Positions 1 through 64,000 of a stretch of 64,000 bases of DNA are shown here, piece by piece; within the stretch, counting starts at the first letter, position 1; each line of letters opens with the position of its first letter. Made by a program: the position numbers and the translations under genes. Location: contig NZ_CP009518.1 in NCBI RefSeq assembly GCF_000970325.1, positions 1 to 64,000 of the forward strand, given 5' to 3'. The notes under the pieces were generated by a model that saw only the letters and a list, made by a program, of their open reading frames with translations, searched no databases and was not told where the DNA came from. The stretch is from Methanococcoides methylutens MM1. GTDB lineage: Archaea; Halobacteriota; Methanosarcinia; Methanosarcinales; Methanosarcinaceae.

Positions 1-285
1 TCCAATGGAAACAAAGGGGTTGTAACCATAAGGGTTAATAAGGTACACTTCCATTGGATCGTGTGGAGAATTGAAGGGTTCACTTTCTGAATATTCATTT
101 GTCTTGTTATTTCATTGAATTATTCGGAAGTGAGTTTGTGTCTTTGCTAGAATATCATAACTAATAATACAATATCACAAAGGGATACGTATCGACTATC
201 ATTCATTTTGCATTTAAAATGCATTTTATGTGTGGTTGTAATAGATACATTCCTTATTATTTGATCACATCAGATTCATGGAAGG
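1..285. other. Replication-origin-type region with origin recognition box
   Basis: Positions 1-20 closely match the archaeal origin recognition box: a TCCAATGGAA dyad followed by an A-rich stretch and a GGGGT tract. The reverse complement of the dyad (TTCCATTGGA) lies at 49-58, giving an inverted pair. The rest is AT-rich and contains an inverted repeat, GCATTT with AAATGC, near 211-223. Archaeal origins typically sit beside orc1/cdc6, the next gene here. The origin probably continues beyond the left edge, so its full extent cannot be seen. Confidence 0.72.
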
Positions 286-1527
286 TTGAAAATGGAGAAT
301 AAATCATTAGATGGATTATTTGAAGACTTATTACAAAACGAATCTCTTTTCAAGAACAAAGAGGTTTTGAGACCTTCATATACACCTGCATCCCTGCCAC
401 ACAGGACTGAACAGGTTAACACTCTTGCTACTATTCTTGTTTCAGCTCTAAGGGGTGATACACCATCTAACATTCTGATCTATGGTAAAACAGGTACCGG
501 TAAGACGGCTGTTGCACGTTATGTTGGTATTGAGCTTGAAAGAAAGAGTGATGATATCAACATTGAATGTTCTGTTCTGTACCTTAATTGTGAGGTAATT
601 GATACTCAGTACAGGTTATTGGCAAATCTTGCAAAACACTTTGGTGAGGACATACCAATGACCGGTTGGCCTACAGACCAGGTGTTCACAAAGTTCAAAG
701 AGGCTATTGATGCAAGAAAACAGGTTATCATAATTATTCTTGATGAGATAGACAAACTTGTCAAGAAAGGAGATGATGTTCTCTATAACCTTTCACGTAT
801 CAATACTGATCTTGAAAATGCGAAGGTCAGTATGATAGGTATTTCCAATGACCTGAAATTTACTGAGTTCCTGGATCCCAGGGTAAAGAGTTCCCTTGGT
901 GAAGAAGAGATCATCTTCCCTCCTTACGACGCCGAGCAGATCAGTGATATTCTCAGGCAGAGAGCATCTATTGCATACAAGGAGAATGTACTTGATGAAA
1001 TGGTAATTCCTCTTTGTTCTGCCTTTGCAGCTCAGGAACATGGTGACGCAAGGCGTGCACTTGATCTTCTGAGGGTTGCCGGAGAACTTGCCGAGCGTGA
1101 GAATGAGACCCATGTTGGTGAACCTCATGTCAGAAGGGCTCAGGAAAAGATCGAGATCGATCGTATCGTCGAAGTTGTCAGAACACTCCCAACACAATCA
1201 AAGCTGGCACTTTATAGTGTCATGCTCCTGAGGAACAATGGCTACAGGAATGTTACAACCGGTGAGGTTTACAATGTATATCGTCAGTTATGTGTGAATG
1301 TGGATATGGACGTCCTTACACAAAGAAGGGTCACTGACCTGATCTCAGAACTGGACATGCTTGGTATCCTCAACGCAGTGGTCGTAAGCAAAGGACGTTA
1401 TGGAAGGACAAAGGAGATTGTCCTGAGCGTACCTATCGAAAGCACACGACGTGTTCTCCTTGAAGATTACAGGCTGGGAATGCTTGCAGGTTTCAAACCT
1501 GTCATCACAGCACAGATGCATCTTTGA
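286..1527 (+). CDS. cdc6: Orc1/Cdc6-family replication initiator
   Basis: This AAA+ initiator binds origin recognition boxes and recruits the MCM helicase. Walker A is GKTGTGKT at residues 67-74 and Walker B is ILDEID near 151-156. The last hundred or so residues form the winged-helix DNA-binding domain. Its length of 413 residues is normal for the family. TTG at 286 opens the frame, but ATG at 292 (MENKSLDG) is equally plausible. The gene reads away from the origin box at the left edge, the usual archaeal arrangement. Confidence 0.95.
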   Translation: MKMENKSLDGLFEDLLQNESLFKNKEVLRPSYTPASLPHRTEQVNTLATILVSALRGDTPSNILIYGKTGTGKTAVARYVGIELERKSDDINIECSVLYLNCEVIDTQYRLLANLAKHFGEDIPMTGWPTDQVFTKFKEAIDARKQVIIIILDEIDKLVKKGDDVLYNLSRINTDLENAKVSMIGISNDLKFTEFLDPRVKSSLGEEEIIFPPYDAEQISDILRQRASIAYKENVLDEMVIPLCSAFAAQEHGDARRALDLLRVAGELAERENETHVGEPHVRRAQEKIEIDRIVEVVRTLPTQSKLALYSVMLLRNNGYRNVTTGEVYNVYRQLCVNVDMDVLTQRRVTDLISELDMLGILNAVVVSKGRYGRTKEIVLSVPIESTRRVLLEDYRLGMLAGFKPVITAQMHL

Positions 1528-1604
1528 TGCATCACTACTTTTTTAGAAGAAAGAGAAAAAGAGAATTGAAAGTTTTTCCCGGAAGGTATTCTCTTCAGGA
1601 AAAA

Positions 1605-2159
1605 TTATGAAAGCATAAGCCTGAGATATCCTGCATATGGTATCCTGTATCTTGCCACTCCGATGATCCACTCTTCCTTTACAGGCTGGAGATAGCTTAT
1701 CTGACCCTGCTGGTCGAAGTACATATTAGTTCTTTCGTTATCGCCTTTGGTTATGTAACCACTGTGTGGTGCAATTGGCCCACCATCCCACATTGGATCA
1801 CCGGCTTCAACGTAGTACATGGCCCTGTGTATGATCGGCGTTACTCCTTCCTGTCCGTAAGGGCGGTAGAGAATAACATCCCCTTCCATTTTGAATGATG
1901 TGTAGTCCGGTGAAGCATCCTGATTGGATATTATCTGCGTCCTGTCGATGTTTTGGATAAAAATAATGTCCCCTATCTTCATGTGAGGTTCCATGCTTCC
2001 TGATTCCACAGCAACCATTGGTGTCCACATTCCGAATACAGCCTGTGAGACGACCGCAAATGCCATAACGGCCAGAATTACAGAAACAATATCCCTTGAC
2101 AAAGATATCCAGAACTTATCGCTTGTCCTGAATGTGTGGAAGGAGGCTTTTATGTCCAT
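1605..2159 (-). CDS. Signal peptidase I, archaeal Sec11 type
   Basis: This membrane serine protease (family S26) removes signal peptides from exported proteins. A single N-terminal membrane helix spans about residues 22-45. It is followed by the catalytic SGSMEPH motif (Ser55), an IIHR motif carrying the His expected in Sec11-like enzymes, and the KGDN box near the C-terminus. The length of 184 residues is typical. It is convergent with cdc6 and divergent from the PolD gene, so it is probably a single-gene transcript. Confidence 0.9.
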   Translation of the reverse strand: MDIKASFHTFRTSDKFWISLSRDIVSVILAVMAFAVVSQAVFGMWTPMVAVESGSMEPHMKIGDIIFIQNIDRTQIISNQDASPDYTSFKMEGDVILYRPYGQEGVTPIIHRAMYYVEAGDPMWDGGPIAPHSGYITKGDNERTNMYFDQQGQISYLQPVKEEWIIGVARYRIPYAGYLRLMLS

Positions 2160-2321
2160 ATTATCGTGGAGACATTAGAAACTGATTAGTTAAAAAATTT
2201 GGTATTTGATCGTTCGGTACGTAGCCTATTTATTTTATAGTAGTAGTTTTGTTTGATACAAGACTGAGGTAATTAATTAAACCTCAATAAAATTCAATAA
2301 AACTTTTAATCAGGTCCGAAA

Positions 2322-4034
2322 ATGAGAGAGATCGATGTTCAGGAAGCCTTTTTGGAAGCCGGCTATCAGATCAGCCCTGAGGCTGCAGATCTGATAGTAT
2401 CTCACAGCTCACCAGAGGACCTGGTCTGCTATGTCCTTGAACATGTGGATGAGTCGATCTTCGTCATTGAAGCAGAACATATTGACGTACTATCCTTTGA
2501 ATCTGAATGTGGAAACACCCTGAAAGACGGCTCAGGAAAATCTCCGGAACAACTTACAGAGACTACTCCACAGATTACGGTTAGTACGCAGGGTATTTCT
2601 GTGGAAGAGGCTGTAGAGGCTGTTGTATCATCTTCAACGATCACACCCGGAACCACATCTGCGATGAATTCCCCGGCTTCTTCATGCTCCAAAAAATATT
2701 CTTCTTCGTTCCCGGCAGGGTATGGGTCCGGTGGTGGAATTGACAGGTCCACCGGGGCGGGTACGAATGGCAATGGTGCTGGCAATAACATCAACATCAT
2801 GTCCGATATTACGGACATGTCCACCTGTGTCGGGGAATACATGGAATTCGTCCAGTATTTCAGGAACAGGTACAGCAAGCTCAGTGACCTGATACGCGGC
2901 AGGATCACCGCCAGGCCGATAGAGAGCCTCAACAAGAATCGCAAACATGGCGGAGGTTTGAGGCGAAGTGGAGGCGATGATTATAGTGAGGTCTCGATCA
3001 TCGGGATGGTATCAGAGGTAAGGAGCACCGCCAACGGGCACAAGATGCTCCAGCTGGAAGATCCCACGGGTTCTTTTCTGGTGTTGGTACATCAGGCGGA
3101 GAAGGACCTTTTCGAGGAGGCCAGTAAGATCATTCTGGACGAGGTGATTGGTGTGTCGGGTTCCCTGACAAATGACGGCAGTCTTATTGTTGCTAAGAAG
3201 ATAATTCTCCCTGACCTTCCGAACATCTCCCACAGGAGAGAGGGTACCTGGGGTAAGGCTGTTTTCACTTCCGATGTCCATATCGGCAGTTCTACCTTCC
3301 TTGAAGAGGAATGGTGCAGTTTCCTTGATTTTCTCAATGGCAGATCTGACAATGAGCAGATGAGGGAGCTTTCAAAGGACATCCGTTTCCTTGTTATAGC
3401 AGGTGACCTTGTGGATGGCATTGGTATCTTCCCTGGTCAGGAACATGAATTGGATATCCTTGACATTTATGATCAGTATGCAAAGGCTGCTGAGTACTTC
3501 AGTCAGGTACCTGAACACATCCAGATAATAATATCACCCGGAAATCACGATGCAGTAAGGCAGGCAGAGCCACAGCCCCGTTTCCCGGAGCGTATCACTT
3601 CCCTTTTTGAGGACAGGATCATCTTTGTGGGAAATCCTGCACTTGTGGATCTTGACGGTGTGCAGGTACTGATGTACCACGGCCGGTCCATCGATGACCT
3701 GGTGGCATCTGTTCCCGGAGTTTCCTACCAGGAGCCGGAAAAGGCACTGATAGAGATGCTAAAGCGCAGGCACCTTTCTCCTATATACGGAAGCAGGGTT
3801 TCCATTGCGCCGGAAAAGCAGGATCATTTTGTAATTGATCCGGTGCCTGATATTCTCCATTGCGGGCATGTGCATACCATAGGTATCGGAAGATACAAGA
3901 ATGTCCTTGCGATCAATTCAGGCACATGGCAGTCACAGACCGAGTTCCAGAAAAGGGTGAATGTCATGCCAACACCTGCACAGGTTCCGGTGGTGGATCT
4001 TTCCACTCTCAAGACAAGTCTGCTTCACTTCTGA
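2322..4034 (+). CDS. polB: DNA polymerase D small subunit DP1
   Basis: This is the small (exonuclease) subunit of the euryarchaeal replicative polymerase PolD. An N-terminal helical region and a low-complexity Ser/Gly/Asn linker (about residues 90-165) lead into an OB fold (about 220-295). A calcineurin-like phosphoesterase domain follows, with TSDVHIG (about 316), AGDLVDG (about 361), SPGNHD (about 405), YHGRS and GHVHT (about 514). These are the metal ligands of the Mre11-like 3'-5' exonuclease. The large subunit DP2 is not in this window. A TATA-like stretch lies near 2228-2240. Confidence 0.95.
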   Translation: MREIDVQEAFLEAGYQISPEAADLIVSHSSPEDLVCYVLEHVDESIFVIEAEHIDVLSFESECGNTLKDGSGKSPEQLTETTPQITVSTQGISVEEAVEAVVSSSTITPGTTSAMNSPASSCSKKYSSSFPAGYGSGGGIDRSTGAGTNGNGAGNNINIMSDITDMSTCVGEYMEFVQYFRNRYSKLSDLIRGRITARPIESLNKNRKHGGGLRRSGGDDYSEVSIIGMVSEVRSTANGHKMLQLEDPTGSFLVLVHQAEKDLFEEASKIILDEVIGVSGSLTNDGSLIVAKKIILPDLPNISHRREGTWGKAVFTSDVHIGSSTFLEEEWCSFLDFLNGRSDNEQMRELSKDIRFLVIAGDLVDGIGIFPGQEHELDILDIYDQYAKAAEYFSQVPEHIQIIISPGNHDAVRQAEPQPRFPERITSLFEDRIIFVGNPALVDLDGVQVLMYHGRSIDDLVASVPGVSYQEPEKALIEMLKRRHLSPIYGSRVSIAPEKQDHFVIDPVPDILHCGHVHTIGIGRYKNVLAINSGTWQSQTEFQKRVNVMPTPAQVPVVDLSTLKTSLLHF

Positions 4035-4153
4035 AAGATGGCTTTGTTCTCGTCTCATCGTAAAAATGTTAACATCTTTTTCAATTCCGAACACTATATA
4101 TAGTGCAACAGGAAAGTATGCACCAGATGTCCTCGAAAGATAAGGAAGAACTT

Positions 4154-5077
4154 ATGACCATTCCTGAAATACCAGACTTTGAAGCCTTGCTGAAGAAGCA
4201 GGGATACAGTCTGGCAGGTACTCATTCTGCTGTAAAGACATGCCTCTGGCTTGGGCGTTCCATAAAGGATGAGGGTGAATGTTATAAGTCCAGGTTCTAC
4301 GGTATCACTTCACATTGCTGCCTGCAGATGACACCTACGTTAAGATGCAACCAGCGCTGCCTGTTCTGCTGGAGACCTACAGAGGCTGAGGTATCTTTCC
4401 CAAAAAATTGGGATTCTCCAGTGGAAATAGTGGGGTCTTCGATCAAGGCACAGCGAAAATTGATATCCGGATTTGGCGGTTCTGCACCAAGGGAACGCTG
4501 GGAGGAAGCTAACGAGCCCAAACACGTTGCCATATCACTTTCAGGGGAGCCGACAATGTATCCGTACCTTCCTGAGCTTGTGGAGGAGTACGAAAAGCAG
4601 GGCTTTACCACTTTTATTGTGAGTAACGGTACGGTTCCTGAAATGATGGAAAGGATCGAACCTTCCCAGCTGTACATGAGCCTTGATGCTCCTGACAGGG
4701 AAACGTATGAAAAGGTCTGCAATCCGAAATCTCCTGAACTCTGGGACAACATCAACAGGTCACTGGAGATACTTGGAAAGAAGGACAACCGCAAGGCCAT
4801 ACGCATAACCCTTGTAAAGGGAGTCAACATGATCGATCCGGCAGGGTATGCACGTCTCATTGAGATAGCAGATCCGGATTACGTTGAGATCAAAGCGTAC
4901 ATGCATCTTGGTTTTTCCAGGGCTCGCCTGCCCCGTGAAGCAATGCCTTCACACGAAGAGGTTCTCAGTTTTGCTAAAGAGGTTGCCGGTCATCTTGGCT
5001 ATTCCATTGCAGATGAGGTTGAAGTAAGCCGCATAGCTTTGCTTTCTAAGGACGGAAAAGTTACTTATATTGACTGA
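4154..5077 (+). CDS. taw1: 4-demethylwyosine synthase (radical SAM)
   Basis: TYW1/Taw1 builds the tricyclic base 4-demethylwyosine at position 37 of tRNA-Phe from m1G and pyruvate. The radical SAM motif is CNQRCLFC. A second cysteine, in HCCLQ, lies just before it, as expected in this family. The frame is open from GTG 4103. However, a strong TATA box (TATATATA, about 4093-4100) places the transcript start near 4122-4127, so ATG 4127 or ATG 4154, which has GGAAG five bases upstream, is more credible. Confidence 0.9.
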   Translation: MTIPEIPDFEALLKKQGYSLAGTHSAVKTCLWLGRSIKDEGECYKSRFYGITSHCCLQMTPTLRCNQRCLFCWRPTEAEVSFPKNWDSPVEIVGSSIKAQRKLISGFGGSAPRERWEEANEPKHVAISLSGEPTMYPYLPELVEEYEKQGFTTFIVSNGTVPEMMERIEPSQLYMSLDAPDRETYEKVCNPKSPELWDNINRSLEILGKKDNRKAIRITLVKGVNMIDPAGYARLIEIADPDYVEIKAYMHLGFSRARLPREAMPSHEEVLSFAKEVAGHLGYSIADEVEVSRIALLSKDGKVTYID

Positions 5078-5252
5078 AGTCCGCATGTCCGCTATTTCCG
5101 GTTCTGATACCAGTCACAATCTATATTTATATCCTTGTTCACATAGGGTACATCCATCTAGCTAATAGCATAATGTTCCGCATGGAGAACATAATTATCC
5201 GGATGCAGCGCATCTAAATCACAATTGATCCTTATTATGGAGTATTCCCACA

Positions 5253-6497
5253 ATGGCTGACCAATCTTCACATCAAAAATACGAGTTTAAAAAGAAACTT
5301 GAATCGTTAAGGGACAAGCGAGGTCGTGGTACTGAACTGATCTCCCTCTACATCCCACCTGACAAGCAGCTCTCAGATGTAGTTGCACAGCTCAAGACAG
5401 AGCACGGTCAGGCTTCCAACATTAAGTCCAAGCTGACAAAAACGAACGTTCAGGGTGCAATTGAGTCAATTATGTCCAGGCTCAGGTATGTGACAGTTCC
5501 GGAGAATGGTATCGTCTATTTCACAGGTGCTGTGGATATCGGCGCTAACAAGACGAACATGGAGACCACCATCATTGAGCCTCCGCAGCCAATTATCACA
5601 TACAGGTACCATTGTGATTCATCATTCTACCTTGACCCGTTAGAGGAGATGCTAAGGGAAGCAAAGACATACGGTCTGCTCGTTCTTGACAGGCGTGAGG
5701 CTTCCATCGGTCTTCTGGTAGGCAAGCACATAGAACCATACCGAAACCTGACCTCCACAGTTCCGGGTAAGCAGAGGAAGGGAGGACAGAGTGCCCACAG
5801 GTTCCAGCAGCTCAGGCTTATCGCCATACACGATTTCTACAAGCGTATAGGTGATGCGGCAAGTGAGGTGTTCCTCACAGTAGACCAGAAGGACTTTGAA
5901 GGCGTGCTAGTAGGTGGTCCTTCACCAACAAAAGAGGAGTTCGAATCCGGTCACTTCCTTCACCACGAGATAGAGAAGAAGATGCTCGGCCTTTTCGATG
6001 TGGCATATACCGATGAATCCGGTCTATCAGAGCTTGTGAATGCAGCAAGTGAAAGGCTTGAGGACCTTGACCTGATGGTAGAGAAGAAGCTCATGCAGCA
6101 ATTCTTCCAGGAACTGGTATCAGATTCAGGTAAAGCGACCTACGGTGAGGAAAATGTGCGTGAGAATCTCATTATCGGTGCTGTCGATATAATGCTCGTG
6201 TCAGAAGACCTAAGGGCCGAGAGGGAGACCATCAGGTGTACTTCTTGCGATTATGAGAAAAAGACCACCAGTGATTTCAAGCCAGGGGATTCAAAGACAG
6301 CTCTTGGTAACTGCCCGAAATGTGGCTCCTATCTTGAGTCTGTGGAAAAGGTCGATGTCGTGGATGAGCTGTCCGAGATGTGTGACCAGATGAGTACCAC
6401 GGTAGAGTTCATTTCCACTGATTTCGAAGAGGGTGCACAGCTTCTGAACGCTTTTGGTGGTATCGTCGCTATCCTGCGTTTCAACACGGGTATCTAA
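5253..6497 (+). CDS. prf1: Peptide chain release factor aRF1
   Basis: aRF1 recognises stop codons and triggers peptide release. The NIKS stop-codon motif is at 56-59 (QASNIKS) and the catalytic GGQ lies near residue 177. Domain 3 carries two CxxC pairs (CTSC and CPKC). The length of 414 residues is normal. It is relevant to this window because TAG appears never to be used as a stop here, yet the factor itself looks ordinary. A TATA box (CTATATTTATATCC) lies near 5120-5135. Confidence 0.96.
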   Translation: MADQSSHQKYEFKKKLESLRDKRGRGTELISLYIPPDKQLSDVVAQLKTEHGQASNIKSKLTKTNVQGAIESIMSRLRYVTVPENGIVYFTGAVDIGANKTNMETTIIEPPQPIITYRYHCDSSFYLDPLEEMLREAKTYGLLVLDRREASIGLLVGKHIEPYRNLTSTVPGKQRKGGQSAHRFQQLRLIAIHDFYKRIGDAASEVFLTVDQKDFEGVLVGGPSPTKEEFESGHFLHHEIEKKMLGLFDVAYTDESGLSELVNAASERLEDLDLMVEKKLMQQFFQELVSDSGKATYGEENVRENLIIGAVDIMLVSEDLRAERETIRCTSCDYEKKTTSDFKPGDSKTALGNCPKCGSYLESVEKVDVVDELSEMCDQMSTTVEFISTDFEEGAQLLNAFGGIVAILRFNTGI

Positions 6498-6521
6498 TCT
6501 AATTATTCATAGGTGATCATT

Positions 6522-8225
6522 TTGTTCTTAGATTTCATACAGCAGGTTACGTCCGTACTGAACAATGCAGTCAGTTCGGCAGGGTTTGAAGTGAACGATC
6601 TGGAGCTTGGCCCCTCCCAGCATGCAGACCTCTCTTCAAGGGTCGCATTCAGGCTGGCCTCTGTTGCAAAGCAGAGCCCCAAGGATGTTGCTGACAGGAT
6701 CGTTTCCGAGGTAGTGATACCGGAAGGATCCTATATCGGGAAGATAGATTCAATGGGGCCTTACCTGAACATCACTGCCAGCCGCAGTTTCATTGATGGT
6801 GTGGTATCAGGCATCAGGGAAAAGAAGGATGCATTCGGAGGCGATTTCCGTGAAGGAAAGATCCTGCTTGAGCACACTTCTGCCAACCCCAACGGTCCGC
6901 TTCACGTGGGACACATAAGGAATTCCATCATCGGAGACACTCTCGGTCGTATCCTCAAACGTGCAGGATATGATGTCGAGCTTCACTATTACGTAAATGA
7001 TATGGGACGCCAGATAGCAATCGTCTCCTGGGCACTCGATCGCTTCGAGTTCGATAATGACTCCAAGCCGGACCATGCCATTGCAAATGTTTACATCAAG
7101 GCCAACGCCGAGCTTGAGGAACACCCGGAGAAGGTTGCCGAGATTGACAAACTCATGCAGCTTGTTGAGAGTGGCGATGAAGAGACCATCAACCGCTTCG
7201 ATGAGGCTGTAGGTCGTGCAGTGGAAGGTATCAAGGAGACCCTTGGCAAGATGAACGTCGCTCACGACGAGTTCCCCAAGGAATCCAGCTTCATCCGCTC
7301 CGGTGACGTTTCAAGGATAGTGGATGAGATCAAGGCCACAGGACGTACCGAGATCGATAACGGTGCTCTTGTTGTGGATCTTAAGGATTACGGATTCGAG
7401 AAGACCCTTGTCATCCAGCGTTCCGACGGAACTTCACTTTACACTACACGTGACCTCGCATACCATGAATGGAAGGGCGAGCGTGCTGACAGGATCATTG
7501 ATGTTTTCGGAGCAGACCACAAGCTGATCTCCGGCCAGCTCAGTGCAACACTGAATGCCATAGGCAAGAAGGAGCCTGAGGTCGTTATCTTCGAGTTCGT
7601 CTCGCTGCCTGAAGGCTCAATGAGCACAAGGCGCGGTAAGTTCATCAGTGCTGATGAGCTGCTTGATCAGGTCAAGGCCCGGGCACTGGAAGAGGTGGAC
7701 AAGCGCCGCCCTGAGATGCCTGAAGACTTCAAGAAACAGGTTGCAGACATGGTAGGTATCGGTGCTGTCAGGTACGACATCGTGAAGGTCTCACCTGAGA
7801 AATCCACGGTCTTCGACTGGAAGGAAGCACTGGACTTCGAGAAGCAGGGCGGTCCTTTCGTACAATACTCCCATGCACGTGCATGCAGCATCCTGCAGAA
7901 GGCAAAGGATGAAGGCCTGTGGAATGCTGAGGAAGATATTGACCCTTCACTTCTTGTGGAAGACAGCGAGATCGCTCTTATCAAGAAGATGGCAATGTTC
8001 GACAACGTGCTTGACCAGTGCGCAAGGGAACTGAAGCCTCACATGCTTGCCATCTATGCAAGGGAACTTGCAGATGCGTTCAACCAGTTCTACCGCTTCG
8101 TATCCGTCCTCAATGCCGAGGAAGAGGATGTCCGTGCAAGCCGTCTGGCCCTTGTGGACTGCGCAAGGATAGTACTTGCCAACACTCTGGATACACTTGG
8201 ACTGGGTGCACCTGAATCAATGTGA
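6522..8225 (+). CDS. argS: Arginyl-tRNA synthetase
   Basis: This class I synthetase charges tRNA-Arg. It has an N-terminal Add1 domain, the HIGH-type signature HVGHIRNS near residue 130, and a DALR anticodon-binding domain in the last ~120 residues. The frame opens at GTG 6513, but that GTG lies inside the ribosome-binding sequence AGGTGAT (6511-6517). The true start is therefore probably TTG 6522 (MFLDFIQQ), which also matches how this protein begins in relatives. It follows prf1 closely and may be co-transcribed. Confidence 0.95.
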   Translation: MFLDFIQQVTSVLNNAVSSAGFEVNDLELGPSQHADLSSRVAFRLASVAKQSPKDVADRIVSEVVIPEGSYIGKIDSMGPYLNITASRSFIDGVVSGIREKKDAFGGDFREGKILLEHTSANPNGPLHVGHIRNSIIGDTLGRILKRAGYDVELHYYVNDMGRQIAIVSWALDRFEFDNDSKPDHAIANVYIKANAELEEHPEKVAEIDKLMQLVESGDEETINRFDEAVGRAVEGIKETLGKMNVAHDEFPKESSFIRSGDVSRIVDEIKATGRTEIDNGALVVDLKDYGFEKTLVIQRSDGTSLYTTRDLAYHEWKGERADRIIDVFGADHKLISGQLSATLNAIGKKEPEVVIFEFVSLPEGSMSTRRGKFISADELLDQVKARALEEVDKRRPEMPEDFKKQVADMVGIGAVRYDIVKVSPEKSTVFDWKEALDFEKQGGPFVQYSHARACSILQKAKDEGLWNAEEDIDPSLLVEDSEIALIKKMAMFDNVLDQCARELKPHMLAIYARELADAFNQFYRFVSVLNAEEEDVRASRLALVDCARIVLANTLDTLGLGAPESM

Positions 8226-8268
8226 GTGAACACGAAAACAGATTCACACAAATAAAGGAGAATGGAAT

Positions 8269-8550
8269 ATGAAATTGTACATGTACCTTCTCCTGTATCT
8301 TCTTTTAGTAAATGCATATTCTTTCTGGCTGATGTACTCTGACAAAAAGAAGGCCAAAAAGAACCAGTACAGGATACCGGAAAAAACCCTGTTCACATGG
8401 GCATTGCTGGGTGGAAGCATCGGTTCCATCGCGGGAATGCAGAAGTTCAGGCACAAGACCAGGCATACGACGTTCAGGATCGGAATGCCTTTGATATTTG
8501 TCGTGGAAGGGTATCTCTTCTTTGAGTATGTTTTGCCGGTATTGTTTTGA
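8269..8550 (+). CDS. DUF1294 family small membrane protein
   Basis: A 93-residue protein with about three hydrophobic segments: an N-terminal helix, a Gly-rich segment around residues 42-54 and a C-terminal helix. The pattern of a basic loop (SDKKKAKK), TLFTWALLGGS and FRHKTRH is typical of DUF1294, whose function is not known. A GGAG site lies just ahead of the start. It lies 43 bases after argS on the same strand. Confidence 0.8.
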   Translation: MKLYMYLLLYLLLVNAYSFWLMYSDKKKAKKNQYRIPEKTLFTWALLGGSIGSIAGMQKFRHKTRHTTFRIGMPLIFVVEGYLFFEYVLPVLF

Positions 8551-8627
8551 TATCATCAATATGTGAATCGATATCTGGTGAAACAATTTGAAAAGTGTTT
8601 TATAAAAAAAGAATTGATTACCCGACA

Positions 8628-9035
8628 ATGAAGGTCCGGATAGAAACTCCAAAGTTCAGCTTTTTCAAGTATCAAAAAATGGATTACGGGTACAAAAGGG
8701 TTCTTTTTTCTCCGATACCCACGATCTTCAACTATGGTTTCATTGAGGAGACCCTGGGAGACGACGGGATGGAGGAGGATGCCATCGTACTGGGACCCCG
8801 GCTTGCTCAGGGAACCCTTGTAAATCTGACCAGTCCCGGTGGAGTTGTAAGGTTTGTGGATGACTCGGTCCAGGATGATAAAAAAGTGTTCTATCTTGGG
8901 GACCCGTATTCTGAAAAGCTGTTCGGATTGTATTTCAGGATGTATGCACTGTTCAAGCGTTTCCGCTATCTGGCATTTGAAAGAAGACTTGCGGATTGCA
9001 GGTTCGAGGGCATCGAACTGTTCGAGGAAAAGTGA
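8628..9035 (+). CDS. Inorganic-pyrophosphatase-like protein with altered active site
   Basis: About 135 residues resembling family I soluble pyrophosphatase. The NYGFI motif and the signature region DDGMEEDAIVLG are followed by a VDDSVQDDKK segment that matches the downstream metal-binding Asp/Lys residues. The middle Asp of the DxDxxD triplet appears to be replaced by Met, so hydrolytic activity is uncertain. The protein is also shorter than usual. ATG 8628 (MKVRIETP) is preferred over GTG 8595, because the latter overlaps a TATA-like TTTTATAAA. It may be an inactive or repurposed paralogue. Confidence 0.6.
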   Translation: MKVRIETPKFSFFKYQKMDYGYKRVLFSPIPTIFNYGFIEETLGDDGMEEDAIVLGPRLAQGTLVNLTSPGGVVRFVDDSVQDDKKVFYLGDPYSEKLFGLYFRMYALFKRFRYLAFERRLADCRFEGIELFEEK

Positions 9036-9158
9036 GGACTGGCCAGTGTATAGCTATCTCTATACCAAACTGAGAATGCAAATCAATATCTGTTCTGCAA
9101 AAAAAGAAGTAAGGAAAAGGTCTTCCTTTTCCACAAAATTCCTTTGATCTTTTTATCC

Positions 9159-10193
9159 TTAAAGGATGTTGATGGTCTGGATATTCTTGACCTTGTTGCC
9201 AAAAGGTATCTCTTCCTGCAGAAGGTGTTCCTTTATGGTACCCTCAACTATCTTCACGAGATCTTCCTTTTCCACGTTCGTGACCGCTGAGAGGAACTTC
9301 AGGCTGCAATCTTTGCCCTTGGTCTCAAAGAACTCTATGTGGGGTATGCTTTCGGAAGATGTGATGCTGGCCTTCATGAGGGTTCCGGGGTACTCCATGG
9401 CTATTTTGATGTGACCTACGAAGTTCGGATTTATCAGTCTGACCTGCTTGCTGATGGAGGTCAGTACATCTGTTGCATACTTCTCCGCTTTTTGCTCTTC
9501 CAGTTCACAGTCCTTGATGATCAGTTCGCCTGAATAGGAGCTGACCTCGGAGGCTTCGATGGAGTTGATAGCCTCCCTTGATTCCCTTTCCTTGCTCTTG
9601 CCTGCCAGCAAGTCGATGAGTCTCTGGAACTTCTCGTCGGCTTCCTTTGCGGAGAATTCGATGACCTCTGCCTCGGGGTTGACCTCTTCCAGGAATTCCC
9701 TGACCTCTGTAACCTTCTTTTCCTCTGCGATATCGACCTTGTTGATGCAGAGTATCTCAGCATCTTCTATCTGTGTAAGGATGAACTTCGGGGTCTGCTC
9801 GATTTCGGTGTTGAACCTTGTTCCGTCCACGATGTTAACGATAGGTGCAAAGCTCAGGTCGTCAATCTTCATAAGAGCGATATCTTCCTTGATCTGCCTG
9901 GGGAATGCGATACCGGTAGGCTCGATAATGATAACATCCGGGTGGAAATCGTCTGAAAGTTGAGAAAGAGTGTATTCCATGCTGATCTTCAGGGTGCAGC
10001 AGATGCAGCCGCTTGTGAGTTCTTCAGTTACGATACCTGTGCTTGAGAGCGTGTCACCGTCAAGTCCGATCTCACCTATCTCGTTCACGATTATCGCGAT
10101 CTTGTGGCCTGTTTCGCTCAGGTGTTTGCCAAGTTTTATCAATGTGGTGGTCTTACCGCTTCCAAGGAAGCCGCCTATGATCATTATTTTCAA
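9159..10193 (-). CDS. CobW/COG0523-family GTPase (metallochaperone type)
   Basis: A G3E-family GTPase. Walker A is GGFLGSGKTT (residues 7-16), the metal-binding GCICC motif is at 62-66, and an NKVD nucleotide-specificity motif lies further on. The C-terminal half is divergent, as in methanogen members of the family. COG0523 proteins deliver Zn or Co or support corrinoid-dependent enzymes; which applies here cannot be read from sequence. A core-MetE methionine synthase, a zinc enzyme using methylcorrinoid, lies beyond the inserted TnpB element, a suggestive but unproven link. Confidence 0.85.
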   Translation of the reverse strand: MKIMIIGGFLGSGKTTTLIKLGKHLSETGHKIAIIVNEIGEIGLDGDTLSSTGIVTEELTSGCICCTLKISMEYTLSQLSDDFHPDVIIIEPTGIAFPRQIKEDIALMKIDDLSFAPIVNIVDGTRFNTEIEQTPKFILTQIEDAEILCINKVDIAEEKKVTEVREFLEEVNPEAEVIEFSAKEADEKFQRLIDLLAGKSKERESREAINSIEASEVSSYSGELIIKDCELEEQKAEKYATDVLTSISKQVRLINPNFVGHIKIAMEYPGTLMKASITSSESIPHIEFFETKGKDCSLKFLSAVTNVEKEDLVKIVEGTIKEHLLQEEIPFGNKVKNIQTINIL

Positions 10194-10257
10194 TTATCTC
10201 ACCTTTGGTAGAATGATATGTATGGAAAGTTTATTTTAATCTTCTTTTGACTTGGGA

Positions 10258-11595
10258 GTCTTTACTTGTGAACTACTCCACGCTTACACATGGAGCTTCC
10301 TGTTTCATTCCTTGAACTAATATTCACAAGTCTACAGGCCCACCCCGTAGTTCCTACGGTGCTTAAATTCCTATTAAATTTTGTTTGTCAAGAGCAAATT
10401 TCTTGACGTTGATAGCGGCATTTATGTCCCTATCGTGATTGGAATTACATTCTGGACAAAACCACTTTCTATCTGCAAGCGTTATGTCCTTTTTGTAATA
10501 TCCACAGACATTACATACCTTTGTAGATGGTTCAAATTGACCAATGCGTAAAATGGTTTTCCCATACTATTCTGCTTTGTATTCTAATTTTTCCACGAAA
10601 GAACTCCACGAAGCATCACCAATATGCTGTGCCAGATTGTGGTTTTTCATCATACCATTGACATTTAATGTTTCCAATGCAATTGCTTGATTCTCGCTTA
10701 TCAGCTTATATGATAATCTATGCTGGAAATCATGTCTCTGTTTGCTAATTTTCTCATGAAGTTTTGCAACGGTCAGCTTTGCTTTTTGCCTGTTTGCAGA
10801 ACCTTTTTTCTTCCGGGATAATCTTTTTTGTAAGACCTTCAATCGTTTCATCGATTGTGTAAGATATTTCGGATTCTCGATTTTTTCACCATTTGAAAGA
10901 GTGGCGAAATCTTTAATTCCAACATCAACACCAACAGTTGTACTAATGTTAAAAGATTCTTTTACAGGAACTTCTTTCTCATCATTAACAAGAATACTGA
11001 TATGGTATTTTCCTGTAGATGTTCTTAATACGGTTGCTGTTTTTTCTTTACCTTCATATCTACGATGCAGTTTCGCATTTATCCACCCAATCTTAGGTAA
11101 TTTAATTTTACCATTATCAAAATCCACTTTATAGAATTGTGGTATAGAAAACGATTGTACAGGATTCTTTTTTGATTTAAATTTAGGAAATCCTTTCTTT
11201 TCCCTGAAAAATCTGGTAAAGGCATTATCAAGATGAAGTGTAGCACCTTGCAACGATTGAGAATTAATATCCTTCAACCATTCATGTTCTACTTTTAATT
11301 CAGGTAGCATCTTGTTCAATGTAAATCTTGATACTGACTTACCATCCTGTTCATAAGATTTGATTTTCTGTTCTAAAGCCCAATTATAGATGAATCTGCA
11401 AGCTCCAATATGCTGTAAGAACTTCCCTTCTTGTTCTTTATTTGGATACAATCTATACTTATGGGCTTTTAGCATACATTATACCCTATAGTAATAGCAG
11501 CACATATGATTTGTGTTAATCAAACTGTTGCTATTGTGTTAGTACGCGTTCATCCCTAGCTCACCAAGGGGTCTTATGCTGTTTATGATAAAACT
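10258..11595 (-). mobile_element. Solitary tnpB element of the IS200/IS605 group (IS1341-like)
   Basis: A single tnpB gene without tnpA is bounded by short hairpin-forming ends. The right end (10258-10362) includes CTCCA...TGGAG (about 10277-10296) and CACCCCGTAG...CTACGGTG (about 10341-10361). The latter is in the position where the guide (omega/re) RNA scaffold of TnpB elements ends. The left end, near 11545-11590, contains CCCTAG...GGGG beside an ACGCGT motif. Exact termini and the target motif cannot be fixed without a second copy or an empty site. Confidence 0.7.
10363..11475 (-). CDS. tnpB: TnpB RNA-guided nuclease with in-frame amber codon (possible pyrrolysine)
   Basis: A TnpB/OrfB protein of 370 residues if the TAG at 10567-10569 is read through. 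RuvC-type catalytic residues are Asp184 (VGVDVG) and Glu268 (ALETL). The zinc finger (C321, C324, C340, C343) and the third acidic motif (DRD, 348-350) all lie after the amber, which is codon 303. Reading continues in the same frame to a TAA at 10363-10365 with family-like sequence throughout. At this position the family usually has Trp (EYKAEWYGK), so TAG could be a TGG mutation tolerated through pyrrolysine insertion. Stopping there would leave an inactive 302-residue fragment. Confidence 0.85.
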
Positions 11596-11712
11596 TGCAG
11601 GTCTCATCTGGCTGATGTTTGTGGTTTGTTTTGTATGATCTGCTATTTGCCATGTTTCTCCCCAAAAAACAATTCGCTAACATTATAAATGATACTTGCA
11701 CATACGATAGCT

Positions 11713-12741
11713 ATGAGCGACCTGATCTTTGACGACATTGGAAGTTTTCCACTACCTGAAGGTGTAACAAAGGAGTGGATGGAAAGCGCATTTTCTAAGA
11801 GGGACAACGATGAGAAGTTATTCTCTGTCATAGGTTCGGCATTTAGCCAGAAGCTTGATGCAGGTGTTCAGGTTGCCACCTATCCACAGTTCCAGGATAT
11901 GAACCAGCAGTTCCTGTCCATCATCAATGATCCGGAATGCGTGGAAGAACCTTTCAAGGTCAAAGAGGACAAAGCTCGTATCCTTGAGCTTGATATCTTA
12001 GAAGAGGCCGCTGCAGAGTACAGGGATAAGACCGGGGAGAAGCCGGATGTCCGTGTCTGTGTGACCGGTCCGCTTGAACTTTATCTCAAGGAATTCGGGG
12101 GAACCCAGTATACCGATATCCTGAACCTGCTGGCAGTAAGTATTGACCGTTTCATTAGTAATTCCATTAAGTCTGCAAAGAACTTCAACATCAGGACGGT
12201 CTCCATCGATGAGCCAAGTATTGGTATTAATCCACAGATAATGTTCACAGATGCCGAACTGGTGGAAGCTCTTACCACCGCTACTTCCTATGCAGGCAAG
12301 CAGAATATGGATGTGGAGATCCACCTTCACTCACCGCTTCATTATAAGATCCCATGCGATACACCCAACATCAATGTCATAGGTGTGGAATCCGCTGCAA
12401 ATCCTTCTTATCTCGACCTTATTGACAAAAAGGTGCTTGAAGATACCGATTCTTTCCTGCGAGTGGGTGTTGCAAGGACTGATATCTTCAACCTTGCATC
12501 TGTGCTCAATGAGAAGTACAACACCAATGTCTGGAAGGACACACAGTACCTGTCTGAGATAGTGACTGAAATGGAAACCCCGGATGTCATCACAAAACGC
12601 CTTGAAAAGGCATATTCCATATTCGGGGAACGCATCAAGTATGTTGGTCCTGACTGTGGTCTTGGTTCCTGGCCTACGCAGGAGATTGCAGGACAACTGC
12701 TAACCAATGTTGCCAGAGGTATCGAGAACTTCTGTAAATGA
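11713..12741 (+). CDS. Core-MetE type methionine synthase (methylcorrinoid-dependent, archaeal)
   Basis: Resembles the C-terminal catalytic barrel of cobalamin-independent MetE without the folate-binding N-terminal half. Such short enzymes methylate homocysteine using a methylcorrinoid donor. Candidate zinc ligands are the HLH of EIHLHSP, the Glu in GVESAA and the Cys of GPDCGLGSW near the C-terminus. The frame opens at 11689, but a TATA box overlaps that ATG (TTATAAAT, 11683-11690). ATG 11713 (MSDLIFDD) fits a short-leader or leaderless start. It was formerly next to the CobW GTPase if the TnpB element is ignored. Confidence 0.8.
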   Translation: MSDLIFDDIGSFPLPEGVTKEWMESAFSKRDNDEKLFSVIGSAFSQKLDAGVQVATYPQFQDMNQQFLSIINDPECVEEPFKVKEDKARILELDILEEAAAEYRDKTGEKPDVRVCVTGPLELYLKEFGGTQYTDILNLLAVSIDRFISNSIKSAKNFNIRTVSIDEPSIGINPQIMFTDAELVEALTTATSYAGKQNMDVEIHLHSPLHYKIPCDTPNINVIGVESAANPSYLDLIDKKVLEDTDSFLRVGVARTDIFNLASVLNEKYNTNVWKDTQYLSEIVTEMETPDVITKRLEKAYSIFGERIKYVGPDCGLGSWPTQEIAGQLLTNVARGIENFCK

Positions 12742-12788
12742 GGTACCTCGTTCTGAATGGGTATATTTTCAGATAAAAAAACCTTAGA

Positions 12789-13856
12789 TCATATCAGATT
12801 GCAACTCAGCAGACCCACCATATCGAACACATATCCCGATATTTTGGGTGTCAGCTGTATCTCTATATACGCAGCTATAAGGAGCAAGAGGATCATAATT
12901 GAGAATGTTTTCCACATATATCCGGATCTCAAGTAAGCTCTGGTGACACTCTCTATTACTTTGATATCCTTTTTTATATCCTCATAACTGTCAGCTTCGA
13001 ACAGATTTCCTCTTATGATCTCTTCTGAGTGTACTCTCGAAAACCTGTATGCAAGGGATGTGGCTATGAAGATCACAGGTAGTTCGATGATCCCGTGAGG
13101 GGATATTGAAGCAAGGTAATATACAAAGGCAAAGTCAGCACCCAGGAAAATACCTGCCAATCCTGCTGTCTGGCTTCCCCAGAGTATCCCGTTGAAAAGG
13201 AAAAGTGCGAGGACGATCCCGGCTATAATTCCGTTCAGGAGTAAAGTCAGTACAGGGAATATGAGTGGTAACATTAATGCGACTGCCCTGTAATCTTCTC
13301 CGTGGTAACTGCAGTTCTTCCAGATGGAATTCGGATCCTTTCTCTTTTCAGTTGTTTGATATTGCCTGATCTCTGGATATATGCGTGCAGCTGTTTTTCG
13401 TATGAATGATAGGAATATAGGGGAAGGCTTGTCCAGACCTGATATGATCCTGCAATAGAAGGGGTGACGGGATCGAAATATTATTTCCCTGAAAGCGAAC
13501 CTGTGACTGTATGTTATGGCCCCCGTGCCGATGGCTGTGACAAGTATTGCTATTGTGTTGAAGACAAAAACGGAGTATATCGGGCCTACATACCTGGCGC
13601 CTACATCCACTTTGGAAGTAGCGGCCGCAGAGGTCGAAACTATAGCATCGTTGACGGCATCGATCTCCGAGGTTGCAGCCTGTGCAGTGGGAATTACCAC
13701 ACTGCTGGTTGCTTCAGGTTGTGAAAAAAAGTAAGCAACAACGTAAACGGATATGCTGAAGACAAAGGCCAGTGCTGCGAATAGTATGAAGAGTTTCACT
13801 GACCATATTACATCTCTCCTTTTTATTTTGAAACGATCTACCTCTTCCCTTTTCAT
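12789..13856 (-). CDS. SpoIIM/DUF95-family integral membrane protein
   Basis: 355 residues with an N-terminal membrane helix (about 18-45), a second helix near 90-110, and a block of four to five helices from about 195 to the end. The signature SPHGIIELPVIFIA is characteristic of the SpoIIM (DUF95) family, whose archaeal members have no established role. An Ala/Ser/Thr-rich stretch between the first two helices probably lies outside the membrane. It is convergent with the methionine synthase. Confidence 0.75.
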   Translation of the reverse strand: MKREEVDRFKIKRRDVIWSVKLFILFAALAFVFSISVYVVAYFFSQPEATSSVVIPTAQAATSEIDAVNDAIVSTSAAATSKVDVGARYVGPIYSVFVFNTIAILVTAIGTGAITYSHRFAFREIIFRSRHPFYCRIISGLDKPSPIFLSFIRKTAARIYPEIRQYQTTEKRKDPNSIWKNCSYHGEDYRAVALMLPLIFPVLTLLLNGIIAGIVLALFLFNGILWGSQTAGLAGIFLGADFAFVYYLASISPHGIIELPVIFIATSLAYRFSRVHSEEIIRGNLFEADSYEDIKKDIKVIESVTRAYLRSGYMWKTFSIMILLLLIAAYIEIQLTPKISGYVFDMVGLLSCNLI

Positions 13857-14056
13857 TGCCTTTTGTTTGAATGGACAGTTTTTATTTTTGGTACTTAACT
13901 ATGTTTCTCAGGATTTCACTTAACTTTAACTGTTAAATTTTATTTCCATGCCTGATAAATACACATATAAATATAATTTTCATCGATGATTTAAAATATA
14001 TCTCCTTACAAATATATCTGAGAGAAACATGGTTTGCTGTTAAAGTGAGGTCTAAT

Positions 14057-14800
14057 ATGAGGATACAATCTGGAATTGAAGGTTTCGATGAACTTGTTCA
14101 GGGTGGACTGGTTCCGGAACGTGTTTATCTTTTAAGTGGTCCGCCTGGAAGCGGAAAAACAACTTTTGGAATGCAGTTCCTTGCACAGGGTGCTACTTTT
14201 GGGGAAGTTGGTCTTTACGTTAGTCTGCTTGAAAGTCCCCAGAACATCATAAATGACATGTCCAATTACTCGATGAACGTGGCTACATTGATAAAAATGA
14301 AGAAACTGCTTTTTGCAGACCTTGGTCCCAGGATGGAATACGGTTACATGGATGACCTGCATGAGGTGATAAGTTCTGATTATGAGGTCAGTCATTCATC
14401 TGTCGAAGGTGAGGCTCCTTCTCCTGCAATGGTGTTCAAGGAGATAGCTGCGTATGTCCAGGAGTACAATGTCAAGAGGCTTGTCATTGATTCCGTATCT
14501 GCTATACGTTTTACTACAAAGGATCATGGTTCTGAAGAAAAGGAGATGGGAAGGTTCATAAGGAACCTGAAGCGCATTGGCTGTACTACGATCCTTCTCT
14601 CCGAAATGACAGATCCAAACGCCTATTCAACAGAACAGTTTGCTGCACATGGTGTGTTGTTCCTTCATAATTTCCTTTATGGAAAGCAGATGATCCGTGC
14701 ACTGCAGATCATAAAGATGCGTGGAACAAAGCATGACTGCAACATGAGGCAGCTTGAATTTGGTGAGAGAGGACTGAAAGTATCTTCCTACCTTGAATAA
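14057..14800 (+). CDS. KaiC-like RecA-superfamily ATPase
   Basis: A single KaiC-type domain of about 247 residues. It begins with the typical QSGIEGFDELVQGGL lead-in, then Walker A GPPGSGKTTF and a Walker B strand RLVIDSVSAI. Proteins of this type are widespread in archaea and mostly of unknown role, often linked to signalling. GTG 14045 opens the frame but belongs to the ribosome-binding stretch GTGAGGT, so ATG 14057 is preferred. The following gene starts at or just after its stop, suggesting co-transcription. Confidence 0.85.
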   Translation: MRIQSGIEGFDELVQGGLVPERVYLLSGPPGSGKTTFGMQFLAQGATFGEVGLYVSLLESPQNIINDMSNYSMNVATLIKMKKLLFADLGPRMEYGYMDDLHEVISSDYEVSHSSVEGEAPSPAMVFKEIAAYVQEYNVKRLVIDSVSAIRFTTKDHGSEEKEMGRFIRNLKRIGCTTILLSEMTDPNAYSTEQFAAHGVLFLHNFLYGKQMIRALQIIKMRGTKHDCNMRQLEFGERGLKVSSYLE

Positions 14801-14813
14801 TGGTAGTGTTGGA

Positions 14814-15305
14814 ATGGAACCTTTCAAGAAAAATAAGGATAAACCTACCCTTGCAGAACTGAAAAGGGCGGAAGTTGAAAAGAAGGCCTTTGAGCTTGGT
14901 TTTGAGGTAGGTTACCATAAACACTCGGAGATCGGCTGGGTCAAAGAGAACATCGTGAAACTGGAAAGCCAGGCCAGCAGTCTGGGACTTGGTGACATTG
15001 TTTCTGACAAGTACTTTCAGGGCAAAGAGGAAGGTAGTCTTGCAAGGGAGAAAGGTCTTAAGATCGGTTCCGGAACATCTGCATTTAAGAAGGAAGAACC
15101 TGCTGTGTTAGTGGAACCTGTTTTCGGGAAACCAGAAGACAAAACTTCTGATGAGCACACAGAATATGTCAAAAATGAGACTGTATTTGCTCCTGTGAAC
15201 CGCCCGGAACTTCTTGACAATCCTTCATGCACTTCCCTGACCAGAGCCGTGGAACGGCCCACTAATCTTGATGGCTTCAGGCCTTTGATGCCAAAGAAGA
15301 AGTAA
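14814..15305 (+). CDS. Conserved hypothetical protein, charged, partner of the KaiC-like ATPase
   Basis: I do not recognise this family. The protein has about 163 residues and is Lys/Glu-rich, with a predicted helical N-terminal half (ELKRAEVEKKAFELGFEVGY) and a Pro-rich, probably disordered C-terminal half ending in PLMPKKK. No membrane segment or catalytic motif is visible. ATG 14814 (MEPFKKNK) is preferred; TTG 14793 is in frame and would overlap the upstream gene by 8 bases. Close spacing suggests it works with the ATPase upstream. Confidence 0.6.
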   Translation: MEPFKKNKDKPTLAELKRAEVEKKAFELGFEVGYHKHSEIGWVKENIVKLESQASSLGLGDIVSDKYFQGKEEGSLAREKGLKIGSGTSAFKKEEPAVLVEPVFGKPEDKTSDEHTEYVKNETVFAPVNRPELLDNPSCTSLTRAVERPTNLDGFRPLMPKKK

Positions 15306-15333
15306 AATAATTAAATTAAAAAAGGAGGTGGGT

Positions 15334-16371
15334 TCAGGCTTTATAGCCATATCCCACGAATCTCTGCTTGTCATCAAGGTTGCATATGATGAACCTGTCC
15401 GATTCGTTGTAAGCCAGCAATTTTGAACCGGTCAGTGTTATAGTACATTCGGCGTCCGTTGTTGTCCTCTCGACCTCTTCGCCATTCACTACTATTTTTG
15501 CTAATCTCATCGGGGATGACTGGAGCCCCACGAATATATGTGGTACATCTCCAATTGCAAAGCCCTTTGAGAACTGTGAGAACTGACATTTGAGTGTCAG
15601 GTCTTCGGTGACATCTTCCTTTTCTGAGAGTATGAAACCTCTCTCGATGTCCTTTGACTGGACGTTCTTAAGTGCAAGACCAACACGGGCACCTGGTGGA
15701 GCGCTCTTTGCATCCACATCATGCATCTGTATGGAGCGTACTTCCACTGTCTTGTCCGTTGGGAAAGCCACAAGCTTATCCTTTGCATTCAGCGTACCCT
15801 GCATCACGATCCCGAGAACCACGCAACCGATACCTGTTACATTGAAGGACTGGTCGATAACAACACGTGTTGGAAGGTCTTTGAGCTCTTCCTGCTCCTT
15901 TTCAACTTCATCTCCCATATCGAAGATCATTTCCTTCAGTTCTTCCATTCCTTCGAAAGAGGTTGTGGAAACAGAGATGTAATCCCAGTTCTCAAGAGCT
16001 GTGCCGGTTGTTATCTTCTTTATCTTCTCCTTAAGTTCATCCAGGGCAAATGGGTAACTGGTATCTGATTTTGTAAGGACGATGATGCCGTGCTTATATC
16101 CCATCAGGTCAAGTGAAATGATACATTCTCCTGTATGTGCATCAAGGCCTTCCGGAGGTACGCACAAAAGGACAATGTCTGAAAGGTTAAAGGCGGTCAC
16201 CATGGGCTTGACAGAAGTTGGATAGCCGACGGCGTCTATGGTCGTCAGGACCCTGTCGTTCTTGGAAAAATCATACATAGTGATGTCTGCTGTATTTCCT
16301 TTTTTCCCAAGTTTTGAAGCAAGGGTCGTCCTGCCGCTTTTTTCACTTCCGATGATAGTTATCTTTGTCAT
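15334..16371 (-). CDS. SelB-like / EF-Tu-related GTPase-fold protein with degenerate G motifs
   Basis: 345 residues with the layout of a translational GTPase G domain followed by beta-barrel domains II and III. The P-loop reads GSEKSGRTT. The switch II motif DxxG is replaced by DAVGY, and the NKxD motif reads TKSD. Domain II is recognisable (VTGIGCVVLGIVMQGTL). This fits the archaeal SelB-like family (aSelBL) described in archaea that lack selenocysteine, whose G motifs have decayed. Its role is unknown. Presence beside amber-containing genes makes a translation or recoding role tempting, but that is inference. Confidence 0.75.
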   Translation of the reverse strand: MTKITIIGSEKSGRTTLASKLGKKGNTADITMYDFSKNDRVLTTIDAVGYPTSVKPMVTAFNLSDIVLLCVPPEGLDAHTGECIISLDLMGYKHGIIVLTKSDTSYPFALDELKEKIKKITTGTALENWDYISVSTTSFEGMEELKEMIFDMGDEVEKEQEELKDLPTRVVIDQSFNVTGIGCVVLGIVMQGTLNAKDKLVAFPTDKTVEVRSIQMHDVDAKSAPPGARVGLALKNVQSKDIERGFILSEKEDVTEDLTLKCQFSQFSKGFAIGDVPHIFVGLQSSPMRLAKIVVNGEEVERTTTDAECTITLTGSKLLAYNESDRFIICNLDDKQRFVGYGYKA

Positions 16372-16428
16372 ATATGATCACACTTTTAGTGTACACAAAT
16401 ACCTTTTGTCATATATGCTTTTTTGAGA

Positions 16429-17604
16429 TCACCAGAGTTCACCTTTGAACATGGACAGGGTCTTATCATTGGTGCTCTTGTTCAGTTTCCTTATCTTTAT
16501 GAGGAATTCATCGCCGACCTTTTCCGGTTCATCGAATATTGCTTCTACTCCCTGTCTTCGCAGGTATTCTTTGAACTTAAAAAGTGTGTCAAGGCTTGAG
16601 ACCCTTATCTGCACTTCCTCGGCTACCCTTTCACCTTTTTCCATTTCACCAATGGCATCGATCATCGGATAAAGGATACTTTCTCCAAGCTGAAGGCATC
16701 GCGTTTTGAGATCCTCCTCACTTTCTTTCCATTCAAAGGCCTGGAACCCTTCCCGCACCACTCTTGAGAAAAGATAGTCACGGCCCACATCATTGTAGAA
16801 CCTGAAAGCATGTCGAAGGTCCGCACAATTGCTCTGTGAGCATGTATACTTAACAGGTGGGATGTTCATATCCGGGTCTTTAATAACAACACCTTCATGC
16901 TCGATCTTACCGAGCTCCGTTATGATGGCACGTATCTTTTCAGGAGCTTCCTTTTTTGTAAATTCCCCGAAGAGCCTGGTCTGGGTGAAACCGTATTCCT
17001 CTGCAAGCTTCCTTCTTTCATATACCGGAAGGGGTTCACCACTGCCTTTGTACCTCATGTCGAAGACATAGAAATCAATAGAATCCACATCATCGTAGAT
17101 CTTCTTGGGAACGTAGGGATTATCAGGTCCTACCATTTCCCCGTGAAGGACAAGCTCAGGGTGGTCATTAAAAAAATCAATGTTCAGTAGTTGACCTGCC
17201 TTTTCTGTGGAATAGGGGCATACATATCCGCCGCGTGTGATAGCAGTTATCTTTCCATCAAAAAGTATGGCACGCACATTGAAGCCATTCATCTTTTCTT
17301 CCACGCATACCGTATCGGTCTCGGAAAAATGAGTGTTGATGGAAGGTTCCAGCAGCATGGCACGTTGTATCTTGGGAAACCCCTTGATCAGTTCAAAACA
17401 GCTATCCTTTTGCTAGATAACAGTTCCACTTTCCATCCCGGAAAAAGTGGTCACAAAACGAAAAAGGTGCTGGTATTCTCCCCAGTTCTGCAAAAGCTCA
17501 CGCTTCTCAAGCAGTTTCCGGAGCCTGGAAACAGGTATGCCAAGGTATTCTGACACACCTTCGACGTCCAGTTCAATGTCTTTACCAGCATCTTCGACTC
17601 GCAT
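16429..17604 (-). CDS. Rnl3-type ATP-dependent RNA ligase with in-frame amber codon (possible pyrrolysine)
   Basis: A 391-residue homodimeric-type archaeal RNA ligase if TAG at 17413-17415 (codon 64) is decoded. Codons 1-63 (from MRVEDAGKDIEL), the TAG, and codons 65-391 are in one uninterrupted frame. The junction ESGTVI-X-QKDSCFELIKGFPKIQRA reads like continuous family sequence. Nucleotidyltransferase motif I is EEKMNGFNVR with Lys104 as the probable adenylated residue; later motifs include HGEMVG and EHEGVVIK. The family end-joins or circularises RNA. If TAG stopped translation, catalysis would need internal initiation at Met83 (17358). The gene begins 5 bases after the CBS gene upstream. 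Confidence 0.85.
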
Positions 17605-17609
17605 ATTTC

Positions 17610-18386
17610 TTATTTTGCAATGGTGTTCACAAGCGTCCTTCTCGTAATGAGCCCGACCAGATCCCCTTCAAGATTTAGGACGGGTACCCCTCCAATATTT
17701 TCCTCAAGCATCATCTTCTTTACATCGGATATCGGGGTGTTGGTATTTACGGTCTTGACACCTCTTTTCATGATATCCTCTACGATGAGGTTCTTGATAC
17801 GGGAATCCTGTTTGCTTCCTGAGACAACATCCCTGAAGGCGCGCATTGATTTTGCAATGTCCTTCTCTGTGATGATACCCATAAGCTTCTCATCTTCAAG
17901 TACAGGGAACCTTCCGACATCCTCATCAAGCATCTGGTGCCTGACATGGCTGACCCTGTCTGCAGGGTGTACGATTATTGGATTGCTTTTCATGACCTCA
18001 GCAGCATAACCGTCGAATGTTACATTCTCAAGCAGTTCAGCAGGAGTTACCCATCCGAGAACATTATCATTGTCACTTACAATGATGACACCACCGCGGT
18101 TGATCATTAAAACGACAGCATCGTTGACGTCCATATCAGGCAGGACCTTCACGTAGTTGTCTGATACAGCAGTAGCAACATGAAGTGAAGAGGCAGGTTT
18201 TGTACCTTTCTTTCGTGTTCCCAGTTCCTTGGTAAGACCTCTCATGGTGAGAACACCGACCAGATCATTGTCATGTGTTACTAACAGGCGACGTGTACCT
18301 TTCTTTTCCATCACATCAAGTGCATGTGAGATAGTGTCTGCTTTGTCAATTGATGTTGGTTGTACCATTATGTCCTTTACTTGCAT
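17610..18386 (-). CDS. CBS-domain protein (two CBS pairs)
   Basis: About 258 residues made of four CBS motifs in tandem and nothing else. Recurrent features are VKDIMVQ-type openings and VGLITRR-type endings. CBS pairs usually sense adenosine nucleotides or SAM. GTG 18395 opens the frame, but it forms part of the ribosome site AGAGGTGA, so ATG 18386 is preferred. It is the last of five consecutive CBS genes and lies directly upstream of the RNA ligase, probably in the same transcript. Confidence 0.88.
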
Positions 18387-18440
18387 GTCTGTCACCTCTT
18401 AATTTTATTTTATTAATCTGTACTTCTTGCTATACCTTTA

Positions 18441-19280
18441 TCAGGCTGCTTTCATCACGTCTGTTCTGCTGACAATGCCAACGATCTCATCGTTCTCGGC
18501 GATAGGGATACCTGTGATATTCTTTTCGATCATCACTTTTGCAGCTTCAGTGACCGGATCAACAGCATTAAGTATTGTTGGTATGCCGACCATTATATCC
18601 TCTGCAACAAGTGGAACGTCCTTTACATACCTGTAGACCTTTTCACCTCCGGCCTTTGGTTTCCTTGCCATCTTGATGCTCTTGGATGGAAGTTCCCCTT
18701 CATTGTTTGCAAGCACATGAAGAGCCAGTTCCCTTGTGGTTATCATTCCTACAGCTTCACCGGTATCATCGGTGACAATAAGTTTGCTGACCTTGTTATT
18801 TTCCATTTCATCGACAACGTGGTTGACAGTGTGGTGCCTGTGTACAAATACAGGCTCAAGTGTCATTATCTCACCTACCTTTATCTCACTGGCCAGTTCT
18901 GACATGCACCTGACAACATCAACTCTGGTTACAATTCCCATAAGTCTGCCGTTGTTTACCACAGGGATATTATTGATATCATTATCGACCATCAGTGCCG
19001 TTGCCTGGGAAACAGATGCATCAGGATAGATCGTGATAGGCTCTTCTGTCATTACCATCTTTACCGGGACTTTGTCGATCGGCCTTCTTCTCCACATAGG
19101 TTCTGCCTGCGCGAGGCGCCTTCCCAGGTCGGATTTAGTGACTATTCCAACCATCGCATCGTTCTCTACAACAACTATGGTGTTTATCTTGTGCCTGAGC
19201 ATAAGGTTCCTTGCATGTGATACAGGCTCATCCGGTCCCATTACATGGACAGGTGAGGTCATTACGTCTGATACTTTCAT
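18441..19280 (-). CDS. CBS-domain protein (two CBS pairs)
   Basis: 279 residues with four CBS motifs: MKVSDVMTSPVHV at the start, VKMVMTEEPITIYPDAS, VGEIMTLEPVFVHR and AEDIMVGIPTILNA. A basic linker (MARKPKAGGEKVYR, about residues 203-218) separates the third and fourth motifs. A GGAGGATG ribosome site precedes the start. It is a stand-alone regulatory module with no attached catalytic domain, flanked on both sides by paralogues. Confidence 0.88.
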   Translation of the reverse strand: MKVSDVMTSPVHVMGPDEPVSHARNLMLRHKINTIVVVENDAMVGIVTKSDLGRRLAQAEPMWRRRPIDKVPVKMVMTEEPITIYPDASVSQATALMVDNDINNIPVVNNGRLMGIVTRVDVVRCMSELASEIKVGEIMTLEPVFVHRHHTVNHVVDEMENNKVSKLIVTDDTGEAVGMITTRELALHVLANNEGELPSKSIKMARKPKAGGEKVYRYVKDVPLVAEDIMVGIPTILNAVDPVTEAAKVMIEKNITGIPIAENDEIVGIVSRTDVMKAA

Positions 19281-19319
19281 ATCTCATCCTCCTTGTTCTT
19301 TTGTTATCCTTGTGGATCT

Positions 19320-20276
19320 TCATTCAGCCATTGCTCGCAGTATGTCCCTTTCCGTGATGATACCGCAGAGCTTTCCGTCATCTATTACAGGCAGTGCTCC
19401 AATGCCGTTCTTTACCATAAGCTCACTTGCTTTTCCAAGGTCCGTATCCGATGTTATCCAGACAACGTCTTTTGTGATCAGTGAGCTGATAGGTGTATCC
19501 ATAACTTCATGGATGTTGCCGGTGGTGAGCTTTTCAAATGCCTCTCCGTTTCCCAGGAAGTGCATAATGGCAGAAGCATTGACAACACCGATCAGAATAT
19601 CACCCTTGACCACAGGAAGCCGGCGGAAATGGTTCTTGATCATTACCTTTGCAGCATCGCTAATGGTCATGTCTGCAGGTGCTTTTTCAACCCTTTTGCT
19701 CATATAATCAACTACGGCCTTGTTCGTCACAATCCCGGCTGCAAACCCCAGTAAATCCTTCTCTGTGCAGATAGCACGTACATGGTTTGTACTGTCCACA
19801 ATTGGAAGGCTTCCGATATTGTTCTTAAGCATAAGGTCAAAAGCTTCCTTTATATTACCATCACTGCGTATCGATACGACTTTGTGTTGCATTATCGTGC
19901 TTACGTTTGCATTGATGGCTGAGAGCAGGTTTCCTTTGTACCTGTTCTCAATGAGCTTGTTCTTCTCTCCTCCTCCAAGGAAATCGATGACATCAAAAGA
20001 TGTAACGATGCCCTCGATCCGATTTGTACCCGCATCAGTAATGGGGATATGCCTGAAGTGCTTTTTTGTCATCGTCTTTATGGCATCGATAATCCTGGTT
20101 GTGGGTGGTACTGTAATAACATCCCTTGTGGCCACCGACATGATGTCTCCTTCATGCTCTGAGATCCTTGTATGAAAATCAAAAGCCCCGCGATCCATTG
20201 TACCGGAAGTGGTGATCATAGCATGGTCCTTTTTCTGAACCTTACTTTTCATAGGGCTGTGTGTTTCAAGTTTCAT
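19320..20276 (-). CDS. CBS-domain protein (two CBS pairs, N-terminal extension)
   Basis: 318 residues. A charged N-terminal extension of about 40 residues is followed by four CBS motifs beginning with GDIMSVATRDVITVPPTT. Each repeat ends with the usual pattern of a hydrophobic strand, G-I-[IV] and an acidic/aromatic residue. A GGAGGATTAA ribosome site precedes ATG 20276. It is part of the five-gene CBS run. Confidence 0.88.
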   Translation of the reverse strand: MKLETHSPMKSKVQKKDHAMITTSGTMDRGAFDFHTRISEHEGDIMSVATRDVITVPPTTRIIDAIKTMTKKHFRHIPITDAGTNRIEGIVTSFDVIDFLGGGEKNKLIENRYKGNLLSAINANVSTIMQHKVVSIRSDGNIKEAFDLMLKNNIGSLPIVDSTNHVRAICTEKDLLGFAAGIVTNKAVVDYMSKRVEKAPADMTISDAAKVMIKNHFRRLPVVKGDILIGVVNASAIMHFLGNGEAFEKLTTGNIHEVMDTPISSLITKDVVWITSDTDLGKASELMVKNGIGALPVIDDGKLCGIITERDILRAMAE

Positions 20277-20419
20277 TTAATCCTCCATATTGTTCGTTCT
20301 TTTTGTTTTGTCTGGATGGCGGTACGGATTCGGAGTGATCTTTGATTACCCGAAAATTTGTTGAGCCTGTGGTCCAGGTCCTATTTTGATATTAATGAAT
20401 ATAGATGGAATTTCCTCCA

Positions 20420-21217
20420 TTATTGAACAGGATCGGTCCCAATCACAAATGCCCGCAGTATGTCTGTGCGGTCCACGATACCTGCTATACGGTCCTTATC
20501 AATGACCGTCATTCTGCCAACATCGTAGTGAAGCATCTGCTTAAGGCAGTCCTTTATCGGTGTATCAGGAGATACTGAATAAACAGGGGTTGACATTATC
20601 TTTTCAACCATTGTGGTATCTTTGGGTTGGGTTGCATGGGTATCACTCATAGATGTCCTGATAAATCCGGAACGGATCATGTCCATCCTTGTGACTATCC
20701 CCATTGGTTCACCCTTTTCAGAGACCACAGGCAGACCCGAAAAGTTTGATTCGAGAAGAACCGGCCAGACCTTTGTCAGATTGTCATGCGGTGTGCAGGT
20801 GCTGACATTCGTGGTCATAATGTCCGCCACGGTTGCATCCAGTTTCCTGTTTCCTGCAATGTTTGCAAGTATATCCGAATTGCTCAGTATACCTTCCAGG
20901 CTCCTGTCCTCATTGGAACTAACAACAGGACAGCGTCCGATCTCTGAATCCAGAAGATACTTTGCAGCATCAGCAATATCTGTCTCCGGTGTTATCAGCG
21001 GACATGCATGCATATAGCCTTCCACCGTAACATTGGATTTTGTGGCCTTGATATTGAGAATATCCTTATCCTTCAGTATACCGATGACCTTTTCTTCCTC
21101 ATCTATTACAGGCAGGCCCCTGAGGTAGTGGTCTCTCATCAGCTGACGCGCATGTGTGATGCTGTCATGCTCATTTATGCATACGGCATCCTTTGACATG
21201 ATTTCATTGACTTTCAT
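20420..21217 (-). CDS. CBS-domain protein (two CBS pairs)
   Basis: 265 residues with four CBS motifs, opening with MKVNEIMSKDAVCINEHDS and closing with VGRMTVIDKDRIAGIVDRTDILRAF. There is no transmembrane or DNA-binding domain. The third motif carries Cys in TCTPHD. It is a close paralogue of its neighbours by architecture, although the pairwise sequences look well diverged, so the duplication is not recent. Confidence 0.88.
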   Translation of the reverse strand: MKVNEIMSKDAVCINEHDSITHARQLMRDHYLRGLPVIDEEEKVIGILKDKDILNIKATKSNVTVEGYMHACPLITPETDIADAAKYLLDSEIGRCPVVSSNEDRSLEGILSNSDILANIAGNRKLDATVADIMTTNVSTCTPHDNLTKVWPVLLESNFSGLPVVSEKGEPMGIVTRMDMIRSGFIRTSMSDTHATQPKDTTMVEKIMSTPVYSVSPDTPIKDCLKQMLHYDVGRMTVIDKDRIAGIVDRTDILRAFVIGTDPVQ

Positions 21218-21254
21218 ACGAACCCCCGTTCATAAGGTCGTTCAAAGAAGCGTT

Positions 21255-21866
21255 TCAGTCGTAGTAGCCTTCGTCTTCCTTACAGTCCTCACATAACATC
21301 AGACCGTTAACAGGGCTAAGGCTATCCACATACGAATCGCATCTCTGGCAGATCCCCCTTCCAAATTCCGCAGTTTCAGGAATATCATGCTCCCGGTTCA
21401 TCTCTATCAGGTCTTCAAGAATAGTATTAAGACCCGGAGCAACTGTAAGGATATCCCGGTCCGTTACAATACCGGTGATCTCATCATCACCATTAGTAAC
21501 TCCAAGTCTACGGATCCCGGATTTGACCATGATCTCAGATGCTTTGATAACATCTGTAGATGATTTTACTGTTATTATGGGAGACGACATTATTTCTTCA
21601 GCAAGCATGGTGCTGGGTTTGACATCCTCCGCCATGACTTTGTGAACGATATCCCTTTCGGTTATAATACCTGCGGGGTTGCCATCTTTCGAGACAATGA
21701 TACTGCCAATATTATTATCCTTCATTGCCTGAGCAACTTCAAGTGCTGTACTGGTGATGTCAAGGATAAAAACATCCTGCGTCATTATCTCGCGCAAGAC
21801 AATATCGTTGAGCAACTGGCCTGCAGTTCCCTCTTCCTCGACATCCCATTTGGTCCCAATGACCAT
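21255..21866 (-). CDS. CBS pair plus C-terminal zinc ribbon protein
   Basis: 203 residues: one CBS pair (about 25-140) and a C-terminal zinc-ribbon-like segment with CQRC and CEDC pairs. This differs from the other four genes of the run, which carry two pairs and no metal site. CBS-zinc ribbon fusions are common in methanogens and may bind nucleic acid or protein in a ligand-dependent way; that is inference. It is the first gene of the CBS run. Confidence 0.88.
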   Translation of the reverse strand: MVIGTKWDVEEEGTAGQLLNDIVLREIMTQDVFILDITSTALEVAQAMKDNNIGSIIVSKDGNPAGIITERDIVHKVMAEDVKPSTMLAEEIMSSPIITVKSSTDVIKASEIMVKSGIRRLGVTNGDDEITGIVTDRDILTVAPGLNTILEDLIEMNREHDIPETAEFGRGICQRCDSYVDSLSPVNGLMLCEDCKEDEGYYD

Positions 21867-21952
21867 GCGATATCACCCTCCTATGCTATTGCTTGTGTTC
21901 CCACACTACACAAAGAATATTCTGACTTAATAGCATATATAGGTGATTGTGC

Positions 21953-23086
21953 TCACATTATAGTGATCCTTGTACGGTTTCCTGCACTTAGTTCTATCTC
22001 ATCATTGAAACCTGCTTTTGAATATGCGTCAATGATCTGGATAGGGGTATCGATGTCCAGTTCGTCCACAAGCAGTGCATGATCTCCCCACAATGCAATG
22101 CGGATCCTTCCTGTATCGTCGGATACATAGATATTTGATACCATGTTGGTGGTCCCGTCATCCCTGTCAAATTCCCTGAGCTCTCCAAGGCCTGATACTG
22201 AGCCTTCGATGGAATATGATTCACCGGGGATTATATCAGCTATTGGAGTGAAGTTCTCCCTGTACTCAACCTCTGCATCTGTTTTCCTGAGGACTCCATG
22301 GTTTCCGATCTGGATCTCTACCTGCTGGCTGAAGTTGTTTGTCCTGGCATATCCATTTATGATCTCAATGGTGTCATCAAGCTTCATTTCCTTTGTGGAA
22401 TCGACCTTTTCGTCCCACAATGTCACACGGATCTTTCCGGTTTCGTCACCAATGAGTATGTTACCGACACGTCCCTGGCTTCCGTCCTTCTTCTGGAAGG
22501 TTCTGACGTCCGATATGTCCAGCAACTTTCCGGAAACGTTGATATCGCCCATCCCGTCCCGGATCTCGGAGATCTTCTGTGAGTCAAGCCTGACCTCGAT
22601 GTTCTGGTCGGTGGTGTTGATCACACCATACCTTCCGATGTTGACCTCCGTACCGGAATAGCCATCCTTTGCATATCCGCTGATCTCCATGCAGTCCCCT
22701 ACCTCGATATTCCCGTTCTTGATAAGGTCAGCACGTTCATCCCATAGCGTCAGCCTGATAGAGCCGGTATCATCAGCTACCATGAGGTTACCGACCTTTC
22801 CGATGGTACCATCATTCCTGTTGAACTCGCGTACATCGAACACTGAGACAACCTTTGCAACGAAGTTGACATTACCGATCTCAGGATTTATGTCCTTTAT
22901 TTTGATAACTTCCTTTGCGGTATCGGTCACACCAAGATCGTGGGCAACAAGCATTGCCGCTGTCTTGACATCACAAAGGCCGCTCATCTGCTCGACCTTT
23001 TCCTCTACCTTTTTTCGAAAATCATCTTCGCTGATAATGCCTCCAAGCTTATTGTAGATCTCAGTTATCTCGTCCATTGATGACAC
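21953..23086 (-). CDS. Replication protein A-like ssDNA-binding protein (three OB folds)
   Basis: 377 residues with an N-terminal helical region (1-60) and three OB folds at roughly 68-165, 172-265 and 272-377. Each contains the same core: an FxxxDG segment followed by VGN-[IL]-x-[IV]-x-D-[DE]-TG-x-IR-[ILV]-x-LW. No zinc finger is visible. Methanosarcina relatives have several RPAs with different OB-fold counts. It lies upstream of the CBS run on the same strand, about 86 bases away, with its own start. Confidence 0.92.
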   Translation of the reverse strand: MSSMDEITEIYNKLGGIISEDDFRKKVEEKVEQMSGLCDVKTAAMLVAHDLGVTDTAKEVIKIKDINPEIGNVNFVAKVVSVFDVREFNRNDGTIGKVGNLMVADDTGSIRLTLWDERADLIKNGNIEVGDCMEISGYAKDGYSGTEVNIGRYGVINTTDQNIEVRLDSQKISEIRDGMGDINVSGKLLDISDVRTFQKKDGSQGRVGNILIGDETGKIRVTLWDEKVDSTKEMKLDDTIEIINGYARTNNFSQQVEIQIGNHGVLRKTDAEVEYRENFTPIADIIPGESYSIEGSVSGLGELREFDRDDGTTNMVSNIYVSDDTGRIRIALWGDHALLVDELDIDTPIQIIDAYSKAGFNDEIELSAGNRTRITIM

Positions 23087-23344
23087 CTGTTAATGTGATA
23101 CGGAACATGGTCCGCAGAACCGTTTAAAACATAGGGATTTGCAACAATTAATTCTCACTATCCTGTAAGTAGTGTGAACCCGGTTAACTTTAGTCCGATA
23201 TGATATAATCCTAACGAAAGGCGTGTTGTATGAATGTTAAAGAGTACCTTTGAATCGGCAGTACCACTTTAATATACCGCGTCCTGTGAGGGAAGTTACG
23301 GATAAAGTTATATTAACTATTAAATGCATTTGCAACTAGATAGC

Positions 23345-23974
23345 ATGATTCGAAAATGTAAAGAGCATGGATACTTCAGAGGCGAAGTTTGTCCTGAGTG
23401 TGGCAATAGTGGCAGGTATGTACTGGATGACGAACGTGAAGAACGCCTTGGCAGGTTCGTTTCAGGTGCCTTGAGACATTTTCCGGATGATGTAGGTCTT
23501 ACAATGGATAAACAGGGCTGGGTCAACATGGACCTGCTTTGTGATATCATGGAACGCCGATACAGGTGGGCTAGCAGGGAGCGCCTGGTCTCACTTGTGG
23601 AATCAGACGTTAAGAACAGGTACGAGATAACAGGATCCAGGATAAGGGCAAGATACGGCCATTCCGTGGATGTGGAACTGGACTATCCTGAAAATGAGTT
23701 GCCTTACCTTTACTACGGCGTCAGCCAGGAAGAAGTTGACATGCTTCTTGATGCTGGTATTGCACCCCTGAGACAGACGTATGTCCATCTCAGCACCACT
23801 CCGGAAAAGGCTACAGAATCAGCATCAGTTCACACAGAGAATCCTGTTGTACTGGAAATCGATGCAGATGAGGCACAAAATGACGGCATCGAGTTCATGG
23901 CCGTAAACAGTGATATCGTGCTTGCAGAATCTGTACCTCCTGAATATCTGGTTGTTGTGGAAATGGAAGAATGA
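23345..23974 (+). CDS. kptA: RNA 2'-phosphotransferase (Tpt1/KptA)
   Basis: This NAD+-dependent enzyme removes a 2'-phosphate from RNA ends. An N-terminal zinc-binding-like segment (CKEHGYFRGEVCPECG), usual in archaeal KptA, precedes the catalytic fold. The fold shows GALRHFPDDVGL, ARYGHSVDV and the later TYVHLS segment. The frame opens at ATG 23324, but the TATA element TTATATTA near 23307 makes ATG 23345 (MIRKCKEH) more likely. The C-terminal ~45 residues are acidic. It converges with rtcA, with only 10 bases between the stops. Confidence 0.88.
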   Translation: MIRKCKEHGYFRGEVCPECGNSGRYVLDDEREERLGRFVSGALRHFPDDVGLTMDKQGWVNMDLLCDIMERRYRWASRERLVSLVESDVKNRYEITGSRIRARYGHSVDVELDYPENELPYLYYGVSQEEVDMLLDAGIAPLRQTYVHLSTTPEKATESASVHTENPVVLEIDADEAQNDGIEFMAVNSDIVLAESVPPEYLVVVEMEE

Positions 23975-23984
23975 GCAGATCTGC

Positions 23985-24995
23985 TCATGCTACTGATATT
24001 TCCATCATATCTTCTTTTTTTTGTACATTGAACTTCACATCAAGGAACTGCTCTGTTACACTGATGTTCGTTGATGTGTGGGACGAGACCTCCCTTACTG
24101 TGAAAGACCCACCTTTTGTTAGTCCAATGTAGGGTATCAGCTGGTCTGCCAGGTGTACGTCCACGGAAGAATTGCTCGAAAGCTCGCTGAGAAGCTCCGT
24201 AGCTGCTTTGGATCCCACTTTTTCAGCAGGCAATCCCCTCTTTCCCGGAACGTATGCTCCCTTCATTCCGGAGTACAATGTTATCCCGCTACCAGTGGAA
24301 GGATATTCAGCACATTCAGTATCTATGTGGCACTCGTATCCGGCCTTTTCAATGATGTCCCTTGCAGAATCTGCCTGACGCTGTGCAACATGCTCGGGAA
24401 GGTTGGAGCAATGTGATATGCCGGTCACCTTCCGGTCTTTTGCTTTCCTTACTTTTTCCGAGAAATCGCAGGCTCTCAGTTTCGATGGGGATATAGTTGC
24501 ATGGACAACCCCGCCGCCACGCGGATAGTAACCTCTTTTTCGTGTATCTATATTACACCTGTACCCCATCTCTGATATCGCCCTGAGTGTCACATTGTTA
24601 AGGTAATCGATGCTCGGGGACCAGGAAACGTCTGTGCCTCCGGTGATCCTCAGTTCGATCTCAGTTTCAGAATACGCTGCTGCCGGCATTATACATTGAA
24701 GCAGGAGTGCTATACTTCCGGCTGTTCCGATATCAATATTATAGTAACCCCCCTTCATTTCCTGTGGAGAAAAAGTGATAGCTGTAGAGCCTATATCGAT
24801 TCCTTCTACAGTGGCATCACAGATCATGGCAGCCGTTTCTATTGCTTTTACATGTTGTGCCGAAAGACCGGGTTTCGGGCGATTGCTGCGTATATCTGTA
24901 ATGGTGACAGCTTTTCCGGTGACCGCAGAGAGTGCCACGGATGTTCTTAATATCTGGCCGCCGCCTTCACCATAGGACCCGTCGATATGTATCAT
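23985..24995 (-). CDS. rtcA: RNA 3'-terminal phosphate cyclase
   Basis: RtcA converts RNA 3'-phosphate ends to 2',3'-cyclic phosphates using ATP. The N-terminal signature DGSYGEGGGQILRTS and the C-terminal VHLADQLIPY segment, with the adenylated His, are both present. The length of 336 residues is normal. It overlaps the upstream flavoprotein gene by 4 bases (ATGA), implying translational coupling. Confidence 0.93.
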   Translation of the reverse strand: MIHIDGSYGEGGGQILRTSVALSAVTGKAVTITDIRSNRPKPGLSAQHVKAIETAAMICDATVEGIDIGSTAITFSPQEMKGGYYNIDIGTAGSIALLLQCIMPAAAYSETEIELRITGGTDVSWSPSIDYLNNVTLRAISEMGYRCNIDTRKRGYYPRGGGVVHATISPSKLRACDFSEKVRKAKDRKVTGISHCSNLPEHVAQRQADSARDIIEKAGYECHIDTECAEYPSTGSGITLYSGMKGAYVPGKRGLPAEKVGSKAATELLSELSSNSSVDVHLADQLIPYIGLTKGGSFTVREVSSHTSTNISVTEQFLDVKFNVQKKEDMMEISVA

Positions 24996-26359
24996 TCATC
25001 TTTCTCCTTCCAAATATTCCTGTAGGCATCCTTTACAGCATAGAAAAGCGGGTCCACAACAGTTGCCACAGGTGGTGCATAACATGTTTCCATTGTGAGC
25101 ATCTCGTCCAGAGTGGTCTTTTTCTTTATCATGAAGGCAAGGCTGTCGATCCTTTCCTTAACTCCGGTCCTTCCTATGACCTGTGCTCCCACAAGATACC
25201 GTTCCCTGAATAGAAGTTTGATATGGATGTCGCTACTTTCCGAAAATATGGCCGAATGTGTGACCCCTGTAGCATAACCTGTAGCAATATTGATATCCTC
25301 TTCTTTCGCTTTCCTGGAAGTGAGTCCCACAGAACCTATCAGGAGGTCCCCTGCCACATAGACACTGGGCCCAAGGACAGGTCCCAATGTCGTTCCTTTG
25401 CCACATATATTATCTGCTATCACAGTGGCCATGCGTCTTGCAACAGGAGCAAGTTGCATCAGGCTTTTCTTTGATGTGACAAGATCTGTCACTTCACAAC
25501 AGTCACCGCCGGCGAAGATGTCAGATGAGAAGTCATTACCTATCCTGGCCTGAAGCTGGTCATTGACAACCAGTCCGCCCAGTTCTCCGGCCCAAACACC
25601 TGCCTTCTTTGCAAGTTCTGTTTCAGGAGCTATGCCCGTACTGATAATAACAACGTCTGCAGGGATCTTCTCTTTTGAAAGGACCACATGTTCAGCTTTC
25701 TCCTTTCCATCAATGCTTTCCGGGATCTCCCCTGTGAGGAGGTTGACACCTATGGAGGTAAGGTAATCCCTGACGATCTCCGACATGTCAGCATCGAGCA
25801 TTTTTGAGAGGATGTTGGGACTACGGTTGATAAGTGTTGTAGGTATGCCTCGTTTTGTTGTTCCTGCGGCAACCTCCACTCCGATGGCACCGGCACCGAT
25901 GATAACCACATTTTCGGCGGACAGAAGTGCAGCTTCTATTTTCATACCGTCGGAAAGTGTCTGCAGTGTGAAGACCCCTTCCAGGTCAAGGAACTGCTGA
26001 AGATGTGAAGGAATACGATGGGTTCCACCGGTAGCTATGACAAGTTTGTCAAAAGCGATATTTCTGTCTTCCAGCTTGATCATCTTTTCGGAAAGGTCTA
26101 TCTCCCTGGCCTCTGTTTCCAGAAGGATATCTATTCCCATTTTGTCAAAGAAATCCGGGGTCCTTACAATAAGGTCGTTGAACTCCTGTACTTTGCCTGC
26201 CAGCTTGAAAGGTATCCCGCATTCGCTGTAGGATACATGACTGTCCTTTGAAATGACTACAACAGAAAGGTCACGGCATCGTCTCACATGTGTGGCGGTT
26301 GCCATTCCGGTTGCCCCTCCTCCGAGGATGGCAACGTCGTATTTTGTAACATCTTCCAT
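24992..26359 (-). CDS. FAD/NAD-dependent CoA-disulfide-reductase-type oxidoreductase
   Basis: 455 residues of the pyridine nucleotide-disulfide oxidoreductase superfamily. The FAD motif is ILGGGATGMAT. A single redox Cys lies in SYSECGIPF (about residue 47), the arrangement of CoA-disulfide reductases and NADH oxidases/persulfide reductases. An NAD motif IIGAGAIGVEVA follows, then the dimerisation domain at the C-terminus. Its exact substrate cannot be assigned. It is the first gene of a two-gene operon with rtcA. Confidence 0.88.
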   Translation of the reverse strand: MEDVTKYDVAILGGGATGMATATHVRRCRDLSVVVISKDSHVSYSECGIPFKLAGKVQEFNDLIVRTPDFFDKMGIDILLETEAREIDLSEKMIKLEDRNIAFDKLVIATGGTHRIPSHLQQFLDLEGVFTLQTLSDGMKIEAALLSAENVVIIGAGAIGVEVAAGTTKRGIPTTLINRSPNILSKMLDADMSEIVRDYLTSIGVNLLTGEIPESIDGKEKAEHVVLSKEKIPADVVIISTGIAPETELAKKAGVWAGELGGLVVNDQLQARIGNDFSSDIFAGGDCCEVTDLVTSKKSLMQLAPVARRMATVIADNICGKGTTLGPVLGPSVYVAGDLLIGSVGLTSRKAKEEDINIATGYATGVTHSAIFSESSDIHIKLLFRERYLVGAQVIGRTGVKERIDSLAFMIKKKTTLDEMLTMETCYAPPVATVVDPLFYAVKDAYRNIWKEKDE

Positions 26360-26467
26360 AAAGATAATTTCAGCAGTCTGGTTAATAGGTTTTTGTATGA
26401 AGCCCGGGCTGGGAGGTTCATAATTGTAAAAATAGCCATGGGAGATAGCTATAGGGGGATGGGTATG

Positions 26468-26544
26468 AGAAAAATGAAGTTAATCGACGAGCGAGTTTGG
26501 GGAGTGGGGGGTTATTGTAGCAAAAATAATGTGTCCCGCTCGTC
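26468..26544 (-). ncRNA. Candidate small RNA or structured leader with C-rich loop
   Basis: On the minus strand a TATA box (complement of 26563-26573) places a transcript start near 26544. That is exactly where an 8-bp perfect stem begins (26537-26544 with 26486-26493). The 43-nt closed segment carries a C-rich run, complementary to purine-rich ribosome sites. A U-rich stretch (26470-26480) follows the stem. It may be an independent small RNA or the start of a ~185-nt leader of the flavoprotein gene at 26359. Confidence 0.35.
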
Positions 26545-27393
26545 AAATGCCCTACATTATTATTTTATATATACCTTTTGGTATGGAATTATTCTGAGAT
26601 TTCTTTCTATTTTCAGGTCTGGGTTATGGCCGATATCATGCAGGAACTAAGTATCAAAACAATTTATATTTATATATTGTTCTTTTACTTCAGAAGACCA
26701 ATTTCTACTGTTTCTTAAATCGGTGTGCAGGGGAATCCCAGAATATTGGAAAACCACAAGGTTATTAAAGTGTAAGAACTAATTAGTCTATTGTGATCGA
26801 AGCAAGATCACATCATAACTAAAATTTAATTGGTTTATCAAAAATCCCATTGGGTGATTTATCCAATGGGGGTAAGCAGATCATCAAAATATAATCTGAA
26901 TCATATTATGGTCACACTATCGGAAAAATAGTGTACCACATCACACAATACAAACGTAGGGAGTTATCTAAAGACCAGGTTTCATTCATATAATATTGGA
27001 AATGGACCTACCGGCATCTTAGATCCAGCATCTATAGTTCCATAAATGTCAAACATTTAAAAAATAATGCCGGAACGTTCACTAATATAGGCCACCGCAT
27101 AGTTGCATGATAATATAGTTTCTTTGCCAGCCGTATAGGGTTCGGGCCTGTGAATTATCCGGATAGTTGGTACGTTACTCGCCAGTTTTGGACATAAAGG
27201 AACTTCCTTAAGGGGACGCTTGAGAACAAGCGATCATATGATAGGAGCACAGATTGTAGCCGTTAAGTCGTTCTTCCACTGATCTTTGAGATACTGTGTT
27301 TGTTTTGTGCTTTATTGATTCTTTTTTGCTGTTCTGTTACGAATTCGAATAATGCCATAAAGGCAACATATCATAACAAACGGAGACTTACAT
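26545..27393 (+). other. Hairpin-rich non-coding region upstream of dnaG
   Basis: No protein-like reading frame is evident here. A TATA-like stretch at 26661-26678 could start a plus-strand transcript near 26700. Perfect hairpins follow: 26792-26798 with 26806-26812 (7 bp), 26846-26853 with 26863-26870 (8 bp), 26914-26920 with 26928-26934 (7 bp), a longer-range 27011-27017 with 27067-27073 (7 bp), and 27217-27222 with 27227-27232 (6 bp, AGAA loop). I could not match it to SRP RNA, RNase P RNA or a known riboswitch. It could be one or more structured RNAs or a long dnaG leader. Confidence 0.45.
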
Positions 27394-28731
27394 ATGCAAA
27401 ATACTGATACAACTAAATATATCATTCATTCAAAGATCAATGCTGACGGGATAATCGAGCGTCCGGACATAGTAGGCGCGATCTTCGGCCAGACCGAGGG
27501 TCTGCTGGGATCAGACCTTGATCTTCGTGACCTGCAGAAAACAGGCCGTATCGGTCGTATTGAGGTTTCAGTCACTGCAAAGGGCGGCAAGACCAAAGGT
27601 AACATCTTCATACCATCAAGCCTTGACAGGGTCGAGACATCAATACTTGCTGCTTCCCTTGAGACCATCGACAGGGTGGGACCATGCACTGCAAAGATCG
27701 AGGTAACACAGGTCGAGGATGTACGTGCCACCAAGAGGAAACAGATCATCGACCGTGCAAAGTACATACTTACCGACATGTTCGACGAGAACCTCCCTGA
27801 ATCACAGGAGATCGCAGACGAGGTCCGCCAGTCAGTACGTATCGAGGAGATGCAGTACTATGGTAAGAACAAGATACCATGCGGTCCTAATGTTTTTGAT
27901 TCCGATGCCATTGTAGTCGTAGAGGGCAGGGCAGATGTGCTTAACCTCCTGAGATACGGTATCAAGAACACTATCTGTGTTGGTGGTACCAACGTTCCTC
28001 CGGAAGTTGCCGAACTTACAAAGAAGAAGACTGTAACCGCATTCACCGATGGTGACCGTGGAGGAAAGCTCATCATCAAAGAGCTTTTGCAGGTAGCAGA
28101 TATTGATTATGTTGCACGTGCACCAGACGGAAAGAGCGTGGAAGACCTTGTCCAGAGGGAGATCGTACGTTCTCTCAGGCAGAAGGTACCTGTGGAGCAG
28201 GTCCTTGACAGCTACAGCATAAAGGGAGAGAAACCATCCAAGCAGGAAAAGCCTGCCAAAGCAGGAAGGATATCCCGTCTGCCAAAACGTAAGGAAAGGG
28301 TCGTAGGCGAACTTTCAAGACCATCTGGCAGTACCCAGAAGATAGGCAAGAAAGCTCCTCGTTCAGAAGAAGAACCCAAACAGGAAAGAGAGGCCAAGCC
28401 TGTTAAACAGGCAAGAGAGGCCAAGCCTACCAAACTGTCACCACAGGCCCGCAGGTTCAAGCCACATTCCGATGAACTTATCGGCACTCTTGGTGCCAGA
28501 CTCCTGGATTCAAAGGATAAGGTAGTTGAAGAGACCGCAGTGCGCGATCTTGTGAATACCCTGAAAGAGACCGGCGATGACATTAAAAGCGTCGTTTTTG
28601 ATGGCGTGGTCACACAGCGCATCCTTGACATTGCATCAGATAAAGGCATCGAGAACCTTATTGGTGTGAAGAAAGGGAATATCGCAAAAAGCCCGGCAGC
28701 TGTTAATGTACTGACAGCTTCAGATTTCTGA
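27394..28731 (+). CDS. dnaG: Archaeal DnaG-type primase
   Basis: 445 residues with a central TOPRIM domain: the Glu of [16 protein letters not shown] and the DxD of [10 protein letters not shown]. The domain order is that of archaeal DnaG, which is found with the exosome and as a primase. A Lys/Glu/Pro-rich linker (about 270-350) connects to a conserved C-terminal domain, the part that binds the exosome in other archaea. It is preceded by a long non-coding region and followed by a clear hairpin terminator. Confidence 0.95.
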
Positions 28732-28739
28732 TCTTGTTT

Positions 28740-28764
28740 AGGGGAGTTTCCCCTTTTATTTTCT
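28740..28764 (+). terminator. Hairpin plus T-run after dnaG
   Basis: A stem AGGGGA paired with TCCCCT around a three-base loop starts nine bases after the dnaG stop and runs into a TTTTATTTT tract. Confidence 0.6.
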
Positions 28765-28963
28765 TTCTGTTCTTCTTTTTCTTTTTTTATTTTCCCTCCA
28801 TTGTGCATTATTATTCATAAAAATTAAATCAAAAAAAACTTATATTAGAACACGGAAAAGCACTTCCGCGAAAAACCGTTTTATTTGAGTCTTTAGTCTA
28901 TAACATTGCAGCCTGTTATCAGGCGGTGCTGTATCATGAAAAAAATGAAAATGGATAAAAACC

Positions 28964-29251
28964 ATGCACAAAGATGAATTGATTCAATTGCATACATTGC
29001 TGGCTCAAATAAAGAGGCATCTGGAAACCCAGAGCATTGATCATGATTTCACAGAATATCAATCGCTTGCCATAAGCCCTGTGCACATCCATCGAAGCAA
29101 GGCTGAACACAAACATGCTATATTTGTACTTGGTAATCACCTCGCTTCAATAATAGCTGAAGATGAGCTTTCAGGTATTGGCAGGACCTCCGCCAGAATG
29201 GAGGAATTTGCAAAACGTACCAGCAGGAACACTGCCGCAAAAAACAATTAA
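28964..29251 (+). CDS. UPF0058 family protein
   Basis: 95 residues beginning MHKDELIQLHTLL, the hallmark of the UPF0058 family found throughout euryarchaeota. The function is not known. The protein is helical and charged, with His-rich segments (SPVHIHRSKAEHKHA). It is convergent with rimI, with the stops practically touching. Confidence 0.8.
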   Translation: MHKDELIQLHTLLAQIKRHLETQSIDHDFTEYQSLAISPVHIHRSKAEHKHAIFVLGNHLASIIAEDELSGIGRTSARMEEFAKRTSRNTAAKNN

Positions 29252-29769
29252 AATCTGTGTGGCATCCTGATTGCGCTATCAGGTATAACGGGTATCTTTA
29301 AGGATACGTCCGGTAAATTGCTGATCCGGTACAAAGGAGAAAGCTGCTTCTTCATAATGATGCCGTTCTCTCCGTCTGAATAGTATCCCTGTTCCACCCA
29401 GCACTCGATGAATCCCAGGTCACTATATAGTTTTCTTGCTATATGGTTGCTGACCCTGACCTCAAGGGTAGCAGATCTCAGCCCCTGCTGAAGGAAAACG
29501 TTCAGTATCGTCGCCATGAGCTGGCTTCCGATTTTCATTCCTTGATATTCTTTCTTAACAGCCAGTGAAAATATCCTTCCCTCGTTAACATCAGACTGGT
29601 AGCCCATAACGAAACCCACTATCAGGTTGTTTATTGAGGCGACAAAGAACCCTTCATTGTTCATCTCATAGAAGTTCATATAGACAAAGGGATTGTGTTC
29701 CGTAAAAGCTTCCATTTCAATGTTCAGAACACCTTCAAAATCACAGGGCTCGAACTTTCTGATGATCAT
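29248..29769 (-). CDS. rimI: GNAT N-acetyltransferase, RimI/Ard1-like
   Basis: 173 residues of the GNAT fold. The acetyl-CoA motif is QGMKIGSQLM, preceded by the FSLAVKKEY strand, with the C-terminal RKLYSDLGF segment typical of N-terminal protein acetyltransferases. It probably acetylates protein N-termini. The C-terminal ~25 residues extend beyond the fold. It lies 79 bases downstream of arcS on the same strand. Confidence 0.8.
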   Translation of the reverse strand: MIIRKFEPCDFEGVLNIEMEAFTEHNPFVYMNFYEMNNEGFFVASINNLIVGFVMGYQSDVNEGRIFSLAVKKEYQGMKIGSQLMATILNVFLQQGLRSATLEVRVSNHIARKLYSDLGFIECWVEQGYYSDGENGIIMKKQLSPLYRISNLPDVSLKIPVIPDSAIRMPHRF

Positions 29770-29848
29770 CAGGAGATATAATGTCCTTTTTGTTAAAAAG
29801 AATATTGAAAAAAGAAGGTAAAATAAAAGTAAAAAAGGGCTTTAAAGT

Positions 29849-31708
29849 TCAATCCTTAACTTTATCAGCCTTTTTTATGTGCCGCAGATCGACGGCTATA
29901 CCTCTTGTGGAGTCGACCATTTCCTTTCCGCTCATCATGGCGCGACCCACACCAATTGCTTTGCTACCGGTTACAAGTACTTCGTCCCCTGGTCTTATGT
30001 TCTCATCAGCTGCAATGACACCAGGTGCAAGCAATGAACCCCTTGGCAGAAAATCATCGATTGTCACGGTGTAGCCTTCGAACTTATCCGATCCAGCAAG
30101 CAGGCGGGTTCCGTCGATAGTAAGTGCCAGTGTCCCGTATTGTGGGATGAGGGTAGCTATCTGCTTCTTATCGCTGAAGACCTGATGCTTGGGGAATGGT
30201 GCCTTTATCTTTGACTTTTCCGGAACAAGCAACTCTCCTGCACCCGGGCCGAACTGGTAGTCTGCAATGGCACGCATAAGGTCGCTTCTTGGTTTGTTCT
30301 GCCTGAACTCCCCGTTTGCAACGATGTCTGAGAGTGTGTTCTTCAGGTTATCAAGGGATTCACGGGAGGACACATTGCCTGTGCTCGTGTAGATGATTTC
30401 GATTCCAAGTTCCTTTGATACGATCTCGCAGATCTCCCTGTAAGCTTCTTCCACATGGGCTATGATGTGTGAATATTTGTTCTTTGAAAGATATTCAGAG
30501 AGACATGAGGATACCCATTTGATCTCTTCTGCATCCCAGTATCCGGTCACCACGGTATCATAATGGGCTGCCGGATAGGTGATCTCGATCTCCCTTGGGA
30601 CAATACCGAGCGGGGATGTGATTATCACTTCGTGGACGTACCTTCGGTTCTTTCCGAGTGATCTTATGAACTTTGCATGGGAGTTAGAGATGGAATATGG
30701 TTTTTTGGCAGAGCAGGGCAGCAGGACAAGAATGTCGGTTTCCGGTGGAGTGTACCTTTCCTGTACCCTCCTGGCAAAACGGACTACCTCAGCCCTGTTC
30801 ATTGATTCGGAAGTGGTTGCCAGCAACTGGTTGGATCGGGCAAGTGGTGCATGTTCTTCCATGTAGTCATACTGGTCATCGGCAAGCCTGAGAAGTGCAG
30901 CAAGCCAGGGTTCTGTTCGACACTGGCCTTCGACATATTCACGCAGGTTGCCTGAGCGTATCCTTTCCCTTGCAAGTACGATCTCTGCCTCGAGCATGTT
31001 GCAGTTGTGTCTTGTCAATATGTCTGCACGTTCTGCTTTTGGCATTTCCTTGAGCTCTTCCAGTGTGATCGGGGCACAGGCATCACACCTGCATGGAAGT
31101 TCGGTCATGGAGTCTGTAAAGTAGTTTCCTGATGTGGTAAGATAAACATCATTGTGCCCTGCCACAACGGCGCGGGTGTTGTCCACGATATCGACACCAA
31201 GGTAGATGAGCATGGCAGCATTTGCAGGTGTGCAGAGGTTCGGGACATAGAGAGCAGTATCAGGTGCCGCGTTCTCCCGTATTTCGATGATCCTTTCCAG
31301 GAACTTCCTTGCATTACCATCGAAGGCACCTGCACCTTCCATGACGTAAAGGTCAGCTTTCTTTACATCCTGACCGTGTCGGTAGATGCGTCCCACAGGA
31401 CCTTCGCATTCAACCTCGGTCTTCTTTGCGATTGTCTCCGCCACATCATCAGGCACGTCGGGTGCCATGTTCTGGTGTGGCAGGATGATGATGACGTCAT
31501 CGCCGGAAACTTCCCGTATCTTCTTTATGTTCTCCATGGCCTCTTCCGTGGAAAGCTCCCACATGGAGCCTGCATCTGCCACAGGGCCTGCCGGGTCTTT
31601 AAGTGATGCCGTCTCGATTATGTAGGGTGTCCTTACAGGTGTTGAAAGGAGAATTTTTCCAATACGGGCAGCACCATCCCGTTGTTCTACCTCAAAATAT
31701 GATGTCAT
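29849..31708 (-). CDS. arcS: Archaeosine synthase ArcS (TgtA2)
   Basis: 619 residues. A TGT-like N-terminal barrel that has lost base-exchange function is followed by the ArcS-specific core with LLPCSAKKPYS. A C-terminal PUA domain (about 540-619) reads TRLLAGSDKFEGYTV and ends RGIAVDLRHI. ArcS converts preQ0 in tRNA position 15 toward archaeosine, adding lysine in the characterised pathway. The tRNA-guanine transglycosylase partner is not in the window. Confidence 0.92.
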   Translation of the reverse strand: MTSYFEVEQRDGAARIGKILLSTPVRTPYIIETASLKDPAGPVADAGSMWELSTEEAMENIKKIREVSGDDVIIILPHQNMAPDVPDDVAETIAKKTEVECEGPVGRIYRHGQDVKKADLYVMEGAGAFDGNARKFLERIIEIRENAAPDTALYVPNLCTPANAAMLIYLGVDIVDNTRAVVAGHNDVYLTTSGNYFTDSMTELPCRCDACAPITLEELKEMPKAERADILTRHNCNMLEAEIVLARERIRSGNLREYVEGQCRTEPWLAALLRLADDQYDYMEEHAPLARSNQLLATTSESMNRAEVVRFARRVQERYTPPETDILVLLPCSAKKPYSISNSHAKFIRSLGKNRRYVHEVIITSPLGIVPREIEITYPAAHYDTVVTGYWDAEEIKWVSSCLSEYLSKNKYSHIIAHVEEAYREICEIVSKELGIEIIYTSTGNVSSRESLDNLKNTLSDIVANGEFRQNKPRSDLMRAIADYQFGPGAGELLVPEKSKIKAPFPKHQVFSDKKQIATLIPQYGTLALTIDGTRLLAGSDKFEGYTVTIDDFLPRGSLLAPGVIAADENIRPGDEVLVTGSKAIGVGRAMMSGKEMVDSTRGIAVDLRHIKKADKVKD

Positions 31709-31804
31709 GTTTCCCTAATATGCTTAAGGTAGATGTAAATCTTTTCTACCGGACCTGCCTGAGATACCCAAACGTTTATTTCGAAAAAGGTTGAGGATAT
31801 ATCA

Positions 31805-33175
31805 ATGCTCAAAGAACAGCTGGAAAGGATCGTTGGGGAGAATAATGTCTCGACAAGGTCCTCAGAGCTTTATTGTTATTCTTTTGATGCCTCCCAGGTA
31901 AAAGGGAAAGCTGATGCCGTTGTTCGCCCTCAGACCACTGAGCAGGTGGCAGATATTGTCAGGCTGGCGGCGGAACTTGGGCTGCCTGTGATCGCAAGAG
32001 GTGCGGGTTCCGGTCTCTGCGGAGGAGCTGTTCCTGTCAATGGGGGTATTGTGCTTGATCTGTCATCAATGGATCGTATTGTTGACATTGATATTGATAA
32101 TCTCCAGGTGACCGTGGAACCGGGAGTTGTGCATGAGAAACTGAACCAGGCACTTTCTCCCTACGGTTTCTTCTTCCCGCCGGATCCCGGAAGCACTGCC
32201 ATGTGTACCATTGGTGGGCTTATGGCCAACAACGGAAGCGGTATGCGCTGTGTAAAATACGGCACCACAAGGAACTATGTGCTTGACCTTGAGGTGGTCA
32301 TGGCAGACGGGAAGATAGTTCGTACAGGTTCAAGAACACTTAAGACCGCATCAGGCTATGACCTGACAGACCTTATGATCGGTTCTGAAGGAACACTTGG
32401 GATAATCACCCAGGCGATTCTCAGGCTGCATCCGCTTCCCAGGGCACGCAGTGTGATCCTGGCTTCCTTTGAGACTACAACCCTTGCCGGCAGGGCAGTG
32501 GTGAAGATACTCTCAGCGGGAATTATTCCTTCTGCATGTGAGATCCTTGACAGCACTGCGATCGAGACAGTAAGAAAATATGACCCTAGTGTGGAGCTTC
32601 CTGATGCAGGAGCTATCTTGCTTATAGAGGTGGACGGGATGGAGAATGCTGTGAAGGAAGAGGCTAAGACTGTGGGACAGGTATGTTCTGAACTGGCTTC
32701 TGAGATAAGGGTCGCTTCAACTGCAGATGAGAGCGCTCGTTTGTGGAAGGCCCGCAGGCTTGTTGGTGCTGCCATATCAAGGATCGATCCGAAACGCTCC
32801 CGTGTGTATGTGGGAGAGGACATCGGGGTTCCTATCAAGGAGCTTCCCGGAATGCTTGAATACGTCCGTTCGCTGTCAGAAGAATTTGCTATCCCGATCA
32901 TGACCTATGGGCACATAGGCGACGGTAACCTTCACACTGGCATGACCATGGATATGCTGGATGAGAAGGGAATGGAGATCGTCAATACTGTGGCTGACAG
33001 GATATACAGACATGCCATCGAGCTTGGTGGTACTGTGAGTGCCGAACATGGCGTTGGAAAGGCACGTGAGAGTTACATGGAGCTGGAGCACCCCACATCC
33101 ATGGCTGTGATGAGGATGATCAAGAAGGCGCTTGATCCCCAGGGGATACTGAATCCGGGTAAAATGGGGTTATGA
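31805..33175 (+). CDS. glcD: FAD-linked oxidase, GlcD/D-lactate dehydrogenase type
   Basis: 456 residues of the FAD-binding-4 family. The FAD site contains ARGAGSGLCGGAVP and GLMANNGSG, and the C-terminal FAD-oxidase domain ends KALDPQGILNPGKMG. Related enzymes oxidise glycolate, D-lactate or other 2-hydroxyacids. The stop overlaps the start of the Fe-S partner by 4 bases, so the two proteins are made together. Confidence 0.9.
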   Translation: MLKEQLERIVGENNVSTRSSELYCYSFDASQVKGKADAVVRPQTTEQVADIVRLAAELGLPVIARGAGSGLCGGAVPVNGGIVLDLSSMDRIVDIDIDNLQVTVEPGVVHEKLNQALSPYGFFFPPDPGSTAMCTIGGLMANNGSGMRCVKYGTTRNYVLDLEVVMADGKIVRTGSRTLKTASGYDLTDLMIGSEGTLGIITQAILRLHPLPRARSVILASFETTTLAGRAVVKILSAGIIPSACEILDSTAIETVRKYDPSVELPDAGAILLIEVDGMENAVKEEAKTVGQVCSELASEIRVASTADESARLWKARRLVGAAISRIDPKRSRVYVGEDIGVPIKELPGMLEYVRSLSEEFAIPIMTYGHIGDGNLHTGMTMDMLDEKGMEIVNTVADRIYRHAIELGGTVSAEHGVGKARESYMELEHPTSMAVMRMIKKALDPQGILNPGKMGL

Positions 33176-34242
33176 CCATGGAAGAAGAGCAGTTAAGGTC
33201 AATACTCAAATGTGTGCGTTGTGGAACGTGCCGCTCGGTCTGTCCGATATTTGAAGAGCTCGGCTGGGAATCATATAGTACCAGGGGTCGCATGATGATC
33301 GCAAAGGGGATCTCTGAGGGCATGGACCTTGATGAGAGCATAGTTGATTGTATCAATGCCTGTACCACCTGTGGTATCTGCGAGGAGATGTGTCCTGCAG
33401 GAGCACTTCCGCCTGATGTTTTTGAAAGGATACGGCATGAGATCGTGGAAAGTGGGGCTGAGACTAAGACCCAGCAGGAACTGCGTGAGAACACTCTTTC
33501 CACAGGTAATCCGATGAATGAGAAGGGTTCCAGACTGGGCTGGCTCAGGGAGATCCGCGATATTCCTGATCATGCCGGGAATGTGTACTTTGTTGGCTGT
33601 CTTGGATCTTATCGTTATCAGGAAACGGTTCTTAAGACCTATGACCTGATCAGCGAATTTGATGTTACAGTACTTGCTGACGAGGTATGTTGCGGCTCCC
33701 CTCTCCTGCGGACAGGGTCGGATGCAGGTGAGCTGATAGAACATAATGTCAGGCAGATGGAAGCGGCAGGTGCACACACCATAATAGCCAGTTGTGCAGG
33801 CTGCTACAATGTTTTGAAAAATGAATATCCTGGCAGGATCAGGGTCGTTCATATAACCGAATTCCTGGCAGAGAACCTGGACAAATTAGAGCTTGACAGA
33901 CTTGATATTAATGTAACATATCATGACCCCTGCCACCTTGGAAGGGCGAACAGGATATTCGATGCCCCGAGAAAGCTCATCTCTGCTGTCTGTGAGCTTA
34001 AGGAAATGAAGACCTACAGGGAGAATGCAAGATGCTGTGGTGGTGGCGGAGGTGTCCGAAAAGGCTATCCTGAACTCTCAAGGGCACTAACTGAAAAGAG
34101 AGTTGCAGAGGTTCCTGAAGGCGTGGATTACATTGTAACGTGCTGCCCGTTGTGTCGCACAAATATGGAGTCATTCTCTAAGGTTCCGGTGATCGATCTT
34201 CTGGACCTTCTGACAATGGCCAGAAAAGTGGACAAAGAGTAA
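33172..34242 (+). CDS. glcF: Fe-S oxidoreductase, GlcF type with CCG domains
   Basis: 356 residues with two 4Fe-4S motifs, CVRCGTCRSVCP and CTTCGICEEMCP, followed by two CCG domains (CCGSPLL and CCGGGGG), as in HdrD and GlcF. It passes electrons from the flavoprotein upstream to an acceptor, possibly methanophenazine or heterodisulfide-linked carriers in this group (inference). No membrane helix is visible. The acceptor and true 2-hydroxyacid substrate are unknown. Confidence 0.9.
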   Translation: MTMEEEQLRSILKCVRCGTCRSVCPIFEELGWESYSTRGRMMIAKGISEGMDLDESIVDCINACTTCGICEEMCPAGALPPDVFERIRHEIVESGAETKTQQELRENTLSTGNPMNEKGSRLGWLREIRDIPDHAGNVYFVGCLGSYRYQETVLKTYDLISEFDVTVLADEVCCGSPLLRTGSDAGELIEHNVRQMEAAGAHTIIASCAGCYNVLKNEYPGRIRVVHITEFLAENLDKLELDRLDINVTYHDPCHLGRANRIFDAPRKLISAVCELKEMKTYRENARCCGGGGGVRKGYPELSRALTEKRVAEVPEGVDYIVTCCPLCRTNMESFSKVPVIDLLDLLTMARKVDKE

Positions 34243-34336
34243 AAAAGGAATAAGTAACTGAAGTGATCCTCAATAATAAGGCATTGTTCTGTTATTTGAT
34301 CTGAAGGTCAGTGGATCATTATTTCGTTTTGTTCGC

Positions 34337-35863
34337 TTATATTTTCCCGGTTTCCTCATATACTGGCAAGCGAACATGGATCTCGGTCCCACTATCTTTT
34401 CCGGAATCGATTCCCATTTCGCCCTTGTGTGCATTTATGATCTTCTTACAGATGACCAATCCATAATCCCGGTTGGTGCAGCAGATATTCTCTTCAGTGG
34501 AGCCTTCAGGAAGGTCTGTACAGAACTGTGAAAGGATGTCATTGGGGATTCCCGGGCCAGTGTCCTCTACAATTATATGCACGGCCCCTTTGTCCTCGGA
34601 GGCTGACAACGATACAGTTTCTCCTGCAGGGGTGAACTTTATGGCATTATCAAGAAGGTGTGCCAGAACGGATTCGATGTATTTGCTGTTGCCTTTTACT
34701 ATTGGCAGTTTGTCAGGTATCTCTTTTTTGAACTCGATCCCCTTGTGCTCTATTTCTGTTTGCATGTCACTGATCACGTTCTCCATGATCACCTTCAGGT
34801 CCATCAGGCTGAACGTGTATCTTATGGTCTCGTTCTGCATGTCGCTGACATAGAATAGGGATTCGATCAGATGGCGAAGACGCTCCGAGTTGCGGACAAC
34901 CGTTTTCATTGTCTTCTTCTGATGCTCGTTCAATTCACCCAGACGCTCATTGTAAAGAAGTTCGCTAAATCCTTTTATCGATATAAGAGGAGTCCTGAGT
35001 TCGTGGTTGATGTTTGCGAGGAACTCATCTTTCATCTTATGGGAGAGACGAAGTTTTTCATTTGCCTCTGCGAGATCCTTTTCCGTGTTCATCCTTTCAG
35101 TATTGTCTTCTCCTGAACGGATTATTCCAATGGGGTTTCCTTCTTCATCCCTGAGGATAACATCATGCCAGAGGACAAGCCTTTTTTCTGTAGTTCCATC
35201 GCTGTTCCTTGTCAGTAGCGGAAGTTCCTGGTATTCAGGGGTCTCCAGTCTGCCTTCCAGTATCCGGAACAGTTCCTTTTCCTGTGTTTCTTTTGTATCT
35301 TCAGGGAAGAAATCTGGCAGGCTTTTTCCTATAAGTTCCTCTTTCTTCCATCCCAGAAGGCTACAGGTCTTGATATTGGCAAAGGTGATCCTGGCATCCC
35401 TGTCAAGGATCATTATGATAGAGCCGATAACGTCAAGGTACTGGCAGGCCTGGTTACGCTCTTTGATAACCTTGTCCTGCAGGCGCTTGATCTTCAGCAA
35501 AGCCCTCACACGGGTTGAGAGCTCAAGACCGTTTGCAGGCCTGTTAATGAAATCATCAGCTCCTTCTTCAAGGCTCTTTATTTTTTCAGCCCTCTCATCG
35601 GCACCGGTGACAATAACTATTGGGACACGCTTTGTCCTTTCATCGCTCTTCAATGTCCTGCACATCTCATGGGCAGCAATATCTGCGATCTTGTTATCAA
35701 GAAGGATAAGGTCAGTTCCCTCATCAATGGCCTTTGCAAGCCCTTCCTTACCTGAATAAGATCTGGAAACGTCATAGTCAGAGATAAGAACGGTCCCCAT
35801 GGTTTCGATATCGGCATCCTCGTTGCCGATGAGGAGTATCCTTGACCTTTCTTTCTGGTTCAT
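34337..35863 (-). CDS. Hybrid sensor: receiver-PAS-histidine kinase
   Basis: About 508 residues. An N-terminal receiver domain has its phospho-acceptor Asp in LILLDNKI. The usual Lys-Pro of receivers reads Arg-Pro (INRPANG). A PAS domain follows (about 150-270), then the His box NINHELRTPL and an ATPase domain with N box LLDNAIKF and G1 VEDTGPGIP. The G2 box is degenerate (NRDYGLVIC), so kinase strength is uncertain. There is no membrane helix, so it probably senses in the cytoplasm. ATG 35863 (MNQKERSR) is preferred over 35896. Confidence 0.85.
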   Translation of the reverse strand: MNQKERSRILLIGNEDADIETMGTVLISDYDVSRSYSGKEGLAKAIDEGTDLILLDNKIADIAAHEMCRTLKSDERTKRVPIVIVTGADERAEKIKSLEEGADDFINRPANGLELSTRVRALLKIKRLQDKVIKERNQACQYLDVIGSIIMILDRDARITFANIKTCSLLGWKKEELIGKSLPDFFPEDTKETQEKELFRILEGRLETPEYQELPLLTRNSDGTTEKRLVLWHDVILRDEEGNPIGIIRSGEDNTERMNTEKDLAEANEKLRLSHKMKDEFLANINHELRTPLISIKGFSELLYNERLGELNEHQKKTMKTVVRNSERLRHLIESLFYVSDMQNETIRYTFSLMDLKVIMENVISDMQTEIEHKGIEFKKEIPDKLPIVKGNSKYIESVLAHLLDNAIKFTPAGETVSLSASEDKGAVHIIVEDTGPGIPNDILSQFCTDLPEGSTEENICCTNRDYGLVICKKIINAHKGEMGIDSGKDSGTEIHVRLPVYEETGKI

Positions 35864-36020
35864 TGCTTTCTCCGTTGGAATGTGGCCGATCCTCAAAAAA
35901 TAATGGAACGAAACTTTGGCGTGCGCTACACATTTACAATGTTTTAGTTATCAGTAGCGTACTTTTACTGTTTGCCTGTACTATCTGATATTATCGATTA
36001 ATCTTATGTTATAAAATCTT

Positions 36021-37892
36021 TCATCTTTTCTTGTATGATGAAGTTTTCTTCCCCTTTCTTGGAATAAGGCAGTTCCATGAGTTTCCGATGAGATCCTCGC
36101 GTCCTGCATTTTTGAGACCTTCGTATACAAGAGAATGGTTGCGAGGGTCACGGTAGTGCATCATAGCACGCTGTATGTTCTTTTCCCTTCTTGAGGTGGC
36201 AACATATACTTCCTTGTCTGTGAAGGGGTCAAGTCCTGTATGGAACATACAAGTGGCTGCTGTCATAGGTGTTGGCGTGAAGTCCTGCACCTGTTCAGTA
36301 TACCTGTTCGTTTCCTTGATGTATTGCGCCAGCTCGATCATGTCCTCCATGGTGCAGGCAGGATGTCCCGACATCAGGAACGTTACGAGATACTGGTCCT
36401 TGTCAAGCTTTTTGTTTGTCCTGTCAAAGAGCTCGGCAAAATCCTCGAATACTTTCCTTCCGGGCTTTTTCATGCAGTCGGTGACCTCTTTTGAAAAGTG
36501 CTCGGGAGCTATCTTGAGCTGTCCACTGACGTGATGTTCACATAGCTCTTCCACATATTCAGGATCAAGGAGAGCAAGGTCGTAGCGAACTCCGTAACTT
36601 ACAAAGACGTTCTTTACCTCCGGAATCTCACGGAGACGGCGCAGCATCTCTATGTTCTCCTTGTGGGATGTGTCCATGGAAGGGCAGGGTTCAGGATACA
36701 GGCAGAGCTTGTCCTTGCATGTACCGCTCTTTTCCCATTTCTTGCACTTCATGGCGTACATGTTGGCACTGGGTCCACCGACACCTATTATGTTGCCTTT
36801 AAAACCTCTGAGTCCCGTAAGCAGGTGTGCTTCCCGAACGATGGAATCGATACTACGGCTTGTGATGGTACGTCCCTGATGCTGTGTTATGGCGCAGAAA
36901 GAGCAGCTTCCAAAGCAGCCCCTGTGAGTGGCAATGGAGAATTTCACGGTTTCCAGTGCAGGGACCCTTTCCCTGTAGGAGGGATGATCCTCTCTTGTGT
37001 AGGGCAGCTCATAGACGTGGTCAAGCTCTTCCTGTGACAGCTGCCTCATCGGGGGATTCTGTATTATCGTTGTTTTCGGATGAGGTTGTATCAGTGCGAT
37101 ACCTCTTACAGGGTCCTGCTGCTCATACATGAGCTTGAATGCGTTTGCGTAGAGCTTTTTGTCTGATGACACATCTTTGTAGGAGGGAAGTTCAACGTAA
37201 GGGAAAGTGCTGTCCGCATGTTCCTTCATTTCCTTCCACTTCTTCACTTCCATTTTCCAGGCAGTACCAGCGATATCCCTGATATCGGAGATGTCCTCGC
37301 CTGAGTCAAGCCTGCGTGCGATCTCCGTGGTCTGCAGCTCCCCCATCCCGTAGACTAGAAGGTCTGCAGGCGCATCTGCGAGTATGGATTGCCTTACTTT
37401 GCCTGACCAGTAGTCATATTCTGCAAAGCGGCGAAGGGATGCCTCAATTCCTCCGATCACGATGGGCACTTCAGGGTAGGCTTCCTTGAGTCTGTTGGAG
37501 TAGACAACTGTTGCGCGGTTAGGGCGCAGTCCGGTCTGGGCTCCCGGGGAGTACATATCCTTTGGTCTGGGTTTGAGTGCAGGAGTGTAATTGCTCACCA
37601 TGGAATCGGTGTTCCCTGCAGTCACTGCAAAAAAGAGGCGTGGTCTGCCAAGTTTCATGAAGTCTTCAGTATTGTCCCATTTTGGTTGGGCGATTATACC
37701 TACCTTAAAGCCGGCATCCTCGAGGACGCGACCTATAATAGTTGCACCAAAACCGGGGTGGTCTACGTATGCATCCCCGGTGATGATGATAATATCAAGT
37801 TCATCCCATCCGCGCCTTTTGCATTCCCTGCGGTCCATTGGCAGGAACTTTGATGCATCAGGGCCTTTTTGTTTCCGTTTTTTTCCTGACAT
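36021..37892 (-). CDS. YgiQ-family (UPF0313) radical SAM protein
   Basis: 623 residues. A B12-binding-like N-terminal region (DAYVDHPGFGATIIGR) is followed by the radical SAM cluster motif in HRGCFGSCSFCAI. A C-terminal basic tail (KGKKTSSYKKR) closes the protein. YgiQ proteins are widespread but their reaction is not established. It lies 11 bases downstream of the MBL hydrolase and ends a probable four-gene operon starting with the LeuA-family gene. Confidence 0.88.
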   Translation of the reverse strand: MSGKKRKQKGPDASKFLPMDRRECKRRGWDELDIIIITGDAYVDHPGFGATIIGRVLEDAGFKVGIIAQPKWDNTEDFMKLGRPRLFFAVTAGNTDSMVSNYTPALKPRPKDMYSPGAQTGLRPNRATVVYSNRLKEAYPEVPIVIGGIEASLRRFAEYDYWSGKVRQSILADAPADLLVYGMGELQTTEIARRLDSGEDISDIRDIAGTAWKMEVKKWKEMKEHADSTFPYVELPSYKDVSSDKKLYANAFKLMYEQQDPVRGIALIQPHPKTTIIQNPPMRQLSQEELDHVYELPYTREDHPSYRERVPALETVKFSIATHRGCFGSCSFCAITQHQGRTITSRSIDSIVREAHLLTGLRGFKGNIIGVGGPSANMYAMKCKKWEKSGTCKDKLCLYPEPCPSMDTSHKENIEMLRRLREIPEVKNVFVSYGVRYDLALLDPEYVEELCEHHVSGQLKIAPEHFSKEVTDCMKKPGRKVFEDFAELFDRTNKKLDKDQYLVTFLMSGHPACTMEDMIELAQYIKETNRYTEQVQDFTPTPMTAATCMFHTGLDPFTDKEVYVATSRREKNIQRAMMHYRDPRNHSLVYEGLKNAGREDLIGNSWNCLIPRKGKKTSSYKKR

Positions 37893-37903
37893 GTTCTTTC
37901 CTG

Positions 37904-38539
37904 TTAGCGGAATGATCTTGACATCTGTAGTGACAGCCGTATCTGCTTGTTCGCGTCATCACTGGTTACCGGTCCGTGTCCGGGGTAGATGGTGATAACA
38001 TCAAGTTTGGTGAGCTTTTCGATGGATGCTGAAAGGTCTTCCATGGAGCCTCCGGCAAAGTCGGTACGTCCGATTCCGCCGTTAGGGAACACGGTGTCAC
38101 CTGAGAAAAGCCCTTTGGAATAGGGCTCGTAGAGGCTGATACCACCGGGTGTGTGGCCCGGGGTGTGGATTACCTGAAGGGCTTCGATGTCATCGATCTT
38201 TACGATGTCACCGTCCTCGTAGAGGATATCCGGCTCAAAGTTCGGTGCCTGAGCTGAGAACAGCATGGATGCGCTTGTCTCTTCACTTTTCAAAGATGCG
38301 GCATCGTCCTTGTGTATGGCTATGGGTGCGTTACAGAGCTCAGCAACTGGTTTTGCAGCTGCACTGTGATCGAAATGACCATGGGTGAGGATTATCAGTT
38401 CTATGTTGGCAGGGTCTGTCAACTCCTCAAGCTTTTCGATAAGCCTGTTAGTGTCCATTCCGGGGTCGATGAGTATCTTTTCATTGATAAGGTATGAATT
38501 GGATGCATATGGGGAAGTGTTTATCCTCTGGACTTTCAT
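37904..38539 (-). CDS. MBL-fold metallohydrolase (glyoxalase II-like)
   Basis: 211 residues. The metal-binding motif is THGHFDHSAA, with downstream His in HTPGHTPGG, the metal-bridging Asp in FSGDTVF and a final YPGHGP. This is the layout of glyoxalase II-type thioester hydrolases. The short length suggests a generic small MBL hydrolase. The substrate cannot be told from sequence. Confidence 0.85.
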   Translation of the reverse strand: MKVQRINTSPYASNSYLINEKILIDPGMDTNRLIEKLEELTDPANIELIILTHGHFDHSAAAKPVAELCNAPIAIHKDDAASLKSEETSASMLFSAQAPNFEPDILYEDGDIVKIDDIEALQVIHTPGHTPGGISLYEPYSKGLFSGDTVFPNGGIGRTDFAGGSMEDLSASIEKLTKLDVITIYPGHGPVTSDDANKQIRLSLQMSRSFR

Positions 38540-38587
38540 TATATGTCTCCTTGATTGTATTTGACTTGTTTTCCGTTTTGATCTATC

Positions 38588-39343
38588 TTAAAGGTCAAAT
38601 ACACTTCTTGTATTTTTAAGGGTTGCCTTTGCAACTTTGTCTTCTTCCATTCCCTGTGCTTCCGCGATCACCGGCAACGTGTCGCGGACAAATGCCGGTT
38701 CATTACGTCCTTTTCTTGGAGACAGGTATGGGCTGTCGGTCTCGATCAGTATCCTGTCCAGCGGGACGTTTTCAGCTATGGACCTGTGGTGTTCCGAAAA
38801 ACATACGATGGTTGGAATTGAGATGTAGTATCCGGCATCTGTTATCATGGCAGCGGTATCCACGGAACCGCCGTAGCAGTGGAAGATGACCTTGTCTAGG
38901 TCCCGTACCATGGCAAAACAATCTTCTTCAGCTTCCCTTCCATGGATGACAAGGGGTTTGTCGTAGCTTTCTGCTATTTCAATAACCTTCCGGAAGTACT
39001 CTTTCTGGTGTTCCCTCTCCCTGTCCTCTTTATAATAGTGGTAATCAAGACCCGCTTCCCCAATGCCAACACTCTCTGCAGCGTGCTGTTCAAGCTGGAG
39101 AAGGATCTCGTCAGCAACCTCATTGCCGTAATGGGAAACAACAAGCGGGCTAAGGCCTATTGTAGGATGAATAAAATCGTATTGTTTTGCAAGTGCGAGT
39201 GTTGAGGTGTTGGTCTTCAGGTCGATACCCGAATTGACCATTTCAACAACACCCGAATTGCGTGCTCTTTCAATTACTTCGTCACGGTCACGGTTGAATT
39301 TAGGGAAATCCAGGTGACAGTGCGAATCGATGACCTCTTGCAT
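38588..39343 (-). CDS. TatD-family metal-dependent hydrolase
   Basis: 251 residues with the N-terminal DSHCHLDFPKF metal motif, central GEAGLDYHY and HGREAEED motifs, and the ETDSPYLSP signature near the C-terminus. Bacterial TatD acts as a 3'-5' DNase; archaeal members are little studied. It starts about 5 bases after the stop of the LeuA-family gene and is probably translationally linked to it. Confidence 0.9.
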   Translation of the reverse strand: MQEVIDSHCHLDFPKFNRDRDEVIERARNSGVVEMVNSGIDLKTNTSTLALAKQYDFIHPTIGLSPLVVSHYGNEVADEILLQLEQHAAESVGIGEAGLDYHYYKEDREREHQKEYFRKVIEIAESYDKPLVIHGREAEEDCFAMVRDLDKVIFHCYGGSVDTAAMITDAGYYISIPTIVCFSEHHRSIAENVPLDRILIETDSPYLSPRKGRNEPAFVRDTLPVIAEAQGMEEDKVAKATLKNTRSVFDL

Positions 39344-39348
39344 GCCCC

Positions 39349-40894
39349 TTATGTTTTAAGGAGCATGTTAATAGCTGTTACGAGCGCTTCCACCGAGGCA
39401 AGGACAATATCCGCGTTTGCGGCGCGGGCAGTGACTATTCTGCCATTCTTGTCCTGTACACCGATGACTACCTCTGCCAGTGCATCTGCACCGCCGGTCA
39501 CAGCTTCTATCCTGAAGTCATGTATGCTTACGCTTGATGCGTGTTTTCCGATGAGGGTCTCTACGGCCTTCAGGGCTGCATCAACAGGTCCGACACCTAC
39601 GTCGGATGTGATGCGCTCGGTTCCGTTGACCAGAGCCTTTACAACAGCAGTAGATGTGGTGATGTTTCCTGTCATCACACTGACTTCCTCGAGGTCGATG
39701 ACCGGCATTCCTTCCGGCTTGCCAAGGATGTCGAATGCTATTGCATAGAGGTCTGCATCGGTTATGCGTTTACCTTTGTCTGCAAGCACTTTTACCTTAT
39801 TGATGATCGCATCGAGCTGTTCATCACTAGGATTGATGTTCGCAGATTGGAGTGATCTGAGAACTGCATGTCTGCCTGCATGTTTTCCAAGTACTATTCT
39901 TCGTGTGTGACCAACCATTTCCGGTGTCATGATGCCTGGTTCGAAGGTATCGGAGTTCTCAAGGACACCGTGTGTATGTATGCCCGATTCATGGGCAAAG
40001 GCGTTCTCTCCGACGACCGGCATGTGTGGCGGGATGGCAACTCCTGTGTAACGTTCTACCATGCGTGCTGTCTCGACGATGTATTCTGTGTTAATGTTCG
40101 TCTTTGCACCATAGATAGAATGGAGACTCATCACTGTTTCCGCAAGATCGGCATTCCCTGCACGCTCTCCGAGGCCATTGACCGTTACCTGTGCCTGGCT
40201 TGCGCCGGCTTCGATGGCCATGAGGCTGTTTGCTACGGCAAGTCCGAAGTCATTGTGGCAGTGAGTGTCGATAGGTATGTTGATGTCCTTATCCAGTTCA
40301 CTTATAAGGCGGTACATACCTGAAGGAGCGATCACTCCTACGGTATCAGGGACGTTGATGATGTCACACCCTGCATCCTCTACCGCCTTGTATACGTCGA
40401 TCAGATAGTCGATATCTGTTCGGGTCGCGTCCATTGCAGAGAACATGCAGCGCATGCCGTGGTCCTTGATGTACTCTACGGCATTGGTCGCCATTTCAAT
40501 GACTTCTTCACGGCTCTTCTTGATGGTGTGTATCCTCTGGATGTCAGATGTGGAAACGAAGGTGTGTATCATTCCTACGTCTGCCTGGATACAGGCATCA
40601 AGGTCCTTTGTGAGGACACGAGCAAGTCCGCACACCTCGGAAGTAAGGCCTGCAGTTGCGATGTTGTGTACGGATTCCATGTCACCTGCAGAGGCTATAG
40701 GGAACCCTGCCTCGATAGTATCCACTCCAAGCTTTGAAAGCTGGTGAGCTATCTCTATCTTTTGCTCAGGAGTTAGGGATACACCGGGGGTTTGTTCGCC
40801 GTCACGAAGTGTTGTGTCAAAAATGCTTATCTTTCGGTCTCGTATCGGTTTATCGCCGTAAAAAGCGATCCCTCAGTTGTGTAGTTGTATCCAT
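39349..40894 (-). CDS. leuA: 2-isopropylmalate/citramalate synthase family, with a one-base frameshift near the N-terminus
   Basis: HMGL-like barrel ([20 protein letters not shown]) plus a C-terminal LeuA dimer domain (about the last 120 residues), so it is a LeuA or CimA type enzyme. The main frame has no ATG, GTG or TTG before the [10 protein letters not shown] motif; its first in-frame start is an internal GTG at 40725, which would delete the active-site loop. ATG 40894, correctly placed after a TATA box, opens ten codons in another frame. A run of five T (40860-40864, minus strand) joins the two frames if one T is ignored. Sequencing error, mutation or +1 frameshifting are all possible. 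Confidence 0.82.
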
Positions 40895-40899
40895 AATAA

Positions 40900-41135
40900 T
40901 CGTATATATCTCATGATTAATAGTATAAATAGGGTATGGTGACTTTCAATTTTCAGGTTTTACTTTGTATTTTGTTTTGTATTATAGTGTGGTTACTTTC
41001 CTGATCCTAAGTTTAGATCATTGCATTCTGGGAAGTGTCACGGCAAGGTTGGGCGCAGGAAGGTGAGTCAGGGCAATTATGGTGGCCAGTTCTTCGTAGA
41101 AGGTGCTTTTTACAGTTCTTCCATTTTAGGGCATT
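40900..41135. other. Non-coding spacer upstream of the rRNA promoter repeats
   Basis: AT-rich sequence holding, on the minus strand, the TATA box (CTATTTATACT, about 40924-40934) for the LeuA-family gene. Otherwise I see no gene or RNA. Confidence 0.5.
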
Positions 41136-41375
41136 AGATGTCGATTTTTGTCTTTTGTTCCGACTTTATGAAACATGTGTATCTGTGTGATGTTCTAAAA
41201 AATTCAATCTCGGTTTTGTGTACATGAGTCGATTTTTTGCTTCACATATATACCCAGATGTCGATTTTTGTCTTTTGTTCCGACTTTATGAAACATGTGT
41301 ATCTGTGTGATGTTCTAAAAAATTCAATCTCGGTTTTGTGTACATGAGTCGATTTTTTGCTTCACATATATACCC
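41136..41375 (+). repeat. Perfect 120-bp tandem duplication carrying rRNA promoters
   Basis: Copies at 41136-41255 and 41256-41375 are identical at every base I compared. Each unit contains two copies of a TCGATTTTT element and ends with the TATA box CATATATACC (41244-41253 and 41364-41373). The duplication therefore gives the rrn operon two identical promoters in series. Confidence 0.9.
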
Positions 41376-41817
41376 ATGTCACACGTTATCACACAACGTA
41401 TAAATACTAGGCTGATATTGTAGGGGTGCTCACAATGAGCCGGTCGGTGTCGATTCTGACACGATCTGTTTGTGAGTTTGAAAAACGTTGTACATTCATC
41501 ATGTATATTGTCACATTCTCCAAAAATGTGTCAGCTCCTTCCCATTCGGAAGGTATATATACGATGGAATGTATCTAGGGAATCCCGCACAACGTGCGTG
41601 GAATTCAATCACCTCCAAATCAAAATCATTGGTGGAGACCGGAGCTTTTCCGGTCTGACGTTGAAAGTGGCAGTTCGGTTAATTCTGACTGATAGTGATA
41701 TTATCTATCAAAAGAAATAACCAACTATTGTGCATAGAAAACAACTCTCTAATTAAATAGAGTTCTTTTCCGACAATTCTTAGTTAACTTCCAAATTTTG
41801 TGTGCTTTAACAAATAA
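41376..41817 (+). promoter_or_regulatory. rRNA leader with further promoters and 16S processing stem
   Basis: Two more TATA boxes lie at 41398-41407 (GTATAAATAC) and 41554-41561 (TATATATA), making at least four in series before 16S. The segments 41666-41675 and 41685-41695 are exactly complementary to 43342-43351 and 43322-43332. They form the pre-16S processing stem, and the 9-base unpaired stretch between them is where the bulge-helix-bulge cleavage site is expected. Confidence 0.75.
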
Positions 41818-43292
<1,475 letters not shown>

Positions 43293-43402
43293 AAGCAAGA
43301 TCCGCACAAAGCGGATCACCGCTATCAGTCAGAAATCGATAAACTGCCACTCTCAACAAACCACTTTCAATGAAACAAGATTTCGCTGGAATAAATGAAC
43401 GC

Positions 43403-43475
43403 GGGCTTGTAGATCAGTTGGAAGATCGTCGCCTTTGCAAGGCGAAGGCCCTGGGTTCGAATCCCAGCAAGTCCA
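43403..43475 (+). tRNA. tRNA-Ala (anticodon TGC)
   Basis: A 73-base cloverleaf with acceptor stem GGGCTTG/CAAGTCC, anticodon loop TTTGCAA and T loop TTCGAAT, with discriminator A. CCA is not encoded. Its position in the 16S-23S spacer is typical for euryarchaea. Confidence 0.95.
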
Positions 43476-43622
43476 TTGGATCAATTACGATTCACAAATC
43501 ATCAAGTGCACCGAGCAAGTAATATTGCTTGGGAAGGATGGATGTGCCCATTCCCCGACTTTGGGCATTATGAGATCATGTATATATTACATATCAGACG
43601 CTCACTGGACAAAGTGAGATGG

Positions 43623-46542
<2,920 letters not shown>

Positions 46543-46612
46543 CCGTCTCGCTCTGTCCAGGCGAAATCTGATATGTAATATAATTAACATGATCATTTCC
46601 AGTATTAGAGAT

Positions 46613-46739
46613 GAGTATGGCGGCCATAGTGGCAGGGCCACTCCTGTTCCCATTCCGAACACAGAAGATAAGCCTGCCCACGTTGTTTACTGTACTGAGG
46701 TACGAGAGTCCTTGGGAAATCTGCATCGCTGCTATGCTC
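46613..46739 (+). rRNA. 5S ribosomal RNA, copy 1 (rrn operon)
   Basis: About 127 bases. The terminal stem pairs GAGTATGGC with GCTATGCTC and the central domain contains CCATTCCGAACACAGAAG. It lies directly after 23S, on the same strand, as the last gene of the operon. A T-rich tract (46741-46760) follows and probably terminates transcription. Confidence 0.92.
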
Positions 46740-46884
46740 ACTCTTTACCTTAACTTTTCTTTGATTTGCTACAACCCATGAGTTGTATCTCTATCTTTTT
46801 CAGGTTTCAACATCCTGGGTTCTGCTTAAAGTAAGTAATGGGCTGGTTTTTCATCAATAGACCTTTATCTCCCTTGTCGCAATG

Positions 46885-46897
46885 TAAAGGCTTATAT
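46885..46897 (+). promoter_or_regulatory. TATA box for tRNA-Cys and the second 5S
   Basis: AGGCTTATATGTC lies about 35-40 bases before tRNA-Cys, a suitable distance for an archaeal promoter with a short leader. It indicates that tRNA-Cys and 5S copy 2 form a transcript separate from the rrn operon. Confidence 0.5.
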
Positions 46898-46928
46898 GTC
46901 TGTATTGCCTACTAGGATTCGTTCAAAT

Positions 46929-47000
46929 GCCAAGGTGGCGGAGCGGCTACGCAATCGCCTGCAGAGCGATTCCATTCCGGTTCGAATCCGGACCTTGGCT
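46929..47000 (+). tRNA. tRNA-Cys (anticodon GCA)
   Basis: 72 bases with acceptor stem GCCAAGG/CCTTGGC, anticodon loop CTGCAGA, T arm CCGGTTCGAATCCGG and discriminator T, the identity base expected for tRNA-Cys. It lies between the two 5S genes. Confidence 0.95.
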
Positions 47001-47021
47001 TTCATCCATTAACATGAGTAA

Positions 47022-47148
47022 GAGTACGGCGGCCATAGCGGCAGGGCCACTCCTGTTCCCTTTCCGAACACAGAAGATAAGCCTGCCCACGTTGTTTACT
47101 GTACTGAGGTACGAGAGTCCTTGGGAAATCTACATCGCTGCTGTGCTC
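47022..47148 (+). rRNA. 5S ribosomal RNA, copy 2
   Basis: Same length as copy 1 with only a handful of differences. One pair of differences is compensatory: T in GAGTAT becomes C, while the partner A in GCTATGCTC becomes G, turning a T-A pair into C-G. This shows the copy is under structural selection and probably functional. It is probably transcribed with tRNA-Cys. Confidence 0.92.
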
Positions 47149-47388
47149 ACTCTATTACCCTTTTCTTTTACTTGATCTATACTTACTAGCTTTGACTGTG
47201 TTTTTTTCTTAAGAATCTCTGATATGTAACATGCATGATCGTACTTTTCTATATCCTGCGCTCTAATTTGATCTATACGATAGACCTCGTTGCTGCTCAG
47301 AGTAGATTCTCGATCCCAATGCTTACACGCGCTCCAACTAATACTGCAACAAAGTCCCCTTGAACGAAGTGAAAGGGACGCGCGCTCC
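47149..47388. other. Non-coding spacer
   Basis: T-rich just after the 5S copy (possible terminator). A hairpin GTCCC...GGGAC lies near 47354-47378. No credible gene is seen. Confidence 0.45.
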
Positions 47389-47496
47389 AGAAGCGCTGAT
47401 CTGGCGTATGCAGAAGCGCTGATCTGGCGTATGCAGAAGCGCTGATCTGGCGTATGCAGAAGCGCTGATCTGGCGTATGCAGAAGCGCTGATCTGG
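47389..47496 (+). repeat. 23-bp tandem repeat, about 4.7 copies
   Basis: The unit AGAAGCGCTGATCTGGCGTATGC is repeated four times without change (47389-47480), followed by a 16-base partial copy. Each junction contains CCAGA...TCTGG-type inverted symmetry around AGCGCT. The period is not a multiple of three, so the open frames crossing it are not coding. There are no spacers, so it is not a CRISPR array. Confidence 0.9.
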
Positions 47497-47560
47497 AGAT
47501 CTGGCTAAAGTTATATCCCATTGAACCCTAAATTCTTAATAAAGGAACAGGGGTAATTCT

Positions 47561-47935
47561 ATGAGCAAAGTTTCAATTGTTTTTGTATACAATGCAGACA
47601 GCGGTCTGGTCAATGAAATGAAAGATTATGTCCATAAGATAGTGTCTCCAGATAGCTATGAATGTAATCTGTGTGCTATAACTTATGGTAATACAGGTAT
47701 GAAGGGCGAATGGAAGTCTTTTGTGAACGATCTTCCTGTTCCGGTGGTTTTTTTGCACAAGGATGAGTTCCATGAACAGTTTAATTATCCTGGTGCTTCA
47801 TTCCCATGCGTATATCTTCAAAGGGACAACAAGCTTGACCTGCTGATAACATCTGATGAAATAAATGAATGCAATGAACTTGAGGACCTGAAAGCTCTTG
47901 TTAAGGACAAGCTGAAGTTTATTTCAGGGAATTAA
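47561..47935 (+). CDS. Conserved hypothetical protein, possibly thioredoxin-fold
   Basis: 124 residues. I do not recognise a named family. The pattern of an N-terminal strand (VSIVFVYNAD), CNLCAITYG at about 37-45, a VPVVFLHKDEF strand and a final helical segment (EDLKALVKDKL) resembles a thioredoxin-like fold with a CxxC pair placed late. It may be co-expressed with the lipoamide-dehydrogenase-like flavoprotein 136 bases downstream, which would make a redox role plausible; that is inference. Confidence 0.6.
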   Translation: MSKVSIVFVYNADSGLVNEMKDYVHKIVSPDSYECNLCAITYGNTGMKGEWKSFVNDLPVPVVFLHKDEFHEQFNYPGASFPCVYLQRDNKLDLLITSDEINECNELEDLKALVKDKLKFISGN

Positions 47936-48071
47936 TTTTGAGATATTTTCACCTGGGAATCTTTAGAATAGTTTGTTCCTGCCGCTTCTAATTCTGGTCA
48001 TTTTTTCAAAGAGCACCATATATAACAAAGGAGCATCTATAATATCTTTATACTATAGCTGGGGTGTACAA

Positions 48072-49499
48072 ATGAAAGAGTATGATCTAATAGTGATAGG
48101 CAGCGGTTCAGGTATGAACTATGTTGGCCTGATGATGCAGGATAACCCGGAGATGAAAGTAGCGATCATCGACAAGGACAAGCCCGGGGGTATATGTTTG
48201 ACAAGGGGCTGTATCCCCTCCAAGATGCTACTGTATCCTGCAGAACTTGTAAGGGAGATCGGAAGAGCAAACAAGTTCGGCATTGATGCTGAGATCAGGA
48301 GCATTGACTTCAATTATATCATGGAAAGGATGCGATCTTCCATCGGGCAGGATATTGATATGATCCACGATGGACTCTCTTCAAGCCCCAAAATGGATTA
48401 CTATAAGGATACTGTTGAGTTCGTGGAACCATATGTGCTTAAGGTCGGCGATGAGACGATCACCTCAAAGATGATCTACCTGAGCATAGGTTCAAAACCC
48501 ATGATCCCTCCAGTTAAAGGTCTGGAAGATGCCAGTTATCTCACAAGTGATAATGTCCTGGAACTGAGATCTTTGCCAAAGAGCCTTGCTATCATAGGTG
48601 GCGGTTACATAGCTGCTGAATACGGTCATTTCTTCTCTTCAATGGGCTCTGATGTTACCATAATAGGCCGTAGTTCCCGGATCATTGCTCAGGAAGAACC
48701 GGAGATCAGTGAACTTGCAAAGAAGAAGATGCAGAAGTACATGACCATCCTTACGAACCACGAGGTTGAAGAGGTTCAGGTCTCAGGAAATCGAAAGATG
48801 GTCATTGCAAAAGACAGGCAGACCGGTGAGATAAGGGAGATCCTGGCGGATGAGATCCTTGTGGCCACTGGCAGAAGTCCGAACACCGACATCCTTCATC
48901 CTGAAAAAGGAAACGTTGAGACCGATGAGAGGGGCTGGATAAAGGTCAATGAACATATGGAGACGAGCTGTCCCAATGTCTGGGCCTTTGGTGATGCCAA
49001 TGGTAAATATCTCTTCAAGCATGTAGGTAACTATGAATCCACCGTAGCCTACCAGAACTCGGTTCTTGATGGTGATGTCAGTGTTGACTATCATGCAGTG
49101 CCCCATGCCATCTTTTCCTATCCGGAGATCGCAGGTGTGGGAATGGGAGAAGCAGAGGCTGTGGAGCATTACGGAAAAGATAATATTTCCATTGGTTTCC
49201 ATCGGTTCGAGGATACAGGAAAAGGCATGGCTATGGCCCTTGAGGATTATTTTGTCAAGGTCATAATTGAAAACTCCACCAATATTTTGGTTGGTGCACA
49301 CATAATCGGGCCACAGGCATCTGTTCTTGTTCACCAGATGATAATTCTCATGAACACCCCGGGAGCCAATATTGCTCCTATCGTCCATGGAATGGATATC
49401 CATCCATCCCTTAGCGAGGTCGTCAAACGCGCATTTTACTCACGGATGCCAGTTAATGAATATCATTCAGTATTGAAGTCCCTTGAACTTGAATACTGA
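48072..49499 (+). CDS. Dihydrolipoamide dehydrogenase/mercuric-reductase-like flavoprotein
   Basis: 475 residues. It has an FAD motif VIGSGSGMNYVG, the redox disulfide in GGICLTRGCIPSK, an NAD motif IGGGYIAAEYG and the C-terminal HPSLSE motif with the catalytic His. All catalytic elements are intact. Methanogens lack 2-oxoacid dehydrogenase complexes, so the electron acceptor is uncertain (a mycothione- or trypanothione-like or metal reductase is possible). An in-frame upstream extension begins at 47973, but ATG 48072 gives the normal N-terminus. Confidence 0.88.
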   Translation: MKEYDLIVIGSGSGMNYVGLMMQDNPEMKVAIIDKDKPGGICLTRGCIPSKMLLYPAELVREIGRANKFGIDAEIRSIDFNYIMERMRSSIGQDIDMIHDGLSSSPKMDYYKDTVEFVEPYVLKVGDETITSKMIYLSIGSKPMIPPVKGLEDASYLTSDNVLELRSLPKSLAIIGGGYIAAEYGHFFSSMGSDVTIIGRSSRIIAQEEPEISELAKKKMQKYMTILTNHEVEEVQVSGNRKMVIAKDRQTGEIREILADEILVATGRSPNTDILHPEKGNVETDERGWIKVNEHMETSCPNVWAFGDANGKYLFKHVGNYESTVAYQNSVLDGDVSVDYHAVPHAIFSYPEIAGVGMGEAEAVEHYGKDNISIGFHRFEDTGKGMAMALEDYFVKVIIENSTNILVGAHIIGPQASVLVHQMIILMNTPGANIAPIVHGMDIHPSLSEVVKRAFYSRMPVNEYHSVLKSLELEY

Positions 49500-49522
49500 T
49501 CTCTTTTTCCTTTTATTCTTTT

Positions 49523-50899
49523 TTATGACAGTGTACCTATCCATCCTCTGACAAGTATGAAAACTATGATCAGTGGAAGGATGTATTTGATGTATGGTCT
49601 TGCCTGTGTTGGGAATTTCACTCCTTTACCGGAATCGGTTTCCTGGATGAAATTGTTCCATCCCCACCCGAAACTATAGCTGCAGAACAGAACCAGTGTA
49701 AGCGCACCGATCGGAAGGATGTTGTTGGTAAAGATGAAATCTTCCAGATCAAGGATGGATGTTCCCTCTCCGAAAGGCTGGAACCAGCTGAGTGGTCCGA
49801 ATCCAAGGCAGCATGGTATTGATAAAATGAATATTGAAACTCCTGTTAGCAGAGAGGCCTTCTTTCTTCCCCACCCCCATTCATCTATTGAAAAGGCTAT
49901 TACATTCTCAGAGATGCCCATCACAGTTGACATTGAAGCAAAGGCAAGGAACAGGAAGAAGAGGGTTCCCCACAAAATACCTGCAGGCATCTGGTTGAAA
50001 ACGTTGGGTAGTGTGACGAAGAGGAGTCCGGGACCGGAACCCACATCAACACCAAAGGCAGAGCATGCCGGGAATATCATTAGTCCTGCCATAAGTGCTA
50101 TGGAAGTATCAAGGAACGTGATCTTCAGGGATTCTCCTGTAAGGGAATGATCTTTGTTGATGTAGCTTCCGAAGATGGTCATGCCACCGACCCCGACGCT
50201 CAAAGTGAAGAATGCCTGTGTCATGGCCGCATAGATACCTTTCCAGCTAAGGCTCGAAAAATCCGGGTCTAGATAAAAGCTGATACCTTCAGCAGCACCT
50301 GGAAGGGTGACGGAACGGATTACGAGTATTACCAGAATAAAGAAAAGCCCTGACATCATCACCTTGCCGGCCCGTTCAACCCCTTTTTGGAGACCGACTG
50401 AGCATATAAATGCACCAAGGCCAACTACCAGTGCCATCCATGTTATCATCTCCATGGTCCTTCCCATGAACAGGTCGAAGAAAATACCTATTTCCGAAGG
50501 GTCAAGATAGATAAAACTGCCCTTTACCATGTAATAGAAATATGCAAACCCCCATCCTGCAACCGTAGTGTAGAACATAAGCAGGATGACATTGCCTATG
50601 ATAGCGATATATCCAAATAAGTGCCACCGTTTTCCTGTTGGTTCAAGCTTACGGAGGGATCCTGCGATATTTTGCCTTCCCGCCCTTCCGGTGGCAAATT
50701 CCATTATCAATATTGGTAATCCCAGAATGAGAAGGAATGCAAGATAAACGACAACAAAGGCAGCACCTCCGTATTTTCCTGCAATGAAAGGGAAACGCCA
50801 GATGTTTCCAAGGCCTATGGCACATCCTGCAGAAACAAGCAGGAAGCCGATCCTTGTAGCTAATAGTTCACGGTTGGTATCTGCTGTGTCCCCTGCCAT
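49523..50899 (-). CDS. Neurotransmitter:sodium symporter (NSS/SNF family) transporter
   Basis: 458 residues with about eleven membrane helices. The helix 1 signature LLVSAGCAIGLGNIWRFPF and the GGMTIFGSYI segment are characteristic of prokaryotic LeuT-type Na+-coupled transporters. Substrates in prokaryotes are amino acids; which one cannot be read here. It converges with the flavoprotein gene, with a T-rich spacer that may stop both transcripts. Confidence 0.92.
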   Translation of the reverse strand: MAGDTADTNRELLATRIGFLLVSAGCAIGLGNIWRFPFIAGKYGGAAFVVVYLAFLLILGLPILIMEFATGRAGRQNIAGSLRKLEPTGKRWHLFGYIAIIGNVILLMFYTTVAGWGFAYFYYMVKGSFIYLDPSEIGIFFDLFMGRTMEMITWMALVVGLGAFICSVGLQKGVERAGKVMMSGLFFILVILVIRSVTLPGAAEGISFYLDPDFSSLSWKGIYAAMTQAFFTLSVGVGGMTIFGSYINKDHSLTGESLKITFLDTSIALMAGLMIFPACSAFGVDVGSGPGLLFVTLPNVFNQMPAGILWGTLFFLFLAFASMSTVMGISENVIAFSIDEWGWGRKKASLLTGVSIFILSIPCCLGFGPLSWFQPFGEGTSILDLEDFIFTNNILPIGALTLVLFCSYSFGWGWNNFIQETDSGKGVKFPTQARPYIKYILPLIIVFILVRGWIGTLS

Positions 50900-51023
50900 A
50901 TCTATCCTTTTCCTTTTATGTCAATAAGGATAGCTATATAGAGACACTGTATAAATATAATTGTACAAAACTTCTAAAAATCCCTTTTCAGGGAGAAATA
51001 AAAAAGGAGAACCCTTTAAGGGT

Positions 51024-51374
51024 TCATGCGGAAAGGGCAAGAATTGCTTCTGCCAGATCCCCGTTAGCATTTTTGAGAGCTTCAAGGGCAGCTTCATCGC
51101 TTGCACCGGTCTGCTCTGCCACAAGTCTCACATCATCTTCAGGGATTTCCAGTTCACGTGGTACTTCTTCAGGAGTACCTGTTACCTGATATGTGTCAAC
51201 TCCCTGTGCATTCATTATGCTGACACTTGCGTTATTGAATACTATGTCCTTGTCCGCGGTCCTTATGATGACCTGTTCCACATCTTCTATCTCGTCGATG
51301 TTGATGCCCATCTGTTTCATCATCTGTTTGACCTTTTTGGGGTTCATTCCCCTTCCGCCCATACCTGGAATCAT
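51024..51374 (-). CDS. nac: Nascent polypeptide-associated complex protein (archaeal NAC)
   Basis: 116 residues. It opens MIPGMGGRGMNPKKVKQMMKQMGI, then the NAC beta-barrel, then a C-terminal UBA domain (about 78-116, VRLVAEQTGASDEAALEAL). It binds nascent chains at the ribosome exit as a homodimer. It lies 59 bases downstream of the IscA-like gene. Confidence 0.95.
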   Translation of the reverse strand: MIPGMGGRGMNPKKVKQMMKQMGINIDEIEDVEQVIIRTADKDIVFNNASVSIMNAQGVDTYQVTGTPEEVPRELEIPEDDVRLVAEQTGASDEAALEALKNANGDLAEAILALSA

Positions 51375-51433
51375 ATGATCACCTTTTAATTACTACCGCG
51401 TAGGATGGTATTACTTAATTAAATACCTTGTTC

Positions 51434-51757
51434 TTAGTGGCAACTGCCACCGCAGCTGCTGCATCCGCTTGCAGCCATTGGGTTGTCAATGATGAATCCT
51501 TTGCCACCATCTGTCTCGATGTAATCGATGGTTGCTTTCTCCAGCTGTTCGCTGATATCAGGACCCATTACGATCTTAACATCCTTGCTGTCGACGGTGA
51601 CATCCTCTTCCTTGATCTCGTTGTCGAGTGCCATTCCGTACTGGATGCCACTGCATCCCATACCTGCAACAAAGATCCTCAGAGCATGGTCCTGTTTGTC
51701 CTCAGCTTCGAGCAATGCTTTCAATTCTGTTGCAGCAACATCTGTTATCTCGATCAT
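51434..51757 (-). CDS. IscA/HesB-like iron-sulfur cluster assembly protein
   Basis: 107 residues of the A-type carrier fold. The first conserved Cys lies in AGMGCSGIQYG and the C-terminal pair in CSSCGGSC. The extra cysteines make the tail CxxCxxxC, a variant of the usual CGC motif. It probably carries Fe-S clusters or iron to client enzymes. Confidence 0.9.
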   Translation of the reverse strand: MIEITDVAATELKALLEAEDKQDHALRIFVAGMGCSGIQYGMALDNEIKEEDVTVDSKDVKIVMGPDISEQLEKATIDYIETDGGKGFIIDNPMAASGCSSCGGSCH

Positions 51758-51862
51758 TCTTTATCACTCCATTTTTCGTTAACTTTCTGAAATCAATTAA
51801 TGCGGTGGTCTCTATATACAAGTTTCGTCTATATATATGTTCGGGCCTACACGAACAAGAAC

Positions 51863-53083
51863 TCACATGAATTCAACATCGTCATCTACAGGATTTGTAA
51901 GTATCTCCTGTGTATATGCGTTGATCTCCACGGAGTTCCTTGAACCCTTTACTTCCCATATAGGAACATATACCAGCTCGATCTTGAACCTGATATCATC
52001 CATGGATGGCTTGAACAGCTTGTGTTCGGATATCATGGCCTCACCGACCACATTATTGAAACGCACGTCCTTCGTGTATTCCTCTATAATGTTCGATATG
52101 AGCGTACTTTCAGCTTCCTTCTGGTCGATCATCTTACTCTTGATCTCGTAGTTATCATCAGGAAGTGTCAGGCTATCGGTCACCTGATGGATCTCCAGCT
52201 GCTCCTTATTACCGTTGAGGGCATTAAGGCAACCCTGGCCCTGGCCGGAAATATCAATGACCTTGTTCTTGAACCTGTGTTCTGCCTTGACCGCATATGC
52301 ATAGTTCCAGAAAGGTACGAGCTTGAGAACAACGTCCTCAGGCATTCCTATCTCAGACTTTGCCATCGCCGCAGCTCTTTCTTTTTGTAACTTTATCGGT
52401 GCAGTACGAAGGTCAAGTGTTGATGAAAGTGGCTGTGGTGTCTGCCAGGAGGCAGGCTGTGGTTCAGGTACTGCTGTAACAGGTGGTTCCATAAAGGTTC
52501 TCTCTTCCTGCTGATAGCTTCCCGTTGCAGCTGCCTGCTGCATCTCAGGAGAAGTTCCCCATATGTTGAAACCCTGATCTTCCTGTACAGTTTCCTGTGG
52601 AGCAGTTTGTACTGAAGGTTCTGCTGATTCAAAAACGGTAGTATTAGTGTCGGCAGTTACCTCGAAACTTCCTGAACCAGAGGCAATGGTCGTAGTATCT
52701 TCAGCAGGAACAGCATTCCTGTCGATGTCGTAAGCCACAAGATGGAGGTCTGCAGCGTTTCCTTCAAGGTCAGCGATTACAGCTTTCCCTATCTGGAGAG
52801 CAAGTTCGTCACGGTCCCATGTGATAAGGCCCACATGTGTTGCATAGTCATGGAGTTCCGTCTCCATTTTCTCCATGGTTACATATAGTCCTGTATCGCC
52901 GTGTACCTGGTCTGCAAAATTTCTTATCTGTGCAGGATCAGGCTTGTTTGCAAGTAAGATCAATGTCTTGTGGTCGTTTTTCTCTACGATCAGGTCCACA
53001 GTGTCAGATTCAGTAACATTGTGGCCGGAAGTTGTAAATATGTTTGTCAGGAGTTCGGCAAGTTTTTCTTTCATTCTCATCAA
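51863..53083 (-). CDS. Conserved methanogen hypothetical protein, possible inactive nuclease-like N-terminus
   Basis: 406 residues, not recognised with confidence. The first ~105 residues (TVDLIVEKNDHKTLILL...VGLITWDRDELALQIG) resemble the nuclease-like fold seen in some archaeal regulators but show no complete catalytic set. A Thr/Pro/Gln-rich linker spans about 125-215. A conserved C-terminal domain (about 230-406) ends VPIWEVKGSRNSVEINAYTQEI. It starts 45 bases after the KaiC-like gene and is likely co-transcribed with it. Confidence 0.6.
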   Translation of the reverse strand: MMRMKEKLAELLTNIFTTSGHNVTESDTVDLIVEKNDHKTLILLANKPDPAQIRNFADQVHGDTGLYVTMEKMETELHDYATHVGLITWDRDELALQIGKAVIADLEGNAADLHLVAYDIDRNAVPAEDTTTIASGSGSFEVTADTNTTVFESAEPSVQTAPQETVQEDQGFNIWGTSPEMQQAAATGSYQQEERTFMEPPVTAVPEPQPASWQTPQPLSSTLDLRTAPIKLQKERAAAMAKSEIGMPEDVVLKLVPFWNYAYAVKAEHRFKNKVIDISGQGQGCLNALNGNKEQLEIHQVTDSLTLPDDNYEIKSKMIDQKEAESTLISNIIEEYTKDVRFNNVVGEAMISEHKLFKPSMDDIRFKIELVYVPIWEVKGSRNSVEINAYTQEILTNPVDDDVEFM

Positions 53084-53128
53084 CCATTTTGTTATTGCAG
53101 TATCTGGAATTTCTCCACTACAAGACGA

Positions 53129-53893
53129 TCAGAGAACTCTGGTCGTAGTTTCCAGTTCAATTCCTTTGTTAGTGATATTATATGAAATGGTCTTGTCAGG
53201 AGGGATCATTCCCCTCATCTTGCGTACCAGTATCGTTCTCTCTAGCTCGCTACCACGTTCTTTCATGCGGAATTCAATGACGCCATCGCAAATGCTTTTG
53301 AGCCCGTTCTCAACTTTTGGATCGTGTGTTCCACCGGTCATAAGAATAAGTTGAACGGCATTTGTCAGCTTCCCGATAGAAGATATGTATTCAATGGCCT
53401 CAGTGACCGTTTTCATGTCATAGGACCTGAGGAAATATGATATTGAATCGATGACTCCCCTGTATTGTCCCTTTCTCTCTTTGGCGGTGGATGCCTTCAG
53501 CTGGTTCATGGTATCAGCGTTCTGCTTCAGGAAATCCTTGGCCGAGAGGTTGCATGCAATTCCTTTTGGCAGTATATTACAGAACCTTAAGGTGTAAGCA
53601 TCAATGAAATCCATTTTCCCGTTGTCTACATATTCGTCAATATCCCATCCGAAGTTCTTCATATCCTCTATTATTTCCGGAATTGGGTGTTCTGCAGAAA
53701 AATAGTAGACTTCCTCGTTGTTCAACAGTCCCCCATAAACGAACTGCTGTGCAAATAACTCTGAGCTTGCGCCGGGTTCTGCAAGTATCAATATGGTAGT
53801 TCCCGGAGGGACTCCTCCCCCAAGTTGAACATCAAGTCCTACCAAACCCGTCGGAACCCTGTAACCCCCTGATCCATCGAAACTGTAATCCAT
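53129..53893 (-). CDS. KaiC/HTR-like RecA-fold protein with degenerate Walker A
   Basis: 254 residues with the KaiC-type lead-in RVPTGLVGLDVQLGGGVPPGTTILI. The P-loop reads AEPGASSEL, lacking the Lys-Ser/Thr, so ATP hydrolysis is doubtful. The later RGVIDSISYFLRSY segment occupies the Walker B position. Methanosarcinal relatives are labelled HTR-like. It is probably a signalling or scaffold protein paired with the gene immediately downstream. Confidence 0.75.
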   Translation of the reverse strand: MDYSFDGSGGYRVPTGLVGLDVQLGGGVPPGTTILILAEPGASSELFAQQFVYGGLLNNEEVYYFSAEHPIPEIIEDMKNFGWDIDEYVDNGKMDFIDAYTLRFCNILPKGIACNLSAKDFLKQNADTMNQLKASTAKERKGQYRGVIDSISYFLRSYDMKTVTEAIEYISSIGKLTNAVQLILMTGGTHDPKVENGLKSICDGVIEFRMKERGSELERTILVRKMRGMIPPDKTISYNITNKGIELETTTRVL

Positions 53894-54017
53894 GCTTTCA
53901 CCTTGTCATGTATGTAAAAAAATGTTCTAATGAAGTTTCTACACACCACATTTATTATCACTACATATTGATTCCTCTTAGTTTTTATAGTTATAGTATG
54001 TCTATTAATTGATCAGT

Positions 54018-54383
54018 ATGCTAGATCTTGATAATCTCAAATATGATGACAATGGTCTTATCATAGCGATTGCGCAGGATGATAAGACCAATGAGGTCCT
54101 GATGGTTGCCTACATGAACAGGGAGTCCCTCAAACTTACCATTGAGACCGGTATCGCTCACTACTGGAGTCGCAGCAGGCAGAAATTGTGGAAGAAAGGA
54201 GAAAGCTCCGGTCACATGCAGACAGTACACGAGATGCTGGTGGATTGCGATATGGATGCGATCGTAATGAAGATCGAACAGAAAGGCGGAGCATGCCATA
54301 CAGGGCACAGGTCATGTTTCTACCGCAATATCGAAGGAGATGTTGTTGGGGAAAAGGTCTTTGATCCCGATGAGGTCTACTGA
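54018..54383 (+). CDS. hisI: Phosphoribosyl-AMP cyclohydrolase
   Basis: The third enzyme of histidine synthesis, opening the purine ring of phosphoribosyl-AMP. About 121 residues with [18 protein letters not shown], the metal-binding CDMDA and the [12 protein letters not shown] motif. It is a stand-alone HisI without a fused HisE, as usual in archaea. ATG 54018 is preferred over TTG 54009. A TATA-like TTTTATAG lies near 53983. hisH lies 8 kb away, so the pathway genes are dispersed. Confidence 0.94.
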
Positions 54384-54404
54384 CATTCCATGAGCAGAAT
54401 TTCG

Positions 54405-54426
54405 AGGAACTATTCTTGTTCCTTTT
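54405..54426 (+). terminator. Hairpin after hisI
   Basis: AGGAAC (54405-54410) pairs with GTTCCT (54418-54423) around a 7-base loop, followed by TTT. It begins 21 bases after the hisI stop. Confidence 0.45.
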
Positions 54427-54522
54427 GATCCTCTTTTTCTGAATACGTTTCTCTCCTGTCCTGCTATCCTTTCTTGTTCTCCTGTCAGTTGTGTTAAATA
54501 GTTTTGAACGGTAGTTCTCTTT

Positions 54523-56391
54523 ATGGAAGAAAAAGAGATAACAAGGTTAGTTCCGGATACAAGTGTCATTATTGATGGCCTTGTGTCTGAAATGATCGCT
54601 GAAGGGGGATATGAAGGGGTTTCAATAATCATTCCTGAGGCCATGGTGGCAGAACTTGAATCACAGGCAAACCGCGGGCTTGAGATCGGCAACAAAGGGC
54701 TTGATGAACTAAAGCAGCTTCAGGAAATGGCAAAAGAGGGACTTATAGATATATCTTTCATCGGTGAGCGTCCGACAATAGAAGAGAGAAAATATGCCCG
54801 GGAAGGCGCGGTGGATGCCATAATCCGCTCCTGTGCAGAAGAAGCAGGTGCCACTTTTGTAACAGGGGACAGGGTGCAGTATGATGTTGCTGTGGCAAAG
54901 GGAATGGACGTGGAGTACCTTCCACCTAGAAAGGCCGAGTTCATCACTCTTCATATCGAGGATTTCTTTACTGACGACACAATGTCCGTACACCTGAAGA
55001 ACAAAGTCGTTCCAATGGGCAAACGTGGTTCAATCAGGAATGTGGAATTCGTGGAAATAAGGGATACACCTTCCACTTCAGGCGAATTGAAAGAGATAAC
55101 ACGTGAGCTTCTTGAACGTGCACGTGCCGACCCTGAATCCTTTATCGAGATGTCACTTAACGGTGCTACCGTACTGCAGATACGCGATATGCGAATCGCT
55201 ATCTCAAACCCTCCATTTTCAGATGATGTAGAGATCACGGCAGTACGCCCTGTAGCCTCGGTGAAGCTGGACGAGTACCGTCTGGGCGATAAGCTCAAGG
55301 AGAGGATACTTGGACAGCGCGGAATACTCGTGTCAGGTCCTCCGGGAGCGGGTAAATCCACATTCGGAGCAGGAGTTGCTACTTTCCTGCATGAACACGA
55401 TTACGTTGTAAAGACAATGGAGTCCCCAAGGGACCTGCAGGTTCCCAGGGAGATCACACAGTATGCACCCCTTGAGGGAAGCATGGAAAAGACTGCAGAC
55501 GTTCTGTTGCTTGTAAGGCCTGACTATACTATCTACGATGAGGTCCGCAAGACCCGTGACTTCGAAATATTTGCTGACATGAGGCTTGCAGGTGTCGGTA
55601 TGATCGGTGTGGTGCATGCCAACCGTGCCATTGATGCTGTCCAGAGGCTCATCGGCAGGGTGGAGTTAGGTGTTATTCCACAGGTAGTAGATACTGTCAT
55701 CTTCATTGACAAAGGAGAGGTTGCCCAGGTGCAGACCCTTGAGTTCACCGTAAAGGTGCCCTCAGGAATGATGGAGGACGATCTTGCAAGACCTGTTATC
55801 GTTGTTTCTGACTTTGAGACCTCAACACCGGAGTTTGAGATCTATACCTTCGGTGAGCAGGTTGTCGTCATGCCAATATCCACTTCAGGGGGAGGCAGAA
55901 AACCGGTCTGGTCCCTTGCGGAGAATGAGATAAGGGATGTTGTCCAGCGTTACACCAGTGGCCCTGTTGAGGTCGAAATGGTTTCCGATACAAGTGCTGT
56001 TGTGAAGGTCTTCGAAAAGGAGATCTCTAAGGTGATCGGCAAGAGCGGTGCGGTCATCGATGAGATCGAGAGGATCGTAGGTGTCCATATAGATGTGCGT
56101 GAGCTCAAGGAGCAGGGTCGTACGACTAAGGGCAAGAGCAAAGGGGGAGATCGTAACAGGTTCTCCGGAAGCAGCTACCGTCCTACCATTGAGCACACAA
56201 AGAAGCACGTGATACTGAACGTTCCTGAGATCGCTTCACAGGATGTTGAGATATATGCAGGGGATGATTACCTGTTCACTGCAACAGTTGGTCGTCATGG
56301 TGATGTTAAGGTCAGGAGCAATTCTGCCATTGCCCACAGCATTATGGATGCAGTGGATGACGGGGAGCCTATCCTTGTAAAAGTCCTGTAA
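54523..56391 (+). CDS. PIN-ATPase-KH domain protein (PilT N-terminal/PINc ATPase)
   Basis: 622 residues with three modules. An N-terminal PIN nuclease-like domain has Asp13 in VPDTSVI, then Glu in MVAELES and Asp in VDAIIRS and VTGDRVQYD. A VirB11/PilT-like ATPase has Walker A GPPGAGKSTF near residue 275. A KH RNA-binding domain (VSKVIGKSGAVIDEIE type) lies near 500. The family is conserved across archaea and thought to act on RNA; its target is unknown. A basic linker follows the KH domain. Confidence 0.88.
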   Translation: MEEKEITRLVPDTSVIIDGLVSEMIAEGGYEGVSIIIPEAMVAELESQANRGLEIGNKGLDELKQLQEMAKEGLIDISFIGERPTIEERKYAREGAVDAIIRSCAEEAGATFVTGDRVQYDVAVAKGMDVEYLPPRKAEFITLHIEDFFTDDTMSVHLKNKVVPMGKRGSIRNVEFVEIRDTPSTSGELKEITRELLERARADPESFIEMSLNGATVLQIRDMRIAISNPPFSDDVEITAVRPVASVKLDEYRLGDKLKERILGQRGILVSGPPGAGKSTFGAGVATFLHEHDYVVKTMESPRDLQVPREITQYAPLEGSMEKTADVLLLVRPDYTIYDEVRKTRDFEIFADMRLAGVGMIGVVHANRAIDAVQRLIGRVELGVIPQVVDTVIFIDKGEVAQVQTLEFTVKVPSGMMEDDLARPVIVVSDFETSTPEFEIYTFGEQVVVMPISTSGGGRKPVWSLAENEIRDVVQRYTSGPVEVEMVSDTSAVVKVFEKEISKVIGKSGAVIDEIERIVGVHIDVRELKEQGRTTKGKSKGGDRNRFSGSSYRPTIEHTKKHVILNVPEIASQDVEIYAGDDYLFTATVGRHGDVKVRSNSAIAHSIMDAVDDGEPILVKVL

Positions 56392-56404
56392 CATCTTATC
56401 AGGC

Positions 56405-56445
56405 TTGCAGGGGCTTGATTTCCCCTGCAAATGCCGTTTTTCTTC
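56405..56445 (+). terminator. Strong hairpin terminator after the PIN-ATPase gene
   Basis: A perfect 9-bp stem, TTGCAGGGG (56405-56413) with CCCCTGCAA (56422-56430), has an 8-base loop and is followed by a T-run. Confidence 0.65.
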
Positions 56446-56544
56446 AATTAAGTTTCCTGGGATTTCCCTTTTCTTATGGTTGTGTCCCAAAACAATTATT
56501 ATAGTATACATCCTTTACAACTTTATTATACGGGGTTGATTTTT

Positions 56545-57840
56545 ATGAAGGTATCAATTATTGGATCAGGTTATGTTGGTTCTGTTTCCGCGGCTTGTTT
56601 TGCAGAGCTTGGGCATGAAGTGATATGTATCGATATTGACGAAAGAAAAGTGCAGATGATCAATGACGGTATCCCTCCTATCTGGGAGGAGGGCCTTGGG
56701 GATCTGATGAGAAAGCATGCTGAAAAGAATCTCATTGCAACATCTGACTATGATTATGCTGTGCAGAACTCGGATGTTTCCTTCATTTGTGTGGGAACCC
56801 CATCCAACGAGCATGGCAATATCGATCTGTCCATTGTAGGCCATGCTTGCAAGAGCCTTGGTATGGCAATGGCAAAGAAGGACGGATTCCACATTGTGGT
56901 AGTGAAAAGCACAGTGGTCCCGGAAACCACCGAGGAGATAGTTCTTCCTTTACTTGAGGAGCATTCAGGCAAGGTCGCTGGAAAGGACTTCGGCGTTGCA
57001 ATGAACCCTGAGTTCCTGAGAGAAGGCAAGGCCGTCTATGATTTCATGAACCCTGACAAGATCGTTGTGGGAAGCATCGATGAGAGAACAGGTGCCCTTG
57101 TTGCAGAACTTTATCGGGACCTGGACTGTGAGGTCACGAGGACAACACCGCGTACTGCTGAGATGATTAAGTATGTGAACAATTCCTTCCTTGCAACAAA
57201 GATATCGTTCTCCAATGAGATCGGCAATATCTGCAAGCGCCTGGGCATCGATACCTATGAGGTAATGAAAGCAGTGGGCGCAGATTTCCGTATCTCCGAA
57301 TATTTCCTGAACTCAGGCGCTGGTTTTGGTGGTTCCTGTTTCCCCAAGGACGTCCGTGCTCTTATTGGCAAGTCGAAGGAGATCGATTATTATCCTTCTC
57401 TCCTCGAATCCGTGATCGAAGTGAATGAGCTCCAGCCATTGCAGATGCTCGAGCTTCTCGAAAAGCACGCAGGGAACGTCAAAGGCAAAAGAGTGGCTGT
57501 CCTCGGACTGGCCTTCAAGAACCAGACGGATGACATCCGCGAGTCACGTTCCATCCCTGTCATAAGAAGACTTCTTGAGCTTGGTGCCGATGTGGCGGTA
57601 TACGACCCAATGGCAGCGGACAACATGAAGGAACTGATCGAGAACATAAAGTACTGTGATAGTGCTGCAGAGGCATTGAAGGGTGCGGTTGCATGTCTGG
57701 TCATGACCGAATGGGATGAGTTCAGGAAGCTTGGCCCTGAATTTGAAGCTATGAAGAACAAGGTCGTTATCGATGGCAGGAAGATGATCGACCCTGAGAA
57801 TCTTGAAGAGGATATTGTTTACGAAGGTCTTTGCTGGTGA
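56545..57840 (+). CDS. ugd: UDP-glucose 6-dehydrogenase family
   Basis: 431 residues. The NAD motif is IGSGYVGSVSAACFAELGH, and the catalytic Cys lies in GFGGSCFPKD. The central and C-terminal UDP-binding domains are intact. It makes UDP-glucuronate or a related UDP-sugar acid for surface glycans or glycosylation. ATG 56545 is chosen because the in-frame extension upstream (from 56476) crosses the promoter region. The next gene begins across its stop codon. Confidence 0.92.
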   Translation: MKVSIIGSGYVGSVSAACFAELGHEVICIDIDERKVQMINDGIPPIWEEGLGDLMRKHAEKNLIATSDYDYAVQNSDVSFICVGTPSNEHGNIDLSIVGHACKSLGMAMAKKDGFHIVVVKSTVVPETTEEIVLPLLEEHSGKVAGKDFGVAMNPEFLREGKAVYDFMNPDKIVVGSIDERTGALVAELYRDLDCEVTRTTPRTAEMIKYVNNSFLATKISFSNEIGNICKRLGIDTYEVMKAVGADFRISEYFLNSGAGFGGSCFPKDVRALIGKSKEIDYYPSLLESVIEVNELQPLQMLELLEKHAGNVKGKRVAVLGLAFKNQTDDIRESRSIPVIRRLLELGADVAVYDPMAADNMKELIENIKYCDSAAEALKGAVACLVMTEWDEFRKLGPEFEAMKNKVVIDGRKMIDPENLEEDIVYEGLCW

Positions 57841-57845
57841 GTTAT

Positions 57846-58388
57846 ATGAGTGGGGGTACTACAAAAGAGGACGTCCTGGGGAGGGTCGAGTCCTTTGATC
57901 AGAGTGTCAGGAGCCTTGAGAAAAGGCTTCGTGCAGTGGAAAGACGATTGTCCGTGGAAGTGCCTGCTGAGGATGTAGCAGGTACTGTATTTGAGCCACA
58001 GCAACCGCAGGTTTCCGGGGATGTCAGATCTGCAATTGAGAGCATCGATAAGCTGAAAGCAGAAGTTGGAGAGCTAAGATCACTGATAGAGGGTCCGATC
58101 CGTGAGGACATCGATAAGCTGTCCGACAGGCTGGAAACAGCACTTACGGAACAGGACGAGAAACTTAAGCGCATCGAGGACCGCAACCGGATAACCATCG
58201 GTTCCATCAAGATGCCTGTGGAACTTTCAGGAATCATAGGGGCCGTGCTCCTGTTCATCACAGGAGGCCTGATCTTTGCAGGCAGGTGGGATATCCTCAG
58301 GTCCCCTTACTTTTCCCTGGGGTTGGGACTGGTGCTCGCTCTGGCGGTCCTGTTCAAGTTCTATCTGGCAAACAGGAAAACTGCCTGA
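57846..58388 (+). CDS. Coiled-coil membrane protein
   Basis: About 180 residues. A long helical, heptad-like N-terminal part (about 5-115, rich in Glu/Lys/Leu) is followed by two membrane helices near the C-terminus (about 125-145 and 150-172) and a basic end. I recognise no named family. The ribosome site GGTGA overlaps the ugd stop, and ATG 57846 follows at correct spacing, so its translation is coupled to ugd. Confidence 0.7.
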   Translation: MSGGTTKEDVLGRVESFDQSVRSLEKRLRAVERRLSVEVPAEDVAGTVFEPQQPQVSGDVRSAIESIDKLKAEVGELRSLIEGPIREDIDKLSDRLETALTEQDEKLKRIEDRNRITIGSIKMPVELSGIIGAVLLFITGGLIFAGRWDILRSPYFSLGLGLVLALAVLFKFYLANRKTA

Positions 58389-58418
58389 GGTTCCTTTGAT
58401 CTGGCTATCGGCTACTCT

Positions 58419-58865
58419 TCATTGACGGATAACCTTCACAAAGTGATCGTCATCGTGGTTAAGGTAACCGTCAGCCATTGCTTTGATGGTCACGTATCCC
58501 TCATGCTTTCCCACAGGCAGCGAGATGTTGTTAAGCTGCATTCGGACCTGTCCTGAACTATCCGTAAATCCTCCTGAAGCAACGGTGCCTGAAGGGTCTC
58601 TCAGCACGATATTGCACCCGGCCACAGGCTCCCCGTCGAAGTTGGAAATGGTGATCCCGATCGGCCCGGTACTGGAATTATTCCCTGACAATGTTATGCT
58701 CGTCACGTCAGGTGTGGCATACATGGGCCTGGGCGCAGTGGGTGCATTGACGATTGCAGACACGATCACTGCGAAGCCGATCATCCCTATTATGGTCAGG
58801 ACCACCATGCGTATGGGCAGTCCTATGGCTGCCGTTTCATCCTGAAAAATGCTCTTTTGTGGCAT
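58419..58865 (-). CDS. Pilin-like surface protein with Ig-type domain (paralogue A)
   Basis: 148 residues. A short charged N-terminus (FQDETAAIGLPIR) is followed by one hydrophobic helix (about 20-42), the type IV pilin/archaellin-like arrangement. The C-terminal beta-rich domain (VAGCNIVLRDPSGTVASGGFTDSSGQV) looks like a carboxypeptidase-regulatory or Ig-like fold. It is a close architectural twin of the next gene and was probably produced by duplication. Confidence 0.65.
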   Translation of the reverse strand: MPQKSIFQDETAAIGLPIRMVVLTIIGMIGFAVIVSAIVNAPTAPRPMYATPDVTSITLSGNNSSTGPIGITISNFDGEPVAGCNIVLRDPSGTVASGGFTDSSGQVRMQLNNISLPVGKHEGYVTIKAMADGYLNHDDDHFVKVIRQ

Positions 58866-58886
58866 ATTAAAAAAAGGAAAGTGAGA

Positions 58887-59369
58887 TCACTTTGTCTTGA
58901 TGACCATCACTGCGTCTTTCTTCTCGTAATCGTAGAAACCATCGGCTGCGATCGTAAGGTCCATGGTACCTTCGTTCTGGTTAGCACCCATTTCAACCTG
59001 TGCAGCGGTAGTTATCAGCGTGGTCTCACCGTTGATGTCTGTGGTATTGCTTGCCACACCGCCAAGGCCTCGCAGAACAGCGTTCGCATTACGGACAGGA
59101 TTCCCATCAGGGTCGGTAGCTGTGATCCTGATCACGACTGTCAGCGGGTTCTGTGCAGTTACTGCATCAACAACGATGGTATTTCCTGCACTCAGTGTTG
59201 TTCCCTGAAGCCCTGCTTCATCGATGTTCACTGCCATGTTCTTTGTGGGTGGTGGGATTATGGCAATGAGCGCTGCCAGTGCGACCATTCCGACGACCAG
59301 CATGACCACGATGTTGATGGGTAGCTCTATCGCCCTTTCATCATTAAAGATTCTTCTCGCGTTTTTCAT
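58887..59369 (-). CDS. Pilin-like surface protein with Ig-type domain (paralogue B)
   Basis: 160 residues with the same plan as its neighbour: FNDERAIELPINI, one hydrophobic helix (about 19-40), then a domain with NPVRNANAVLRGLGG and DINGETTL. The shared D-E-x-A-I-[EG]-LPI motif before the helix may be the prepilin-type processing and assembly signal. The two genes are 21 bases apart. A TATA element lies on the minus strand near 59425-59437. Confidence 0.65.
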   Translation of the reverse strand: MKNARRIFNDERAIELPINIVVMLVVGMVALAALIAIIPPPTKNMAVNIDEAGLQGTTLSAGNTIVVDAVTAQNPLTVVIRITATDPDGNPVRNANAVLRGLGGVASNTTDINGETTLITTAAQVEMGANQNEGTMDLTIAADGFYDYEKKDAVMVIKTK

Positions 59370-59482
59370 TCATATCACCTATTGTACCTTTGCCTTTTCA
59401 GGCGGGGATTCAAAGGTAAAAATCAGATATAAATATCGCGATTTTTTATAATTATCTTAATAATTATATGGGGTAGTTTGTT

Positions 59483-59497
59483 ATCGCGTTAGATTGA
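59483..59497 (+). repeat. 15-bp direct repeat, left copy (island boundary)
   Basis: ATCGCGTTAGATTGA, identical to 62291-62305. It lies just downstream of a TATA-like TTATAT (59464-59469). Confidence 0.8.
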
Positions 59498-59605
59498 GAG
59501 GATGAGGTGGTGTGATAGTAACGCAGAGGCATTTAAAGTACAGTGACATGTTTCGTCAGAATCAAATGAGTGTTGTTGAAGAATCTTTATTCTGAATTCG
59601 TTAGT

Positions 59606-59710
59606 ATGGAGACAAAGGTCGCAACTGTTAGAAAAGTTATCAATGTTTTGGTAAAAGCATTAAAAATCATTTTGAAGAATCTACTTCATGAGATTGTAAA
59701 CACGAGTTAA
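59606..59710 (+). CDS. Possible small ORF encoding a 34-residue amphipathic cationic peptide
   Basis: ATG 59606 to TAA 59708-59710. The product is almost entirely one predicted amphipathic helix: hydrophobic residues recur every three to four positions with Lys/Arg between (VRKVINVLVKALKIILKNLL). It has the look of a membrane-active or toxin-like peptide. No clear ribosome site is seen. It converges with the PIN gene, 49 bases away. At this length a chance ORF remains possible. Confidence 0.3.
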   Translation: METKVATVRKVINVLVKALKIILKNLLHEIVNTS

Positions 59711-59759
59711 CAAATTCTAAGTATTACCCACCGATAAAAAAAGGTAAGAGGGAATCTAA

Positions 59760-60308
59760 TCAGTTTTTTATCATGAATTTATTGGCTGTGAGAATATCCA
59801 TATTCTCTGTACAAAAATCGGAATCGTTTGTGACAAAAATGAAAGCATTATTTTCGCAAATATTTCCAAATACAAGGTCATTAAAGTCGTGATGTCCAGA
59901 TTCATATTTAGAAATTATGTTTTCCATATCTATAGATTCTAGATTAGAATCAATTCGTTTAGACCACCTTAATATTTTATCAACGGTTATTGAAATTTCT
60001 TTTGCAACTGACTTGAACTGAGGTGTTTCTCTGAATAGTTTATACTCATTTTGCTCGTATCCAAGAGATTTTCTTTGTTGCTTAAACTCAAGACGTGCCC
60101 AAGAATTAATAATCTCAGAAATTATTAAACAATTTGTATAAATAGGAATATTATTCTTAATTAGCTTATAGTATAGATCAGAACATGGTGCTTGAGCCCA
60201 AAATTTGGGTGAAGGGCCATATATGGCTAACCAAACATTTGCATCAAAGAATAAGATGTCTCCTTCAGTAGGTGAATAATTATTTACATGGTCAATATTA
60301 GTTGCCAT
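59760..60308 (-). CDS. PIN-domain nuclease of the island
   Basis: About 182 residues. The PIN acidic set is complete: Asp in LFFDANVWL, Glu in LIISEIINSW, Asp in HHDFNDLVFG and Asp in FVTNDSDF. It probably cleaves single-stranded RNA such as tRNA or mRNA. The frame opens at 60383, but ATG 60308 (MATNIDHV) overlaps the end of the STAS-like gene by 11 bases and gives the expected domain start. ATG 60314 is a close alternative. No antitoxin of a VapB type is adjacent. Confidence 0.82.
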   Translation of the reverse strand: MATNIDHVNNYSPTEGDILFFDANVWLAIYGPSPKFWAQAPCSDLYYKLIKNNIPIYTNCLIISEIINSWARLEFKQQRKSLGYEQNEYKLFRETPQFKSVAKEISITVDKILRWSKRIDSNLESIDMENIISKYESGHHDFNDLVFGNICENNAFIFVTNDSDFCTENMDILTANKFMIKN

Positions 60309-60678
60309 TATCATCACCAAGAACTTCCTTCGCAACTCTGATGTAATGATCAGGATCATCAAAAAAACGTTTTGCTCGGTCAACCACCATTTTCAAAATG
60401 ATTCTATCATTTTTATCCATATTAATAACAGATAGCTTTGACCTTATGTAGGCTTCATCAAAATTGCCATATAATTGTCCAATAGCATTATTCAAAAATG
60501 CAGACGTTAAGTCTATTACTCCATCAAATGAAATGATTACTTTTTTACCATCTGAAAGAGCATTTTCGATAACCGAATAGATTTTTTGTCCATCTCCATC
60601 GGTTACACAGATTCCATCATCAATAATTTCAACTATGTTGATTACTACTTCATTGTCCACTGTATCACACTTCTTCAT
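60298..60678 (-). CDS. STAS-like DUF4325 protein
   Basis: 126 residues. The core VIISFDGVIDLTSAFLNNAIGQLY is the signature of the STAS-like DUF4325 family, small proteins resembling anti-sigma-factor antagonists. The SF...TSAFLN segment occupies the position where STAS proteins carry the phosphorylatable Ser. It starts 5 bases after the ATPase stop and overlaps the PIN gene, so all three proteins are probably made together. Confidence 0.78.
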   Translation of the reverse strand: MKKCDTVDNEVVINIVEIIDDGICVTDGDGQKIYSVIENALSDGKKVIISFDGVIDLTSAFLNNAIGQLYGNFDEAYIRSKLSVINMDKNDRIILKMVVDRAKRFFDDPDHYIRVAKEVLGDDNGN

Positions 60679-60683
60679 AATTG

Positions 60684-61559
60684 TTAAAAGATGTTTTCAC
60701 AATCGTTATCATATTCAATGAAATGGGGTGTATTATTGGAAGTGTTTATTTCGATGTTCACAATCGTCCCTGGAAAGTTATCTTTAAATGTATTTATAAT
60801 TGGTCTATCTTTGGAAAACTCCCAAAAACCATTATAAGTAATTATTTGCATTTTTCCGCCATTTGCTTCAATAAAACGTTTAACTCTTTTCAAGCCCAAC
60901 CCTCCCGGTACACAACTTCCTTTTCTAGTTGTTTGATCTTCTTCCATTGCCCAAGCAATAGCATTTTTGGGAGACAAGTCTAGATCTATCTTTTTCTTAA
61001 TATTCCCATGAAATCCGATTCCTAAATCAACGATTGAAAAATCTAGACGATTTTGGCGGTGGAAATACTGTCCACACGAAAAGATTTGTTTTGTTTCGGA
61101 ATGAAATACAGAATTACCAAATATTTCGTAAAGGCTTCCTCTAAATTCTTTAAATATATTATCTCCCATTTTAGGCATTCCATGTATTCCAGGTTGAAAA
61201 TGCTTGTTTACATATCTTTTATATTCATCGTTTGCATCAAACTGAATATATTCAATAGTAGAATCATAATAGTCTGGCCTAGAAGGTACATTGAATCCAA
61301 ATTTAGGCAAAAATTTGTTTTTTTGCAAAATTTCTGTTACAGCCGAAGTGCAATTAAGAGTTATTGGAATATTTCTATCAAGAATTGGTAATAAAATCGA
61401 ACCAAGTGGTGCACACATGTTTGCATCAAACCACCATGGCATATCAATTATTAATTCATCATCGTTTTCGATTGTTTTTATCTTTTTGTAGAGGCTTGTT
61501 ATTTTTTGAAACCCTTGATAATTACTACTGAGTGCTCCTTTCCCTAAAGATACGTCCAT
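60684..61559 (-). CDS. GHKL (histidine kinase-like) ATPase of the island
   Basis: 291 residues. The first ~120 residues are of unknown fold. The GHKL ATPase then shows the N box (YEIFGNSVFHS), G1 (IVDLGIGFHGN) and G2 (VPGGLGLKRVKRFI). There is no His-phosphotransfer domain or membrane helix, so it resembles anti-sigma kinases (SpoIIAB/RsbW) more than sensor kinases. With a STAS-like partner this suggests a kinase/antagonist switch. A GAGGTTG ribosome site precedes the start and a minus-strand TATA box lies near 61605-61613. Confidence 0.82.
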   Translation of the reverse strand: MDVSLGKGALSSNYQGFQKITSLYKKIKTIENDDELIIDMPWWFDANMCAPLGSILLPILDRNIPITLNCTSAVTEILQKNKFLPKFGFNVPSRPDYYDSTIEYIQFDANDEYKRYVNKHFQPGIHGMPKMGDNIFKEFRGSLYEIFGNSVFHSETKQIFSCGQYFHRQNRLDFSIVDLGIGFHGNIKKKIDLDLSPKNAIAWAMEEDQTTRKGSCVPGGLGLKRVKRFIEANGGKMQIITYNGFWEFSKDRPIINTFKDNFPGTIVNIEINTSNNTPHFIEYDNDCENIF

Positions 61560-61613
61560 GGTGCAACCTCTAAAACAAAATTAGGATACGCATCCATACT
61601 CTCATCTCTATAA

Positions 61614-62290
61614 AAAGTTTTCTATTTAATGCAAGACTGCAAAAGATAGAAAATCTTTTTACGCCTCTTTCTGCCTTCATCGAAAACAAGTGAGCATACT
61701 TAAATTATGGAGAGATTTGTTTTCATGAGAATGTATTACGAAAAATAGGAATCGTTGTCAACTAACTGTACTGTGAAGAACCTTTATCTACCTTAAAAAG
61801 ATATTGCCAAGTGGACGGCATGGATTTATTTTGTGTTTGCTTGCCCAGGAATGCAAATAATGATATGTTGGACTAAACGATGATTTGAGAACCTTTTCTC
61901 AAGGAATCGGGAGGTGACCTCCGTTATGCCGTAGGAAACAATGTTGATAATGTTGTTAATAATTCAAACAACATTAGACATTGTACTGAAAATTGCAGAA
62001 AAAATCTAATAAGTTTTTTTTGCATACCTGGTATGGGGATACTTTCCCCAATACCAGTCGTATATAACCTTTTACCAAACGCTTTTAATAGTATATTGAC
62101 GTAGTTTAATTTGCATTTTATTATAAAGTGGCATAACGGAGGTTTGCAAAGTCATAATAGTTGCTGGGCAAATTTAGACTACTATTATGATTTTAGCCTT
62201 CAATATAGTATTTTTGTAATATTTCTTCTTGAATTAACTGTGTTATTGTCATTTTGGCATGAAATTCAGGCTTGTATCCTACCCTCTATC
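61614..62290. other. Non-coding right part of the island with inverted repeats
   Basis: There is no credible gene; a 64-codon frame at 62111-62305 is hydrophobic but lacks start signals and conservation cues. A perfect 14-bp inverted repeat lies at 61917-61930 and 62130-62143. A local palindrome GGAGGT/ACCTCC (about 61910-61922) shares its left arm. Further hairpins are GGTATGGGGA...TCCCCAATACC (about 62029-62054) and 62152-62161 with 62181-62190. A TATA-like GTATATAACC lies near 62059-62068. Confidence 0.55.
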
Positions 62291-62305
62291 ATCGCGTTAG
62301 ATTGA
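62291..62305 (+). repeat. 15-bp direct repeat, right copy (island boundary)
   Basis: ATCGCGTTAGATTGA, identical to 59483-59497. It ends 26 bases before the hisH start. Confidence 0.8.
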
Positions 62306-62331
62306 TGTACCAAAACTGTACTGTACTCCCC

Positions 62332-62940
62332 ATGAAAAAGATAGTGATAATTGACTATGGGCTTGGCAACCTCCGTAGTGTCCAGAAAGGGCTGGAACAC
62401 GCAGGTGCGGAAGTGACCATCTCAAAGGACCCTGCTGACCTTGAAAGTGCGGACGGTGTTATCCTTCCGGGTGTGGGTGCCTTTTCCGATGCAATGAAGA
62501 ACATTGTTCCTTTCCTTGATTCAATACACTGTTACGTGGAGTCCGGAAAACCTGTACTTGGCATTTGCCTTGGGCAGCAGATGCTCATGAGCCATTCAGT
62601 AGAAGGCGGGTTCACAGACGGGCTTGACCTGGTTCCCGGCAAGGTTGAACGCTTCCCGCACAGCGAGCTGAAGGTTCCGCACATGGGCTGGAACAGGCTT
62701 ACCATCGAGCAGGACCATCCGTTCTATAAGGATATAGAAGATGGTGCGTTCGTTTATTTCGTACATTCATATTATGTGGATACTGACGATTCACACACCC
62801 TTGCTTCATGTGACTATGGTGTGAAGTTCGCAGCATCGGTTGTCAACTCACAGGGCAACGTCATCGGAACACAGTTCCATCCTGAAAAAAGTGGTGATAT
62901 CGGCCTGAAGATGCTCAAGAACTTTGTCGATATGTGCTGA
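62332..62940 (+). CDS. hisH: Imidazole glycerol phosphate synthase, glutaminase subunit
   Basis: 202 residues. The class I glutaminase triad is complete: Cys in GICLGQQML, His and Glu in TQFHPEKSG. The start of the protein (MKKIVIIDYGLGNLRSV) is typical. It supplies ammonia to HisF in histidine synthesis. ATG 62332 is chosen because the upstream frame from 62272 crosses the direct repeat and promoter area. The PurM-like gene follows after 16 bases. Confidence 0.95.
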   Translation: MKKIVIIDYGLGNLRSVQKGLEHAGAEVTISKDPADLESADGVILPGVGAFSDAMKNIVPFLDSIHCYVESGKPVLGICLGQQMLMSHSVEGGFTDGLDLVPGKVERFPHSELKVPHMGWNRLTIEQDHPFYKDIEDGAFVYFVHSYYVDTDDSHTLASCDYGVKFAASVVNSQGNVIGTQFHPEKSGDIGLKMLKNFVDMC

Positions 62941-62956
62941 TACCCGGAGTGATCTA

Positions 62957-64000
62957 ATGGATATAGAAGGCTATGCAAGAAAAGGACTTCAGAGGAATGA
63001 TCCTGAACTTGAGGACAAACTGACAGAACGCATACTTGAGATAAAGAACACAACACCCAAACATGCTCGTTCCCTTGCAAAAGCAGCTATTGTAGAGGCA
63101 AAGGCAACACTCAATGTCGAAGGCGACGTGCTCAAGTCCACTGTCTCCGGTGTGACCATGGGCGAGTTCGGTGTGGGTTCCCGCGGACTGGGTGACTTCT
63201 ATGCACATGAGAAGATCGCAGAGGTCATCGGTAAGACAACAGCAGCTGTCGACACATCCCATCTTGACGATTCGGGTGCTATTGTGAACGAGAGCGGGGA
63301 TGGCTACATAATCATAACCATTGATGGGATCCATTCCCGTCTTAGCGATTTTCCTTTCCTTGCAGGTTTTCACGTAGCCCGTGCATCCCTGCGTGATGTG
63401 TACGTGATGGGCTCCCGTCCTGTGGCCCTTCTTTCTGATATCCATGTTGCCGATGATGGTGATGTTGCAAAGATCTTCGACCACATCGCAGGAATTACCA
63501 CTGTATCCGAGCTCACAGGAATCCCTCTTGTCACAGGCAGCACCCTGCGTATCGGTGGCGATATGGACATCGGAGAACGCATGACCGGTGGTGTCGGAGC
63601 GGTTGGTACAGCCACAGACCTTACAGCCCGTGTGCAGACGCAGGTTGGAGATGTCATCCTTATGAGCGAGGGTGCAGGCGGCGGCACTGTTTCCACTGCA
63701 GCTCTCTACTACGAGATGCACGATGTGGTGGATGAGACCATCAACATCAAGTTCCTCGAAGCATGCGAGGCCCTGATCGCATCCGGCCTGACAAAGCATG
63801 TTCATGCAATGACCGATGTGACCAACGGTGGTATTCGCGGCGATGCAAAGGAGATCTCAAGGACAGCAGGTGTCAAGCTCGTTTTCGATGAGGCAAAGAT
63901 GCGTCCGCTTGTCAACCTGAAGGTCCTGGATATGCTGGAAAAGCTGGAGATCGACTACCTGGGCGTATCACTTGACGCATTGCTGGTCATCGCTCCAAGA
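62957..64000 (+). CDS. AIR synthase-related (PurM/SelD/HypE fold) protein, truncated by window edge
   Basis: 348 codons are visible with no stop before the window ends. Features are a helical N-terminal region, then a PurM-type ATP-binding fold with SHLDDSGAIV, DGIHSRLSDFPFLAG, SDIHVADDGD, the Gly-rich EGAGGGTVS and DVTNGGIRGDAKE. It resembles the AIR synthase-related proteins conserved in methanogens (the methanogenesis-marker-2 relatives), whose reaction is unknown. A GGAGTGAT ribosome site precedes ATG 62957. It is probably co-transcribed with hisH. Confidence 0.82.
   Translation, partial: MDIEGYARKGLQRNDPELEDKLTERILEIKNTTPKHARSLAKAAIVEAKATLNVEGDVLKSTVSGVTMGEFGVGSRGLGDFYAHEKIAEVIGKTTAAVDTSHLDDSGAIVNESGDGYIIITIDGIHSRLSDFPFLAGFHVARASLRDVYVMGSRPVALLSDIHVADDGDVAKIFDHIAGITTVSELTGIPLVTGSTLRIGGDMDIGERMTGGVGAVGTATDLTARVQTQVGDVILMSEGAGGGTVSTAALYYEMHDVVDETINIKFLEACEALIASGLTKHVHAMTDVTNGGIRGDAKEISRTAGVKLVFDEAKMRPLVNLKVLDMLEKLEIDYLGVSLDALLVIAPR

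Follow-up and report, generated by a model that had tools for sequence, protein, structure and literature searches.

Introduction

The closest described system to the locus studied here is VapKSC, a module of a CapK-like STAS-GHKL kinase (VapK), a STAS antitoxin (VapS) and a VapC-like PIN toxin (VapC), published in EMBO J on 9 June 2026 (PMC13373217), the only source in which we found literature use of the name. The operon originates from Escherichia sp. E4736, and its VapS-VapC complex is represented by PDB entry 9z7o, with a VapS2-VapC2 crystal structure (PMC13373217). Experiments demonstrated the toxicity of Escherichia VapC and its neutralisation by VapS, with both neutralisation and binding abolished by the S48E substitution in VapS (PMC13373217). 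In E. coli, Escherichia VapKSC conferred ~2-log protection against phage, which required VapC D28, VapS S48, and VapK F54 (PMC13373217). Phosphorylation of VapS at Ser48 by VapK and activation by ssDNA were proposed from CapK/CapS and AlphaFold; ssDNA activation was shown for the cousin CapK/CapS, and Escherichia VapK was insoluble (PMC13373217). In the bacterial model, the system senses DNA damage, the authors call the boundary between defence and damage fuzzy, and 36% of bacterial vapKSC operons lie near defence genes (PMC13373217). The main text names bacterial hosts only, and archaeal members may already be listed in its Dataset EV3 (PMC13373217).

Here we analysed a three-gene operon in the first 64,000 nucleotides of the Methanococcoides methylutens MM1 chromosome (NZ_CP009518.1; hereafter, the window). 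We conclude, with a probability of roughly 0.85, that this operon is an archaeal VapKSC, a post-translationally switched toxin-antitoxin system and probable anti-virus or DNA-damage module. The earlier note on this DNA had stated that no described system contained this trio, which has been out of date since VapKSC was published in June 2026. Its proposal that the ATPase and STAS proteins hold or release the PIN RNase on a signal, in a module without VapB, matches what was shown or proposed for Escherichia VapKSC (PMC13373217).

Operon organization and genomic context

The minus strand contains three open reading frames, which encode in turn a GHKL kinase, a DUF4325 STAS-like protein, and a PIN protein; the coordinates, 5-base spacing, and 11-base overlap given in the earlier note were borne out. 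The operon and its upstream signals, the latter read from the sequence, are as follows:

vapK, 60684-61559, minus strand: 291 aa, putatively STAS-like N-terminal domain (~1-85) and GHKL anti-sigma-factor-type kinase domain (~98-276)
vapS, 60298-60678, minus strand: 126 aa, STAS-like DUF4325 antitoxin with predicted phospho-acceptor Ser59, a short C-terminal region, and no wHTH
vapC, 59760-60308, minus strand: 182 aa from ATG 60308, predicted PIN-domain RNase toxin with catalytic residues D22, E65, D144, and D162
Candidate archaeal TATA element CTTTTTATAG, 61608-61617, minus strand: ~50 nt upstream of vapK
Shine-Dalgarno AGAGGT, 61566-61571, minus strand: upstream of vapK

The spacer between vapK and vapS covers 5 nt (60679-60683). 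The listed PIN reading frame has 207 aa from a TTG, while the start at ATG 60308 yields 182 aa, consistent with relatives, and with this start, vapS and vapC overlap by exactly 11 nt, so that their translation is probably coupled. A sigma-70 promoter scan was uninformative given that the host is an archaeon; to our knowledge, archaea have no sigma-70 factors.

The host genome consists of one contig of 2.39 Mb and is 99.99% complete. With 31-33% GC vs ~48% in its flanks, the stretch that contains the operon is AT-rich. Two small pilin-like genes lie on one side of the operon and hisH on the other; the label pilin-like is our reading of the N-termini, with Pfam giving no firm name for either gene.

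Features of VapS, VapC, and VapK

VapS was assigned to Pfam PF14213 (DUF4325; E=8e-19) and, in a PDB sequence search, matched Escherichia VapS (9z7o chain A; E=1e-12). Ser59 of the window protein aligned with Ser66 of that chain, which corresponds to S48 in the numbering of PMC13373217 under the assumption of an 18-residue tag, deduced from the lengths of 134 and 116 residues. The C-terminal segment also aligned with that of Escherichia VapS and, at 126 aa, the protein contained no wHTH. A PADLOC assignment of VapS to QatB (E=0.04) was judged a chance match.

In Pfam, VapC matched PIN with 20.5 bits (E=8e-4), short of the curated cut-off of 23.6 bits. VapC matched Escherichia VapC (9z7o chain C) over residues 4-183 (E=0.0025), with its first aspartate, D22, aligned with catalytic D28. 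The four acidic residues that the earlier note had reported (D22, E65, D144, and D162) were intact and, together with D141 and D164, essentially invariant in 83 relatives. The AF2 model (pLDDT 94) retrieved VapC/VapBC toxins as structural matches, the best ones being archaeal and bacterial VapCs; 9z7o was absent among these matches, which is uninformative given that the fold library ends in April 2026.

The GHKL ATPase was likewise intact, as had been claimed: the N-box (E145..N149), DxGxG (D178-G182), and GGLGL (219-223) motifs of VapK were nearly invariant in relatives, and E145, N149, H153, D178, G180, G220, G222, and L223 were invariant among 70 VapKs from trios. The AF2 model, built from a 53-row alignment (pLDDT 92), had an N-terminal domain of alternating strands and helices followed by the GHKL domain, with no HTH of the CapK type. 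The N-terminal domain is probably STAS-like, judging from the strand-helix order in the model and the architecture described in PMC13373217. For the GHKL part (98-276), the best structural match was SpoIIAB (Z 10.7; 2.9 A over 135 residues), and the top five VIA-align rows were all SpoIIAB chains (Z 10.1-10.7; 2.8-2.9 A; 127-135 residues). The aromatic that putatively contacts ssDNA, F54 in Escherichia VapK and W68 in CapK, would be Trp43 or the adjacent Phe44, matched to F54 by position only; the position of W43 was occupied by W, F, or Y in 98% of the 70 VapKs, and that of F44 by F in 84%.

Searches of Pfam, NCBIfam, PADLOC, and PDB sequences with VapK returned nothing usable, a PADLOC match to DrmA (E=0.002) being judged due to chance. 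In a search for Escherichia VapK, no close relative was found in plasmids, phages, viral contigs, or 369 genomes of the class to which a Legionellaceae locus belongs.

Recurrence of the trio across genomes

Scanning genomes, one for each species, with a VapS alignment as query yielded 282 relatives, 80 of which were kept. The complete trio was present in the same gene order in 73 of these 80 loci, with the kinase reading frame split in some, and this recurrence indicates that the trio is not a chance arrangement. The other seven comprised two archaeal VapS-VapC pairs (L063 and L094), two loci in which vapK was fragmentary (L074 and L084), one in which vapC was (L065), one truncated at a contig end (L038), and one with just a broken VapS (L067). 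The co-occurrence that the earlier note had asked about was thus found: with a query consisting of VapS only, the trio recurred and the PIN gene was present in the great majority of loci, being rarely absent.

Bacterial hosts included, among others, Planctomycetota, Nitrospirota, Chloroflexota, Poribacteria, Pseudomonadota, Acidobacteriota, and Myxococcota. Archaeal hosts were Methanosarcinaceae UBA9310, two Methanosarcinales bins (GoM-Arc1 and one other), and a Methanothrix bin. A profile search detected VapS in 23 of 393 genomes of the phylum of the window, and five genomes in this set had trios: the window genome, G033, G386, G141, and G416. Both G141 and the window genome consist of one contig and are at least 99% complete, so their trios cannot be due to bin contamination.

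Full vapKSC-like trios were also observed on MT837343.1, an unverified phage scaffold from human faeces (L017 1420-3192), and on Deinococcus gobiensis plasmid P5 (L016 4036-5882), which shows that mobile elements carry the system. Solo VapS-like proteins (L025 6653-7012 and L023 451-756), with Ala at the acceptor position and neither a kinase nor a PIN gene, were found beside TPR-repeat proteins, one of them adjoining a type I restriction-modification gene. Divergent pairs of GHKL and DUF4325 genes with no PIN gene occurred in archaeal relatives (L028 5733-8132, L027, L029, and L030), the L028 pair directly downstream of what we read from its sequence as a NurA-like nuclease gene. These loci may point to further effectors of the same switch.

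An inserted island carries vapKSC

The AT-rich stretch was delimited by direct repeats and contained one further feature outside the operon:

Left direct repeat ATCGCGTTAGATTGA, 59483-59497, plus strand: 15 bp, bounds the inserted island
Right direct repeat ATCGCGTTAGATTGA, 62291-62305, plus strand: 15 bp, bounds the inserted island
Inserted island carrying vapKSC, 59498-62290, no strand assigned: 2.8 kb, AT-rich (GC 31-33% vs ~48%), with empty sites in congeners
Strongly folding non-coding segment, 61917-62143, plus strand: 14-bp perfect inverted repeat around several hairpins (fold z -6.6)

The repeat occurred in just two copies in the whole 2.39-Mb genome. In the closest congener (G008), the flanks, 92-97% identical to those of the window, joined at a single copy of ATCGCGTTAGATTGA, and empty sites with a single repeat copy bearing one mismatch were also found in G004 and G005. 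None of the 10 further genomes sampled from the genus had a DUF4325/VapS gene. In a tree of VapS and VapC, the window operon paired with the GoM-Arc1 bin (SH-aLRT 95), to which its coding DNA was 73% identical over 1.7 kb, and stood apart from the trios of its own family. This archaeon acquired the vapKSC island horizontally. The separate branching from copies of the host family and the clean empty sites indicate that the cassette is mobile, as expected of a defence or toxin-antitoxin cassette.

The operon was the sole recognisable gene content of the 2.8-kb insertion, with no integrase or transposase gene and no recognisable replication or transfer gene inside it, and the island had no DNA matches in plasmids and phages. 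The folding segment had a z of about -6.6 both as RNA and as DNA, matched no Rfam family, and was absent from 111 other genomes of the family; it is possible that it represents a non-coding RNA, a plasmid origin remnant, or an element end.

Other insertions were observed near this site. The sister species G007 (L164 1581-16900) had a ~15-kb element with a tyrosine recombinase, a resolvase, a methyltransferase, and an HNH gene, inserted into the 5' portion of the pilin-like gene beside the vapKSC site (window ~59258-59270). This element apparently duplicated ~13 bp at insertion, and G003 seems to show a similar break. In G006, the interval between the pilin-like gene and hisH had a transposase-like reading frame. 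The interval looks like an insertion hot spot.

Kinase-less VapS-VapC pairs and the acceptor residue

VapS-VapC pairs with no adjacent vapK were present in 19 genomes of the host family: 15 in genus g7, which we take to be Methanosarcina, and 4 in genus g11, 2 of which also had a full trio elsewhere.

Pair loci, L020, L021, L022, L115-L130, and L134-L136: kinase-less VapS-VapC, acceptor Ser replaced by Pro

All 19 pair loci were directly downstream of a gene for a LigD 3'-phosphoesterase (PF13298). In a profile search of the genomes with pairs only, no true VapK was found among the matches listed; their best matches (5e-5 or weaker) were GHKL-only and located in other, mostly longer proteins, and true VapKs scored 1e-101 to 1e-118 in the same search. 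The VapC of the pairs kept all catalytic residues, and median dN/dS was ~0.12 in vapS as well as vapC, synonymous sites being nearly saturated; the pair is under purifying selection across a genus-level clade. The 18 pair rows grouped in a single clade (SH-aLRT 99) whose sister was a full trio from the host family (98), which is most simply read as one ancient event in which a trio lost vapK.

The residue at the Ser48/Ser59 position was Pro in every readable pair, a replacement that would remove the phosphorylation switch. All 81 compared loci with VapK had Ser or Thr there (75 S, 6 T), while the 23 loci without an intact VapK had Pro in 18, Ala in 2, Val in 1, and Ser in 2. Part of this set came from the scan behind the 282 relatives, whose pattern allowed only S, P, or T at the acceptor; the genus and phylum profile searches were unrestricted there. 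The two loci that kept Ser although the kinase was not intact were L084 and L024, and the Ala and Val residues belonged to solo VapS proteins (Ala in two, Val in one). Kinase losses amounted to about 5 independent events on the best tree, 2 of them on well-supported branches, and a statistically significant co-variation of kinase and acceptor was rejected given too few independent events. We therefore claim no significance; loss of the acceptor is associated with loss of the kinase in these relatives, in few events.

We think it probable that, besides full VapKSC operons located on mobile islands, archaea have a derived VapS-VapC pair, conserved in at least 19 genomes of the host family, that lost the kinase and the switch and whose toxin is presumably controlled otherwise, perhaps in relation to DNA-break repair. 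The kinase-free lineage with a changed acceptor is our most original result, and the available text of PMC13373217 makes no mention of it. These relatives lend evolutionary support, from few events, to the view that Ser48/Ser59 matters because of the kinase, and the pair, if truly kinase-free, would provide a naturally kinase-off variant for testing the VapKSC model.

Proposed mechanism and alternative explanations

By homology, the archaeal operon would work like Escherichia VapKSC, probably against viruses or DNA damage. With its STAS domain and C-terminal region, VapS would bind VapC and keep the PIN RNase inactive. VapK would then be activated, in the bacterial model by ssDNA arising from damage or infection and bound beside the conserved aromatic, and would phosphorylate VapS at Ser59, upon which VapS would release VapC, and the freed toxin would cleave RNA and stop growth.

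The same biochemistry might serve a general response to DNA damage or stress, with growth arrest as its outcome, rather than defence against viruses. This role, which we regard as plausible but rather unlikely, is consistent with the sensing of DNA damage in the bacterial model and the fuzzy boundary acknowledged by its authors (PMC13373217). It also fits the surroundings of the operon, which do not form a defence island, as none of the ten genes flanking vapKSC had a PADLOC match. However, phage protection of ~2-log by the Escherichia system and the proximity of 36% of bacterial operons to defence genes (PMC13373217) argue for an anti-virus role, as does the window copy being a mobile insertion found in 1 of 11 sampled genomes of the genus.

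We consider it improbable that vapKSC is a selfish addiction module that stabilises the small insertion without benefiting the host. Being the only recognisable gene content of the insertion, the operon could be read in this way, but a dedicated kinase switch would be needless for addiction, no replication or transfer gene that could benefit was recognised in the island, and the pair form has been retained across a genus-level clade at a dN/dS of ~0.12. Hardly credible is a transcription switch like CapK/CapS, in which the kinase would control a DNA-binding STAS repressor of the operon with PIN as regulated cargo only: CapK and CapS are homologues in kind of the window kinase and STAS protein (PMC13373217), but the 126-aa VapS and 291-aa VapK have neither room for nor sign of a winged helix or HTH, VapS matches the toxin-bound VapS of 9z7o, and the PIN gene consistently completes the trio.

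An archaeal VapKSC would extend a recently described bacterial immune or toxin system to archaea, which do not have the sigma factors that are the usual clients of kinase-STAS pairs of this type. The test of ssDNA activation that failed with Escherichia VapK may also become feasible with the archaeal protein, should it be soluble.

Comparison with known systems

The window operon shares with Escherichia VapKSC the gene order kinase-STAS-PIN and the lack of a VapB, a VapK made of a putatively STAS-like and a GHKL domain with no HTH, a VapS with an acceptor Ser and a short C-terminal region, and a VapC with the catalytic Asp and N-terminal motif. In contrast, its host is an archaeon, the operon is on an AT-rich insertion, the identity of its VapC to the Escherichia protein is low, and Trp43, next to Phe44, would occupy the predicted ssDNA position where Escherichia VapK has Phe54 (PMC13373217). 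With CapK/CapS, it has in common a STAS and GHKL kinase, a STAS-domain substrate, and Ser phosphorylation as the predicted signal, whereas the additional N-terminal HTH of CapK and the C-terminal winged helix of CapS, which serve transcription control, are absent from the window proteins.

SpoIIAB/SpoIIAA and RsbW/RsbV resemble the window operon in kinase fold (SpoIIAB, Z 10.7) and in the logic of a serine-phosphorylated STAS partner, but the predicted target here is a PIN RNase rather than a sigma factor, and VapK has an extra N-terminal domain that is putatively STAS-like. Finally, the operon shares a PIN-domain VapC toxin with VapBC, but no VapB lies upstream of vapC, the antitoxin is STAS-like (PF14213) with no DNA-binding domain, and release of the toxin is proposed to occur via phosphorylation rather than antitoxin loss.
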